Shown one piece after another: positions 1 to 56,348 of a stretch of 56,348 nucleotides of DNA. The notes under the pieces are model-generated. The model searched no databases. It saw nothing but the letters and a program-made list of their open reading frames with translations, and was not told where the DNA came from. The stretch is from Alphaproteobacteria bacterium. Lineage in GTDB: Bacteria; Pseudomonadota; Alphaproteobacteria; Micropepsales; Micropepsaceae. Each line of letters begins with the position of its first letter. The stretch's first letter is position 1. Location: the NCBI GenBank assembly GCA_947474565.1, contig CANJIS010000015.1, positions 1-56,348 on the forward strand, read 5' to 3'. Made by a program: the position numbers and the translations under genes.

Positions 1-85
1 CCGCAACCGACCCGCCCTGCGAAAGCACAATCTCCGCCTCCCGCAGCTTGCCAATAACTTCATCAGGCTGATGCCTGCGGCCCAT
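1..85 (-). mobile_element. IS3-family transposase OrfA, N-terminal fragment
   Basis: The minus strand starts with ATG at 85 and reads MGRRHQPDEVIGKLREAEIV, then LSQGGSVA, before running off the window. This is the usual opening of OrfA (HTH_Tnp_1 type) of IS3-family elements, where a basic start precedes the KLREAE helix. OrfA is the DNA-binding half that is normally joined to the DDE OrfB by frameshifting. A purine-rich ribosome binding site (GGAGGGAG) lies just upstream, near 92-102. Only 28 residues are visible, so the subgroup (IS407-like is my guess) cannot be fixed from this end alone. Confidence 0.8.
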
Positions 86-118
86 TCCAAATCTCCCTCC
101 AAGGTTCCAATATGATAG

Positions 119-148
119 TCCCTGGACCACTTGGAAGGGGGCAGATCA
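119..148 (-). repeat. Probable terminal inverted repeat of the left IS3-family element
   Basis: On the minus strand the IS would begin at 148 with TGATCTGCCCCCTTCC and continue through GTGGTCCAGGG towards the OrfA start at 85. The TG..CTGCC start followed by CCAGGG resembles the tip proposed for the right-hand element at 56200. I infer the boundary from this resemblance and from its distance to OrfA; no target-site duplication can be checked because the other end of the element is outside the window. Confidence 0.5.
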
Positions 149-545
149 GACTGCGAGTGCGCGCGCTTCAATGCTTTGCGCAATGCGATCAGAAAAAAAT
201 GTCGCTTCGTATTTTTCCCGCCGGGAAAAAATCCATCTGCGAATTTTTCCCGGCACATCGATGATGGAGATTGAATAGGATCGGAGCGGATCAGCCATTG
301 ATCTTGGCGGCATAGATCATTTGGCGGGGCCGAACATGCCCAGCACTTCGTCCATTCTCGAATCGCAAAAGCGCGAAGCAACCGCAGGTCTCACCGCCCA
401 GGGCGGCAGCGCAAATCCTTCGCGAGAAAAGCGAGGTTCTATAAGGGTATGAGCTGCCCTGGCGGGCTCTTTAACGCCCTTCAGGGCGGGTGTAACCTCG
501 CCGCCAAGGCGCCCTGGAGCGCCGGTGAAGCAGGGGATGGATGCC
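149..545. other. Intergenic region between the left IS and the first gene
   Basis: No convincing gene is seen in this stretch. It holds a palindrome at 211-232 (ATTTTTCCC, GCC, GGGAAAAAAT) with a partial second copy of TTTTTCCCG near 244, which could be a bidirectional terminator. A hairpin with arms GCCCTG and CAGGGC and inner GGGC/GCCC pairing spans about 453-488, shortly before the hydrolase gene. I do not recognise a known riboswitch in it. Reading frames here are shadows with no family resemblance. Confidence 0.5.
211..232. terminator. Palindrome with flanking A/T runs, possible bidirectional terminator
   Basis: A 9-base stem ATTTTTCCC / GGGAAAAAT-like with a 3-base spacer and A/T runs at both sides. 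It sits 63 bases outside the proposed IS tip. The shape fits a bidirectional terminator, but no gene is seen ending into it. Confidence 0.35.
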
Positions 546-2516
546 ATGAAGAAAATTTTGCGGGCTTTGATGCCGGCTTTGCTGCTTGCCGCCGGAACGG
601 TTTGCGCGCATGCCGAGCTGACGCGGATCGAAATCAAATCCACCAAGGATGTGCTGGGCGGAAAGAGTTGGGGAAGCGCCGGCATTTATGAAGAGCTGAT
701 CGGCACCGCCTATTTCACCGTTGATCCCAAAGCCGCCGCCAACCGCAACATTCCCAACATCGACAAGGCGCCCAGGAACGCCAAGGGGATGGTCGAGTTT
801 TCGTCCGACATCTATATCGACCGCCCCAAGGATGCCGCCAAAGCCAATGGCGTGGCCTTCTTTGAAGCGGCCAATCGCGGCCGCCGCAGTCTCGCCAATT
901 ATTTCGCCGCGCCTTACCGCGCCAAGCAGACGCCGGAAGAAACGGTCTGTGGCGACGGGCTTCTGCTCGACCAGGGCGTTACCCTGGTCTGGGTGGGCTG
1001 GCAGCACAGCGTGGAGCGCGAGCCGGGCTTGGTCGGTATCGACCTGCCCATCGCCATGGACAATGGCAAGCCCGTTACCGGCAAGATCAGCACCTTCGGC
1101 ATCGGCGCGCCCTGGGTCATCGCGAAAGACAATCCGAAGCTGATCCTGGATCCCGATACGCGGCGCTATACGCCGGCGGACCTCAATGATTCAGGCGATG
1201 TGCTGCAGGTGGCCGCAAGCGGTTACGACAAGCCCAGGGTCATCCCCCGCGATCAATGGTCGTTCACGGATGTGGAAAATGGCCAGCCCAAAACATTGAC
1301 CCTGAAGACCGGCTTCAAGGCGGGCATGCGCTATGACCTGATCTATACCGCCAAGAACACGCCGGTGCTGGGCCTGGGCTATACCGCCCAGCGCGATGTG
1401 GCGTCGGCATTCCGCTACAAGAGCGGCATGCCGGTGAGGGCGAAGTATGAGTACATCTTCGGCTCGTCCCAAACCGGCCGCTTCCTGCGCGAATATCTCT
1501 ATGACGGCTTTGTCGCCGATGAGCAGGGGCGCAAAACCTTCGATGCCGTCTGGGCCCACATCTCCGGCTCGGCGCGCGGCGATTTCATCAATCCCTTCTC
1601 ATGGCAAGATGGTTTGGGCGTCTTCACCGGCTCGATGTTCCCCTATTCCGATGTGCCGCAGAAAGACCCCGTCACCGGCAAGACCGACGGCATGCTGATG
1701 CATATCCCCGCCGCGATCATGCCCAAGGTCATCTATACCAACACCGATGTGGAGAATACCGGCGGCGGGCGTGACGCCGCGCTAATGTACACCGCGCTGG
1801 ACGGCAAGACCGAACTGACGCCGCCCGCCAATGTGCGCATATATATGTGGGCAGGCTCTCAGCATGGACCGGCTGCTTTCCCGCCAGCCAAGGGGGTGCT
1901 CGCCAACCTGCCCAATCCCAATACCTATTATTGGGGCTCGCGCGCCATCTTTGTGGCAATGGATGCGTGGGCGCGCAAAGGCACCGCCCCGCCGGCCAGC
2001 CAATATTCCAAACTGGGTGACGGCACGCTGGTCAATCACGCCAATCTGAACTTCCCCAAGATTCCCGGCATTCAGTCGCCGTCGGTGATCCCGGGCGGTT
2101 ACATGGCCGATCATGGCGACCCATTCACCGCCCCCAAGCTGCCCTTCCTCGTTCCCGCGGTGGATGCCGACGGCAATGACAAGGCGGGCGTCCGCTATCC
2201 CGAACTCGCGGTGCCGCTGGCCACCTATACCGGCTGGAATTTCCGCGGCCCCGGCACCGGCTCGCCCACCGAGATTGTCTCGCTGCAAGGCTCTTTCATC
2301 CCCTTCCCGCTGACCAAGGCGGATCGTGAAAAGAGCGGCGACCCCCGGCTTTCCATTGCCGAACGCTATCCCAGCCGCGACGCTTATCTCGCCAAGGTGA
2401 AGGCTTCGGCAGACGCACTGGTCAAGGGGCGTTATCTGCTGGCGCAAGACGTGGCGCCGATTGTCGCGCACCAAGGCCTGGTCTGGGACACGCTGACCAG
2501 CGCCAAGACGAACTGA
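546..2516 (+). CDS. Secreted alpha/beta-hydrolase-domain protein (Abhydrolase_10 type)
   Basis: 656 residues. The first 23 form a Sec signal peptide (MKK, a hydrophobic core, then CAHA), so the product is probably periplasmic. The chain resembles the large secreted proteins carrying the alpha/beta hydrolase domain 10. A GSSQTGR motif around residues 306-312 has the look of the nucleophile elbow, and the surrounding FLREYLYDGF is typical for this family. The family has no well-defined substrate, although esterase-like activity is usually assumed. The frame is open from a GTG at 525, but ATG 546 is preferred: it has AGGGG at 532-536 at good distance and gives a clean signal peptide. It is transcribed alone and ends shortly before the hairpin at 2527-2561. 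Confidence 0.8.
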   Translation: MKKILRALMPALLLAAGTVCAHAELTRIEIKSTKDVLGGKSWGSAGIYEELIGTAYFTVDPKAAANRNIPNIDKAPRNAKGMVEFSSDIYIDRPKDAAKANGVAFFEAANRGRRSLANYFAAPYRAKQTPEETVCGDGLLLDQGVTLVWVGWQHSVEREPGLVGIDLPIAMDNGKPVTGKISTFGIGAPWVIAKDNPKLILDPDTRRYTPADLNDSGDVLQVAASGYDKPRVIPRDQWSFTDVENGQPKTLTLKTGFKAGMRYDLIYTAKNTPVLGLGYTAQRDVASAFRYKSGMPVRAKYEYIFGSSQTGRFLREYLYDGFVADEQGRKTFDAVWAHISGSARGDFINPFSWQDGLGVFTGSMFPYSDVPQKDPVTGKTDGMLMHIPAAIMPKVIYTNTDVENTGGGRDAALMYTALDGKTELTPPANVRIYMWAGSQHGPAAFPPAKGVLANLPNPNTYYWGSRAIFVAMDAWARKGTAPPASQYSKLGDGTLVNHANLNFPKIPGIQSPSVIPGGYMADHGDPFTAPKLPFLVPAVDADGNDKAGVRYPELAVPLATYTGWNFRGPGTGSPTEIVSLQGSFIPFPLTKADREKSGDPRLSIAERYPSRDAYLAKVKASADALVKGRYLLAQDVAPIVAHQGLVWDTLTSAKTN

Positions 2517-2526
2517 TACGCTTGTG

Positions 2527-2561
2527 ATGAAGGGCGCTATAATTTAATTAGCGCCCTTCAT
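2527..2561. promoter_or_regulatory. 13-bp perfect stem-loop covering the next gene's start codon
   Basis: ATGAAGGGCGCTA (2527-2539) pairs perfectly with TAGCGCCCTTCAT (2549-2561) around a 9-base A/T loop. The last two stem bases are the first two of the ATG at 2560. A TATAAT sits at 2538-2543 inside the hairpin. It may end transcription of the hydrolase gene, although there is no U-tract, or it may limit initiation of the dehydrogenase gene. Confidence 0.5.
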
Positions 2562-4167
2562 GCTGCGCCTCACCGAAATCAAACTTGCCGTCGGTCACTC
2601 AGAACAGGATCTGACCGCCGCCATCCTGAAAGTGTTGGGCGTGCCGCGCACGGCACTGCTGTCTTTCACCGTGGTCCGGCGCGGACAGGACGCGCGCAAG
2701 AAGCCGCGCGTTCTTTATGTCTATACCATCGATGCCGAAGTGCAGGACGAAGCCGCGGTCCTGGCGCGGGCAAAAGACAAGCATGTCGTCCCTGCCCCCG
2801 ACATGGAATACAAGCTACCCGCCACCGCGCCGAAAGACTTCACCCGGCCGCTGGTGATCGGAGCCGGGCCGTGCGGCTTGTTCGCCGCCCTGATCCTGGC
2901 GCAAAGCGGCTTTCGTCCCATCATTCTGGAACGCGGCAAGGAAGTGCGTGCGCGCACCAAGGATACCTGGGCCCTGTGGCGCAAAAAAATTCTGACGCCG
3001 GAATCCAATGTTCAATTCGGTGAAGGCGGCGCCGGCACATTTTCCGACGGCAAGCTCTATAGCCAGATCAAGGATCCGCGCCATCTCGGCCGCAAAGTTC
3101 TGACCGAATTCGTCAAGGCCGGGGCGCCGGAAGAAATTCTCACCGACGCCCATCCCCATATCGGCACCTTCCGGCTGGTGACGATGGTGGAGCATCTGCG
3201 CGCCACCATCGAAAGTCTGGGCGGGGAATATCGCTTCCAGAGCAAGGTGACGGACCTCTCTATCGAAAATGGCACGCTGCGCGGCGTGACATTGGAGAGC
3301 GGCGAAGAGATCGCGTCCGAGCATGTGGTGCTGGCAGTGGGCCATAGCGCCCGCGATGTTTTCGGCATGCTGGAAAAATGCGGGGTGGAAATCGCGGCCA
3401 AGCCTTTTTCCATCGGCTTTCGCATCGAGCATCCCCAGAGCCTGATCGACAAGGCCAAGTTCGGCGCCAGCCGCAAAGAGCTGGGCGCGGCGGAATACCG
3501 GCTGGTGCACCACGCCAGCAATGGGCGGTCCGTCTACAGCTTCTGCATGTGCCCGGGCGGCACCGTGGTGGCGGCGGCGTCGGAGCCTGGCCGGGTGGTG
3601 ACCAACGGCATGAGCCAATATTCGCGCAATGAGCGCAACGCCAATGCCGGCATTGTGGTCGGCATCACGCCGGAGGTGGACTATCCCGGCTCACCGCTGG
3701 CAGGCGTGGCGCTGCAGCGTCACTGGGAAGAACAGGCTTTCGATGCTGGCGGAAAGGATTACCGCGCCCCTGCCCAGCGCGTGGGTGACTTCATCAAAGG
3801 TGTGGCGTCAACAAGTCTTGGCAGCGTGACGCCCTCCTACCGCCCCGGCGTCACACCCACCGATTTGTCCACCTGTCTGCCCGAATACGCCATCACCGCC
3901 ATCCGCGAGGCGCTGATCGCGTTCGGAAAGCAGATCAAGGGTTTTGACATGGAGGACGCCGTGCTGACGGGCGTGGAAACGCGCACCTCCAGCCCGGTGC
4001 GGGTGGCGCGGGGCGATGACTTTCAGAGTCCCAATGTGCAAGGGCTTTATCCCGCCGGCGAAGGCGCGGGCTATGCCGGCGGCATCCTGTCGGCGGCGGT
4101 GGACGGCATCAAAGTGGCGGAAGCCGTGGCGAAGAGCATCGTGGCTCAGGCGCTGAGAAAGTCCTGA
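2560..4167 (+). CDS. FAD-dependent dehydrogenase, COG2509 type
   Basis: 535 residues. The N-terminal ~85 residues form the small domain typical of this family ([17 protein letters not shown] start). A dinucleotide-binding GAGPCG follows at residues 101-106, with ILERG at the end of the second strand and [13 protein letters not shown] shortly after. A second FAD-contact region near the C-terminus reads [14 protein letters not shown]. The family is widespread and its substrate is unknown, so I name only the cofactor class. The start codon lies within the preceding hairpin and there is no evident ribosome binding site. The 3' end overlaps the cysA remnant on the other strand by 22 bases. Confidence 0.85.
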
Positions 4168-4748
4168 ACAAACGGGGTTTTGGGATCGCGCTTCACTTCG
4201 GCGGGCGCGCCATATTGCTCGATCCTGCCCTTGTTCATCACCGCCACCAGATCGGCCAAAGCAAAGGCTTCTTCCTGATCGTGGGTGACGAAGATGGAGG
4301 TGACGCCGGCCTGGTCATGGATATGGCGCAGCCACCCCCGCAATTCCTTGCGCACCTTGGCGTCCAATGCGCCGAAGGGCTCATCCAGCAGCAGCATGCG
4401 CGGCTCGATGGCGAGCGCCCGCGCCAGGGCCACGCGCTGGCGCTGACCGCCTGACAATTGGCTGGGATAGCGTTTGCCCAGGTCGTCCAGCTGCACCAGC
4501 GTGAGAAGCTCATTCACCCGCTGTTTGATGGCGCTGCTGGAGGGCCGCTCGCTGCGAGGCCTGACCGACAGACCGAACGCAACGTTCTGCGCCACCGTCA
4601 TATGCCGGAACAGCGCGTATTGCTGGAAGACAAAGCCCGCCTTGCGTTCCCGCGCCGGCATGGCAAGCCAGTTCATGTCGGCAAAACGCACTTGGCCGCT
4701 ATCGGCGTGCTCCAGCCCGCCCAGGATACGCATGAGCGTCACCAGCGG
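4146..4748 (-). pseudogene. cysA: cysA remnant: sulfate ABC transporter ATPase lacking its P-loop
   Basis: The minus strand encodes a clear CysA C-terminal part: [29 protein letters not shown] (Q-loop), [16 protein letters not shown] (signature), [11 protein letters not shown] (Walker B, D-loop) and VTHDQEEA (switch His). Homology starts exactly at the T-L that normally follows GSGKT. The preceding ~40 residues, including Walker A, are absent and replaced by out-of-frame Rrf2 sequence. The frame stays open upstream to 4919 but that part is a shadow of the Rrf2 gene. Without a P-loop it cannot bind ATP normally. No cysT, cysW or sulfate-binding protein is nearby, so the transporter appears lost by a deletion with one end near 4745-4750. 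Confidence 0.85.
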
Positions 4749-4755
4749 CCGGCTT

Positions 4756-5190
4756 TTAAAGCGCGCCGGCGCGGCGCATCTGGGTGGCGGCGGCGGCCAA
4801 AGTCCGCGATTCCAGAACTTCGGCGGTGGCGTCGCGCGCCGCCAGCAAAGCCTTGCGGATACCGCACACCGCTTCGTCAAAACAATCATCGCATTTGCGA
4901 TAGGCCATGACGCTGACACAGGGACTTAAGGCCAACGGGCCATCGGTGACGCGCAGCACATCCGCGAAGCTGATGTCCTTGGCGGCCCTGCCCAGCGAAT
5001 ATCCGCCCAGCCTGCCGCGATGGCTTTGCACAATGCCGGGCTTTTTCAGTTCCAGCAGAATCTGTTCCAGGAATTTGCGCGGCACACTGGCGGTGTCGGC
5101 AATGTCGGAGATCTGCATGGGGCCGGTTTCGCCCCTGGCCGCCAGGACCAGAAGCGCACGCAAGGCATAGCGCGATTTTTGCGAAAGCAT
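4756..5190 (-). CDS. Rrf2-family transcriptional regulator
   Basis: 144 residues, normal for the family. The N-terminal winged helix reads [18 protein letters not shown], then [19 protein letters not shown] and [11 protein letters not shown]. Four cysteines lie in the sensor segment (C..YRKCDDC, then C four residues before IRKAL), a pattern seen in Rrf2 members linked to sulfur/cysteine metabolism or Fe-S sensing. Its tail ends [20 protein letters not shown], close to the deletion junction with cysA, so the last few residues may be altered. The adjacent CysA remnant suggests it once controlled sulfate uptake (inference). A perfect 6-base inverted repeat lies 22 bases upstream of its start. 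Confidence 0.85.
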
Positions 5191-5211
5191 GCGCCTTTAT
5201 ATCCGATCAAC

Positions 5212-5226
5212 TATATAGAGTATATA
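5212..5226 (-). promoter_or_regulatory. Candidate operator upstream of the Rrf2 gene
   Basis: TATATA-GAG-TATATA, a perfect inverted repeat in an A/T-rich patch unlike the surrounding GC-rich DNA. It lies 22-36 bases before the regulator's start and overlaps plausible -10 sequences on the minus strand. Autoregulation is common in the Rrf2 family; the link here is inference. It also lies within the intergenic space of the divergent FKBP gene. Confidence 0.4.
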
Positions 5227-5337
5227 TGACGGCTGACGCCCACAGCCCGCGGCACAGGGATAGCGCCCTGCCCGCGATCTGGTAAAACCCGGCTTCGAGC
5301 CCGCCCCGTCCGCCAGGGCCCAAATGAAAGGACTGCC

Positions 5338-5844
5338 ATGCGCTCTTCCAACCTCAACATCGGCCTTATGGGCTTTGCGCTGGTTCTGGCCGGCTGTGAC
5401 AAGGCGCCTGCTGCCGACACCGCCAAGGCAGCCGAGGCGACCTACACCCTCACCCCCGAATCCAATACCCGCTATCTGGCGGATTTCCTGGCCAAGCCGG
5501 GTGCCAAAAAGACCGATGACGGGCTGGAATATCGCGTGATCAAGGCGGGCACCGGCAAGGCGCCGCAATCGGGCGCCGACATGGTGACCGTGAAATACAA
5601 AGGCTCGCTGATCAACGGCAAGATTTTCGACCAGACCGAGCCCGGCAAGACCGCCACCTTCCCCGCCGGCCGTTTGATCCCCGGCTGGATCGAAGCCCTG
5701 TCGCTGATGCGCGAAGGCGACCATTGGGAATTGGCGATCCCGTCCGACCTGGGCTACGGCCCCGACGGCGCGGGCGACGACATTCCGGGCGGCCAGACCC
5801 TGGTGTTCGACATGACGCTGGAGAAAGTGACACCCGCGCAGTAA
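5338..5844 (+). CDS. FKBP-type peptidyl-prolyl isomerase lipoprotein
   Basis: 168 residues. A lipobox LVLAGC places the mature N-terminal Cys at residue 20, so this is a lipid-anchored periplasmic foldase. The FKBP domain occupies roughly residues 55-165: VTVKYKGSLINGKIFDQT, then LIPGWIEALSLMREGDHW, IPSDLGYG and LVFDMTL, with the usual aromatic and Asp positions of the active pocket present. GAAAGGA at 5325-5331 supports ATG 5338. The gene is transcribed divergently from the Rrf2 gene and ends in a strong terminator shared with the TonB receptor gene. Its role is probably folding of envelope proteins. Confidence 0.9.
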   Translation: MRSSNLNIGLMGFALVLAGCDKAPAADTAKAAEATYTLTPESNTRYLADFLAKPGAKKTDDGLEYRVIKAGTGKAPQSGADMVTVKYKGSLINGKIFDQTEPGKTATFPAGRLIPGWIEALSLMREGDHWELAIPSDLGYGPDGAGDDIPGGQTLVFDMTLEKVTPAQ

Positions 5845-5860
5845 TAGCGCTGGCCTAAAA

Positions 5861-5890
5861 AAACGCGGCCGGCTTTCGCCGGCCGCGTTT
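5861..5890. terminator. Bidirectional intrinsic terminator
   Basis: A 13-base perfect stem AAACGCGGCCGGC / GCCGGCCGCGTTT with loop TTTC, with A runs on one side and T runs on the other. It lies between the convergent FKBP and TonB receptor genes and can serve both. Confidence 0.9.
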
Positions 5891-5909
5891 CCCATTCAGA
5901 CGGTACCTA

Positions 5910-8600
5910 TCAGAAATTATACGTCAGCTGGGCGCCCATCATGCGCGGCGCCAGCGGGATGCACTGGAGCACGCCCGAGGTGTTCGGTGTTCCGAAGGTC
6001 GGGTTGGGCACCGAGTTGAGCACGCCGTTATATTCCGGCTGGCAAACCGGCGTATTGATGACGTTGTTCACGAAGAAGGCCAGTTCGGCGTTCGAGTGCA
6101 GAACATTGCTGAGAGCAGCCCGGACATTGAGCAGACCGTAAGCCGAAGTGCGCTGGCTCGCGTTGAAGTTGCGCATATCGGCCAGGAAACGGCTCTGCCA
6201 GTAATAGCGCGCGGTAAAGCTCGCATTGCCGGTCGGAAGGCCAAAAAGATCCTCGCCGAAATTGATCATGGCGGTTTCATTGGTCTGCCAGGTGGGAACC
6301 GGGATCGGCGTGCCCGACAGATTGGTCGTGCCCGCGGGCTGCAGATAACCGGCCGGCACGATGAAGGTGTAGTCGGTGTAGCGCGGATCGATGTAGCTGC
6401 CCGCGGCTTTCAGGGTCAGCCAGTCGGTGGGCAGCAAGGTGAAGTCCCACTCCACGCCGTAGATGCGCGCCTTGGCGGCATTCAGGGTGATATTGTCGCT
6501 GAAATTACCAAGACAGATGCCGGCATTCAGCGCCGCCTGCGTACAGGCGCCGCCGCCGGCCGTGGTGGCCAGGGTGACGTTGGGCACCTGCTGCTGCACC
6601 TGCAGATTATGATAGACGGTCTGGTAAAGCGCGACGTCGGCACGCAGCGGCATGCCGAACAGGCTCAGCTCCGACTTCACGCCGATTTCATAGTCCAGCA
6701 CATTTTCAGGCAGCGCCGTATTGGCGGCGATGTTGATGGCCTGGGTGTTGATGGCGCCGGCGCGATAACCCGAACGCATGGTGGCGTAGATCATGGTGCC
6801 TTCCCACAGGTCATGATCCAACGCCAGCGTCCAGGTCGGCTTGTGATAGCTTTTACGGACGTTCGCCGAGCATGCCGACAGCGGCAAGAGCTTGCCGTTG
6901 GCATCCGTCAGGAAGCACAGATTGCTCTGTCCGGCATAGGTTTGCCCTTGATACTGGAAGGGGCTGGCGCTGAACACCGACGGCTTGCCGCTCGCGACCA
7001 GGGCATTGTTGGTGGCGACCGTTGCGGGCGTCTGTACGCTGGTTGAATTGATGCTGGCCTGACGCTCGTCATAGGTATAGCGCACGCCCGCCGTCACGCG
7101 CGTATCATCCCAGATCTTGTACGTGCCCTGGGCATAGGCGGCGTAAGAATGGTTCTCTTCGCTGTTGCGCGACCAGTCGGTGTAGGTGATCTGGCGGTTG
7201 GCCACTGCAGCCGGACCGGTCGGCGCCGCCGGGGGCACCGAGCCGCCATTGGTCGAGAACAGAGCCAGCGTGCCGCCATCGTTGGGGCTGCGTTCCGAGA
7301 AATAGAACAGGCCCGTGGTCCATTGCAGCTTGTCGGCGAACGCCTTGCCGCTGACCGTCAACTCGCTCTGGTAGGATTCATAGTTGGGCGTGTTGTAGTT
7401 GTAGATATTGGTGGCAAAAGGCTGGCCGCGGCTGACCGAGATGCCGGTATTGTTCCAGGTGCGATAAGCCCCCATCGCCTTGATATTGATGTCATTGATC
7501 GTCTTGTTGATGGTGGCCGAATAGGTCGCGTACTGGCCCTTGCTGAGGCCGTTCATGGCCTGCTCGGTGCTCCAGAAACCGGCGGCCTGCTGGCGCGGCA
7601 CCGAATTGAGCAGCGCATTATAGGCGCTGGGTGAGGTGTTGATGCCGCTGACGGCCACCGCGCTCACATTCGTATAATAAGACGCGATGGTGCGGCCCTG
7701 AAGGTCGATATAGCCGACGCACGTGCCCGGAATGTTGCAGATCGAAGGCCGGGAGCCGGCAGCCGCTGCGGTGCCCACGAAAGAACCGAGCGCGTGATAG
7801 GTCGCGCCCGTGTTGTGCTCGCCGGAAATATCGGCGCGCACCACGATATTGAAGCTGTCATCCGGCGCCCATTTCAGGCTGAACATGCCGGCCAGTTTGT
7901 TGGTGCCGAAACCGGGCTGGTTGTTTCGCGCGCCGCTGACCGGATCGTAATAGTTGTTGGCGACATAGCCTTCCTGGTTGTCCACGTTCACCGCGAAACG
8001 CGCATAGAGGGTCTCGGTCAACGGAATGTTGAGCACACCCTGGATGCCGACGCGGCCGTAATCACCGATCGTACCCCGCACATAGGCGTCGAATTCCGGA
8101 ACCGGATCGCGGGAGGTGTACATAACGGCGCCGCCGGTGGTGTTGCGGCCGACCAACGTGCCCTGGGGGCCTTTCAGGACCTGGACGCTGTCCACGTCGA
8201 ACAGCGCGCCGGTCAGACCCACGGCGCGGGCATAATAGACGCCGTCCTTGTAAATCGCGGTGGCGGTATCGAAGGCCAGGCCGGGATTGCCGCCGCCCGA
8301 AGGGGCGTCGAAATTGCGCTGGCCGCGGATGGTGACGTTGAGCGCGTCCTGGCGGAAAGCGGTGGGCTGAACATAGACCGACGGAGAGGCGTATTTCAGG
8401 TCTTCGATCGTCCTGATGTTCAGATTGTCGAGATCGCGCTGATTAAAGGTGCTGATGGAGATCGGGACGGTCTGTACGTTTTCCGCCACTTTGCGGGCGG
8501 TGACGATCACCGTTTCCAGCGCCGCTTCGGGTTGGGCCAGCGCCGGCGCAGCCGCCATCAAGCAGGCCAAGCTGGCCGTGAGCATTCCGATCTTACGCAT
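5910..8600 (-). CDS. TonB-dependent outer membrane receptor
   Basis: 896 residues. Signal peptide about 1-22 (MRKIGMLTASLACLMAAAPALAQ). A TonB box, ETVIVTARK, follows, then a plug domain (VPISISTF, IRTIEDLKYASPSVYV, VQVLKGPQGTLVGRNTTGGAV) and a long 22-strand-type beta barrel ending in aromatic F (MMGAQLTYNF). The IRGQRN and GRNTTGG motifs are typical of the large alphaproteobacterial receptors annotated as siderophore or carbohydrate receptors. I see no neighbouring gene that names the substrate: no SusD, no Fe-siderophore ABC system, no FecIR pair. It stands alone, with a ~470-base upstream region. Confidence 0.93.
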   Translation of the reverse strand: MRKIGMLTASLACLMAAAPALAQPEAALETVIVTARKVAENVQTVPISISTFNQRDLDNLNIRTIEDLKYASPSVYVQPTAFRQDALNVTIRGQRNFDAPSGGGNPGLAFDTATAIYKDGVYYARAVGLTGALFDVDSVQVLKGPQGTLVGRNTTGGAVMYTSRDPVPEFDAYVRGTIGDYGRVGIQGVLNIPLTETLYARFAVNVDNQEGYVANNYYDPVSGARNNQPGFGTNKLAGMFSLKWAPDDSFNIVVRADISGEHNTGATYHALGSFVGTAAAAGSRPSICNIPGTCVGYIDLQGRTIASYYTNVSAVAVSGINTSPSAYNALLNSVPRQQAAGFWSTEQAMNGLSKGQYATYSATINKTINDINIKAMGAYRTWNNTGISVSRGQPFATNIYNYNTPNYESYQSELTVSGKAFADKLQWTTGLFYFSERSPNDGGTLALFSTNGGSVPPAAPTGPAAVANRQITYTDWSRNSEENHSYAAYAQGTYKIWDDTRVTAGVRYTYDERQASINSTSVQTPATVATNNALVASGKPSVFSASPFQYQGQTYAGQSNLCFLTDANGKLLPLSACSANVRKSYHKPTWTLALDHDLWEGTMIYATMRSGYRAGAINTQAINIAANTALPENVLDYEIGVKSELSLFGMPLRADVALYQTVYHNLQVQQQVPNVTLATTAGGGACTQAALNAGICLGNFSDNITLNAAKARIYGVEWDFTLLPTDWLTLKAAGSYIDPRYTDYTFIVPAGYLQPAGTTNLSGTPIPVPTWQTNETAMINFGEDLFGLPTGNASFTARYYWQSRFLADMRNFNASQRTSAYGLLNVRAALSNVLHSNAELAFFVNNVINTPVCQPEYNGVLNSVPNPTFGTPNTSGVLQCIPLAPRMMGAQLTYNF

Positions 8601-9068
8601 TATCCGCCCCTGATTTGTTGTCTGTTTAGCTGGACTTTACTCGCAGAGCACAGCGGAAAAATAGTGAGGCACACACGCAACACATTGATAATGGGACTTT
8701 TTCCCAAATTTTCTGCGAAAGGCATCAAGCGCTTGCGCGGAGTCCGAACGCTGCTTTGGTCGCGCGAAGTTAGGTTACGGCGATGTAAGGTGCGCGAAGC
8801 CCGCCACAACACGGATGCCGTATTTCTAGCCAGGCGGGGGAGCGGTTTTGCCTTCCGCTGGTTTAGATCAAGTGGACCACCGTCATCATGCGGTTGATTA
8901 TCAATTCCAAGGGCTGGGGATAAATCGCCGCAGCCGATGGCCGCAGGAGGCTTAATAATGGAGGCTTTGCGCTTGTCCTGTATGCGGCGGTCCCTAATAT
9001 ATTGCTTTGTGCGGAATCACGCCGCAACCAAATTTTATTGAGATTCCAATATATTGATATTGGCCCCC
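8601..9068. other. Divergent intergenic region of the TonB receptor and mlaA
   Basis: 468 bases with no convincing gene; the overlapping reading frames are shadows or lack family resemblance. I see no clear Fur-type 19-mer. AATATATTG occurs twice (8996-9004 and 9048-9056), and the second copy is part of the palindrome immediately upstream of mlaA. Confidence 0.5.
9046..9063 (+). promoter_or_regulatory. Perfect inverted repeat in the mlaA leader
   Basis: CCAATAT-ATTG-ATATTGG, with 7-base arms and a 4-base spacer, ending 5 bases before ATG 9069. It takes the place where a ribosome binding site would lie; no GGAG-type site is visible. It may be an operator or an mRNA hairpin restricting initiation. 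Confidence 0.4.
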
Positions 9069-9791
9069 ATGAAATCTCTTCTTTCCCTGGTTGTTGTTTG
9101 CGCTGCCATCGCACTTTCCGGCTGCGCCACCAAAGACCCCAATTCCCTGGCCCAGAATGACCCCTGGGAGCCGGGCAACCGCGCCATGTTCGATTTTGAC
9201 ATCGCGCTCGACCATGCCGTCGCCCGGCCGGCAGCGCACGCCTATGTCGATGTGGTGCCGGAAGTGGCGCGCACCAGCATTCACAACGCGCTGACCAACC
9301 TGAATGCGCCGGTGGTGTTCATCAATGACAGCCTGCAGCTCGATGGCAACAAGGCGGGTGATACTGCCGGGCGCTTCCTGGTCAATTCCACCGTCGGCAT
9401 AGCGGGACTGATCGACGTCGCCAGCAAGATCGGCATTCCTTATCACGCCAATGATTTCGGCATCACTCTGGGCAAGGGTGGCGCCGCCGAAGGCTCCTAT
9501 CTGGTGCTGCCGCTGGCAGGCCCCAAGCCGCCGCGTGACCTGGTCGGCATGGGCATGGGCGTCGCCTTGGATCCCTTTACCTATATCACCTGGAACATGC
9601 CGCGGATCTATATGATCGTCCGCGGTGGCCTCTCCTTCCTGGACGACCGCTCGGCGCAACTGGATGCCGTGGAATCCATCGAACGCTCTTCGATTGATTT
9701 CTATGCCACCACCCGCAGCCTCTATCGCCAGAACCGCGCTGCCCAGATTAATGACGGCAAGCCGGCCAATACGGACCTGCCGAACTTCTAA
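9069..9791 (+). CDS. mlaA: MlaA (VacJ) family outer membrane lipoprotein
   Basis: 240 residues. The lipoprotein signal ends ALSGC, with Cys at residue 19. The MlaA core is clear: NDPWEPGNRAMFDFD near the N-terminus, then GDTAGRFLVNSTVGIAGLIDVA, FGITLGKGGAAEGSYLVLPLAGP and SSIDFYATTRSLYRQNR at the end. MlaA removes misplaced phospholipids from the outer leaflet of the outer membrane and passes them to MlaC. The rest of the Mla system is not in the window. A TTG at 9054 in frame is possible, but ATG 9069 begins the signal peptide. The 18-base palindrome directly upstream may affect expression. Confidence 0.9.
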   Translation: MKSLLSLVVVCAAIALSGCATKDPNSLAQNDPWEPGNRAMFDFDIALDHAVARPAAHAYVDVVPEVARTSIHNALTNLNAPVVFINDSLQLDGNKAGDTAGRFLVNSTVGIAGLIDVASKIGIPYHANDFGITLGKGGAAEGSYLVLPLAGPKPPRDLVGMGMGVALDPFTYITWNMPRIYMIVRGGLSFLDDRSAQLDAVESIERSSIDFYATTRSLYRQNRAAQINDGKPANTDLPNF

Positions 9792-9884
9792 AGCGCCGGA
9801 ATCTTCACACAGATTACGAAACCCGGTTAACAGGCGGCGATCTTAACGCTGCCTTGAAGCGATCCTGTCCGTCACCGACTCCGC

Positions 9885-10568
9885 TTGATATCCGTCAGGT
9901 CAATAGCCCTGCCCCCGGTGTGGAACGGCCCGCCGATCCTGGCCGAACTCGCCAATGCCGAGCGCATGGGCGCGGCGGCTTATGTCGTGGACTATCCCGC
10001 CAGCCGTTACGCCACCACCATGTCGGCGCTGGTGGGCCAATTCGATTCCGGCGATTCCGGCTGTGCCGTGGTGGCGGTTACTTCGGCCGAAAGCGGCGAA
10101 AGCAAAAGCGCGGTGGCGGTGTCCATCGCCCGCGCCGCCGCCCAGATGGGCAAGAAGACGGTGCTGATCGATTGCGATCCCAACCAGTTTGCGGTCAAGG
10201 CGATGGAAGCCCCGGCCCTGTCCGGCCTTTACGAAGTGCTGACCGGCGCGGTGCCGCTGTCCCAGGCGCTGGCCAAGGATTCGCGCAGCGGCGCTTATGC
10301 CCTGGCGATGACCAAGCGCCCGCCCAAGCTTTCCACCATGTTCTCGTCCGAGGCGATGGCGCGGCTGCTGGAGGTGCTGAAGGAAGGCGCCGATCTGGTG
10401 ATCATGGATTGCTCGCGCGCCGCCGCGCCCGAAGCCGGCATGCTGGCCAAGCTGGGCGATGCCACGTTGCTGGTGACGCGCAAGGATTTGCTGAACAAGG
10501 CGGCGCTCAGCCGTTCCGTCGAGCAGCTGATCGGCAGCGCCCCGCTGGCGATTGTCGCTACCAAGTAA
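9885..10568 (+). CDS. CpsD/CapB-like P-loop ATPase, orphan and possibly truncated
   Basis: 227 residues if TTG 9885 is the start; GTG 9918 and ATG 9966 are alternatives and no ribosome binding site decides. It resembles the cytoplasmic kinase domain of bacterial tyrosine kinases: AVTSAESGESKSAVAVSIA (Walker A region), VLIDCDPN (Walker A') and LVIMDCS (Walker B). The P-loop has GESKS where GEGKS/T is usual. The chain stops after LAIVATK, about where family members continue with a GVVLN strand, and there is no Tyr-rich tail. No Wzz partner or polysaccharide genes adjoin it. It may be a regulatory relative or a decayed fragment. The palindromic repeat at 10570 starts right after its stop. Confidence 0.65.
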   Translation: MISVRSIALPPVWNGPPILAELANAERMGAAAYVVDYPASRYATTMSALVGQFDSGDSGCAVVAVTSAESGESKSAVAVSIARAAAQMGKKTVLIDCDPNQFAVKAMEAPALSGLYEVLTGAVPLSQALAKDSRSGAYALAMTKRPPKLSTMFSSEAMARLLEVLKEGADLVIMDCSRAAAPEAGMLAKLGDATLLVTRKDLLNKAALSRSVEQLIGSAPLAIVATK

Positions 10569-10569
10569 T

Positions 10570-10624
10570 GGAGCGTCGGCCCGGAAAAGTGCGGCCTCGC
10601 GGTTTTCCGTAGGCCGCGCGACCA
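10570..10624. repeat. Dispersed palindromic repeat, copy 1
   Basis: GGAGCGTCGGCC and GGAAAAGTG on the left arm face CGGTTTTCCG and GGCCGCGCGACCA on the right. Inner arms CGGAAAA / TTTTCCG pair perfectly. The other copy is at 52258-52325. It fills the gap between the convergent ATPase and gltD genes and may act as a transcription stop. Confidence 0.7.
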
Positions 10625-10628
10625 ATAA

Positions 10629-12080
10629 TCAACGCGGTAGTTCAGAAGTCCCCATCAGGAATTCATCCACCCCGCGCGCAGCCTGACGGCCTTCGCGGAT
10701 CGCCCACACCACCAGCGACTGGCCACGGCGCATGTCGCCGCAGGTGAAAATCTTGGGCTGGCTGGTCTTGTAGTTGGAGACGGCGGCTTTGACGTTGCCG
10801 CGCGCATCCAGCTCGACACCCGCCTGTTCCAACAGGCCCGGCTTGCGCGGGCCGGTAAAGCCCATCGCCAGCAGAACCATGTCGGCCTTGAGGGTGAACT
10901 CGCTGCCTGGCACTTCGACCAGATTCATCTTGCCGCCGTCGCCCAGCTGCCAGTCCACCTTGACGCATTCAATGCCGGTGACTTTGCCGTTCGCGCCGAG
11001 AACGCGCTTGGTCTGGACCGCGAAGTCACGATCACAACCTTCTTCCTGCGAAGAAGAGGTGCGCATCTTGAGCGGCCAATCCGGCCATACCAGCATCTTG
11101 TTTTCCTTGGCCGGCGGTTCGGGCATGATTTCCAGCTGGGTCACCAACAAGGCACCGTGACGGTTGGAGGTGCCGATGCAGTCGGAGCCCGTGTCACCGC
11201 CGCCGATCACAACAATATGCTTTCCCTTGGCGCTGAGCGTGCCGGTGGGCGCGGCTTTTTCTTCGGAATCGCCCGCTACCCGCTTGTTCTGCTGGGTGAG
11301 GAAATCCATGGCGAAATGCACGCCGTCCAGATCACGGCCTGCGATGGGCAGGTCGCGCGGCTGTTCCGCCCCGCCCGCCAGCACCAGCGCGTCGTAATCG
11401 GCCAGCAGCATCTGGACCGAAATACCCACGCCCACTTCCACGCCGGGGCGGAAGGCAACGCCTTCGGCTTCCATCTGGCGGATGCGGCGGTCGATGATGT
11501 GTTTTTCCATCTTGAAGTCGGGAATGCCGTAACGCAGCAGCCCGCCGATGCGGTCGCTCTTTTCAAACAGGGTGACCGAATGACCGGCGCGGGCCAGTTG
11601 CTGGGCCGCCGCCATGCCAGCCGGGCCGGAGCCGATCACAGCGACCGTCTTGCCGGTTTTCTTGGGTGCGATGACCGGCTGAATCCAGCCTTCTTCCCAG
11701 GCGCGGTCCACGATCTGGCATTCGATGGTTTTGATGGTGACCGGATTGTCCTGAATGTTCAGGGTGCAGCTTTCCTCGCAAGGCGCGGGGCAGATGCGGC
11801 CGGTGAATTCGGGGAAATTGTTGGTGGAGTGAAGGTTCTCCATCGCGGTGCGCCACTGGTCGCGATAGACCAGGTTGTTCCAGTCCGGAATCTGGTTGTT
11901 GACCGGGCAGCCCTGGTGACAGAAGGGAATGCCGCAATCCATGCAGCGCGAAGCCTGCTTGGAAACATCGCCATAGGGCAGCGGGTGAATGAACTCGCGG
12001 TAATTCTCAAGCCGCTGCTGCGGCTTGTCATAAGAACGCTCTTGGCGGTCGACTTCCAGAAAACCTGTGATCTTGCCCAT
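10629..12080 (-). CDS. gltD: Glutamate synthase (NADPH) small subunit
   Basis: 483 residues, full length. The N-terminal region has the ferredoxin-like cysteine set C46, C49, C54, C58 and C97, C101, C105 for 4Fe-4S clusters. FAD binding follows at [10 protein letters not shown] (residues ~150-159) and NADPH binding at [14 protein letters not shown]. The subunit takes electrons from NADPH and passes them to GltB for conversion of 2-oxoglutarate and glutamine to two glutamates in the cytoplasm. It lies 3 bases downstream of gltB and is clearly cotranscribed with it. The C-terminal [16 protein letters not shown] segment is typical of the family. Confidence 0.97.
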
Positions 12081-12083
12081 GAT

Positions 12084-15000
12084 TTACTCCGCCGCCACTT
12101 TGGCGCGCGCTGCCTTCATTTCGGTAAGGGCACGGGCGTAATCGGTGGGCATGACCTTGACGAAACGGGTCAGCGCTTCGCTCCAATTGTCCAGAAGGTA
12201 TTTGGCGCGGGCGCTGCCGGTATGGAGCAGATGACGCTCCACCAGAATGCGCAGGCGTTCGGCGTCGAAACGGAGCAGATCGCCCATGCCGGCATCCAGC
12301 ACATGCAGCGAACGCTGTTGCGGCATCTCCGGATCGTCATGGCCAACGGCTTCGGCGATCTTTTCCAGCTTGACCTGGGCCATGTTGCAGCGCGTTTCAA
12401 AGTCGCCAGCCTCGTCATAGACGTAAGCAATGCCGCCCGACATGCCGGCGGCGAAATTGCGCCCCGTCTTGCCCAGCACCACCACCACGCCGCCGGTCAT
12501 GTATTCGCAGCCATGATCGCCATTGCCTTCAACCACCGCCACCGCGCCGGAATTGCGCACGGCAAAACGCTCGCCCGCCACGCCCTGGAAATAGGCTTCA
12601 CCCGAAATGGCGCCATACAAAACGGTGTTGCCGACGATGATGTTTTCCAGCGGATCGCGCTTCACGCCGGCCGGCTGCTTGACCACGATGCGGCCGCCCG
12701 ACAGGCCCTTGCCGACATAGTCGTTGCCGTCACCCACCAGCTCGACCGAGACGCCGCGCGCCAGGAAGGCGCCGAAAGACTGGCCGGCGGTGCCGGTGAA
12801 ACGGATCTTGATCGTGTCTTCGGGCAGACCGGCATGGCCGTGGCGCTTGGCCACTTCGCCCGACAGCATGGCGCCCACGGTGCGGTCCACATTGCGGACG
12901 CTGCGTTCCAGCACCACCGGCTGGCCATGTTCAATGGACGGCAGACTGTGCTTGATCAGGTCGTGATCGATAACGGAATCGAGGGCATGGTCCTGCGCCT
13001 CGCAATTGAAGATCGCAACGCCGGGGGCTGCCTTCACCTGATGCAGAATGCGCGACAGGTCCACGCCCTTGGCCTTCCAATGGGCGACGGATTTCTTCAT
13101 GTCGAGTCTGTCCACCCGGCCGACCATTTCGGCGACGGTGCGGAAGCCCAGTTCGGCCATGATCTCGCGCAACTCTTCGGCCACGAAGAAGAAGTAATTG
13201 ATCACATGCTCGGGCTGGCCGGTGAAGCGCTTGCGCAGCACCGGGTCCTGGGTGGCGACGCCGACCGGGCAAGTGTTGAGATGGCATTTGCGCATCATGA
13301 TGCAGCCTGAGGCGATCAGAGGCGCGGTGGCGAAGCCGAATTCATCGGCACCGAGCAGCGCGCCGATGGCGACGTCGCGGCCAGTACGCAAACCGCCATC
13401 CACTTGCACGGCGATGCGGCCACGCAGGCCATTCAGCACGAGGGTCTGCTGGGTTTCGGCCAAACCGATTTCCCAGGGCGAACCGGCATGGGTCAGCGAG
13501 GTCAGCGGCGACGCGCCGGTGCCGCCGTCATAGCCCGAGATGGTGACATGATCGGCGCGGCATTTGGCGACGCCCGCCGCCACGGTGCCCACGCCCACTT
13601 CCGACACCAGCTTGACCGAAATGCGCGCCTTCTGGTTGACGCTCTTCAGGTCGCGGATCAGTTGCGCCAGGTCTTCAATCGAATAAATATCGTGATGCGG
13701 CGGCGGCGAGATCAGGCCAACGCCGGGGGTGGAGTGACGCACTTTGGCGATATGGGCATCGACCTTGTGGCCGGGCAGCTGGCCGCCTTCGCCGGGCTTG
13801 GCGCCCTGGGCCATCTTGATCTGGATGTCGTCGGAATTGACCAGATATTCGGTGGTGACACCGAAGCGGCCAGACGCCACCTGCTTGATCTTCGACCGCA
13901 TGGAATCGCCATTGGGCAGCGGCACAAAGCGGTCGGATTCTTCGCCGCCCTCGCCGGTATTGGAACGGCCGCCGATGCGGTTCATGGCGATGGCCAGGGT
14001 GGTGTGCGCTTCTCTGGAGATCGAGCCGAAGCTCATGGCGCCGGTGGCGAAACGTTTGACGATGTCGGTCGCCGCTTCGACTTCATCCAGCGGCACGCCT
14101 TCGCCGGTCTTGAACTGCATCAGGCCGCGCAGGGTGAGCAGGCGCTCGCTCTGTTCGTTGATCTCCTGGGCGAAGAGTTGATATTCGGCCGGATTGTTGC
14201 CGCGCACCGCGTGCTGGAGGCGCGAGACGCTTTCCGGCGTCCAGGCGTGATCTTCACCGCGCAGGCGGAACGCAAAGTCGCCGCCCACATCCAGCATGTT
14301 GCGATAGACCGGATTGTCGCCAAAAGCGTTCTTGTGGCGGCGCACGGTTTCTTCGGCAATTTCGTTCAGACCGATGCCTTCCACCGTGGTGGCGGTGCCG
14401 GTGAAGAATTTCCCGATGAACTCCGACGACAGGCCCACCGCGTCGAAAATCTGCGCGCCGCAATAGGACTGATAGGTGGAGATGCCCATCTTGGACATCA
14501 CCTTCAGAATGCCCTTGCCCACCGCCTTGATGTAATTCTTCTGAACTTCGTAGGGCTTGAGCGCCAGGCCCTGACGGACGCGGATCTGTTCCAGCGTTTC
14601 GAACGCCAGATAGGGATTGATCGCCTCGGCGCCATAACCGGCCAGGGCGCAGAAATGATGCACTTCGCGCGCTTCGCCGGTTTCCACCACCAGCCCGGTC
14701 TGCATGCGCAGGCCCTGGCGGATCAGATGATGATGAATGGCGGCGGTGACCAGCAAGGCCGGAATCGGAATGCGGTCCGGCGACGTGGCGCGGTCAGACA
14801 GAATGAGAATGTTGTTGTCCGCCAGCACCGCGTCGGTGGCGTTGTGGCAAACCCGCAAGACCGCGTTGGACAGGCCTTCCGCGCCTTCGATAGCGGGCCA
14901 GGTGCAGTCAATCGTGGCGGTGCGGAACGCGCCGTCCACCAGTTCGGAAATCGAGCGGATCTTCTCCACATCGGCATTGCTCAGCACCGGCTGATGCACT

Positions 15001-16727
15001 TCCAGCCGCTTGTGCACGCCGGCTTCGCGGCCCAGAAGATTGGGACGCGGCCCGATCATGGAGACTAGGCTCATCACCAGCTCTTCGCGGATCGGATCAA
15101 TCGGCGGATTAGTGACCTGGGCGAAGTTCTGCTTGAAGTAATTGTAGAGCAGCTTGGGCTTGTTGGAGAGCACAGCCAAAGGCGTGTCCACGCCCATGGA
15201 GCCGACCGGATCGTCCGGCATCTGGCCCATCGGCTCCAGGAAGAATTGGAGATCTTCCTGGGTGTAGCCAAAGGCCTGCTGACGATCGAGCAACAGGCCC
15301 GGATCATTCGCCTTCGCGCGATGGTCTTCCGGCAGGTCCGGCAGTTCTTCCAGCTTGTACTGCGCCGACTTCAGCCAATCCTCATAGGGTTCGGCCTGTG
15401 CCAGTTTCTTCTTGATCTCTTCGTCTTCGACGATGCGGCCTTCTTCCAGGTCGATCAGCAGCATCTTGCCGGGCTGAAGCCGCCATTTGCGCTTGATCTT
15501 CTCTTCCGGCACCGTAATGACGCCCGACTCCGACGCCAGGATGACCAAGTCATCTTCAGTGACGATGTAGCGCGCGGGGCGAAGGCCGTTGCGGTCGAGC
15601 GTAGCGCCGATCTGGCGGCCATCGGTGAAGGCGATAGCGGCGGGGCCGTCCCACGGCTCCAGCAGCGCAGCATGATATTCGTAGAAAGCACGACGCTTGG
15701 GATCCATGCTCTTGTTGCCGGCCCAGGCTTCCGGGATCAGCATCATCACCGCATGCGCCAGCGGATAGCCGCCGGCCACCAGCAGCTCCAGCGCGTTGTC
15801 CAGGCAAGCCGTGTCGGACTGGCCGTGCGGAATCAGCGGCCACATCTTGTCGAGGTCCGGTCCCAGAAGATCGGACTCCATCGAACGGCGGCGCGCATTC
15901 ATCCAGTTGACGTTGCCGCGCACCGTGTTGATTTCGCCGTTATGGGCGATGAAGCGATAGGGATGCGCCAGCTTCCAGCTTGGGAAGGTGTTGGTTGAGA
16001 AACGCTGATGCACCATCGCGATGGCGGTGGTGGTGAGCGGATTGGTGAGATCGCGATAGAAGCGGCCGACATCATGCGCCAGCAGCAGGCCCTTATAGAC
16101 CACCGTGCGGGTGGAGAAGCTTGGCATATAGAGCTGGGTGATGGCGGGCTGCTTGTGCTTCTTCGCCAATTCCTGAAGCGGGTTCTGAGTCTGCTTGCGG
16201 ATGGTGAGCAGCTTGCGCTCAAACGCATCCTGATCCTTGGTGTGCGGACCCGCGGCCACGATTGCCTGGCGGATCAGCGGCATTTCGTCGAGCACGGTCT
16301 TGCCCAGGCCAGTGGGATCGGTGGGCACATCGCGCCAGCCCAGAAGCTTCTGGCCTTCGATCTTGATGAAATGCTCGAACTGCTTGACCACGATCTCGCG
16401 GGCCTTCGGCTCGCGCGGCAGGAAGCACATGCCCACGGCATACTGGCCGGGCGGCGGCAGGGTGACGCCCGTGTCTTTGGCCCATTCGCGGAAGAGCGCG
16501 TCGGGAATCTGAATCAGAATGCCAGCGCCGTCGCCGACCAGCGGGTCCGCGCCCACCGCACCGCGATGATCCAGATTGATAAGGAGCTGCAGTCCCTGAC
16601 CAACGATCTGGTGGGATTTTTGCCCTTTGATGTTGGCAACAAAGCCCACGCCGCACGAGTCATGCTCGTTCTGCGGATCGTAAAGACCTTGTTTCGGCGG
16701 TAAGCTCATAAATCCCCGTTCAAACAT
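12084..16727 (-). CDS. gltB: Glutamate synthase large subunit
   Basis: 1547 residues. The chain has a short propeptide and then the N-terminal nucleophile Cys of the glutaminase domain in [10 protein letters not shown] (Cys25 from ATG 16727, Cys19 from ATG 16709). A central domain follows, then the FMN/2-oxoglutarate domain with [11 protein letters not shown] and [10 protein letters not shown]. The 3Fe-4S cysteines are in [15 protein letters not shown] (around residues 1140-1151). The Gly-rich C-terminal beta-helix is present. It moves the amide nitrogen of glutamine to 2-oxoglutarate, the core of ammonia assimilation with glutamine synthetase (not in the window). ATG 16709 is an equally good start. 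It heads gltBD. Confidence 0.97.
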
Positions 16728-16770
16728 GCAAATTCTGCCCGCCCCCGTCCCAGAGGGCAGCCAGCCGTCA

Positions 16771-16785
16771 GCATTCCAAGAATGC
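16771..16785 (-). promoter_or_regulatory. Inverted repeat upstream of gltB
   Basis: GCATTC-CAA-GAATGC, perfect 6-base arms, 44-58 bases before the gltB start in the gltB/imuA divergent space. It is a plausible operator for a dimeric regulator; I do not recognise the protein that would bind it. Confidence 0.35.
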
Positions 16786-16842
16786 CAAATATCTCAGCAT
16801 TTCAGGGGGTGCGGCGCAACATGACAGCACCGCACAGCTGGC

Positions 16843-16886
16843 TTGACTCCTGGGGATAGGAGGATACTATGGAACATAACATGAAC
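16843..16886 (+). promoter_or_regulatory. imuA promoter with LexA (SOS) box
   Basis: GAAC-ATAACAT-GAAC at 16872-16886 is a perfect alphaproteobacterial LexA site (GTTC-N7-GTTC on the other strand). A -35-like TTGACT (16843-16848) and -10-like TACTAT (16865-16870) lie 16 bases apart just upstream, so LexA would cover the transcription start. The box overlaps codons 2-6 of imuA as read from ATG 16869, which is unusual. Confidence 0.8.
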
Positions 16887-17660
16887 AGACAAGATAAAAT
16901 ACAGGAATTACGCCATTTTGTTGCCCGCTATGGTCTGCCGCCGGACCGGCCCGTCCAGCCTTTGGGGGTTCCCGGAGCGGATGTGGCCCTGGGGGGCGGG
17001 CTCGCCACCGGCGCACTCCATGAAATTTACGCCCAGGATTGGGCCGCGGGCGGCTTCGCCGCCTGCCTCGCCATCCGCATGGCGGGGAAGAAGCCAGTCT
17101 TCTGGATCAGACCCGATTATGAAGCGCTGGAATATGGCGCTTTGCATGCCCAGGGTTGGGCGGAGCTGGGCGGCGATCCCCGCAATCTCTTTCTTATAAG
17201 AACAGCCAATGCGGCCGAGGCGCTGTCGGCGGCGCACGACATTCTGGGCTGCGCCCATGCCGGCGTGCTGCTGCTGGAAATGTCCGGCAATCCGGCAGCC
17301 CTGGACATGGTGGCTGGGCGCAAATTGAATTTCGCCGCCGGGATGAGCGGCGTGACACCCATTCTGCTGCGCGAAGGCGCCGATATTTTTCCCAGCGCGG
17401 CGCAAACACGCTGGCATGCCGCCTCCGCCTGTTCGGACGGCGATGATTGGGGGCTGCCGACTTTCCGCGCCGAACTGGCGCGCAACCGGCAAGGCCCTAC
17501 CGGCTCCTGGACCCTGACATGGAATCCCGACAATGGACTTTTCCAGCAATGCGCGCGCCAAGAGCACGCGCCGTATGACTCATCCCAGAAGAATTTTGGC
17601 ACTCTGGCTGCCGCGTCTTTCGACCGACCGGTTGATCAGGAAAGACGCGTCGCTTTCTAA
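16869..17660 (+). CDS. imuA: ImuA, SOS mutagenesis cassette RecA-like protein
   Basis: 263 residues, close to the family length. It matches ImuA (SulA/RecA-like protein of the imuA-imuB-dnaE2 cassette): LPPDRPVQPLGVPGADVALGGGLATGALHEI near the start, then the RecA-like core. With ImuB and DnaE2 it supports damage-induced mutagenic synthesis. ATG 16869 has a perfect AGGAGG at 16858-16863; ATG 16881 would suit a nearly leaderless transcript from the promoter described above. The last ~30 residues overlap the start of imuB by 86 bases, longer than usual, and may be a run-on after a lost stop. Since imuB is broken and dnaE2 is absent here, its function is doubtful. Confidence 0.85.
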   Translation: MEHNMNRQDKIQELRHFVARYGLPPDRPVQPLGVPGADVALGGGLATGALHEIYAQDWAAGGFAACLAIRMAGKKPVFWIRPDYEALEYGALHAQGWAELGGDPRNLFLIRTANAAEALSAAHDILGCAHAGVLLLEMSGNPAALDMVAGRKLNFAAGMSGVTPILLREGADIFPSAAQTRWHAASACSDGDDWGLPTFRAELARNRQGPTGSWTLTWNPDNGLFQQCARQEHAPYDSSQKNFGTLAAASFDRPVDQERRVAF

Positions 17661-17970
17661 GGCGCCGCCGCTCGTCATCAGCGGCAAGACAGGCAACACG
17701 CTTTATGTTCATGCGCTGGATGAACGGGCGCAGAGACTGGGCCTTTATAAAGGCCAGCCTTTGGCCAATGCCCGCGCCATGGTGCAGGGCCTCACCACTC
17801 TTCCCGCCGACAGCAAACAAGATTTGGAATTGCTGGATGGCATTGCCGACTGGTGCGACCGCTTCACGCCCTTTGTCGCCGCTGATGCGCCGGATGGTCT
17901 GATTTTAGACGTGACCGGCGCCACCCATCTGTGCGGCGGCGAGGCATTGCGAATACGGCGCAGATTTTGA
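17575..17970 (+). pseudogene. imuB: imuB 5' fragment (Y-family polymerase-like), truncated
   Basis: The frame opens with MTHPRRILALWLPRLSTDRL and continues through LGLYKGQPLANARAMVQGLT and DGLILDVTGATHLCGGEA, which match the first ~125 residues of ImuB (normal length about 500). Homology then stops near 17950 and the frame ends LRIRRRF. The downstream bases belong, on the other strand, to a different gene. The fragment lacks most of the polymerase-like body and the C-terminal region that contacts the beta clamp and partners, so it should be non-functional. An in-frame ATG at 17533 is possible but 17575 fits the family start. Confidence 0.88.
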
Positions 17971-18239
17971 ATCTCCAGCCGGCGCATGCGCGCGGCCTCC
18001 GCCAGCCGGGCCGCTGATTTCAAAAGCCCCGGGGCTACCGCCTGGCGCACCAATTGCGGCGGGTTGATCGCGACCGGGCGGCCGGGAAGATCAACATTGG
18101 GCGCCGGCTGGGCGATGAGAAGGCTGGCGATAAAGACAATGCCCAGCACCGTGCTGACGATCGCCGCAAGCCAGCCCAGAATAGAGATGCGTGCCGCGCG
18201 CCGCCCCGTGGCATCGAAAAAGACCGGCCTGTTTGCCAT
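17955..18239 (-). pseudogene. N-terminal fragment of a membrane-anchored polysaccharide-type enzyme
   Basis: The minus strand from ATG 18239 reads MANRPVFFDATGRRAARISI, followed by a single strong membrane segment (ILGWLAAIVSTVLGIVFIASLL) and a Pro/Arg-rich linker to about residue 94. It then runs into the reverse complement of imuB near 17955. The start resembles large bifunctional polysaccharide deacetylase/glycosyltransferase proteins, which begin with a PVFFDPTGRR-like motif before a transmembrane helix; this assignment is from memory of the motif and moderate only. The catalytic domains are missing. The open frame to 17745 beyond the junction is a shadow of imuB. Confidence 0.6.
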
Positions 18240-18392
18240 GGCATGCTTTTAAGCTGCCCCGCCCTCAAACCCGAGTTCCGAATGTTTAATGTGCCGGGCC
18301 CCCGGGGCCCCAGGGCGCTTCATAAAAAGCAAGAAGCCGCTATACAGCTTATGCTATGCGGTGCGGATCATCATTGGGTCAGGGGTTATTAA

Positions 18393-18755
18393 GTGGGCTA
18401 TAATTGTGCGAAGTGTCCGGGTTACTGCTGTTCCTATCCCGTCATTCCCCTCGTCAAGAAGGATGTGACCAGGCTGGCGGAGCATTTCGGGCTCAGCTTC
18501 AAGGACGCGCGCAAGAAATTCACCAAGGTGGATGGCGACGAGCCCTATGCCATGCGCCGCAAGGCCGATGAGCATTATGGCAAGATCTGCCGCTTCTTCG
18601 ACACCGAGGCCCGGCGCTGCACCATATATAAAGCGCGCCCCACCATCTGCCGCGAATATCCCGGCGGCAACAGCTGCGGCTATTTCGACTTCCTGCGCCA
18701 TGAGCGCGCCACCCAGGAAGACCCGACCCACGTCGCGTCTACATGGAATAAGTAG
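18393..18755 (+). CDS. YkgJ-family cysteine-cluster protein
   Basis: 120 residues with eight cysteines at 5, 8, 12, 13, 66, 76, 86 and 95, in the arrangement CAKCPGYCC ... CRFF ... CTIYKARPTICREYP ... SC. This matches the Fe/Zn-chelating YkgJ-type domain, a metal-binding family of unknown reaction. Start GTG 18393 is preceded by AGGGG at about 18379-18383. The protein is small, soluble and probably cytoplasmic. It lies alone between the imuB deletion scar and the lactate permease gene, so context gives no function. Confidence 0.85.
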   Translation: MGYNCAKCPGYCCSYPVIPLVKKDVTRLAEHFGLSFKDARKKFTKVDGDEPYAMRRKADEHYGKICRFFDTEARRCTIYKARPTICREYPGGNSCGYFDFLRHERATQEDPTHVASTWNK

Positions 18756-18867
18756 ACCCTCAGGAACTGCCAGGGCGAATGGTGCGGTGCACCATACCTA
18801 ATGGCCTTGGCCGGTCGGGCTTTTTTTGCTCTAACCAAAGCCACAGCAAGGCTTACCGGGGGAAATA

Positions 18868-20532
18868 ATGTTCCATCAGAATTACGACCCGTTTAACAAC
18901 GCGGTCATCTCAACTATCGTGGCCGCGTTCCCGATCGTGTTGCTGCTGGGCTTGATCGCCTCCGGCAAGATCAAGTCCCATTGGGCGGCACTGATCGCCC
19001 TGGCCGCCACGGTGCTGGTGGCGATTGGCGCTTATGGCATGCCGGCCGACATGGCGATCAAGGTCACGGGCCTTGGCTTCGTCAACGGCTTCTTCCCCAT
19101 CGGCTGGATCATCGTCAACGTGATCTTCCTGTACCGCCTTACGGTGGACAAAGGCTATTTCGCCGTCTTCCAGCATTCGATGGGCCAGATCACCCCGGAC
19201 CGCCGTTTGCAGCTGATCATCATCGCCTTCTGCTTCGGCGCCTTCTTTGAAGGCGCGGCGGGCTTCGGCACCCCGGTGGCGGTTTCCGCCGCCATGCTGA
19301 TGGGCCTTGGCTTCTCGCCGCTCGCCGCTTCGGCCCTGTCGCTGCTGGCCGATACCGCCACCGTCGCCTTCGGCGCCCTGGGCGCGCCGATCACCGCGCT
19401 GGCCGCTTCCACCGGGATTGACCCGATGGTGCTGAGCCAGATCGTAGGCCGTCAGTCCTGCGTCTTCTCGCTGATCATCCCCTTTGTGATGGTCTATATG
19501 TTCTGCGGCTGGAAGAAGATGATGGAAGTCTGGCCCGCCTTGGCTGTGGCCTCGCTGGGCTTCACCATTCCGGCCTACCTGATCTCCAACTATTCCAATC
19601 CTTACATCGTGGACGTGGTGGCCGGCGCCGCCGCTCTCGGCTCGATGGTGCTGTTCCTGCGCGTGTGGCAGCCCAAGGAGATCATGACCTCCACCGCCCT
19701 GCGTATTCCGGATGACTCGCACAGCGATGTGAATCCGCCGGTGGTGCTGACCATTGCCCCCACCCGCTCGCAGATGATCAGCGCCTGGGTTCCGTGGGTG
19801 ATCCTGTGCCTGGTTGTGGCGCTGTGGGCCACCGACACCTTCAAGCAGATCGTGGACCCCATCTTCTCGCCGGTCTTCCCGCTTCCCGGCGTGGACAAGA
19901 TGATCATCCAGATGCCGCCGGCCTTCCCGAAGGAAATACCGCTGACGGAAGCCTTGCGCTTCGCCTTCATCAGCTATGCCGGCACCGGCATCCTGGTGGC
20001 GGCGATCATCGCCGGCTTCGTGATGGGCTTCAGCCCGATCGCGATGATCAAGCAGTATGGCAAGACCCTGTGGGTCGTGCGCTATCCGATCCTGACCATC
20101 ACCGCCATGCTGTCGCTGGCGGCGGTGACCAGCGCGTCGAGCATGAACGGCACGCAAGGCCTGGCCTTCGCCCGCACCGGCTTCTTCTACCCCTTCTTCG
20201 GCACCATGCTGGGCTGGCTGGGTGTAGCGGCGACGGGTTCGGACACGGCGGCCAACGCCCTGTTCGGCGGCCTTCAGATGGTCACGTCAAACCAATTGGG
20301 TATCTCTGGCGTGCTGATGGCAGGCGCCAACTCCACCGGCGGCGTGATGGGCAAGATCATCTGCATCTCGTCCATCGTGGTGGCGGTTGCCGCGACCGGC
20401 TGGCAGGGCGGCGAATCCCGTATCCTGCGGTTTGTGTTCTGGTGCTCGGTGATCCTGGGCTTCGCCGTGGGCGTGCTGGCGATGCTGCAAGCCTATGTCT
20501 GGCCCTTCACCCTGACGGTGCCGGTCGGCTAA
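18868..20532 (+). CDS. lldP: L-lactate permease (LctP/LldP family)
   Basis: 554 residues with about 12-14 hydrophobic membrane segments. Family landmarks include FGAFFEGAAGFGTPVAVSAA, ALGAPITALA, a TSASSMNGTQGLAFARTG region and GVMGKIICISS near the end. It imports lactate (and glycolate in some members) with protons across the inner membrane. GGGGGA just before ATG 18868 is a good ribosome binding site. No lactate dehydrogenase is adjacent, but malate synthase G follows downstream; together they would suit growth on C2/C3 acids (inference). Its transcript ends at a strong terminator. Confidence 0.93.
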   Translation: MFHQNYDPFNNAVISTIVAAFPIVLLLGLIASGKIKSHWAALIALAATVLVAIGAYGMPADMAIKVTGLGFVNGFFPIGWIIVNVIFLYRLTVDKGYFAVFQHSMGQITPDRRLQLIIIAFCFGAFFEGAAGFGTPVAVSAAMLMGLGFSPLAASALSLLADTATVAFGALGAPITALAASTGIDPMVLSQIVGRQSCVFSLIIPFVMVYMFCGWKKMMEVWPALAVASLGFTIPAYLISNYSNPYIVDVVAGAAALGSMVLFLRVWQPKEIMTSTALRIPDDSHSDVNPPVVLTIAPTRSQMISAWVPWVILCLVVALWATDTFKQIVDPIFSPVFPLPGVDKMIIQMPPAFPKEIPLTEALRFAFISYAGTGILVAAIIAGFVMGFSPIAMIKQYGKTLWVVRYPILTITAMLSLAAVTSASSMNGTQGLAFARTGFFYPFFGTMLGWLGVAATGSDTAANALFGGLQMVTSNQLGISGVLMAGANSTGGVMGKIICISSIVVAVAATGWQGGESRILRFVFWCSVILGFAVGVLAMLQAYVWPFTLTVPVG

Positions 20533-20554
20533 AGACTGTCACAGTTGTTTTTCG

Positions 20555-20589
20555 GAAAGGGCCGGTTGAAAAACCGGCCCTTTCTTTTT
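20555..20589 (+). terminator. Intrinsic terminator after the lactate permease
   Basis: A 13-base perfect stem GAAAGGGCCGGTT / AACCGGCCCTTTC with a GAAA tetraloop, followed by TTTTT. Confidence 0.92.
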
Positions 20590-20645
20590 GACCCGTCCAA
20601 AAGACGAGCATAGGCTTCGCGTCCCTTAAAAAAGAAGAGCAGCCC

Positions 20646-22814
20646 ATGCCCGACACCGTCTCCACCAACGGCCTGAAAGTCGACAAGCTTCTCTACGATT
20701 TCATCGAGAAGGACGCCCTGCCCGGCACCGGCGTCGCCAGCGATGCCTTCTGGAGCGGCTTCGCCAAATTGGCGCACGATCTGACGCCCAAGAACCGCGC
20801 GCTGCTGGCGAAACGCGACCAGCTTCAGGAACAGATCGACGAATGGCACACCGCCCGGCGCGGCAAAGTTTTCGATGTGAAGGAGTATGAATCCTTCCTG
20901 CGCAATATCGGCTATCTGGAACAAGAAGGTCCGGATTTTTCCATCACGACACCAGAAGTGGACCCGGAAGTTGCGATGCTGGCGGGACCGCAATTGGTGG
21001 TGCCGCTGTCCAATGCGCGTTTCGCGCTGAATGCCGCCAATGCCCGCTGGGGCAGTCTTTATGATGCGCTCTATGGCACCGACGTGATCGAGCAGACCGG
21101 CGATATGGCGGCAGGCAAGGGCTACAATGAAAAGCGCGGTCAGGCGGTGATCGATTATGCCCGCAGTTTTTTGGATCAGGCGGCGCCGCTGAAGGGCGCT
21201 TCGCACAAGGACGCCAAGAGCTATGCCATCAAAAACGGCGCGCTGGCCGTCACGCTGAAGAATGGTTCCGAAGCCAGTCTGGCCAAGCCGGAACAGTTGG
21301 CGGGCTATCTGGGCGAGGCCGGTGCGCCTTCCTCCATCCTGCTCAAGAATAATGGCCTTCACGCCGAAATCGTGATCGACCGCACGTCACCCATCGGCAA
21401 GACGGATGCCGCAGGCGTCGCGGATGTGGTGCTGGAATCGGCGCTGACCACCATCCAGGATTGCGAAGATTCCATCGCCGCAGTGGATGCCGAAGACAAG
21501 GTCGCCACCTACGCCAACTGGCTGGGCCTGATGAAAGGCACCTTGACCGCCCGGTTTGAAAAAGCCGGCAAGATGATGGACCGGGCGCTTAATCCCGACC
21601 GGGAATTCACCAAGCCGGGTGGCGGCACGCTCACTTTGCCGGGCCGCAGCCTTCTGTTCATCCGCCATGTCGGGCATCTGATGACCACACCCGCCGTCTT
21701 TCTTCAGGACGGCAGCGAGATTCCGGAAGGTATTCTGGATGGCGTGGTCGCCAGCCTGATCGCGCTGCATGATCTCAAGCGCAACGGCAGCCGCATCAAC
21801 AGCCAGAAAAACTCCATCTATGTCGTCAAGCCCAAGATGCACGGCCCCGCCGAAGCGGCCTTTGCAGGCGAGATTTTCGACCGGGTGGAAGACCTGCTCG
21901 GCCTTGCCCGCAACACAATCAAGATCGGCGTGATGGATGAGGAACGCCGCACCTCCGTCAATCTGAAGGAAACCATCCGTGCGGTGGAAGACCGCATCAT
22001 CTTTATCAACACGGGCTTCCTGGATCGCACCGGCGATGAGATGCACACCTCGATGCAGGCTGGCCCCATGATCCGCAAGGGCGACATGAAGTCGTCGCAA
22101 TGGCTGAAGAAATACGAAGACCGCAATGTTGATATCGGTCTGGCGTGCGGCTTCCAGGGCAAGGCGCAGATCGGCAAGGGCATGTGGGCGATGCCCGACA
22201 AGATGGCGGACATGATGAAGGCCAAGATCGGCCATCCCGAAGCGGGCGCCAACACCGCCTGGGTGCCCTCACCCACCGCCGCCACGTTGCACGCGATGCA
22301 TTATCACAAGGTGGATGTGAAGGCGCGTCAGGACGAGATCAAGTCACGCCCCAAGACCGGCGTGGACGCCATCCTCGCCATTCCGGTGGCCGACCGCCCG
22401 AACTGGTCGGAGATGGAAGTGCGCGAAGAACTGGACAACAACATCCAGGGCATTCTCGGTTATGTGGTGCGCTGGATCGACCAGGGCGTGGGCTGTTCCA
22501 AGGTGCCGGATATTCACAATGTGGGCCTCATGGAAGACCGCGCCACCTTGCGCATCTCCAGCCAGCATGTCGCCAACTGGCTGCTGCACGGCGTTACCAC
22601 CGAGGCCGAAGTGAAGGCTGCGTTTGAGCGCATGGCCAAAATCGTGGATCACCAGAACAGCAAGGACCCGGCCTATACGCCCATGGCGCCCAGCTATGAC
22701 GGCGTTGCCTTCAAAGCCGCGCGCGATCTGGTGTTCAAAGGTTTGGTGCAGCCCAACGGCTATACCGAGCCGCTGCTGCATGCGGCGCGCCAGGTGAAAA
22801 AAGCCGAGCGCTGA
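20646..22814 (+). CDS. glcB: Malate synthase G
   Basis: 722 residues, the length of the G isoform. Landmarks: the N-terminal [38 protein letters not shown] with the catalytic Arg region, [40 protein letters not shown] and [21 protein letters not shown] carrying the acidic active-site residue. It condenses glyoxylate with acetyl-CoA to malate in the cytosol. It is monocistronic: a terminator precedes it and two terminator-like hairpins follow. No isocitrate lyase or glycolate oxidase gene is in the window. Confidence 0.96.
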
Positions 22815-22838
22815 ACGCGGAGCGAATAGCGCTTTTTT
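22807..22838 (+). terminator. Terminator-like hairpin after glcB
   Basis: AGCGCT at 22807-22812 can pair with AGCGCT at 22828-22833, followed by five T. The stem is short and includes the glcB stop region. Confidence 0.45.
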
Positions 22839-22868
22839 GATTTGCGCTGCCGCGCAGGCGTTCGGCCG

Positions 22869-22888
22869 GCAAAAGGTCCACCGGACCT
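22869..22888 (-). terminator. Terminator of the M3 peptidase gene
   Basis: On the minus strand AGGTCC-GGT-GGACCT is followed by TTTG, 15 bases after the peptidase stop. It lies between the convergent glcB and peptidase genes. Confidence 0.65.
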
Positions 22889-22902
22889 CTTGCTTTTCGG
22901 CC

Positions 22903-24996
22903 TCACGGCTTCAGCCCGCGCTCCACCAGCATGGGACCGATATCGGGATCCTTGCCGTAAAAGGCGCGGAACATCGGGCCGTAATCCATGGTGTGACCGC
23001 GCGACAGGACCAGGTCGCGGAAACGCTGGCCGTTGGCGCGGGTGAGCCCGCCATGTTTTTCAAACCAGCCATGGCTGTCATCGGCCAGCATCACCGTCCA
23101 CTGATACGCGTAGTAGGCCGCAGCATAGCCATTGGCCCAGATATGCAGGAAATAGCTGGAGCGATAGCGCGTCGGCACATTCGGATAGTCCGTGCCGGTG
23201 GCCTTCAACGCCTGCAGCTCAAACGTATCGACGTCCTGGCGCGGCAGGCCCGGTTTGAGCGCATGCCACTGCATGTCGAGTTCGGATGCCGCCAGCAATT
23301 CCGACAGGGCATAACCCTGATCCCAGGTCTGGGATTTCTTGATCTTGTCCACCAGCGTTTGCGGAATGGGCTGATGGGTTTTGATGTGCATCGCGTAATT
23401 CTTCAGCACCTCCGGCTCCAGCGCCCAATGCTCATTGAACTGCGAGGGGAATTCGACAAAGTCGCGCGCCACCGCCGTGCCTGACAGCGACGGATAGGTC
23501 TGATCCCCGAAGAAGCCATGCAGCGCATGGCCGAATTCGTGGAACATGGTGGTGACGTCTTCGAAGCTGATCAGCGCGGGCTGGCCCGGCGCGGGCTTGG
23601 TCAGATTGGCGACGTTGTAGATCACCGGCTTGGTGCCCAGCAGCCTGGATTGCTGGACGAAATTGTTCATCCAGGCCCCGCCCGACTTGTTGTCGCGCTT
23701 GAAGTAATCGAAATACATCAGGCCTAAGCTGGAGCCATCCTTGTCGAACACTTCGAACACCATGACGTCGGGCTGATAAACCGGCAGGTCGCGCCGCCGC
23801 TTGAACGTCACGCCATAAAGCTTGTTTGCGGCATAGAAGACACCCTTCTCCAACACCGTGTTCAATTCGAAATAGGGCGCCAACGCGTCCTGGTTCAGGT
23901 CGTAGCGTTCCTTGCGTGCCTGCTGCGCATACCGCTCCCAATCCCAGGGCTTGAGATCGAAATGCGGTCCGCTTTTATCAATCGCCGCCTGGATCAGTTT
24001 GGCTTCGTCTTTGGCCTTGGCCCCGGCGGGCACCACCAATTGCTTCAAAAAGTCATTCACCTTGGCCGGCGTGTTCGCCATCTGATCGTAAAGCGCATAG
24101 GAGGCGTAATCGGGATAACCCAGCAGCTTGGCTTTCTCGGCGCGCAATTGCGCAATTTCGGAAATGATGGCGCGGGTGTCGTTCTTGTCGCCTCTTTGGG
24201 TTGCCAGCCAGCGGGCGTTGAACAGTTTTTCGCGTGACCGGCGATTGGTCAGCGACACCAGAAGCGGTTGCTGCGTGGTGTTCTGCAGCGGAATGACGAA
24301 CTTGCCCTTCAATCCGCGCGTCTCAGCTTCATGGGCAGCATTGGCGATCTGATCTTTGGTCAGACCGGCGAGATCATTCTTGTTGTCCAGAACCAGCGCG
24401 CCCGCCTTGGTGGCAGCCACCAGCTTCTGCTGGAAGGACGCTTCCAGGCTGGCATCGCGCCTGTTGATCTCCTTCAGGCGAGTCTTGCCGGCTTCGGACA
24501 GATTGGCGCCGGCATGAACGAAGAGCCGGTAATAATAATCAAGCAACGCGCGTGATTCCGCATCCAGCTTGAGCGAAGCACGCTGGTCATAGACCGCCTT
24601 GACGCGCTGAAACAATTTGGCGTTGAGATAGATGGCGTCCTGGTGCGCGGCCAGAAGCGGCGCGACATCATTCTGCACTTTGTCCAGCGTGGGATTGGTA
24701 TTGGCCTGCTGCACATTGAAGAAGGTCGAGGCCACCCGATCCAGCATGCGGCCGGAGCGTTCCATCGCCACCACCGTGTTCTGGAAATTGGGCGGGGTGG
24801 ATTCATTGGCGATGGCGGCAATTTCCGCATTCTGCTCTTTCATGCCCGCGGCAAAGCCGGGGGCGTAATCACTGTCCTTTATCTTGTCGAACTGGGGCGC
24901 GTGGTAGGGCAGCGGACTGGGAGCATCGAACGGGCCCGCCAGCGCGGCCGGCGCCGATAACGCCAAAATCAAGGCAGCGTAAAGAACAGTGCGCAT
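22903..24996 (-). CDS. M3-family zinc metallopeptidase (Dcp/oligopeptidase A type), exported
   Basis: 697 residues from ATG 24996. The frame is open to 25128, but the internal start gives a clean signal peptide (MRTVLYAALILALSAPAALA) and normal spacing. The zinc motif HEFGHALHG lies around residue 484, with FVEFPSQFNEHW about 25 residues later supplying the third ligand. The rest of the M3 fold is visible: LGLMYFDYFKRDNKSGGAW before the motif and PTRYRSSYFLHIWANGYAA after it. It is probably a periplasmic dipeptidyl carboxypeptidase or oligopeptidase. It is divergent from the AI-2E-type permease gene. Confidence 0.92.
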   Translation of the reverse strand: MRTVLYAALILALSAPAALAGPFDAPSPLPYHAPQFDKIKDSDYAPGFAAGMKEQNAEIAAIANESTPPNFQNTVVAMERSGRMLDRVASTFFNVQQANTNPTLDKVQNDVAPLLAAHQDAIYLNAKLFQRVKAVYDQRASLKLDAESRALLDYYYRLFVHAGANLSEAGKTRLKEINRRDASLEASFQQKLVAATKAGALVLDNKNDLAGLTKDQIANAAHEAETRGLKGKFVIPLQNTTQQPLLVSLTNRRSREKLFNARWLATQRGDKNDTRAIISEIAQLRAEKAKLLGYPDYASYALYDQMANTPAKVNDFLKQLVVPAGAKAKDEAKLIQAAIDKSGPHFDLKPWDWERYAQQARKERYDLNQDALAPYFELNTVLEKGVFYAANKLYGVTFKRRRDLPVYQPDVMVFEVFDKDGSSLGLMYFDYFKRDNKSGGAWMNNFVQQSRLLGTKPVIYNVANLTKPAPGQPALISFEDVTTMFHEFGHALHGFFGDQTYPSLSGTAVARDFVEFPSQFNEHWALEPEVLKNYAMHIKTHQPIPQTLVDKIKKSQTWDQGYALSELLAASELDMQWHALKPGLPRQDVDTFELQALKATGTDYPNVPTRYRSSYFLHIWANGYAAAYYAYQWTVMLADDSHGWFEKHGGLTRANGQRFRDLVLSRGHTMDYGPMFRAFYGKDPDIGPMLVERGLKP

Positions 24997-25138
24997 GCGG
25001 ACCCACTTCTTGAAGGCCCGCCAGCATTGTCCCGCCGGGGCCGCCGGACAAGGCATTTCCTCCCGGGTGAAGACGGCGGGCCCATTTCCCCGGACCAAAA
25101 AGGAAGGTAGGTTCCGCCGGCATTTCATCAGGCCCTGT

Positions 25139-26233
25139 ATGCGCCAGTTTTTTTCCCAGATAACGCCGCAGCAAATAGCCCGCCTGGTGCTGGCCGCGCT
25201 GATCGTGGCGTCCGGGGTCTATGTTCTCAGCCCCTTCTTTGCGCCGTTGGGCTGGGCCGTGGTGCTGGCCATCGCCACCTGGCCGCTGTACCGCCGCTTT
25301 CAATTCCGGCTGCCGCCGGGAGCCCGCCGCGATGTCGCGCCGCTCCTCTTCACGCTCGCCATCACCCTGGTGTTCATCGTGCCCGTGCTGTGGGCGGCGC
25401 TGGAAATGGGACGCGAATTGAATCAATTGGTGATTTGGCTGCGTGACTCCGATCATGGCGGCGTGGTGGTGCCCGAATACCTGGACAAGGTTCCCTTTGT
25501 CGGCGCGTCATTCGCCGAATGGTGGCGGGCCAACATGATCGCGGATGGCGGCTTCAGTTCGCGTATCGCCCGTGTCGATACCGCGACCCTGGCGCGCGTC
25601 ACCCAGCGCACTGCGATTTTCCTGGTGCGCAGCGGCACTTTCTTTGTGGTCACCATCCTGACCTTGTTCTTCCTGTTCCGGGATGGCGAAAGCTTTGGCC
25701 GCCGTTTGCAGGTGCTGGTGCGCCGGGTGCTGGGCCGCAAAGGCTTTGAATTGTCGCATCTGATGATCGTGGCGGTACGCAGCACCTCCGACGGCGTGGT
25801 GCTGGTGGGCATCGGAATGGGCACGCTTCTGGGGCTGGGCTATGCCATCACCGGCGTTCCGCATGCCGAATTGTTGGGATCGCTCACCGCAGTGTTTGCG
25901 ATGATTCCATTCGGCGCACCGGCGGCATTGGCCCTTGCCTGTCTTTTCCTGGTCGCCCAGGGCGCTGTGTCATCCGCCGTCGGGCTTGGAATATTTGGAG
26001 GCGTGGTAATTTTCATCGCCGATCATTTCCTCAGGCCGGTCCTGATCGGCGGCAACGCCAAGCTTCCCTTCCTTTGGGTGTTCCTGGGGATTTTCGGCGG
26101 TTTGGCCACTTTCGGCATTCTGGGCCTGTTCCTGGGCCCGGCCCTGATGGTGGCGCTGGTGTCGCTGTGGCGGGAATGGACCCAACCCGGCCCCTTCCAT
26201 GCCAGCCTGCCGCGGCCGACCCGGCGAAACTAG
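25139..26233 (+). CDS. AI-2E family transporter (YdiK/PerM-like membrane protein)
   Basis: 364 residues with about eight membrane helices in the family pattern: two at the N-terminus (LVLAALIVASGVYVLSPFF, AVVLAIATWPLY), a polar middle and a C-terminal bundle ending LFLGPALMVALVSLWREW. GTLLGLGYAITGVPHAELLG and DHFLRPVLIGG are typical family motifs. Despite the name, members carry out varied efflux, including Na+/H+ exchange, so the substrate is open. ATG 25139 starts the family-like N-terminus; the longer open frame is an upstream extension. Confidence 0.88.
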   Translation: MRQFFSQITPQQIARLVLAALIVASGVYVLSPFFAPLGWAVVLAIATWPLYRRFQFRLPPGARRDVAPLLFTLAITLVFIVPVLWAALEMGRELNQLVIWLRDSDHGGVVVPEYLDKVPFVGASFAEWWRANMIADGGFSSRIARVDTATLARVTQRTAIFLVRSGTFFVVTILTLFFLFRDGESFGRRLQVLVRRVLGRKGFELSHLMIVAVRSTSDGVVLVGIGMGTLLGLGYAITGVPHAELLGSLTAVFAMIPFGAPAALALACLFLVAQGAVSSAVGLGIFGGVVIFIADHFLRPVLIGGNAKLPFLWVFLGIFGGLATFGILGLFLGPALMVALVSLWREWTQPGPFHASLPRPTRRN

Positions 26234-26293
26234 AGTGTGTTGTGAGACTGCCGTGCCCGCCCTCCATCCGCTGACGCGGCGGGTGGGCTTGGC

Positions 26294-26314
26294 ATTCAAA
26301 CCCTTGGTTTGAAT
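26294..26314. repeat. Palindrome adjoining the tRNA 3' end
   Basis: ATTCAAAC-CCTTG-GTTTGAAT, perfect 8-base arms, touching the CCA end of tRNA-Arg. There is no T-run in the tRNA's direction. It could be a processing or att-like site, but no integrase is near. Confidence 0.4.
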
Positions 26315-26390
26315 GGCGCGCTCGAAGAGATTCGAACTCCTGACCCTCAGATTCGTAGTCTGATGCTCTATCCAGCTGAGCTACGAGCGC
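26314..26390 (-). tRNA. tRNA-Arg (anticodon ACG)
   Basis: 77 bases including an encoded CCA (26314-26316). The acceptor GCGCTCG pairs with CGAGCGC. The D arm reads AGCTCAGCTGGATAGAGC, the anticodon arm CAGACTACGAATCTG with ACG centred in the loop, and the T arm has GTTCGAATC. The A34 is expected to be edited to inosine to read CGN codons. Confidence 0.97.
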
Positions 26391-26654
26391 GCGAGGGCGC
26401 GAACCTATGCACCAAGGCCCCCAAAGGCAAGGCGAATTGACCCACCCCGCGACCCGGGGTCGCGATGGTTGCCAAACCGGCACAACCCCCGGCAGGCTCG
26501 TGCAAAATACGGTAAAGCGGGGCCTCGTTGCCCTTGTCCGGCATCCCTCCCCTCGTTAAGACTCATCATTGGCGGCTTGCCCCTTATCCAGGGGCCGGCA
26601 GGTTGGGGTTTGGGGCGGCCATTTTTTGGCCCGACGCCAGCAGCGGAGAGCAAA

Positions 26655-27815
26655 ATGAGGGGACTTCCAGGCAAATCCAGGCTCAAGCAGGGCCTTTTCC
26701 TGAGCTGCGCGCTGACCGCAAGCCTTGGTCTTGCTGCCTGTTCTGATATCGGCTCCAGCCTCGACAGCATGTTCGGCGGCGAAGAAGAAATGGCGTCTGC
26801 CGACGCTTTCCCGCCTGACACCAACGCCGCCGCTCCGGCGCCGGTCGCCAGTGCTCCGGCCCCTGCCGCCGGCGGCGTGTCGGTCGCCACCATCATGCCG
26901 GTCAACATCACCCCCGGCGCCGATACCGGCACCGCCGTGAACAAAACCATCCAGGGCATCCGCTCCCAGCTCGCGGGCCTGGAAACCAAATTGTCGTCCA
27001 ACGCCCAGCGTCTGGCCGAACTGCGCAACAACGGCGCGGCTTCGGCGGGCGCCTATCAGCTTGCCAAGGCCCAGATCACCACCCGCCTGCAGGTCGGCAC
27101 CACCAAGGGCAACCCCGAACTGGTGGCGCAATGGAATAGCGCCCAGGCTTCGCTGGATTCGCTTTCGGGCAACATCAATGGCCTGAACGCCCTGGGCACC
27201 GATGTGGCGAATGACTCCTCCAGCGCCCATTTCGCGCTGAACCAGATCGGCGCCACGTTCAACGTGTCGGGCGCTGTCGATGAAGATCACCGCCAGCTGT
27301 CGCTGTTGCAGGACGAAACCAGCCAGACCCTGGTGATGATCGACCGCCTGCTCACCGAGGTTTCCGACGCGGTGCAGCGTCAGACCTCTTATGTCGCCAG
27401 TGAGCGCGGCAGCCTCACCGTGCTGGCCAACTCCATCAAGGATGGCGAACTGTATGGCGGCACCCCGGGCATCACCCAGGCGTCCGCCACGGGTGGAATC
27501 CAGCTGGCCAGCGCCGGCACGCCGCTGGTGGTGATCCGTTTTGATCGCGCCAATGTGGACTATCAGCAGATCCTTTACGCCGCGCTGAGCCAGGCGCTGC
27601 AGGGCCGTCCCAATGCCGGCTTTGAAGTGGTTGCAGTGTCGCCCACTCGCGGCACCGCCGCTTCGGTGCAGACCACCCAGACGGCCTCGGCCCGCCATGC
27701 CCAGGATGTGATGCGCTCCATGACCAATATGGGCGTACCCGCCACCCGCATGAGCGTCGCCGCCGCCACCGATCCGGGCGCGGCCAGCAGCGAAGTTCGG
27801 GTTTTTGTCCGCTGA
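26655..27815 (+). CDS. Lipoprotein of unknown function with OmpA-like C-terminal segment
   Basis: 387 residues. Lipobox LAAC places the lipidated Cys at residue 29. An Ala/Pro-rich linker follows (residues ~50-75), then a largely helical region with two coiled-coil-like stretches (NKTIQGIRSQLAGLETKLSS and LLQDETSQTLVMIDRLLTEV). The last ~110 residues alternate strands and helices: PLVVIRFDRANVDYQQ, FEVVAVSP, RHAQDVMRSMTNMGVPATRM, EVRVFVR. This layout recalls OmpA-like peptidoglycan-binding modules, but the key NXXLSXXRA pattern is not convincing. I do not recognise a named family. GGAG at 26645-26648 supports ATG 26655. It ends in its own terminator. Confidence 0.75.
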   Translation: MRGLPGKSRLKQGLFLSCALTASLGLAACSDIGSSLDSMFGGEEEMASADAFPPDTNAAAPAPVASAPAPAAGGVSVATIMPVNITPGADTGTAVNKTIQGIRSQLAGLETKLSSNAQRLAELRNNGAASAGAYQLAKAQITTRLQVGTTKGNPELVAQWNSAQASLDSLSGNINGLNALGTDVANDSSSAHFALNQIGATFNVSGAVDEDHRQLSLLQDETSQTLVMIDRLLTEVSDAVQRQTSYVASERGSLTVLANSIKDGELYGGTPGITQASATGGIQLASAGTPLVVIRFDRANVDYQQILYAALSQALQGRPNAGFEVVAVSPTRGTAASVQTTQTASARHAQDVMRSMTNMGVPATRMSVAAATDPGAASSEVRVFVR

Positions 27816-27835
27816 TTGATGCTGCGGTTTTTTAG

Positions 27836-27866
27836 AAAAAGCCCCGCTTGATCAGCGGGGCTTTTT
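27836..27866 (+). terminator. Intrinsic terminator after the lipoprotein gene
   Basis: GCCCCGCT-TGATC-AGCGGGGC with five A before and five T after. The next gene starts 20 bases beyond. Confidence 0.92.
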
Positions 27867-27885
27867 ATTTTGTACGGGTGACAAA

Positions 27886-29586
27886 ATGAAATCTCTGGTT
27901 CTGGGATTGTTGTTCGCCGCCGCCCTGGCGCTTCCGGCAGACGCGCAGATCACCGAGACCGTGGCGCACAAGCATATGGTGGCTGCCGCCAATCCGCATG
28001 CGGCAGCGGCCGGACTTGAGATGCTGCGCGCCGGCGGCACGGCGGTGGATGCGGCCATCGCAACCCAATTGGTGCTGGGACTGGTCGAGCCGGAATCGTC
28101 GGGCATCGGCGGCGGCGCCTTTATGCTCGTCTTCGACAGCAAGAGCCGCAAAACCACCAGCTTTGACGGCCGTGAAATGGCGCCGGCTTCCGCCAAACCG
28201 AACATGTTCCTGGGCCCGGATGGAAATCCGCGCGGCCATTTCGACGCCATTCCCGGCGGATTGTCGGTGGGCATTCCCGGCGTGGTCGGCATGTTGGGGT
28301 TGGCGCATGACAAATACGGCAAGCTGCCCTGGGCGCAGCTGTTCCAGCCCGCTATCAAGCTGGCGGAATCAGGCTTCCCTGTCGGTCCCAAGCTTGCTCG
28401 CACCATCAAGAATTTCGCGCCGGGCGCCAAGATGCCGGATATTCGCGCGCACTTTTATCATGCCGACGGCACCACCTTGGCGGAAGGCGAGATCTACAAG
28501 AACCCGGAATATGCCGCGTCACTGAAGAAGATCGCGGCCGAAGGACCCGACGGTTTCTACAAAGGCGAAATAGCCGAGGCCATCATCCAGGCCGTGCAGC
28601 ATGCGCCCGGTCAGCAAGGCGGCATGACGATGGCCGATCTCGCCAATTACCGCGCCCAGGAACGCAGCCCGGTGTGCGGCGATTATCGTCAATATCATCT
28701 TTGTTCGATGGGCCCGCCCAGCTCCGGCGGTATCGCGGTGCTGCAGATATTGGGTGAATTGCAGCGCTTTCCTTCGTCCCAGCTTCAGCCGGGCACGGTG
28801 AGCAACGCGCATCTGTTTTCACAGGCCAGCAAGCTGGCGTATGCCGACCGCGCCAAATATCTGGGCGACCCCGCCTTTGTGCATGTGCCGATGGCGGGCC
28901 TGATCGACAAGAATTATCTGCGCAGCCGCGCCGCGCTGATCGATCCTGCCAAGGATATGGGCACCGCCCAGGCGGGCACGCCGCCGGATGAGAAACATGC
29001 GCGCTATGCCCCGCAAGTCAGTCCGGTGCTGCACGGCACCAGTCACCTGACCATCGTGGACGATGCCGGCAATGTGGTGGCGATGACCACGTCGGTGGAA
29101 TTCGTCTTCGGCGCGGAAATCATGGCCAAGGGCTTTATCCTCAACAACACCCTGACCGATTTCTCCTTCCAGCCGATGCGCGACGGCCTGCCTGTTGCCA
29201 ATGCGCCGGCCCCGGGCAAGCTGCCGCTTTCCGCCATGTCGCCCACCATTGTGTTCGACAAAGACCGGCGCTTCCTTCTGTCGGTGGGCTCCCCCGGCGG
29301 CCCGGCTATCATCGATTATGTCGCTCAGACCCTGTCGGGGATTCTGGACGGCAAAATGAGCATGAAGGACGCCATCGCCATGCCGCGCGAGCTGGCCATG
29401 AATGGCCCGACCCTGCTGGAAAATGGCCCCGGGGTGGACAAGCTGGCAGCCGCCCTGACCGCCATGGGTCATACCGTCCAGATCCCCAGCCAGGAAGGCA
29501 GCGGCCTGCACGGCATCATGCGGGTCAAGGACGGCTATATCGGGGCCGCCGACCCCCGCCGGGACGGCATAGCGCTGGGCGACTAG
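27886..29586 (+). CDS. ggt: Gamma-glutamyltransferase
   Basis: 566 residues with a signal peptide (MKSLVLGLLFAAALALPADA), so periplasmic. The N-terminal part has AANPHAAAAGLEMLRAGGTAVDAA and SGIGGGAFML. The autocatalytic nucleophile Thr is about residue 385 in HGTSHLTIVDDAGN; cleavage before it makes the two subunits. GSPGGPAIIDYV near the end is the gamma-glutamyl binding loop. It transfers or hydrolyses gamma-glutamyl groups of glutathione and related compounds. Position 386 is Ser where TTH is common elsewhere, which is a conservative change. Confidence 0.94.
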   Translation: MKSLVLGLLFAAALALPADAQITETVAHKHMVAAANPHAAAAGLEMLRAGGTAVDAAIATQLVLGLVEPESSGIGGGAFMLVFDSKSRKTTSFDGREMAPASAKPNMFLGPDGNPRGHFDAIPGGLSVGIPGVVGMLGLAHDKYGKLPWAQLFQPAIKLAESGFPVGPKLARTIKNFAPGAKMPDIRAHFYHADGTTLAEGEIYKNPEYAASLKKIAAEGPDGFYKGEIAEAIIQAVQHAPGQQGGMTMADLANYRAQERSPVCGDYRQYHLCSMGPPSSGGIAVLQILGELQRFPSSQLQPGTVSNAHLFSQASKLAYADRAKYLGDPAFVHVPMAGLIDKNYLRSRAALIDPAKDMGTAQAGTPPDEKHARYAPQVSPVLHGTSHLTIVDDAGNVVAMTTSVEFVFGAEIMAKGFILNNTLTDFSFQPMRDGLPVANAPAPGKLPLSAMSPTIVFDKDRRFLLSVGSPGGPAIIDYVAQTLSGILDGKMSMKDAIAMPRELAMNGPTLLENGPGVDKLAAALTAMGHTVQIPSQEGSGLHGIMRVKDGYIGAADPRRDGIALGD

Positions 29587-29606
29587 GGCCGATCGGCCCG
29601 ATTTTC
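29587..29606 (+). terminator. Probable ggt terminator
   Basis: GGGCCGATCGGCCC followed by GATTTTCC, directly after the ggt stop codon. Confidence 0.6.
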
Positions 29607-29771
29607 CTTGAAATAATGTTGCCCAAACTCCCCCTTTGGCGCGGAGCGCCTGAAAGGGGGCCAGCGCGCCTCGCCCTTGGAAGGGCTCGGCTAGGGCAAG
29701 GTTTTCTAAGCTCGCTTCGCTCGCCAGAAAACCTAAGCCAAGGCAGCGGGGGTTGGCCCAAAAGTGGCGGT

Positions 29772-29801
29772 TGACAGGGGGCGGGCCGAGCCCCTAAAAC
29801 C
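29772..29801 (+). promoter_or_regulatory. Candidate promoter of the rpmH operon
   Basis: Consensus TTGACA, an 18-base spacer and TAAAAC, 46 bases upstream of the rpmH start. The -35 is perfect; the -10 is weak, so the exact -10 is uncertain. Confidence 0.45.
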
Positions 29802-29846
29802 CGCCCTCTTTCGGGGCTTTTGCCCCTTTTTCGGAGCCTGGATCCC

Positions 29847-29981
29847 ATGAAGCGCACCTATCAACCGAGCAAACTCGTGCGCAAGCGTCGTCATGGTTTT
29901 CGCTCGCGCATGGCGACGGCCGGTGGCCGCAAGGTTCTGGCGCGCCGCCGGGCCCATGGCCGCAAGAAGCTCTCGGCCTGA
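29847..29981 (+). CDS. rpmH: 50S ribosomal protein L34
   Basis: 44 residues, [18 protein letters not shown] then [20 protein letters not shown] and RKKLSA: a complete and typical L34, very basic, part of the large ribosomal subunit. It heads the rpmH-rnpA-yidD-yidC-engB run. Its last 26 bases overlap the proposed rnpA start in another frame. Confidence 0.97.
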
Positions 29982-30363
29982 GACGCTGTCGCTGACTTTA
30001 GCCCGTCTTACCCGGCGCGCCGATTTTCTGGCTGCCGCACGCGATATCCGCAAAGTCTCGGGCGTACTGACCCTGGAACTTACCAAGACACCTGTCATCG
30101 CGCTGAGCGATAGCCAAGCCCGCATCGGCTTTACGGCCAGCCGCAAGGCCGGCAATGCCGTGGCGCGCAATCGCGCCAAGCGGCGGATGCGCGCAGCGGC
30201 GCAGGAGCGCCTGCCTCTGGTCGCGCGCCCCGGCCATGACTATGTTCTGATCGCCCGCGCGGGCATTCTGACGCGGGATTTTCAGGCCCTGCTCGGCGAT
30301 CTTGATGCGGCGATGACGGCGGCCCATGCGAAGCTGGATTCCAGGCCGGGAGGCGTGTCTTGA
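29956..30363 (+). CDS. rnpA: Ribonuclease P protein component
   Basis: 135 residues from ATG 29956, which lies inside the 3' end of rpmH; the frame is open further upstream but that part has no RnpA resemblance. The family core is clear: [13 protein letters not shown] at the start, then the RNR-type motif in [23 protein letters not shown] that contacts the RNA subunit. It supports cleavage of pre-tRNA 5' leaders. No better start exists downstream because the first conserved Leu-Thr-Arg-Arg is at about codon 16. Long rpmH/rnpA overlap is known in some bacteria (Thermus), which supports this reading. Confidence 0.9.
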
Positions 30364-30620
30364 GACTTGTGATGCGCCGTATCGCTGTGGCCGGGGTTGC
30401 CGGTCTTATTCGCTTCTATCGCCGGTTTCTGTCGCCGCTCACCCCGCCATCTTGCCGCTTTCATCCCACCTGTTCGGCCTATGCGCTGGAAGCGATTGAA
30501 ACACATGGCCCCGTGCGCGGGCTGATACTGGCAACGCGCCGTCTGTCGCGGTGCCATCCCATTTCTTTCCTCGGCGGCGGATCGGGTCTTGATCCTGTGC
30601 CTCACACCAAACATCGCTGA
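30360..30620 (+). CDS. yidD: YidD membrane protein insertion efficiency factor
   Basis: 86 residues. [20 protein letters not shown] then [20 protein letters not shown] and CHPISFLGG are the YidD signature with its conserved cysteines. It is a small peripheral inner membrane protein that assists YidC/Sec-dependent insertion. TTG 30360 overlaps the rnpA stop codon (TTGA) and is placed 6 bases after GGGAGG, so it is better than GTG 30369 or ATG 30372. It sits in the usual place between rnpA and yidC. Confidence 0.93.
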
Positions 30621-30622
30621 TC

Positions 30623-32392
30623 ATGGGCAACAACAAAAATCTCATTCTCGCTTTTGCGCTGTCGGCGCTTGTGCTGTTCGGCTGGCAGTATTTCGTCGCC
30701 ATGCCGCAGATGAAGGCCGACCAGGCGCGTCAGGCAACGCTAAGCCAACAGAGCAAGACCAAGCCCGCGACCGCGCCCGGCGCCAATCTGGGCCTGCCGT
30801 CTGGCGGCAACGCCCATATGAGCCGCGAGAATGCGCTGAAGGCAGGCGGCGACCGGGTGGCGATCGACACTCCGATGGTGGATGGCTCGATCGCGCTGAA
30901 GGGCGCGCGTCTGGATGATTTGCGTCTGAAGAAATATCGCGAGACCCCTGACCCCAACAGCCCTGAGATCGTGCTGCTGGCGCCCAAGAGTACCGACTAT
31001 CCCTACTACGCCCAGTTCGGCTGGATCGGCGCCGGCCGCGGCATTTCCGTGCCGGGCGACCAGACGGTGTGGACGCAGACGGGCGGCACAGCGCTGTCGC
31101 CGGGCCACCCTGTCACGCTGTCCTGGGACAATGGTCAGGGCCTGACCTTCAACCGCACCATCAGCGTTGACGAACAATATATGTTCAACGTGGCGGACAG
31201 CGTGGTGAACAAGTCCGGCCAGAACGCCACCCTGTTTCCCTTTGCCTATGTGGCGCGCGAAGGCGTGCCTCCGGTCGCTTCCACCTATATTCTGCACCTT
31301 GGTTTTGTCGGCGTCGCGAACAACAGCGAAGTGGACGCCAAGTATGATGATTTCAAGGAATCCGGCACGACGCCCAAGACATTCTCCTCCACCGGCGGCT
31401 GGGTCGGCATCACCGACAAATACTGGATGGCCGCCGTCATCCCGCCCCAGAACGAAGTCTATAATGGCGCCTATCTCGGCTCGGACATCAATCCGGCCAC
31501 CAAGGCCTATCAGGCCAATTACCGGCTTTCCCAGCGCGATATCGCGTCAGGCAGCAGCGTCACCGTTACGCATCGTCTGTTCGCCGGCGCCAAGGTGGTG
31601 GACATTCTGCGCGGCTATCAGAACAGCCAGAACATTTCCCGCTTCGACAATGCCGTGGACTGGGGCTGGTTCTGGTTCATCACCCAGCCTTTGTTCTGGC
31701 TGCTGGACCAGTTCTACAAGCTGATCGGCAATTTCGGCCTCGCCATCCTGATGCTGACCGTGGTGGTGAAGCTGATTTTCTTCCCGCTGGCCAACACCTC
31801 CTTCAAATCGATGGGCAAGATGAAGAAGGTCCAGCCCGAGATGGAGCGCCTGAAGAAGGTGCACAAGGATGATCCGCAGGCGCAGCAGCTTGCGATCATG
31901 GAGCTGTACAAGAAAGAGAAGATCAATCCGCTGGCCGGCTGTCTGCCGATCCTGATTCAGATTCCCGTGTTCTTCTCGCTCTATAAGGTGCTGTTCATCA
32001 CCATCGAAATGCGCCATGCGCCTTTCTATGGCTGGGTTCACGATCTGTCGGCGCCCGATCCCACCTCTATCTTCAATCTGTTCGGATTGATCCCTTACGA
32101 TCCCCACCTCTATCTGCCAGCTCTGATCGCGTCGCTGGGCGTGTGGCCGATCCTGATGGGCGCCACACAGTTCGTTCAGACCAAGCTGAATCCGCCGCCG
32201 CCCGATCCGGTGCAGGCGCGCATGTTCAGCCTGATGCCGCTGGTCTTCACGGTGATGTTCGCCACCTTCCCGGCGGGTCTGGTGATCTATTACACCTGGA
32301 ACAACCTGCTTACCGTCGCGCAGCAATGGTACATCATGCGCAAAGAAGGGGTTGAGATTCACCTGTTCAAGAGCGGCAAGTCCGGTGCGTGA
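30623..32392 (+). CDS. yidC: Membrane protein insertase YidC
   Basis: 589 residues, Gram-negative type. An N-terminal helix (NLILAFALSALVLFGWQYFV) precedes a large periplasmic beta-supersandwich domain (about 70-350). The conserved C-terminal insertase bundle follows: FGLAILMLTVVVKLIFFPLANTSF with the hydrophilic-groove Arg/Lys region, PLAGCLPILIQIPVFFSLYKVL and YYTWNNLLTVAQQW. It inserts and folds inner membrane proteins with or without SecYEG. It starts 2 bases after yidD and overlaps engB by 8 bases. Confidence 0.97.
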   Translation: MGNNKNLILAFALSALVLFGWQYFVAMPQMKADQARQATLSQQSKTKPATAPGANLGLPSGGNAHMSRENALKAGGDRVAIDTPMVDGSIALKGARLDDLRLKKYRETPDPNSPEIVLLAPKSTDYPYYAQFGWIGAGRGISVPGDQTVWTQTGGTALSPGHPVTLSWDNGQGLTFNRTISVDEQYMFNVADSVVNKSGQNATLFPFAYVAREGVPPVASTYILHLGFVGVANNSEVDAKYDDFKESGTTPKTFSSTGGWVGITDKYWMAAVIPPQNEVYNGAYLGSDINPATKAYQANYRLSQRDIASGSSVTVTHRLFAGAKVVDILRGYQNSQNISRFDNAVDWGWFWFITQPLFWLLDQFYKLIGNFGLAILMLTVVVKLIFFPLANTSFKSMGKMKKVQPEMERLKKVHKDDPQAQQLAIMELYKKEKINPLAGCLPILIQIPVFFSLYKVLFITIEMRHAPFYGWVHDLSAPDPTSIFNLFGLIPYDPHLYLPALIASLGVWPILMGATQFVQTKLNPPPPDPVQARMFSLMPLVFTVMFATFPAGLVIYYTWNNLLTVAQQWYIMRKEGVEIHLFKSGKSGA

Positions 32393-32999
32393 CGAGAAGG
32401 CGCGCCTGCTTTTTGCCGGGCCGTGCGACTTCATCTGGGGCAGCAGCAGGATCGACAATCTGCCGCCGCAAACCCTGCCCGAAGTGGCGTTTGTCGGCCG
32501 TTCCAATGTCGGCAAGTCATCGCTGATCAACGCCCTGACAGGACGCAAGACCGTGGCGCGGGTTTCCCAGACACCGGGCCGCACGCGAGAACTCAACTTC
32601 TTCAATCTGGGCGGCGAGCTGATTCTGGTGGACCTGCCGGGCTATGGCTATGCCAAAGCCTCCAAGACCGACGCGATGGAATGGCAGACGCTCGCCTTCA
32701 GCTATATGAGCGGGCGGGCGACCCTGGCGCGTGTCTGTGTCCTGATCGACTCGCGGCGCGGCGTGATGCCCAGCGACCTGGCGGTGATGGAATTGCTGGA
32801 CCGTTCCGCCGTTTCCTATGAGCTGGTGCTGACCAAGGCGGATGAACTCAAACCCGGCGCGGCCGAGCGCCTGGCCGAGGACATCCGGGCCGAAGGCCGC
32901 AAGCACACCGCGGCCCTGGCCGAAATGGCGATCACGTCTGCCCAGACCGGCGCAGGAATAGACGCCCTGCAAAGCCAATTGGCGGCACTGGCCCGCTAG
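32385..32999 (+). CDS. engB: Ribosome biogenesis GTPase EngB (YihA/YsxC)
   Basis: 204 residues from GTG 32385, which overlaps the yidC 3' end by 8 bases; the open frame extends to an ATG at 32352 inside yidC, but the family start is at [14 protein letters not shown]1 is [12 protein letters not shown]2 lies in [16 protein letters not shown]3 is DLPGYGYA and G4 is TKAD. It acts in assembly of the 50S subunit. Placement behind yidC is common in alphaproteobacteria. Confidence 0.95.
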
Positions 33000-33031
33000 T
33001 CTATAAGGCCCCGGACTTTCCGGGACTGGCC

Positions 33032-33958
33032 ATGGCGGGCGTTGAAGAAACCGAACGGGAAAAGGACCTGCGCACACTGGTGCGCTGGCGCCAGACCGGC
33101 GAAGTGCTGGTCGAGGCTCTGCCTTACATCCTGAAATATGACCAGAAGACCATCGTGGTGAAGTATGGCGGCAACGCCATGACCGGCACCGGCACCGATG
33201 ATTTTTCCCAGGACATCGTTCTGATGAAGCAGACCGGCATCGACCCGGTCGTGGTGCATGGCGGCGGGCCGCAGATCGGCGCCATGCTGAAGAAGCTGAA
33301 TATACAATCCAGCTTTGTTGACGGCTTGCGCATCACCGACGAAGCGGCGGTGGAAATTGTCGAGATGGTGCTGACCGGCTCGATCAACAAGCAGATTGTC
33401 ACCGGCATCAATGCCGCCGGTGGCCGCGCTATCGGCCTGTCGGGCAAGGACGGCAATCTGGTGGTGGCCAAGAAGCTGGATCTGATCCGGACCGATCCGG
33501 CCACCGGCAAGACCGAACGCGTGGATCTGGGTTTTGTCGGTGAGCCCGACAAGGTCAATCCCGAAGTGCTGCATTCCATCATGAAATCCGAAACCATTCC
33601 GGTGATCGCGCCCATCGGCGTGGGCCCGAAAGGCGAGACCTTCAACATCAATGCCGACACCGTTGCCGGCGCGGTGGCTTGCGCGTTGAACGCCGAACGC
33701 CTGATCCTGCTGACCGATGTGGAAGGCGTGCTGGATCAGGAAAAGAAGCTGATCCCGCGCCTCACCTTGCGCGAAGCGCGCGAGCTGATCGCCAACGGCA
33801 CGATTTCCGGCGGCATGATCCCCAAAATTCAGACCGCCATCGATGCAGTGGAAGGCGGCGTCAATGCCGCCGTCATTCTGGACGGGCGCATTCCCCATGT
33901 GCTGCTGCTTGAATTGTTCACCGAGCATGGCGCGGGAACATTGATCACGGCCGGTTAA
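33032..33958 (+). CDS. argB: Acetylglutamate kinase
   Basis: 308 residues. The alphaproteobacterial N-terminal extension ([20 protein letters not shown]) precedes GGNAM and [17 protein letters not shown], which form the nucleotide and substrate site. [19 protein letters not shown]-like and [25 protein letters not shown] mark the rest of the amino-acid kinase fold. It phosphorylates N-acetylglutamate in arginine synthesis and is usually feedback-inhibited by arginine in forms with the N-terminal helix. It lies 32 bases after engB. Confidence 0.96.
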
Positions 33959-34907
33959 ATGCGAGCGGGATTCTTGACGGTCGCGGGCCTGGCGCTGTTG
34001 TGCCTGTTGCCGCGCCCGGCCAAAGCCGATCTCAAGATATGCAACCGCACCAGCTATGTGCTGGAGGCTGCCACCCAGACCATCGTGAAGAATACCGAAA
34101 GCCTGACTCATGGCTGGATTCACCTGACACCCGGCAATTGCGCCGTGGCGGTCAAGGGCGAGCTGAATGGCGCCAGCTATATGGTCTATGCCCGCTCATC
34201 GCTTGCCCATGCCGGGCCGCCGCGGGCTTGGGGCGGTTCTTTTCCCGTCTGCGTCAAGGATGAAGACTTTACGCTGCACCAGGCTGTGACCCAGCCCTAT
34301 TGCACCGCGTCTGATACCTTCGCCCTGCCCTTCGCGCCGGTGAACATCAAGGACCGCCGCGATTGGACCATGGCCCTGGACGAAACCCCCGCCCTGCCAT
34401 CGCTGGTCGCGGCGCAACTGGCAGGCGTCAAAAGACTGCTGGCCGACAATGGCTATAAGGTGGGCGCGATCAATGGCGCGCCCAGCAAGCCAACTCAGGC
34501 GGCGCTGACCGATTTTCGGAAGAAAGCCAATTTCAAGCCCGGTGACGGCAATGACCTTCTGTTCGTCGCGCTGGAGAAACAGGCCCTGACCAAGGCCGCG
34601 CCGCAAGGCTATGCCGTGTGCAACGACACCGCCGAACCGCTGGTGGCGGATCGCCCCCAAATCCTGTGCCCAAGCGATGACCACGCCCCTGGGCGGCAAC
34701 GCTGTTTATCTGCTGGCGCAGAAACTCAACGGCACCGTACTGGTGGGTGGAACGGAGAAATTCTGCACCGCTGCCGGCGCCTTTGAAGTGCAGGGGCGCG
34801 CCGATTGCGCCCGGCGCGGCATGGCGGAAGCGGGGTTCATCCAGACCGCCGGCAAAGGCGCGCCCGGCTTTGTCGCCCATATCGGCGATACGGGTCTTGT
34901 TCGATAA
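33959..34907 (+). pseudogene. Secreted DUF1036 protein broken by a small frameshifting loss
   Basis: The first frame (ATG 33959, directly after the argB stop) encodes a signal peptide ending PAKA and a DUF1036 domain (LKICNRTSYVLEAATQ, HGWIHLTPGNCAVAVKGEL). A peptidoglycan-binding-like segment follows (LLADNGYKVGAINGAPSKPTQAAL), then the beginning of a second DUF1036 domain, GYAVCNDTA. The frame then turns to shadow. The second domain continues in the next frame as RWWRIAPKSCAQAMTTPL to the stop at 34907. About 15 residues normally found between CNET and GWW are missing, so the break is a short deletion near 34625-34645 rather than a single-base error. Confidence 0.75.
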
Positions 34908-34921
34908 TCAGCGCTTGGCGG

Positions 34922-36160
34922 TTAGGAGAGCTGCCAGCTCATCTCTTCCGGGGTCATGGGATAGCTCACCCCGTTGCGCGCCGGCATCAAAGCATGCGCC
35001 GGCAGATTCATCACAAAAGTCTGAAGTTTGAAGGCAATGCGCGGGGAAAGTCCGGCATGCCAGGCCAGCGCCACCAACGGACCGGCGCGGCCGGAACTCA
35101 AGATCCGGCGCACATTGGCGGCGGGGACGCGCCCCAGTTCACAGAGGGCGAGAATCACAGTTTCGCGTTGGCCGGCCAGCGCCGCGTCTTCAATGAAATC
35201 GGCATTGAGGCGATTTTCCACCTTGGCCTTGGCGACGCTTTCCGCAGCGGCGACCTGCAGTGCGGCAGTATCCACCTTGTCTTCCAGCCGCAGGCGCAGC
35301 TGACGGCCCAGATGCTGCCGCGTGGCGTCGGAAAGATCATGGCGGGCAGCGAGCGTTTCAATGATCACGGCGCCGACAAAGCCCGCGATACGCCGGATGG
35401 CGCGGGCCGAAAGATCGGCGCGCAAGGCCAGCGGCAATTGCCAGGATTCGATTTCTTCCGCCTCTTTCAGAACCAGGTCCAGCGTGGCCTTGCGAATCTT
35501 GGCGTTGGGATTGACCAGCAGCGTCGCCACGGTGGAGACATCCATCGACTGCACCAGCTTGTCGGAGACCTGCTCACTCAAGGGGCGGCGGCGGGCTACC
35601 GCCGTCAGTACTTCGCGCACCTGGCCGCAGGCAATGATCTCGATCAGGTCGGTGTCCGACAGCAGCGGAGAATATTCCAGCACCGGGGCGGCGACGATGT
35701 GCTCCAGATCGCGCGCCAGCGCCAGCACCACATGCTTGGGAATGTTGGTCAGATTCTTTATTTCTTCGGCCAAGGACGCGCGAACGCGGACAGCGGAATC
35801 CGTCGCCAGATATTCCAGCGTCTCGATCGTGAGCGTGAAAATGTGATTGGCTTCGTCCCGGTCAAGACCCGGCATCAACCGCGCAATCTTCACCGCCAGT
35901 TCGATGCGGACATTTTGGTCATCATCATCGGCCAAAAGGCGATTGGTGATCGCAGGCGTGGCAGGGTTTGCGGCAACCGCAGCGCGGGTGGCGGGCGCAC
36001 CATGCTGCGCCAGATACTGCAGCACGGCATCGCCGGCATCGGCTGCTTGCGCGAGCTCTGCTTGGGATTCACGCGTGCGCACTTCCAGAATGTCGAGCGC
36101 ATGACGCGGCGCAAGGCCGGTCTGGCCGCTCAAATCCTGATAAGGCGCGGGCTTTTCCAT
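34922..36160 (-). CDS. DUF2336 domain-containing protein
   Basis: 412 residues from ATG 36160, chosen because AGGGAAG lies 6 bases before it; the frame is open to 36247. The chain is almost entirely helical with HEAT-like repetition (AVAANPATPAITNRLLADDDD, LATDSAVRVRASLAEEIKN, LLVNPNAKIRKATLDLVL), typical of DUF2336 proteins of alphaproteobacteria. No catalytic motif is visible. It is probably a cytoplasmic scaffold; its partner is unknown. It faces the DUF1036 gene convergently and is divergent from the HAD nucleotidase gene. Confidence 0.85.
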   Translation of the reverse strand: MEKPAPYQDLSGQTGLAPRHALDILEVRTRESQAELAQAADAGDAVLQYLAQHGAPATRAAVAANPATPAITNRLLADDDDQNVRIELAVKIARLMPGLDRDEANHIFTLTIETLEYLATDSAVRVRASLAEEIKNLTNIPKHVVLALARDLEHIVAAPVLEYSPLLSDTDLIEIIACGQVREVLTAVARRRPLSEQVSDKLVQSMDVSTVATLLVNPNAKIRKATLDLVLKEAEEIESWQLPLALRADLSARAIRRIAGFVGAVIIETLAARHDLSDATRQHLGRQLRLRLEDKVDTAALQVAAAESVAKAKVENRLNADFIEDAALAGQRETVILALCELGRVPAANVRRILSSGRAGPLVALAWHAGLSPRIAFKLQTFVMNLPAHALMPARNGVSYPMTPEEMSWQLS

Positions 36161-36277
36161 CGGTTCTTCCCTGACCGCCATTGTCCGGGGAAGGCGCTTA
36201 AGGCCTGTTAAACAAGCTTGGTTTCTGGCCGTTAACAAACTTGCCACTGACGCGGCTTAAGGCCATGTTTGCCCGCC

Positions 36278-36997
36278 ATGTCACAATTCTCACCCCTGGA
36301 AACAAGCGCGGCGGCGACTTTTGGCCCCGACTTCCGGCATGTGACCCATTGGGTGTTTGATCTGGACAACACCCTGTACCGCGCCGACAACGGCATCTTC
36401 GCCCGCATTGACGCCCGAATGACGCAGTTCGTCTCCCAGCATCTCAAGCTGGAGCGGGATGCCGCGCGCAGTTTGCAGAAATCGCTGTACCGCGATCACG
36501 GCACCACACTGAACGGGCTGATCAAACTCCATGGCATCGATCCGGAGCCTTATCTGGATTATGTACACGACATCGATCTTTCCGATCTTCATGCCGATCC
36601 CGCGCTGGGATTCGCGATCGAGCGGCTGCCCGGCCGCCGCTATATCTTCACCAATGGCTGCGCCCGTCATGCCGCGCGCATTCTGGAGCGGCTGGGCCTG
36701 ACGCATCTGTTTTCGGAGGTGTGGGACATCCGCACTATCGGCTTTGCGCCCAAGCCGGAACCGCAAGCCTATGCCCGCATTCTGGCGCATGGCGGCTTTG
36801 CGCCGGGAGCAAGCGCCATGTTCGAAGACATCGCCCGCAACCTGGCTGAGCCGCATCGGCTGGGCATGACCACGGTATGGCTGAATACCGGTGCGGTGTG
36901 GGACCGGCAGGGACCGGAATTTCCGGTTGCTTCGGCCAGCCATATCGACCATGAAACCAAAGACCTCACCTCTTTCCTCAATCGCATCCGGATTTGA
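36278..36997 (+). CDS. HAD-type pyrimidine 5'-nucleotidase
   Basis: 239 residues. HAD motif I is FDLDNTLY near residue 25, motif II is IFTNGC, a Lys in FAPKPEP serves motif III, and motif IV is FEDIARNL. The DNTLY form with an all-helical cap matches the pyrimidine 5'-nucleotidase/SDT1-like subgroup that dephosphorylates UMP/CMP. ATG 36278 is the likely start although its ribosome binding site is poor. The gene ends 1 base before dapD and probably belongs to the dapD-dapE-murI transcript. Confidence 0.85.
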
Positions 36998-36998
36998 C

Positions 36999-37817
36999 AT
37001 GACCGATTTGGAACGCCGCGTCGAAGCTGCCTGGGAAACCCGGGACACGCTGAACACTGCCAGCAAGGGCGAAGCGCGCGACGCCGTCGAAGCGGCGCTG
37101 AACGGATTGGATGATGGCAGTCTGCGCGTTGCGGAAAAGGTGAATGGCGAATGGCAGGTGCATCAATGGCTGAAGAAGGCCGTGCTGCTGTCCTTCCGCC
37201 TGAACGACAACAAGGTCATTGCCGATGCCCCCGGTGGCGCGGTTTGGTGGGACAAGGTGGATTCCAAATTCGTAGGCTGGGATGAAGCCCGCTTCCGCGC
37301 CGCCGGGTTCCGCGCCGTGCCGGGTGCGGTGGTGCGCCGTTCTGCTTTCATCGCCAAAGGCGCGGTGTTGATGCCGTCTTTCGTCAATGTCGGCGCCCGC
37401 GTGGGCGAAGGCACCATGATCGACACCTGGGCCACCGTCGGTTCCTGCGCGCAGGTGGGAAGCCATTGCCACATTTCAGGCGGCGCCGGGCTTGGCGGCG
37501 TGCTGGAACCGCTGCAAGCCAGCCCCACCATCATCGAAGATAATTGCTTCATTGGCGCCCGCGCCGAAGTGGCGGAAGGCGTGATCGTTGGCGAAGGCAG
37601 CGTGCTTTCCATGGGCGTTTATCTGTCCGGCTCGACCAAGATCGTGGACCGCGCCACCGGCGAAGTCTTTCTGGGCAAAGTGCCGCCTTATTCGGTGGTG
37701 GTCTCCGGATCATTGCCCCAGGCCAAAGGTCCGTCGCTTTACTGCGCCGTGATCGTCAAGCGGGTGGACGAGAAGACCCGCGCCAAAACCTCGATCAATG
37801 AATTGCTGCGTGACTGA
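36999..37817 (+). CDS. dapD: Tetrahydrodipicolinate N-succinyltransferase
   Basis: 272 residues. The helical N-terminal domain ([15 protein letters not shown]) is followed by a left-handed beta-helix of hexapeptide repeats ([58 protein letters not shown]). It transfers succinyl from succinyl-CoA to tetrahydrodipicolinate in lysine/meso-DAP synthesis. The start is ATG 36999 directly after the nucleotidase stop; the longer frame is an extension within that gene. It overlaps dapE by 1 base (TGATG). Confidence 0.96.
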
Positions 37818-38971
37818 TGGTTGATGCAGTGATCCTGGCACAGACGCTGATCCGCCGCCCTTCGGTGACGCCGGAGGATGCCGGTGCGCTTGGCGTGCTG
37901 ACGGACGAACTGAAAGCGCTGGGCTTTGTCTGCCACCCCCTGCGCTTTGAAGACAAAGACACGCCGGCGATCAACAATCTCTATGCCCGCTTCGGCAGCG
38001 AAGGCCCCAATTTCTGTTTCGCCGGCCACACCGACGTGGTGCCGCCCGGCGCCAACTGGAAGTATGGGCCGTTCGAGGCTGTGATCGAAGACGGCGTGCT
38101 TTATGGCCGTGGCGCCGCCGACATGAAATCGGCCATCGCCGCCTTTGTCGCCGCCAGTGCGCGGGTGATCGCGGCGGGCCCCGTCAAAGGCTCCATCAGC
38201 CTGTTGATCACGGGCGATGAAGAAGGCCCGGCCATCAACGGCACCGCCAAAATGCTGGCGTGGCTGAAAGACAGGAACGAAACACTGGATCATTGCGTGG
38301 TGGGCGAACCGACCTCCACCACCAAGGCGGGCGATACGCTGAAGATCGGCCGCCGCGGCTCGGTCAATTTCCGCATTACGGTGGAAGGCCTGCAAGGCCA
38401 TGTCGGCTATCCGGCCAAGGCGAAAAATCCCATTCCGGTGATGGCGCAGCTTGTGGCGCAACTCAGCGAGCATGTGCTGGATAAAGGCAATGCGCATTTT
38501 GAGCCCTCGAATTTGTCCTTCACCAGCATGGATGTGGGCAATGACGCGACCAATGTCATTCCTCGCGAAGCGCGGGCGGCGTTCAATATCCGATTCAACG
38601 ACAAGCATACGGCGGAAAGCCTGATCAACTGGGTGAAGGACCGTAGCGACCGGCTGGCCCGAGAGTCAGGCTGCGAAATTCATATCGCCCATCAAGTGAG
38701 CGGGCCGTCCTTTGTCACCGTGCTGGGCAAGTTCACCCAGCTGGTGAGCGATACCATTGCCAGTGTGACCGGCCAGTCGCCGATCTTCTCGACAACCGGT
38801 GGCACTTCGGACGCGCGCTTCATCAAGGATTTCTGCCCGGTGGTGGAGTTGGGACTTGCGGGCGCCACCATGCACAAGACCGATGAAGCCGTGGCGGTAT
38901 CCGAGATTGCGGCGCTGACGGATATTTATGCATCGTTGCTGACGGCCTATTTCAAGAAGCCGCCAATTTGA
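37817..38971 (+). CDS. dapE: Succinyl-diaminopimelate desuccinylase
   Basis: 384 residues, M20 family. Zinc-site motifs: FCFAGHTDVVPPG (His, Asp), YGRGAADMKS (bridging Asp), ITGDEEGPAINGT (catalytic Glu pair) and the C-terminal STTGGTSDARFIKDFCP with the last ligands near it. The lid/dimerisation domain lies about 180-290. It removes succinate from N-succinyl-LL-DAP. It is translationally coupled to dapD and to murI, whose TTG overlaps its stop. Confidence 0.96.
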   Translation: MVDAVILAQTLIRRPSVTPEDAGALGVLTDELKALGFVCHPLRFEDKDTPAINNLYARFGSEGPNFCFAGHTDVVPPGANWKYGPFEAVIEDGVLYGRGAADMKSAIAAFVAASARVIAAGPVKGSISLLITGDEEGPAINGTAKMLAWLKDRNETLDHCVVGEPTSTTKAGDTLKIGRRGSVNFRITVEGLQGHVGYPAKAKNPIPVMAQLVAQLSEHVLDKGNAHFEPSNLSFTSMDVGNDATNVIPREARAAFNIRFNDKHTAESLINWVKDRSDRLARESGCEIHIAHQVSGPSFVTVLGKFTQLVSDTIASVTGQSPIFSTTGGTSDARFIKDFCPVVELGLAGATMHKTDEAVAVSEIAALTDIYASLLTAYFKKPPI

Positions 38972-39777
38972 GCGACCAACGGCCCATCGGGATCTTCGAT
39001 TCCGGCATGGGCGGGTTGACGGTGATGCGCGCGCTAAGGGCCCGGCTGCCGAAGGAAAATTTTCTTTATCTGGGCGACACGGCGCGGCTGCCTTACGGCA
39101 CCAAAAGCGGCGATACCGTGACGCGCTATGCCGTGCAGGCGGCGCGGGCCCTGATCGCCTGGGACATCAAGATGCTGGTGGTGGCCTGCAACACCGCGTC
39201 CAGCGTGGCGTTGCTCACCTTGGAAGTGGCGTTTGAAAATTTGCCGGTGGTGGGTGTGATCAAACCGGGCGCAGAAGCGGCGGTGGCCGCCGCGCCGGAA
39301 GGCCCCATTGCGGTGATCGCCACCGAAGGCACGGTGAAAGGCGGCGCTTATGTCCGCGCCATTCAGGCATTGAAGCCACGCCTGCCGGTGGTGCAACAGG
39401 CCGCGCCCTTGTTCGTGCCTTTGGCCGAAGAGGGACTGGTGAAAGGTGACATCGCGCGGCTGGCGGCGGAACGTTATATCCGGCCGTTGATGGCGACCAT
39501 GCCGAGGCCTCGGGCCCTGGTTCTGGGCTGCACCCATTTTCCGGCGCTGAAAGATGTGATCGCAGAAGTGGCGGGGCCAGACGTGATTCTGGTGGACAGC
39601 GCCGAAACCAGCGCTGCCGCCGTGGCGCAAATCCTGAAGGACAAGAATTTGTTGAACGACGCCGGCGGCGCGATGCATTTCTTCGCTACCGATGCCCCGG
39701 ACCGCTTTGCCAATGTCGGTGAGATATTCCTGGGCGAACCGATCAATCCCGGCGATGTCGAGGTCATAGACCTCTAG
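38968..39777 (+). CDS. murI: Glutamate racemase
   Basis: 269 residues starting with TTG 38968, which overlaps the dapE stop by four bases. [17 protein letters not shown] and [12 protein letters not shown] are at the N-terminus; the two catalytic cysteines are in VVACNTASS and LGCTHFP. It supplies D-glutamate for peptidoglycan. Placement with dapD and dapE groups three peptidoglycan-precursor steps in one transcript. Its 3' end overlaps truA by 4 bases on the other strand. Confidence 0.95.
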
Positions 39778-40511
39778 TAATCCACGCGCGTCAGATAAAG
39801 CCCAACCGGCGGCGAGACCGGGCCGCAGGCGCTGCGATCCTTGGCATCCAGCGCCGCCTTCAGATCGGGTTTACTCCATTTGCCTTCGCCCACCAGCTTC
39901 AGGCTTCCCGTGATGGAGCGGATCTGGTGATGCAGGAAGGAGCGGGCCGAGGCTTCGATATGAATTTCCTCGCCGCGCCGGCTGACATCGAGTTTATCGA
40001 GTGTCTTGACCGGCGATTGCGCCTGACATTCAGCGGCGCGGAAAGTCGTAAAGTCATGGTTTCCGACAAGCAGTTGCGCCGCATTATGCATGGCGTCGGC
40101 ATCAAGAGGGTGGCTGATGTGCCAGACCTTGCCGCTCTCGAGAGCAGCCGGGCTGCGGCGATTGAGAATGCGGAAAAGATAATGACGCTTCACGGCTGAA
40201 AACCGGGCGTGGAATTCTGTGTCGGCGATGACGGAATCCAGCACGACGATGGGCGCGGGACGCAGAAAATGGTTGAGACCGTCGCGGATTTTGCCCGGCT
40301 CGAATTCTTTATCCACATCGAAATGCGCCACCTGACCATAGGCATGGACGCCAGCATCTGTGCGGCCAGCGCCGGTGACAGTGACGCGTTCCGCCGACAT
40401 TTTCTCGATAGCGTCTTCCAGCGCGCCTTGCACCGAAGCGCCATTGTCCTGGCGCTGCCAGCCGACGAAAGGCCCGCCATCATATTCAACCGTGAGGCGA
40501 TAGCGTGGCAT
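39774..40511 (-). CDS. truA: tRNA pseudouridine(38-40) synthase
   Basis: 245 residues from ATG 40511. [19 protein letters not shown] is the family start, and the catalytic Asp is residue 52 in [22 protein letters not shown] and [13 protein letters not shown] belong to the RNA-binding cleft. It modifies the anticodon stem-loop positions 38-40. The ATG overlaps the fmt stop codon by one base, so truA is the last gene of def-fmt-truA. The open frame to 40625 lies inside fmt. Confidence 0.96.
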
Positions 40512-41428
40512 CAGGAAAAGCGTGTCCCGGGTGGCAGCGCGAAGCCTTTGAGCAATTCGCCTGCTTCCATCGCCTTGCCGCCGGCGCGTTGAACACGGAT
40601 GAGGCGCAAGGCGCCCTCGCCGCAAGCAATGATAAGATCTCCGGAAAGGATTTCGCCCGGCGCACCCTTACCGCTTGCCGGTTCGGCATAGAGAATTTTC
40701 AAACGCTCGCCATTCACTTCGCTGTAAGCGCCGGGCGTTGGCGCAAGGCCGCGGATCAGGCAATCAATCTCGGCGGCGCTTTTGGTCCAGTCGATGCGGG
40801 CTTCTTCCTTGGTGATTTTTTTGGCGTAGGTAAGCCCTGCTTCGCTTTGCTGATGTTCCACCACCTGGCCGCGCTCCAGTGCGGAGAGCGCGCGCACCAT
40901 CAAGTCGGCACCAAGGCGGGAAAGCTGATCCGCCAGATCGCCGCTGGTCTTGCGGCCAATGGCGGTGCGTTCGGCCATCAGGACGGGACCGGTATCCAGC
41001 CCTTCATCCATATGCATCACCATCACGCCGGTTTCCGCATCGCCCGCCATCACCGCGCGCTGGATAGGCGCAGCACCGCGCCAGCGCGGCAACAGCGACC
41101 CATGCAGATTGAAACAGCCCAAGCGGGGCGCGTCCAGAATGGCTTTGGGCAGGATGAGGCCATAAGCCACCACCACGGCGGCATCGAGATTGAGCGCGGC
41201 GAAGGCGGTCTGTTCCTCTGCGCTTTTCAGCGACAGCGGGGTGCGGACTTCCAGCCTGGCTGTTTGCGCGAATTTATGGACGGGACCGGGTACGGTTTCC
41301 ATGCCGCGGCCTTTGGGGCGCGGCGGCTGGGAATAGACTGCGGCGATGTCGTGACCCTGGGCGATCAGCTCAGCCAAAGTGGGCACGGCGAAATCCGGCG
41401 TACCCAGAAAGGCCAAGCGCAGCGGCAT
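40511..41428 (-). CDS. fmt: Methionyl-tRNA formyltransferase
   Basis: 305 residues. [20 protein letters not shown] at the N-terminus, the formyl-transfer site [20 protein letters not shown] with Asn/His, and later [15 protein letters not shown]-terminal OB-like domain starts near residue 205. It formylates initiator Met-tRNA using 10-formyl-THF. It overlaps def by one base and truA by one base. Confidence 0.97.
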
Positions 41429-41955
41429 CAGCCAGCCATCTTTTTGGCTTTGGTCAACTTCTTGAGCAGCATGGCGCGCTTGAGGCGGGAGAGATGATCA
41501 ATGAAGAGCACGCCCTCCAGATGGTCCATCTCATGCTGCAGGCAGGTGGCGAGCATGCCATCGGCCTCGATTTCGATGCGCTTGCCGTTGAGGTCAAGAT
41601 ACTCCGCCTTGATGCGGGCGGGGCGATCAACATCGTCATAGATTTCTGGAACCGAGAGGCAGCCTTCTTCATAGGTCGCCATTTCGTCCGAGGTCCAGGT
41701 GATCTTGGGGTTGATGAAGGCGCGCCAATCCTTTTTTCCGGACTTCTGATCGCCCTCCTCCTGATTCAAGTCCATCACGATGATTCGCTTGGGCACGCCG
41801 ATCTGCACCGCGGCCAGGCCGATGCCGTCGGCGGCGTACATGGAATCCGCCATGTCTTCCGCCAGTTTGCGGATTTCCGCATCCACCTTTTCGACATCGG
41901 TGGAGACGGCTTTGAGGCGCGGGTCAGGCGCGGTAAGGATGGGGCGCACGGTCAT
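41428..41955 (-). CDS. def: Peptide deformylase
   Basis: 175 residues. The three metal-site motifs are [19 protein letters not shown] and QHEMDHLEG, all intact. It removes the N-formyl group from nascent proteins, the counterpart of Fmt, with which it is coupled. The C-terminal Lys-rich tail ([13 protein letters not shown]) is typical of alphaproteobacterial forms. It is divergent from rmuC with a 42-base gap. Confidence 0.97.
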
Positions 41956-41997
41956 GTCGGCTTGAGATAGGGCCGGTGGCGTAAAGGGTCAAGAAGT

Positions 41998-43032
41998 ATG
42001 GAGTTGGGCCTTATTATATTGGCGGTTGCAGTGGTCGCGGCGGCGGCGATTTTCGCCTATGCCCGGCCAAAACCCGTGGCCGCCGACCCCCGGCTGGATA
42101 CGGTGATATCCGGCCAGGGCGCCATCGCAGAACAGTTCCGCCAGACCACGGCGGCACAAGCCACCCTGTCCCAACAAGTGGATGCCCTGAAGGAAAAGCT
42201 GGGCGAAAGCCTGAATCTGTCCGCCACCAAAACCGCTGAAACCCTGGGCGGTATTCAGGCACGGCTGACGGTGATCGACGAAGCGCAGAAAAATATCTCG
42301 GACCTGTCGGGCCAGGTGGTGAGCCTGCAGCAGATTTTTTCGAACAAGCAGACGCGCGGCGCCTTCGCGCAGGCGCAGATGGAAGAGATTGTCCGCGATA
42401 ACCTGCCGTCCACGCTGTTTGAGTTTCAGGCCACGCTTTCCAACCGCAACCGGCCCGACTGCGTCATCCGGATGCCTGGCAACAAGGCGCTGCTGGTGAT
42501 TGACGCCAAATTCCCGCTGGAAAGTTTCAGCCTGCTGCGCGCCGCCGCCAGCGACGAAGAGAAGAAAGTGGCTGTGGCCCGGGTGCGGAGCGATGTCGGC
42601 AAGCATGTCAACGACATTGCGGAGAAGTATCTGATCCCCGGCGAAACGCAGACCCCGGCGATCATGTTCGTGCCATCGGAATCCATCTATGCCGATCTGC
42701 ATGCCGATTTCGGCGAACTGATACAGAAGGCGCACCGCGCCCAGGTGATGGTGGTATCGCCCAATATCTTGATGCTGGCGATCAGCGTTATTCAGACGGT
42801 GATGAAGGATGCCCGCATGCGCGAGCAGGCCGACCTGATCCGCAAGGAAGTCGGCGTGATGGTCACGGATGTGCGCCGGCTGGGCGAACGGGTTGCCAAG
42901 CTGCAAGCCCATTTCAGTCAGGCGGAAACCGATCTGCGCGACATTACGGTCTCCACCGACAAGATCATCGCCAGAGGCGATAAGATCGAAAAAGTGGAGC
43001 TGGCGCCGCTTGAGACAAAAGCAATCTCTTAG
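41998..43032 (+). CDS. rmuC: DNA recombination protein RmuC
   Basis: 344 residues. A single N-terminal membrane helix (LGLIILAVAVVAAAAIFAYA), a coiled-coil region to about residue 110 (LSQQVDALKEKLGESLNLSA), then the RmuC nuclease-like core: RPDCVIRMPGNKALLVIDAKFPLE, MFVPSESIYADLHADFGELI and NILMLAISVIQTVM. RmuC limits inversions at short repeats in E. coli. The gene stands alone; its 3' end is 6 bases from recR on the other strand. Confidence 0.93.
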   Translation: MELGLIILAVAVVAAAAIFAYARPKPVAADPRLDTVISGQGAIAEQFRQTTAAQATLSQQVDALKEKLGESLNLSATKTAETLGGIQARLTVIDEAQKNISDLSGQVVSLQQIFSNKQTRGAFAQAQMEEIVRDNLPSTLFEFQATLSNRNRPDCVIRMPGNKALLVIDAKFPLESFSLLRAAASDEEKKVAVARVRSDVGKHVNDIAEKYLIPGETQTPAIMFVPSESIYADLHADFGELIQKAHRAQVMVVSPNILMLAISVIQTVMKDARMREQADLIRKEVGVMVTDVRRLGERVAKLQAHFSQAETDLRDITVSTDKIIARGDKIEKVELAPLETKAIS

Positions 43033-43038
43033 GCGCGC

Positions 43039-43626
43039 CTAAAGCGCGCGGCGGGCTTTGAAGGCAGCGTTCAAAGTGCCTTCATCGAGATAGTCGAGTT
43101 CGCCGCCCACCGGCACGCCATGGGCCAGGCGCGTGACTTTCACATCGGTGAGATGATCCATCAGGTAATGCGCCGTGGTCTGGCCTTCGACCGTGGCGTT
43201 CATCGCCAGGATGACTTCTTCAATGCCGCTCTGCACCCGCTCCAGAAGCGACGTAACATTCAGCCGTTCGGGCGTAATGCCATCCAGTGCCGACAGCGCA
43301 CCGCCCAGAACATGATAGCGGCCACGAAAAACGCTGGCGCGCTCCAGCGCCCAGAGATCGGCGACATCTTCCACCACGCAGAGGATATGCGGATCGCGGC
43401 GGGCGTCGCGGCAGATGGAGCAGGGACTGACGGTGTCGAGGTTGCCGCAGGTTTCGCAGTTGCGGGTGGCGGCGGCGGCATCTTGCATCGCCTGGGCCAA
43501 GGGTTCGAGCAGCAGGTCGCGCTTTTTCAACAGCACCAGCGCCGCACGGCGCGCCGAACGCGGCCCAAGGCCAGGCAGTTTGGCGAGCAATTGGATCAGG
43601 CGTTCAATTTCAGAACCGGAAGCCAT
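43039..43626 (-). CDS. recR: Recombination mediator RecR
   Basis: 195 residues. Helix-hairpin-helix [20 protein letters not shown], a four-cysteine zinc site in [16 protein letters not shown], and a Toprim domain ([15 protein letters not shown]). With RecF/RecO it loads RecA at gaps. It starts immediately after the dnaX stop with no intervening gene, although ybaB normally lies between dnaX and recR. Confidence 0.96.
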
Positions 43627-45333
43627 CTAGTCTTCGGTTTCCGGCATGGGGGCGGCCGATTCGGTTGGTTCGATGTCGCGCACCGCCACGATTTCGGCGC
43701 CGGGAAAACGGTCCAGCACCGCGCGCACCATGGGCGCCTGCAAGACGCCTTCGATCCGCGCCGCTTTGGCGTTCTTCTTCTGCTCGGCCAGGGTGGGCGC
43801 GCCGCCTTCACTGGTGACGGAAACGCTCCAGCGGACCCCGGTCCAGTCGCGCAGTTTCTGCTGCAGATCGCCGGCCAGGGTGCGCGGCGCGCGCGAGCTG
43901 GGACGAAATTCCAGACGGCCAGGTTCCAGCCGCACCAGATGAACATCGTTTTCGATATGCACCTTCAGCACAGGCGCGTGATTTTTGGCGGCCAGCAGGG
44001 CGATGTCTTCCAACCCTTTCATCACCGGCGCGCCTTCCGGCTGGGGGGATGGATTGAGTCTGGGCGCGGTGGCGGAAGGGCCGCCCGAACCACCACGCGG
44101 TGCGGAGGGTGCGGGCGATGACGGCCCACGCGGCGCGGCGCCATTGTCAAGAATGTCGCGCACCAGCTTGTCGGCGGGTGGCAGCTCAGAAGCATAGGCC
44201 AGCCGGATCAGCGCCATTTCACAGGCCAGGATCGGGCGGTTGGCGTCGCGCACTTCGAACAGGCCCTTGAGCAGAATTTGCCAGGCGCGGGTAAGCGCGG
44301 ACACCGGCAATTTGGCGGCCAGTTCGCTGGCGCGCTTGGCCTCGGCCGAGCCGCCATCGAAGAAGCCTTGTGAGGCCGGCGCGACTTTCAGGCGGGTGAG
44401 GAAATGTGTGATCTCCAGCAGATCCTGCATCATCGCCAGGGGATCGGCGCCGGCATCGTAAAGACTGCCAAGACCGGTCAACGCGTCGGCGATCTGACCC
44501 GCCATCAGCTTTTCGAACAGATCCAGTATCTGGCCGCGATCCGCCAGGCCCAGCATTTCACGAATGGTCTGGGCGGCGATGACATTGCCTTCACCATGGG
44601 CGATGGCCTGATCCAGCAGCGAAAGCGCGTCACGGGCGGAGCCTTCGGCGGCGCGCACGATAAGCGACAGCGCGCCGTCTTCGACCTGCACATTTTCCTT
44701 TTGCGCGATATCACCGAGATAGGCGCTGAGTGCGGCGCTGTCGATGCGGCGCAGGTCAAACCGCTGGCAGCGCGAAAGCACCGTCACCGGCACTTTGCGG
44801 ATTTCGGTGGTGGCGAAAATGAATTTCACATGCGGCGGCGGCTCTTCCAGAGTCTTGAGCAAACCGTTGAAGGCCTGCTTGGACAGCATGTGCACTTCGT
44901 CGATGATATAGACCTTGTAGCGCGCGCCCGCCGGGGCGTAGCGCACGCCTTCGATGATTTCGCGCACATCGTCGATACCGGTGCGGCTGGCGGCGTCCAT
45001 TTCCTGGACATCGACATTACGGGATTCAGCGATGGTGACACAGGGATCGCAGACACCGCAGGGATGGATGGTGGGCTGGGCCCCTTTGCCATCGGGCCCG
45101 ATGCAATTCAGAGCGCGGGCGATGATGCGGGCGGTGGTGGTTTTGCCGACGCCGCGCACTCCGGTGAGCATGAAGGCATGGGCGATGCGGCCGGTGGCGA
45201 ACGCATTCGACAGGGTGCGCACCAAAGCTTCCTGCCCGATCAGGCCGGTGAAATCGGACGGGCGGTATTTGCGCGCCAGAACGAGATAGGGCTTGGGCTC
45301 TTCACCCAGATCGAGGGACAGGTCGTTGGCCAT
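43627..45333 (-). CDS. dnaX: DNA polymerase III subunit gamma/tau
   Basis: 568 residues from ATG 45333 (MANDLSLDLG), chosen over the longer open frame. Walker A is GVRGVGKT at residues 58-65; the zinc module has C77, C92, C95 and C98; DEVHML (Walker B) and the sensor TTEIRKVPVTVLSRCQRFDL follow. A Pro/Ser-rich linker (about residues 390-430) leads to the tau C-terminal region. I see no A-rich slippage site for programmed gamma production. It is the clamp-loader ATPase that also binds polymerase and helicase. The SRP RNA gene lies directly upstream on the same strand. Confidence 0.96.
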   Translation of the reverse strand: MANDLSLDLGEEPKPYLVLARKYRPSDFTGLIGQEALVRTLSNAFATGRIAHAFMLTGVRGVGKTTTARIIARALNCIGPDGKGAQPTIHPCGVCDPCVTIAESRNVDVQEMDAASRTGIDDVREIIEGVRYAPAGARYKVYIIDEVHMLSKQAFNGLLKTLEEPPPHVKFIFATTEIRKVPVTVLSRCQRFDLRRIDSAALSAYLGDIAQKENVQVEDGALSLIVRAAEGSARDALSLLDQAIAHGEGNVIAAQTIREMLGLADRGQILDLFEKLMAGQIADALTGLGSLYDAGADPLAMMQDLLEITHFLTRLKVAPASQGFFDGGSAEAKRASELAAKLPVSALTRAWQILLKGLFEVRDANRPILACEMALIRLAYASELPPADKLVRDILDNGAAPRGPSSPAPSAPRGGSGGPSATAPRLNPSPQPEGAPVMKGLEDIALLAAKNHAPVLKVHIENDVHLVRLEPGRLEFRPSSRAPRTLAGDLQQKLRDWTGVRWSVSVTSEGGAPTLAEQKKNAKAARIEGVLQAPMVRAVLDRFPGAEIVAVRDIEPTESAAPMPETED

Positions 45334-45445
45334 GGCGGGACTATAGCAAGGAGCCAGCGGATGGGGACGGGATTTGGACCCCATATTTGTGGAAATGTCG
45401 GGCAGTTAGGCCGCTCGCTTGGGCTCGCGGCGTTCGGTCCCTTTC

Positions 45446-45464
45446 GCATGTCCACTGGACATGC
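45446..45464. repeat. Perfect palindrome between dnaX and ffs
   Basis: GCATGTCC-ACT-GGACATGC, 8-base arms, 27 bases past the ffs 3' end in its direction. There is no T-run, so it is a weak terminator candidate. Confidence 0.4.
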
Positions 45465-45490
45465 TCACGCCTGACGGCGCCGGGCCCAAA

Positions 45491-45588
45491 CGGTGGAAGC
45501 CGGCACGACCCGAAGCAAATTCGTTACGGCTGCTTCGTTCCCGACCTGACCGGATTGGCGACAGCTTCGTCCGCACCGACTTCCGGGA
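45491..45588 (-). ncRNA. ffs: Signal recognition particle RNA (small bacterial type)
   Basis: The minus strand contains CCGGTCAGGTCGGGAACGAA then GCAGCCGTAACGA, the conserved apical loop and internal bulges that bind Ffh. Flanking arms GGAAGTCGG... and ...CCGGCTTCC close the hairpin, giving about 97 bases; the exact ends are estimated. With Ffh it targets nascent membrane proteins. The position ahead of dnaX-recR is common in alphaproteobacteria. Confidence 0.93.
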
Positions 45589-45657
45589 GGGGATATAAGG
45601 CTTTGGCGGCGCGATTGCGAGTCGCGGCCCGGAACCCTAAAAAAGCCTCGCTCCGCC

Positions 45658-46401
45658 ATGTCATCCGACCTGATTTTGCCCATTCTGTTGGCGTTGATCG
45701 CCGCGCTCTTTGCTTGTGTCGGGCAGGCCGGGGGTGTGGGCTATGTCGCGGTGATGGGGCTGTTCGGCTTTTCCGCAGCCACCATCAAAACCGCAGCGCT
45801 GGCGCTGACCCTCACCGTCTCGGCCATCGGCCTGGTGCGCTATCAACATAGCGGGCTGCTCCGAACCCGGGACTGGTATCCGTTCGCGCTGCTGGGCGCG
45901 CCTTTGTCGCTGGTGGGCGGCATGCTGACGTTGCCGGGACAGGCCTATCGTTTTGTGGTGGCGATTTTGCTGATCGGCGCAGCGATCCAGATGGTCCTGC
46001 GGACCATGCACGCGGCAGCGCTGGAAGACGGGCCGGCGAAAGAAATCCCCTTCCGCCCGGCGCTGATCACGGGGGCCATCACCGGATTGATCGCGGGGCT
46101 GACCGGGGTGGGTGCGGGCGTCTTCCTGGCGGCGGCGCTGATGTCGCTGAAATGGGGTTCGACGCGGCGGGTGGCGGCGGTGGCCCAGGCCAGCAACCTG
46201 TTCACGTCATTTCCGGCGCTGATCGGGGTGGGCCTGGCAAATCCGGTGCTGCCGCCGCAATTGCCGGGCTGGGTGCTGGCAGCGGCGGTTGGCGGGATCA
46301 TCGGATCGTGGCTGGGCGCCAGGCATTTGCCGGTGATGGCGCTGCGCCTGATTCTGGCGCTGGTGCTGTTGGCGTCGGGAATAAAGATCGCGCTTGGCTA
46401 A
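45658..46401 (+). CDS. Sulfite exporter TauE/SafE-family permease
   Basis: 247 residues with about eight hydrophobic segments. The two-fold family repeat is visible: LPILLALIAALFACVGQAGG near the start and ITGAITGLIAGLTGVGAGVF in the middle. Family members move sulfoacetate, sulfite or other organic anions; the substrate cannot be read from sequence. The gene is divergent from ffs-dnaX. The only sulfur-related neighbour is the distant broken cysA, so a sulfur role is unproven. Confidence 0.87.
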   Translation: MSSDLILPILLALIAALFACVGQAGGVGYVAVMGLFGFSAATIKTAALALTLTVSAIGLVRYQHSGLLRTRDWYPFALLGAPLSLVGGMLTLPGQAYRFVVAILLIGAAIQMVLRTMHAAALEDGPAKEIPFRPALITGAITGLIAGLTGVGAGVFLAAALMSLKWGSTRRVAAVAQASNLFTSFPALIGVGLANPVLPPQLPGWVLAAAVGGIIGSWLGARHLPVMALRLILALVLLASGIKIALG

Positions 46402-46425
46402 TTTCCGGCCGCAAAATATCCGCGC

Positions 46426-46611
46426 CTAGGCGACCTTCTTTTTGGTGGTCTGCTTCTCTTTGACCTGGCACATCGCGGTGCGCAGCATGTCGCCACCGAC
46501 TTCCGCCATGCGATGGACATCGACCATCATTTCAAGCGTCACCCGAACCTGGGTATCCCCGCACGGCTCAACGCCAACAATCCTGATGGTAGATGCCGGA
46601 AACTGGGCCAT
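46426..46611 (-). CDS. Small protein of unknown function
   Basis: 61 residues from ATG 46611, preceded by AAGG at suitable distance; an ATG at 46638 would add nine residues. Sequence features: IRIVGVEPCGDTQVRVTLEM, a helix DVHRMAEVGGDMLRTAM and a Lys-rich tail (KEKQTTKKKVA). I do not recognise a family. Codon use resembles its neighbours and it fills the TauE-pheA gap, so I think it is real. It may share the pheA-kdsB transcript, since it lies 65 bases past the pheA stop on the same strand. Confidence 0.55.
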   Translation of the reverse strand: MAQFPASTIRIVGVEPCGDTQVRVTLEMMVDVHRMAEVGGDMLRTAMCQVKEKQTTKKKVA

Positions 46612-46676
46612 GACTGCACCTTCGTGATGAAGATGCATTATCCAGCATTCCCGTTAGGAGAGAGTTAAGCCCGGCC

Positions 46677-47534
46677 CTAGGCCATATCTTCCCGGAAGGG
46701 ATGGGCCGGATATGCGCCGAGAATGGTGAGGCGCGTGGTGTAAAAAGCCAATTCATCCAAGGCCCGCTTCACGGCCTCATCCTCGGGATGGCCCTGGATA
46801 TCGGCATAGAACTGGGTTGCATTGAACGAGCCACCCAACTGGTAGGATTCCAGCTTGGTCATGTTCACGCCATTGGTGGCAAAGCCACCCATCGCCTTGT
46901 AGAGCGCGGCGGGCACATTCTTCACCTGGAAGACGATGCTGGTCACCACCTTGCCGCCGGGGCGGGCATCTTCCCGCTCCCGCGACATGATGAGAAAGCG
47001 GGTCATGTTGTGATGCTCATCCTCGACATCGGATTTGAGCACTTTCAACCCGTAAAGCTCGCCCGCCAACGTCGAAGCGATGGCGGCGGCGCTTTTGTCG
47101 CCCAGTTCGGCGACATGCTTGGCCGAGCCGGCGGTGTCGTACCAGTTATGGACCACCGGCTTCATCTCGCGGATCAGGTTGCGAACCTGCGCCAGCGCCG
47201 GGGCCTGGCTGTAGAGATTTTTGATGTCGGAAAGCTGTGCCGTTTTCAGGCCCAGCAATTGATGACGGATGGGCAGGAAATGTTCGCCCACAATATGCAA
47301 ACCCGATTCCGGCAGCAGGTGATGGATGTCGGCGATACGGCCCATCAAAGAATTTTCCACCGGGATGATGCAGAGATCGCAGTCACCCGATCGCGCCGCT
47401 TCAATCGCGTCTTCGAAGCTGGGCTTGGGCACCGCCAGCGCATGCTCCACCGCCTCGCGCGCCGCCAGATTGGCATAGGCGCCCGGCTCGCCCTGAAAGG
47501 CGATGCGTTTGGCGTGCTGAATCACATGAATCAT
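46677..47534 (-). CDS. pheA: Prephenate dehydratase
   Basis: 285 residues, stand-alone (no chorismate mutase domain). RIAFQGEPGAYANLAA is the family start; VENSLMGRIADIHHLL and the catalytic TRF motif in HHNMTRFLIM are present. A C-terminal ACT domain (about 195-280) contains LESYQLGGSFNATQFYADI, where phenylalanine feedback usually acts. It converts prephenate to phenylpyruvate. It overlaps kdsB by four bases. Confidence 0.95.
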   Translation of the reverse strand: MIHVIQHAKRIAFQGEPGAYANLAAREAVEHALAVPKPSFEDAIEAARSGDCDLCIIPVENSLMGRIADIHHLLPESGLHIVGEHFLPIRHQLLGLKTAQLSDIKNLYSQAPALAQVRNLIREMKPVVHNWYDTAGSAKHVAELGDKSAAAIASTLAGELYGLKVLKSDVEDEHHNMTRFLIMSREREDARPGGKVVTSIVFQVKNVPAALYKAMGGFATNGVNMTKLESYQLGGSFNATQFYADIQGHPEDEAVKRALDELAFYTTRLTILGAYPAHPFREDMA

Positions 47535-48253
47535 TTGAGAAGCCGGTTGGCGCGTTCGAGATCGGCGGGAGTATCAACGGACAGCGGCACCCTGTCCACG
47601 CGCGCCACCGCAATGGACATATGCGCTTCCAGGGCGCGCAACTGCTCCAGCTTTTCGCGCTTTTCCAGCGGCGATGGGGCTAAGCCGACAAAGCGTGTCA
47701 GCGCGGCGCGCGTGAACGCGTAAATGCCGACATGGTGAAAAAGCGGGCCGTCGCCGGTGGGCGCGGTGGCACGGGTGAAATAAAGCGCCCTGCCCTTTTT
47801 GCCGTCCGGCCCCCAGGCCACCACGGCTTTGACCACGGAAGGATTGTCGCGTTCGGCCGGATCGGTGATTTCCGCCACCAAGGTCGCTATGTCGGCGCCG
47901 GGCAGCGCCGCGGCCACGGCGCGAATATCATCCACGGCCAGCGCGGGAAGATCGCCCTGCAGATTGATCACCACATCATGGCGGCCTTCGGGGTCCACCT
48001 GACCCAGGGCGGCGAAGATTCGATCCGAGCCGGAGGCAAGATTCGGGTCGGTGAGAACGGCTTTTCCGCCCGCTTTTGTCACGGCCTGGACGATCTCTGG
48101 TTCCGCTGCCGCCACGGCCACCGGCCCCAGGCCAGCGGCCATTGCCCGCTCCCAAACCCGCACAATCATCGGCCGGCCGGCGATATCGGCCAGCGGCTTG
48201 CCGGGCAGGCGTTGAGAGGCCATACGGGCGGGAATGAGCAGGATGGGGTTCAT
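47531..48253 (-). CDS. kdsB: CMP-Kdo synthetase (3-deoxy-manno-octulosonate cytidylyltransferase)
   Basis: 240 residues. ILLIPARMASQRLPGKPLAD is the nucleotide-binding start; LASGSDRIFAAL, VVINLQGDLPALAVDDI and HHVGIYAFTRAAL follow. It activates Kdo with CTP for lipid A inner core synthesis. Family members usually have QGDEP; here it reads QGDLP, a change in the metal-site loop worth noting. It is coupled to pheA by ATGA overlap. Confidence 0.93.
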   Translation of the reverse strand: MNPILLIPARMASQRLPGKPLADIAGRPMIVRVWERAMAAGLGPVAVAAAEPEIVQAVTKAGGKAVLTDPNLASGSDRIFAALGQVDPEGRHDVVINLQGDLPALAVDDIRAVAAALPGADIATLVAEITDPAERDNPSVVKAVVAWGPDGKKGRALYFTRATAPTGDGPLFHHVGIYAFTRAALTRFVGLAPSPLEKREKLEQLRALEAHMSIAVARVDRVPLSVDTPADLERANRLLK

Positions 48254-48413
48254 GGGCGGGTTCCGGTTGGGTATTTATGCCCTGTTGCCCGGCTAAAGCC
48301 AGCCAGCGGCTTGATTTTATGCGACGCTTCGCCGCAATGATTTGGAAGGGTGGACAGGTAAATTCGCTCCGTATTTTCACCGGCATGCGCCGGTTTCAGG
48401 GAGCTTAGTCCAG

Positions 48414-49079
48414 ATGGATTCCTTTGAGTGGAACAAGGTCGCCGGTGCGGTCCTTGGCACCCTGATTTTCATTTTCGTCATCCGCCTGGTGGCCGAAGAG
48501 GTCTATGAGACGAAGGAGCCGGAAAAGCCCGGCTATGTCGTCGAAGGCGTTGTCGAGGAAGCTGGCGCTGGTGCGGCCGCTGCCCCGGCCGAAGAAGCGA
48601 TGCCCGATTGGGGCACGGTGCTGGCCTCTGCTGATGCCGGCGCAGGCAAGGCGCTTTCCGCGCGCTGCGAGCAGTGCCACGACCTTTCCAGCGCCAAGCA
48701 GAACAAGATCGGCCCGGAACTGTATGGCGTGGTGGATCGCGCGCGCGCTTCGTCCGAAGGCTTTGCCTATTCCGCCGCCATGAAGGCCAAGGGCGGCAAC
48801 TGGACCTTTGATGAACTGTTCAAGTTCATCAAATCGCCGGGCGGTTACATCCCTGGCACCAAGATGAGCTTTGCCGGTATCTCCAAGGCCCAGGATCGCA
48901 TCAATCTGATCGCGTTCCTGCGCACCAATGCGGAAAACCCGGCTGCCATTCCGGCGGCGGCTCCTGCTGCAGCGGCCGCTCCGGCTGCCGCAGCTCCGGC
49001 TGCACCGGCAGCGGCTGAGAATCCGCCTGCCGCGCCGCCGGTTGGCGCTGCTGCTGCGCGTTCCAATCCGCCCAACTAA
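48414..49079 (+). CDS. Membrane-anchored c-type cytochrome
   Basis: 221 residues. An uncleaved N-terminal helix (VAGAVLGTLIFIFVIRLVAE) anchors a periplasmic class I cytochrome c domain with haem motif CEQCH (C85, C88, H89) and axial Met151 in PGTKMSFAG. The layout matches the CycM/c552 proteins that carry electrons from bc1 to terminal oxidase in alphaproteobacteria. The last ~50 residues are an Ala/Pro-rich tail of low complexity, longer than usual. ATG 48414 follows CAGGGAG at moderate distance. Confidence 0.92.
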   Translation: MDSFEWNKVAGAVLGTLIFIFVIRLVAEEVYETKEPEKPGYVVEGVVEEAGAGAAAAPAEEAMPDWGTVLASADAGAGKALSARCEQCHDLSSAKQNKIGPELYGVVDRARASSEGFAYSAAMKAKGGNWTFDELFKFIKSPGGYIPGTKMSFAGISKAQDRINLIAFLRTNAENPAAIPAAAPAAAAAPAAAAPAAPAAAENPPAAPPVGAAAARSNPPN

Positions 49080-49083
49080 TTCG

Positions 49084-50019
49084 GTGAAGCCAAAAGCCCT
49101 GTTCATGGTGCCGCCCGCCTGGGCGGCGCTGGGACACGCGACGTTTGCGAGCCCCGCCCATGACGTGCTGTTGCATGGCAAGGAGTCATACCGGCCCGAA
49201 GAGGTGGATTACTTTGTCGGCTTCCGTCCGCCGCACGGCTTTCTGAAAAAGCTGACGCGCCTGAAGCTGGTGATTTCCTTTGGCGCAGGCGTGGAAGGCT
49301 TTCTCACCGATCCGGAATTTCCCAAAGACATTCCTCTGGTGCGCTTCACCGATCCGTCTCTGGCCTATGAGATGGCGCAGTACGTCACCATGCATGCGCT
49401 GATCATCCATCGTCAGCAGCGCGCCTTTGACGAATTCCAGAAAGCACCCCTGTGGCGGCAATTGATGATGCCGCGCGCCACCGACCAGACCCATATCGGC
49501 ATTCTGGGGCTGGGTGAGATTGGCGGAAAGATCGCCGAAAGGCTGGCGCTGTATGGATTTCAGGTCTCAGGCTGGAGCAAGGCGCGCAAGAGTTTTCCGG
49601 GCGTCAAAAGCTTCGCGGGCCAAAACGAGCTGAAAGCGTTCCTGAATCAGTGCCACATCGTGGCGGCGGTGCTGCCCCAGACGCCGGAGACGATCGATCT
49701 GGTGAACCGGGATTTCCTGGCGCAATTGCCCCAAGGCGCCTGGTTCATCAATGTGGCGCGCGGCACGCTGGTGGTGGATGACGATCTGATCGCGGCGTTG
49801 GACAGCGGTCATCTGGGCGGGGCGGTGCTGGATGTTTTTCGTACCGAGCCTTTGCCGACGGAGCATCCCTTCTGGCGCCATTCCAAGATCACCGTGACGC
49901 CGCATGTGGCGGGCATCACCGATCCACGCATGGCGCTGGCGTATATCGGCAATTGCGTGCGGACATTCGAAGCGGGCGAACCGCTCGCCGATATCGTGGA
50001 TGTGACGCGAGGCTACTAA
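49084..50019 (+). CDS. D-2-hydroxyacid dehydrogenase (GhrA-like)
   Basis: 311 residues from GTG 49084; ATG 49105 is the alternative and no ribosome binding site decides. NAD(P)-binding Rossmann motif GILGLGEIGGKIAERL lies near residue 140. The catalytic triad is readable: Arg in INVARGTLVVDDDL, Glu in VFRTEPLP and His in TPHVAG. It resembles glyoxylate/hydroxypyruvate reductases, so it may reduce glyoxylate. It ends with a 4-base overlap with the convergent C40 peptidase gene. Confidence 0.9.
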   Translation: MKPKALFMVPPAWAALGHATFASPAHDVLLHGKESYRPEEVDYFVGFRPPHGFLKKLTRLKLVISFGAGVEGFLTDPEFPKDIPLVRFTDPSLAYEMAQYVTMHALIIHRQQRAFDEFQKAPLWRQLMMPRATDQTHIGILGLGEIGGKIAERLALYGFQVSGWSKARKSFPGVKSFAGQNELKAFLNQCHIVAAVLPQTPETIDLVNRDFLAQLPQGAWFINVARGTLVVDDDLIAALDSGHLGGAVLDVFRTEPLPTEHPFWRHSKITVTPHVAGITDPRMALAYIGNCVRTFEAGEPLADIVDVTRGY

Positions 50020-50837
50020 AGCCGTTTGATATTTGTGACCTGGCCGGCGGTGGCTTGGATGCGCCGGGCGGCCTGGTCCAGCGGTTCGGCGAAAACTTCC
50101 ATGTGAAAAGCGTTGGCGTGCAGGAGTGTTTCGCTGTCCGTCATCACGCCGACATGGCCTTTCCAAAACACCAGATCGCCGCGTTGAGCGTCCTTGCGGT
50201 CAACGGGCAGCCCCAGCGCTTTTTCCTGCATGTCGGTATCGCGCGGCGCATGAATGCCCGCTGCCGTAAGTGCCGTCTGGATCAGGCCGGAGCAATCCAG
50301 ACCGGCAAAGGTTTTGCCGCCCCAGACATAAGGAACATGCAGAAAGCCTTCTGCCACCGCCACGAAATCCATCGCATGCTCATGAAGCGGCACGACATGG
50401 CGGTAGGAAACGAACCCGGCATTGGTCTCGAAAAAATCGCCCTGGGTTTTTTGCAGGCGCAGCAGCGCATTCATCGGCAGGAGATTCACCGCCGCCGCCT
50501 TGACGTCGGGACGAGCCAAGACCGGGGTCAAATGCGCGGTGACACGGTGGGTGGGCTCGGCGTAAGCGCCAAGCGAAACGTCGTGGACATAGCCGACATA
50601 GCCATCGGAGCCGATTTGGCCCCAGGCCCAGCCATTCTTGTGTTCATAGACGGTGAAAAGCTCGCCGCAGAGAAGTTCGGTTTCCTGGGAGAAATGCGAT
50701 TCGGGCCGCGCCCGCATGGCGGTGTGACCACACAGGGACATGCATTTTTCGCCTTCGACAAAGTGCGCGGCTTCGACCTTGCCCTTGAGATGCGCGGCGG
50801 CAAGATCGGGACGGGCCGGGGTCAGGCGCTTATCCAT
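50016..50837 (-). CDS. NlpC/P60 (C40) cell-wall peptidase
   Basis: 273 residues. Two SH3-like regions occupy the N-terminal half (TELLCGELFTVYEHKNGWAW, GYVGYVHDVSLG). The C40 domain has Cys182 in GLDCSGLIQTAL, His228 in WKGHVGVM and His240 in LLHANAFH. The family cleaves the gamma-D-Glu-DAP bond in peptidoglycan or muropeptides. No signal peptide is visible, so it may act on recycled muropeptides in the cytoplasm, as does the adjacent M17 aminopeptidase gene, which it overlaps by 8 bases. Confidence 0.9.
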   Translation of the reverse strand: MDKRLTPARPDLAAAHLKGKVEAAHFVEGEKCMSLCGHTAMRARPESHFSQETELLCGELFTVYEHKNGWAWGQIGSDGYVGYVHDVSLGAYAEPTHRVTAHLTPVLARPDVKAAAVNLLPMNALLRLQKTQGDFFETNAGFVSYRHVVPLHEHAMDFVAVAEGFLHVPYVWGGKTFAGLDCSGLIQTALTAAGIHAPRDTDMQEKALGLPVDRKDAQRGDLVFWKGHVGVMTDSETLLHANAFHMEVFAEPLDQAARRIQATAGQVTNIKRL

Positions 50838-52200
50838 GACGCTCTTTCAGGAGTGCGTAGATTGCCCGCGCCGCGCTGGCTTCGCCGCCGATGCGGCGGC
50901 CGGGCTTGGGACGGTCGGTCCAGCCGGCGATATCCAGATGCAGCCAGCTTTTGGCTTTTTCGACAAAACGATTGAGGAACAGGGCGGCGGTGATGGCCCC
51001 AGCATAACCATAGTTGGGATTGTTGGTGAGATCGGCCACCGGGCTTGAAAGCGTGGATTCATAGCCGCGCCACAATGGCAGCCGCCAGAGCGGATCGCTG
51101 ACCTGATTGGCGTGGCGCTGAAGGTCAGCGGCCAGGATTTCGTCATCGGTGAAGAAAGGCGGCAGCTCCATGCCGGTGGCCATGCGGGCGGCGCCGGTGA
51201 GCGTTGCGATGTCGATCAGCAGCGTGGGCGATTCGTCATCGGCGGCGGCCAGGGCATCGGCCAGCACAAGCCGGCCTTCCGCATCGGTGTTGCCGATTTC
51301 CACGGTGAGGCCCTTGCGGCTCTTGAACACATCAGACGGACGATAGGCGCTGCCGGAAACGGAATTTTCCACTGCGGGAATCAGGACCCTGAGACGCAGG
51401 TTCAATTTTGCGCCCATTGCCATGCCGGCCACGGCCAGCGCCACCGCCGCGCCGCCCATATCTTTTTTCATGGTCGCCATGCCGGAACCGGGCTTGAGAT
51501 TATAGCCGCCGGTATCGAAGCAGACGCCTTTGCCGACCAGCGTGACTTTTGGCGCCTTGGGATTGCCCCAGAGAATTTCGATCAGACGCGGCGCGCGGGT
51601 AGAGCCCTGCCCCACCGCCTGGATCAGCGGATAATTGTCCGCCAGAGTTTTGCCCGTGATGGCGCGGAATTTGGCGCCATGTTTTTTGGCCAGCGCCGCG
51701 GCGGCGGCGGCCAGTTCTTCCGGCCCCATATCGTTGGGCGGCGTGTTGATGAGGTCACGGGCGAGAGCGACGTTCTCGGCGATGCGGCTGATCTCTTCGC
51801 CGTTCACATTTTCCGGCAGCACCAGCTTGAGATTGCGCTTGGCCGGTTTTTTGTAGCGGGAGAATTGATAAAGCCCGAGTGCCCACGCCAGAGCGGCATT
51901 GGCGCCGCCGCAAAACTCCGGCACCTCGCCCAGGCGATAGAGGCCGTCCGGCAGTTTTTCGGAAAACTCGGCCAAGGCGAGCGCATCCCGGGACTTGCCC
52001 AGACCCAGCACGGCGGCAGCCAGGCCGTCGCGGCGGTCTTTTGAGGAGGAAGTGGGTATCAGCCGCAGTTCGCCTTCCTTGGCGGCAAAACCGCTGGCCT
52101 TCAGATACGGAAAGCGGGCGACAAAGGCTTTCAAATCCTTGGCCGGAACGGCGTGCAGGGGCACAGCCGACTTTCCCGATTTCGCAAAGCTTGCATGCAT
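50830..52200 (-). CDS. M17 leucyl aminopeptidase family protein
   Basis: 456 residues. The two-metal catalytic site is intact: VGKGVCFDTGGYNLKPG and NTDAEGRLVLADAL, with MKKDMGGAA between. The N-terminal domain is divergent, as in the PepB-like subgroup. It removes N-terminal residues from peptides in the cytoplasm. It shares a transcript with the C40 peptidase and the pair could degrade cell-wall peptides (inference). Confidence 0.93.
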   Translation of the reverse strand: MHASFAKSGKSAVPLHAVPAKDLKAFVARFPYLKASGFAAKEGELRLIPTSSSKDRRDGLAAAVLGLGKSRDALALAEFSEKLPDGLYRLGEVPEFCGGANAALAWALGLYQFSRYKKPAKRNLKLVLPENVNGEEISRIAENVALARDLINTPPNDMGPEELAAAAAALAKKHGAKFRAITGKTLADNYPLIQAVGQGSTRAPRLIEILWGNPKAPKVTLVGKGVCFDTGGYNLKPGSGMATMKKDMGGAAVALAVAGMAMGAKLNLRLRVLIPAVENSVSGSAYRPSDVFKSRKGLTVEIGNTDAEGRLVLADALAAADDESPTLLIDIATLTGAARMATGMELPPFFTDDEILAADLQRHANQVSDPLWRLPLWRGYESTLSSPVADLTNNPNYGYAGAITAALFLNRFVEKAKSWLHLDIAGWTDRPKPGRRIGGEASAARAIYALLKERHG

Positions 52201-52257
52201 GATTGGGTCTTACCTGAAAGCGCGGACGACTTTATGAATACCGCCCTGAATTGCCAA

Positions 52258-52325
52258 GGAGCGTCGGCCAGCAAAAGTGGGAGCAGCAAAGCTGCGAACC
52301 GGTTTTGCGCGGGCCGCGTGACCAT
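52258..52325. repeat. Dispersed palindromic repeat, copy 2
   Basis: GGAGCGTCGGCC and GCAAAAGTGG on the left face CCGGTTTTGCG and GGCCGCGTGACCA on the right, with an inner GCAGC-AAA-GCTGC hairpin. Inner arms GCAAAA / TTTTGC pair perfectly where copy 1 at 10570-10624 has GGAAAA / TTTTCC. Confidence 0.7.
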
Positions 52326-52341
52326 CAAGTAAGGAGCGGAC

Positions 52342-52953
52342 ATGTACACCTTGATCGTGGGCACCCAGGAATGGTCGAGCTGGAGTCTGAGGCCTTATAT
52401 GGCCCTGATGGCCACGGGCGCCAAATTCCAGCTGAAGGTAATCCAGCTTCGCCGGCCGGAGAGCAAGTCCGCCATCCTGAAACAATCCCCTGCCGGCAAG
52501 GTGCCGGTGCTGAAATTCGGCGCCGTGACAGTGTGGGACAGCCTGGCGATCTGCGAAACCCTGGCGGAGCGCCATCCCAAGGCAGGGTTATGGCCCAAGG
52601 ACGCCAAGCTCAGGGCCAAAGCACGCGCTTACGCGGCGGAAATGCATTCGGGCTTTCCGGATGTGCGCAACCAATTGCCGATGGCATTCGCCAGCAGGCT
52701 GCCGATGCCGGACCTGAAACCCGAGACCAGCGATCAGATTGACCGCATCATCGCGGCCTGGGACGAGGCCCTGAAGAAGCACAGCGGCAAGGACGGCTTC
52801 CTGTTCGGAAAATTCTCCATCGCCGATTGCATGTATGCGCCTGTCGTGTCGCGCTTCACCACCTACGGCGTCAAAACGCCCAAGCGGGTGAAGGGTTATA
52901 TGGAAAAGGTGTGGGCCCTGCCCGCGATGCAAAACTGGTTGAAGGCATCGTAG
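52342..52953 (+). CDS. Glutathione S-transferase family protein
   Basis: 203 residues. N-terminal thioredoxin-like domain (YTLIVGTQEWSSWSLRPYMA, SPAGKVPVLKFGAVTVWDSL with the cis-Pro and Ser-type glutathione contacts) and a helical C-terminal domain (FLFGKFSIADCMYAPVVSRF, N-capping box). The substrate is unknown. The W-S-S-W-S start suggests a Ser rather than Cys catalytic position. It is preceded by AAGGAGCGG, a good ribosome binding site, directly behind the palindromic repeat. Confidence 0.9.
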   Translation: MYTLIVGTQEWSSWSLRPYMALMATGAKFQLKVIQLRRPESKSAILKQSPAGKVPVLKFGAVTVWDSLAICETLAERHPKAGLWPKDAKLRAKARAYAAEMHSGFPDVRNQLPMAFASRLPMPDLKPETSDQIDRIIAAWDEALKKHSGKDGFLFGKFSIADCMYAPVVSRFTTYGVKTPKRVKGYMEKVWALPAMQNWLKAS

Positions 52954-52982
52954 AAAGAAATCAAAGCCGGCGTGGGGCGCTT

Positions 52983-54011
52983 TTAACGAAGCTTGCCGCT
53001 TTCCAGATAAAAGCGCGACGCGCCCGGATGCAGCGGCGCGGGCGGGCTTTGCGCCGCGTTGGTGAGGGCGATTTCCCGCGCGGATGGATGGCTGGCGGTC
53101 AGCGCGTCGCGATTCTTCGGACTGAACAACGCGCGGGTCATGCCATAGACCAGGGCATCCGGCTCGCTGTCGCGCACAATCCAAAGCGCGCGCGCCGAGA
53201 CTGTCGGGATGACGCCGCCATCACCATAGCTGCCAGCGGCGATGGCGCCAGCCGACAGGGATGGGACAGCTTTCAACAACCGGTCACGCCCCGGCCTGTC
53301 GATCGGTACCAGCCGCGCCTTACCTTCCGAAATCAGATCGCGCACCGCATCCAGCGGAACACCGCCCACCGCGAAGAACGCGTCGAGCTTGCCCTGCTTC
53401 AAAAGAGCGGCGGCGGCGAAGATGTCGTCATGACTGGCTTTTATCCGGCCTGGCGGCAGGCGGAAGCCGGCGAGAATTTCCGCGGCGGTGATGTCCACGC
53501 CTGAGCCTTCGCTGCCGAGCGAGACGCGCTTGCCGCGCAAGTCGTTCACGCTTTTGATTTTGGAGCTGGCGGCCACCACCAGATGCACCTGTTCGGAGAA
53601 CAGCGACGCGATCACCCGCACATGGCTTTGCGGCCCCAGTTTCTTGAACACGCCCTGGCCTTTCACTGCCGCGGCAATCACATCGCTTTGCGCCAGGCCG
53701 GATTCGACATCGCCGCGGTTGACGGCGATGAGGTTGTCGGCGGCGCCTTCCGAGGTGCGAGCGGAGACGATCAATCCGGCGGGGCTGCAGACATCACTAT
53801 TCTGGCAACGGTTGACGCCCGGCGGATGACTGATGAGCCCGGCAATGGCTTCACCCACGGGAAAGAAGGTTCCGGAGGGGGAGCCGGTGGCGATCTGGAA
53901 AGAGATGCGCGCTGTATCAGCAGCGCCGGCATCGGGCGCCCATAGCGCTCCGATCATCAGGATCGTCGCGATTATCAGGGCTGGGGCCCGTGCGGGAAAA
54001 CGCTGCTTCAT
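52983..54011 (-). CDS. TAXI-family TRAP transporter solute-binding protein
   Basis: 342 residues with a signal peptide ending DAGA. The mature part has FQIATGSPSGTFFPVGEAIA, the TAXI hallmark, then CSPAGLIVSARTSEGAADNL, GLAQSDVIAAAVKG, LRGKRVSLGSEGSGVDITA and IPTVSARALWIV. It should bind a solute (glutamate-like ligands are known in the family) in the periplasm. No TRAP membrane subunit genes adjoin it, so it is an orphan here. Confidence 0.88.
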   Translation of the reverse strand: MKQRFPARAPALIIATILMIGALWAPDAGAADTARISFQIATGSPSGTFFPVGEAIAGLISHPPGVNRCQNSDVCSPAGLIVSARTSEGAADNLIAVNRGDVESGLAQSDVIAAAVKGQGVFKKLGPQSHVRVIASLFSEQVHLVVAASSKIKSVNDLRGKRVSLGSEGSGVDITAAEILAGFRLPPGRIKASHDDIFAAAALLKQGKLDAFFAVGGVPLDAVRDLISEGKARLVPIDRPGRDRLLKAVPSLSAGAIAAGSYGDGGVIPTVSARALWIVRDSEPDALVYGMTRALFSPKNRDALTASHPSAREIALTNAAQSPPAPLHPGASRFYLESGKLR

Positions 54012-54047
54012 GGGTCGTTAACCAATACCCCCATTGCGACGGTTTTT

Positions 54048-54085
54048 GGACGGCCCGCTAGCGGCAGCGTCGTGCGGGCGCGTCC
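54048..54085. repeat. Long GC-rich hairpin upstream of the TAXI gene
   Basis: GGACG-GCCCGC pairs with GCGGGC-GCGTCC around a 15-base loop, with one bulge. It lies between the TAXI gene and the broken TPR lipoprotein, which are divergent. The function is unknown; it may be a REP-like element. Confidence 0.4.
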
Positions 54086-54178
54086 AAGCCTTTTCTCCAT
54101 ATGACGTAACATGTTTAAGGGTTTATTGACCCCGGGACGGCACACTGGCGGGAAGAAGAGTGGCTTCAAAGGCTTTCC

Positions 54179-54440
54179 ATGCTGCGTCTCGCCCCCCGAC
54201 TGATGGTTGTTTTCCTGTGTGGTGCCGCCCTTGCCGGCTGCGCCAGCGGCACCAGCAAAGTGGCTTCTGCACCGGCTGAAAAAAAGAACGCGCTCACGAA
54301 TTTGCCCACCGATCTGGAGGGCAGCATCCGCTAGGCACAGTTGCAGCGCGCCGCCGGCAATTATGACGACGCCATTCGCACCGCTTCGCAGCTCATGCTT
54401 GTGGCGGGCGACGATCCGCGTGTCGCTTCCGAATATTGGC
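54179..54440 (+). pseudogene. TadD-like TPR lipoprotein, nonsense codon and lost 3' end
   Basis: From ATG 54179 the frame gives MLRLAPRLMVVFLCGAALAG with lipobox LAGC, then LTNLPTDLEGSIR and a TAG at 54332-54334. The same frame continues beyond as AQLQRAAGNYDDAIRTASQLM then LVAGDDPRVASEYW, which matches the first TPR of TadD-type Flp pilus lipoproteins. A CAG (Gln) to TAG change explains the stop. After about 54440 the similarity ends and lower-GC sequence begins. So the gene is broken twice. No other tad genes are present. Confidence 0.75.
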
Positions 54441-54516
54441 CTGCCCATACCCCGTTCATGTCCGGTTCATGTTAGGTTTAGATATTGAGCGTCTATCTAT
54501 TTTGGGGGGATTTTTA

Positions 54517-56035
54517 GTGGAGCAGTCAAAAGCACTTTTTGTTGCCGTGTTAGCGTCTTCTCTTTTCTTCTTCTCGCCGGTTTCATTTGCGGCCACACAG
54601 GGGGAAGAAGCAAAACGGCTTGACCGCATCGAGCAAGAAAATCGTGAACTGCGAAAAGACATTGAGGCACTGAAGGCGATCAGTGTTCGCCACAGAAAGC
54701 ACAACTCGGATTTTGGATCGTCTGGCCAGGCAATATCTGGCGATCAGGCCCATGAGGCTGCGGGACCTTCGAGGTCCGAGCGAATTGCACATGGCGACAG
54801 GATTCTGAACCTCAACAGCGAATTCAGCTATCAAATGCTAAATCCTACAACGTCCGGAAAATCAAAACCCCTGACATTGCTGAGAGCCAAGCAGGACGGA
54901 AGCATTGGAGCGGATGGGGTCTATCTAGGGGGGGGCGCTAACCGCACTTGCTGATTACCAGCTGGCCGATCATTCCGGCCAGTTCGGATACATGATGCGC
55001 CAGCCCGAAAATCAAATCGGGCGTACTGCATCCGAAGCGGTTTTGCATTCTGCGCAATTTAGCGTAACGGCAAATATTGAGACATGGATCTCTGCATATG
55101 CCGAAGCCTTGTGGGACCCAGAACAGAGTTTTGGCGCTGGCACTATCACCTCATTGAATCGAAATGAACTTCAGCTTCGTAGGGGATACGTTCTTTTGGG
55201 CGACCTTGATGAATTTCCTGTCTATTTGATGCTGGGAAAAATTGATTCTCCTTTCGGTCAGACAGACACAGTAAATCCATTCTCGCTCGCGACCGACTGG
55301 CACACGTTTAGCGGGCTTTCTTACGGCGCGTTGCTGGGTTATTCTTCCAACGGCCTAAATGTCACGTTCGAGGCTGTTCAGGGTGGGGCGGAATTCCGCG
55401 GATTGAATACGCCAGTGGGCGGCACAAACGTTCCGAGCAGTCTTAACAACTACGTCATTGATGCAAATTATACCCTGTCTTTGGGTGGCGAAGACCGAAC
55501 GTTTTTGGTCGGCGCCTCGTACGAAGCAGGAAGTTCCTATTGTCAAAGTTTTCCGGTTGCCCACTTTGATTCCTGTGCGGTATCAAATCCTGCCTACGCT
55601 GTTTACAGCGCGCTGAGCTGGGGCGCATTTCGGCTCAAGGGGGAGTACGCAGAGACTGTCAACGTGTGGCCTGGGACTTTTAATCCAAACCCTCCGCTCA
55701 ATGTTTTTCCGGCAAGTAAGGTTTCCAGCTTTGATTTAGGAGGGAAGTACATAACCTCGGTTCTGGGTCGGGAATTAGATCTGTCCGTGGACTACAGCGC
55801 CCTTATCGCAGGCCCTGCCGGTTCGCCATGGGAACAGCAGAGCCAAGCTGTATTCGGCGCAGGTTATTTTATAAGGCCAAACGTAAAGCTGTTTTCCGAA
55901 GTTGTGCTCGTACATGGCTACGAACCATTGATGTTTATCAGTGGGGGTATTCCAGGAGATCCTCCCGGTCAAACCGACAGCAATGCCCATTCGAATTCTC
56001 AGATATTGCTGACGGGGATAAATCTCGCGCTTTAA
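54517..56035 (+). pseudogene. Outer membrane porin, LbtU-like, with frame break at a G8 tract
   Basis: GTG 54517 follows GGGGGGA and starts a signal peptide (VEQSKALFVAVLASSLFFFS, then PVSFAA). A coiled coil (AKRLDRIEQENRELRKDIEA) and about 80 residues follow, then GVYLGG at a run of eight G (54928-54935) where the frame shifts. With seven G it would continue ALTALADYQLADHSGQFGYM into the long second frame, ending at 56035. That part is beta-rich with VYLMLGKIDSPFGQTDTVNP, a pattern like LbtU/DUF3573 siderophore porins, and ends in hydrophobic L. GC content is visibly lower than the rest of the window. It is either phase-variable, a pseudogene or a sequencing error. Confidence 0.7.
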
Positions 56036-56199
56036 CTCAATGAGGTAACGACAACTCGGTGGTGTAACGACGGCCGGGCTGGCCGGACGTGTGATCCGCA
56101 AGCGTTGCTGTTTAGTATGCGAGACGATGAGAGCCTCGGATCGCCATTGGTTCTGTCATGTCCGCTTTTGGCGCAAAGCGGACATTCGATTCCTACCAG
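56036..56199. other. Intergenic region between the porin and the right IS
   Basis: It contains GTAACGAC twice (56045 and 56063 regions) and a palindrome TGTCCGCTTT-TGGCGC-AAAGCGGACA at about 56159-56184. No gene is seen. Confidence 0.5.
56159..56184. repeat. Palindrome TGTCCGCTTT / AAAGCGGACA
   Basis: Perfect 10-base arms with a 6-base spacer, just outside the proposed tip of the right IS element. It is similar to palindromic intergenic repeats I recall from other proteobacteria, but I cannot assign it. Confidence 0.5.
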
Positions 56200-56226
56200 T
56201 GGCCTGCCGGATATTTTGTACCAGGG
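56200..56226 (+). repeat. Probable terminal inverted repeat of the right IS3-family element
   Basis: TGGCCTGCC at the tip, then TACCAGGG, resembling the left-hand tip TGATCTGCC...TCCAGGG on the minus strand near 148. It lies 10 bases outside the transposase stop, which is a normal distance. Confidence 0.45.
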
Positions 56227-56235
56227 TGAGTGAGA

Positions 56236-56348
56236 CTACTGCATAGCTGGCGTTCCATCCAGATGGGGTGGCACGGGCATAAAAGCCTGCGGCGCTGGCG
56301 GTCGATATTCCAGCGATGAATGGGGTCTGACGGTGTTGTAGTGGTGGC
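56236..56348 (-). mobile_element. IS3-family transposase OrfB, C-terminal fragment
   Basis: The minus strand enters at 56348 and reads HHYNTVRPHSSLEYRPPAPQ then AFMPVPPHLDGTPAMQ and a TAG at 56238-56236. YNTVRPHSSLGYRPPAP is the hallmark end of IS3-family DDE transposases. The element runs out of the window, in the same orientation as the OrfA fragment at 1-85, and the two could be the ends of identical copies. Confidence 0.88.

Follow-up and report, generated by a model that had tools for sequence, protein, structure and literature searches.

In the window, the whole 56,348-nucleotide stretch of DNA analysed here, the imuB gene of an imuA-imuB-dnaE2 cassette breaks off part-way and is followed, 11 bases later, by the inside of a convergent gene with a GH18/polysaccharide deacetylase/GT2 counterpart in relatives (hereafter gene X). 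Comparison with a related genome in which the locus is whole (G009) shows what is missing between the two, and neither DnaE2 nor a complete ImuB is present in the assembly. A single deletion that disabled the ImuA-ImuB-DnaE2 mutasome, one of at least five independent losses in the clade, is very probably the explanation. The cassette and its loss are already known, and the window holds a gene loss of known kind; a single scar is ordinary, and the recurrence is the notable part.

The join and the missing sequence

The window is contig C15 of a 2.18 Mb genome (G000) assembled in 39 contigs and 99.84% complete. Features around the join are collected in Table 1. On the left, imuA or its remnant lies next to gltB on the same contig in 24 of the 28 genomes of the clade, a set of one genome per species delimited by a gltB identity (best piece) to the window's of 84% or more. 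The last gene of the right flank, which was used as a marker of synteny and in tree building, we take from its sequence to be of the malate-synthase-G type.

Table 1. Features of the window at and around the join (strand: + forward, - reverse)
Feature	Position	Strand	Basis
gltB, glutamate synthase large subunit, left flank	12084..16727	-	Pfam/NCBIfam, synteny
LexA box GAACATAACATGAAC (GAAC-N7-GAAC) over imuA start	16872..16886	+	motif match, conservation
imuA, complete open frame	16881..17660 (start 16869 or 16881)	+	NF033429 1.5e-06, below cut-off; 66-68% to G009 ImuA
imuB 5' remnant, codons 1 to ~140 of 523	17533..17949	+	homology to G009 ImuB, PF00817
Join (probable deletion junction)	17946..17956	.	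11 bases without alignment to either side; 8,954 bp present in G009 missing
5' remnant (codons 1-94) of GH18/polysaccharide deacetylase/GT2 gene X (1140 aa in G009)	17957..18239	-	
CxxCxxCC (PF03692) protein gene, right flank	18393..18755	+	Pfam, synteny
lctP-type lactate permease gene, right flank	18868..20532	+	Pfam/NCBIfam, synteny
malate-synthase-G-type gene (malG), right flank	20646..22814	+	synteny with G009

The imuA frame runs for 263 codons without a stop, and the ImuA of G009 likewise falls below the NCBIfam ImuA cut-off in a profile search. Downstream, the forward ORF 17533-17970 is 71% identical to the first 138 codons of G009 ImuB (523 aa; tblastn 1e-61) and matches the IMS family PF00817 (1.4e-05); beyond the join its frame continues without homology to a chance stop at 17970. 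On the opposite strand, ORF 18239-17745 resembles the N-terminus of the 1140-aa protein of G009 over its codons 1-94 (79%, 6e-44), and this frame too continues past the join, to 17745, without homology. The DNA alignment to G009 stops at 17945 and resumes at 17957. The first-pass annotation had placed the end of imuB homology after HLCGGEA, and these are indeed the last residues of the stretch common with G009 ImuB. It had also placed the inside of the opposite-strand protein that starts at 18239 within about 10 bases of that point, in keeping with the 11 unaligned bases, and had described both facing genes as lacking their 3' parts; in G009 both are complete, arranged and oriented alike, with about 9 kb between them. 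On the evidence of the alignments, chance is excluded as the source of the two homologies that meet at the join.

Matches to the imuB remnant occur in 68 of 100 genomes, the window's own counted. Those of at least 50% identity outside G000 lie in open frames of 507-618 codons, compared with 150 in the window; the exceptions are G011 (314 codons) and G030 (1158, with one TGA inside).

The G009 locus (L072) reads gltB, imuA, imuB, dnaE2, a 462-aa gene, convergent X, CxxC and lctP. Its imuB and X face each other, and the 8,954 bp between the aligned edges hold the rest of imuB, dnaE2, the 462-aa gene, which is PMT_2-like (match below cut-off), and the rest of X. DnaE2 of G009 is 1066 aa long and scores 1355 bits with NF004225 (cut-off 939), the GH18, polysaccharide deacetylase and GT2 domains of X are found from residue 118 on, and the IMS_C (253-350) and DUF6504 (445-520) domains of ImuB both fall in the part lost from the window. 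A single chromosomal deletion of ~9 kb would join the interior of imuB to that of convergent X, removing imuB codons ~141-523, all of dnaE2, the 462-aa gene and X codons ~95-1140. The earlier proposal that the rest of imuB, possibly dnaE2, and the body of the other gene had gone is supported; dnaE2 is counted among the lost genes, and the 462-aa gene has to be added.

DNA and protein searches of G000 show that no other part of the assembly carries the missing genes. A DNA search with the entire G009 stretch as query returned three places, namely the two remnants and a 90-bp match inside a gene scoring as a replicative DnaE (DnaE1). A protein search of the G000 assembly for DnaE2 found none; its only match, at 29%, is a replicative-type DnaE that scores 1251 bits with the replicative Pol III alpha model (cut-off 1002) and 604 with the error-prone model (cut-off 939). 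A complete ImuB was not found in the assembly either, the protein matches being the remnant and DinB only, of which DinB lies above the NCBIfam Pol IV cut-off (630 vs 371). An intact imuB-dnaE2 on another contig had been named beforehand as grounds for giving up the first-pass reading, and none turned up. A dnaE2 on an unbinned contig, which would speak against a deletion, is conceivable in an assembly of 39 contigs.

One deletion is the simplest reading of the join and is well supported. Two or more overlapping deletions are rather unlikely. Relatives do lack individual parts of the stretch: X alone is absent from G059, G035 and G041, whose cassette is complete, and the cassette is likewise complete in G014, G055, G017, G030, G106, G102 and others, which lack the 462-aa gene. 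However, one event suffices for a single join with 11 odd bases. Neither an IS end nor a direct repeat was found at the join by inspection of the 11 unaligned bases, by word comparison or by a 12-mer check in the window, and 11 unaligned bases leave no room for an IS. The longest word common to the 600-bp surroundings of the two G009 edges is 10 bp, within the 8-12 bp given by 30 shuffles, G009 being in this microhomology check a stand-in for the parent that differs by roughly a quarter at the join.

It is very unlikely that the ends of the locus were wrongly joined in assembly and that the 9 kb are still in the cell. Although the assembly breaks at IS-like copies elsewhere, the join sits inside a 56-kb contig, the 901-bp region around it occurs once in the genome, and none of the 12-mers in 17930-17970 is found a second time in either strand of the window. 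The short common word at the G009 edges also argues against misassembly, as do the lack of a match to the missing 9 kb on any contig, bar the 90 bp inside DnaE1, and the within-contig losses at the same locus in five other species.

With a deletion as the preferred reading, the ImuA-ImuB-DnaE2 mutasome of the window's organism is predicted to be non-functional: it has no polymerase, and what remains of ImuB does not include the parts tying it to ImuA and DnaE2. Among the features of a functional mutasome, the window has an open imuA and the LexA box; missing are the ImuB thumb, little finger, RecA-NT motif and ImuB-C, together with dnaE2. The claim that the mutagenic SOS cassette is disabled thus finds support by inference, dnaE2 being gone and ImuB being cut before IMS_C and DUF6504. 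DinB is still present in the genome.

Recurrent loss in the clade

The genes imuA, imuB and dnaE2 stand side by side in 20 of the 28 clade genomes, with dnaE2 cut by a contig end in G036 and G104. The resident cassette has been lost in 8 of the 28 species; six losses can be read inside a contig, and their breakpoints differ. The missing stretch runs from imuB ~140 to X 94 in G000, from imuA ~114 to X ~46 in G108 (L105), where imuA has two TAG stops, from imuA ~96 to dnaE2 ~856 in G015, where 35 dnaE2 codons remain, and from imuA ~75-80 (with a TAG) to dnaE2 ~1003 in G018, where a frameshift follows near 1030. G006, called empty, has only a weak trace of the imuA start region (31%, 8e-06) between gltB and CxxC, and in G008 gltB adjoins the 3' end of X, the resident cassette being gone. 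Two cases are weaker, both in MAGs that are 86% complete: the G044 contig ends 332 bp after gltB, and in G039 imuA enters sequence without a useful match at codon ~180 and then meets the contig end.

Parsimony on a gltB tree of 27 clade genomes and three outgroups (G017, with 93 aa of gltB, was left out) requires at least 6 changes, or 5 without G044 and G039. The window's event would then be one of at least five independent cassette losses in the clade. Eight of 28 species at one locus, with remnants from fresh, as in the window, to nearly gone, make up a natural series. This series lets one ask at what point inducible mutagenesis is no longer worth its cost to a bacterium, and whether genome size, LexA or habitat predicts this.

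Of the other within-contig losses, that of G108 comes closest to the window's, and its missing stretch encloses that of G000. An old deletion common to both, after which G108 lost a further ~0.9 kb, is nevertheless highly improbable. A malG+CxxC tree (16 rows) does not reject G000+G108 (p-AU 0.26), but the gltB tree groups G000 (97/93) with G009, whose locus is whole, two tests with gltB in common each reject G000+G108 (p-AU 0.009), and G000 has neither the two imuA stops nor the broken LexA box of G108. The malG+CxxC tree gives the same topology as gltB, weakly (70/47). A concatenation for five genomes, for which twelve proteins were offered and 5,200 of 6,025 columns retained, gives G000+G009 at 81/84, rejects G000+G108 (p 0.009) and does not reject G108+G009 (p 0.29). 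G009 lies inside the trio under either topology, and the losses in G000 and G108 are therefore separate.

Some further observations concern these genomes. A second contig of G008 (C327, L109) carries a distant cassette, with imuA 30%, imuB 45% and dnaE2 52% identical to those of G009, which points either to replacement through transfer or to contamination. Two very different kinds of permease occupy the position between CxxC and malG in the clade, one 59-88% and the other 34-35% identical to that of the window (e.g., L072 and L073), as if swapped in place. In the wider genus (69 genomes), no imuA match and DnaE2 matches of only 26-30% were obtained for G021, G042, G043, G050, G058 and G105, three of which are 79-82% complete, and there are partial cases such as G005, G033 and G103. 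For want of a gltB match, the last of these is not among the 28; its DnaE2 is 75% identical, and imuA gave no match.

The LexA box, the age of the event and its possible drivers

The LexA motif of Caulobacter is given as GTTCN7GTTC in an excerpt of one report (PMC12700426). In the clade, all eight half-site bases of the box over the imuA start are identical in each of the 20 genomes with imuA, imuB and dnaE2, and mean conservation, 0.97 in the box, is 0.64 over the 40 bases that precede it and 0.84 over the 30 coding bases that follow. After cassette loss, imuA and its box would be expected to decay. Of five remnants, G000 and G039 have an intact box and G108, G015 and G018 a broken one; the difference between 20/20 full cassettes and 2/5 remnants has a Fisher p of 0.0043, which is only indicative because related genomes are not independent. 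Decay of the box once the genes are lost is independent evidence that it serves this operon. In four lexA neighbourhoods and at a second lexA locus of G108, lexA is itself preceded at close range by a box of this type, GAACTAAAGTAGAAC.

Inspection by eye of 25 aligned genomes finds the ATG at 16881, inside the box, in all 25 and the ATG at 16869 in three. TTGACT and an ATTATA-like element that ends at the box occur in most relatives (by eye), and the imuA message may therefore be leaderless. A second GTTC-N7-GTTC match occurs in the window at 54454-54468, near the 5' end of ORF 54436-54954; a tRNA-Arg lies at 26314-26390 and a small SRP RNA at 45491-45585. G036, a 58%-complete MAG, has two different imuA starts (C49 and C176), each with a LexA box, representing either two strains or a duplicate.

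The deletion appears, with moderate confidence, to be recent, because imuA is open, the LexA box is intact and substitutions are not relaxed. Changes were counted on the G000 and G009 branches with G051 or G108 as outgroup, the counts being too small for dating. With G051, N/S is 12/21 on the G000 branch and 12/15 on the G009 branch for imuA (Fisher p 0.60), 5/12 and 7/11 for the imuB remnant (p 0.73), and 5/10 and 1/8 for the X remnant (p 0.35). With G108 it is 4/14 and 1/8 for imuA (p 0.64) and 58/162 and 28/143 for gltB (p 0.02); judged by gltB, the G000 branch is somewhat faster in general, which makes the small counts hard to read. Against a recent date stand the somewhat more numerous amino-acid changes of the X remnant on the G000 branch and the failure to find LexA in G000, which clouds what an intact box means. 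That the leftovers are kept for use, with ImuA alone or with the ImuB N-terminus still acting, is extremely unlikely: imuA and the imuB remnant are stop-free and not relaxed and the box is intact, but a recent deletion predicts the same state, the remnants of G108, G015 and G018 do decay, and G000 has no DnaE2.

LexA (TIGR00498) was found in 64 of the 69 genus genomes, with no match in G000, G014, G025, G031 and G104. The place where lexA is expected in G000, beside comEC and gltX as in G108, is a contig break between the start of C1 and the end of C17. There, C1:1-235 and the end of C17 (52025) carry the same 143 bp of a transposase start in opposite orientation (L125, L140), presumably IS3-type to judge from the peptide. 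The comEC-to-trpD stretch of G108 has only one 42-bp match in G000 (E 7e-4), and the absence of lexA, comEC, trpC and trpD reflects either loss or an unbinned contig. In G108 itself LexA is matched at full length twice (174.1 and 172.5 bits; C1 and C21; L127 and L143), with a LexA box just upstream in each case.

It is quite improbable that selection repeatedly purged the cassette in small-genome members of the clade and that in the window's species this was tied to the loss of LexA. On such a reading lexA would have disappeared from between IS copies together with comEC, trpC and trpD, and a cassette permanently on in its absence would be costly, so that deletion would be favoured. LexA loss was rejected as the cause, since the other seven losers have LexA, and G014 (95% complete), with no LexA match, keeps the whole cassette and box. 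Estimated genome size is smaller in the eight losers than in the 20 keepers (Mann-Whitney p 0.0025, with sizes rounded and species not independent), and the same holds for the five losers against the 14 keepers at 90% completeness or more (p 0.029). With 4 pairs on starred branches and 6 on all, too few for the purpose, a pairs test of size gave a median p of 0.5. Genome size is not claimed as a driver, the pairs test being without power and G059 keeping its cassette at 1.8 Mb.

Comparison with known systems

A search of open-licence PubMed Central (titles and abstract starts of the best matches) found no account of repeated loss of the cassette within one genus. Parallel loss of DnaE2 and ImuB has been described across deep bacterial lineages, as far as the excerpted text goes (PMC9927291). 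The same genes are lost repeatedly there and in this clade; however, those losses concern deep lineages, whereas here they fall in one clade of a genus, with readable breakpoints and remnants in various states of decay.

The copy of the GH18/polysaccharide deacetylase/GT2 fusion in the window keeps its first 94 codons, 79% identical to the G009 protein, but lacks all three Pfam domains.

Cassettes of the imuA-imuB-dnaE2 type are those of Caulobacter, Pseudomonas and Mycobacterium; in excerpted text they are termed ImuA-ImuB with DnaE2A, and even the most reduced ImuB is said to retain the little finger, thumb and ImuB-C (PMC12926913). The C-terminal extension of ImuB is described, in an excerpt of another study, as essential and as binding both ImuA and DnaE2 (PMC6511836). 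Relatives of the window's organism have the same gene order and the GAAC-N7-GAAC LexA box. The window retains imuA, the box and the 5' part of imuB, but with imuB cut at codon ~140 and dnaE2 absent, it holds the scar of such a cassette and not a working one.
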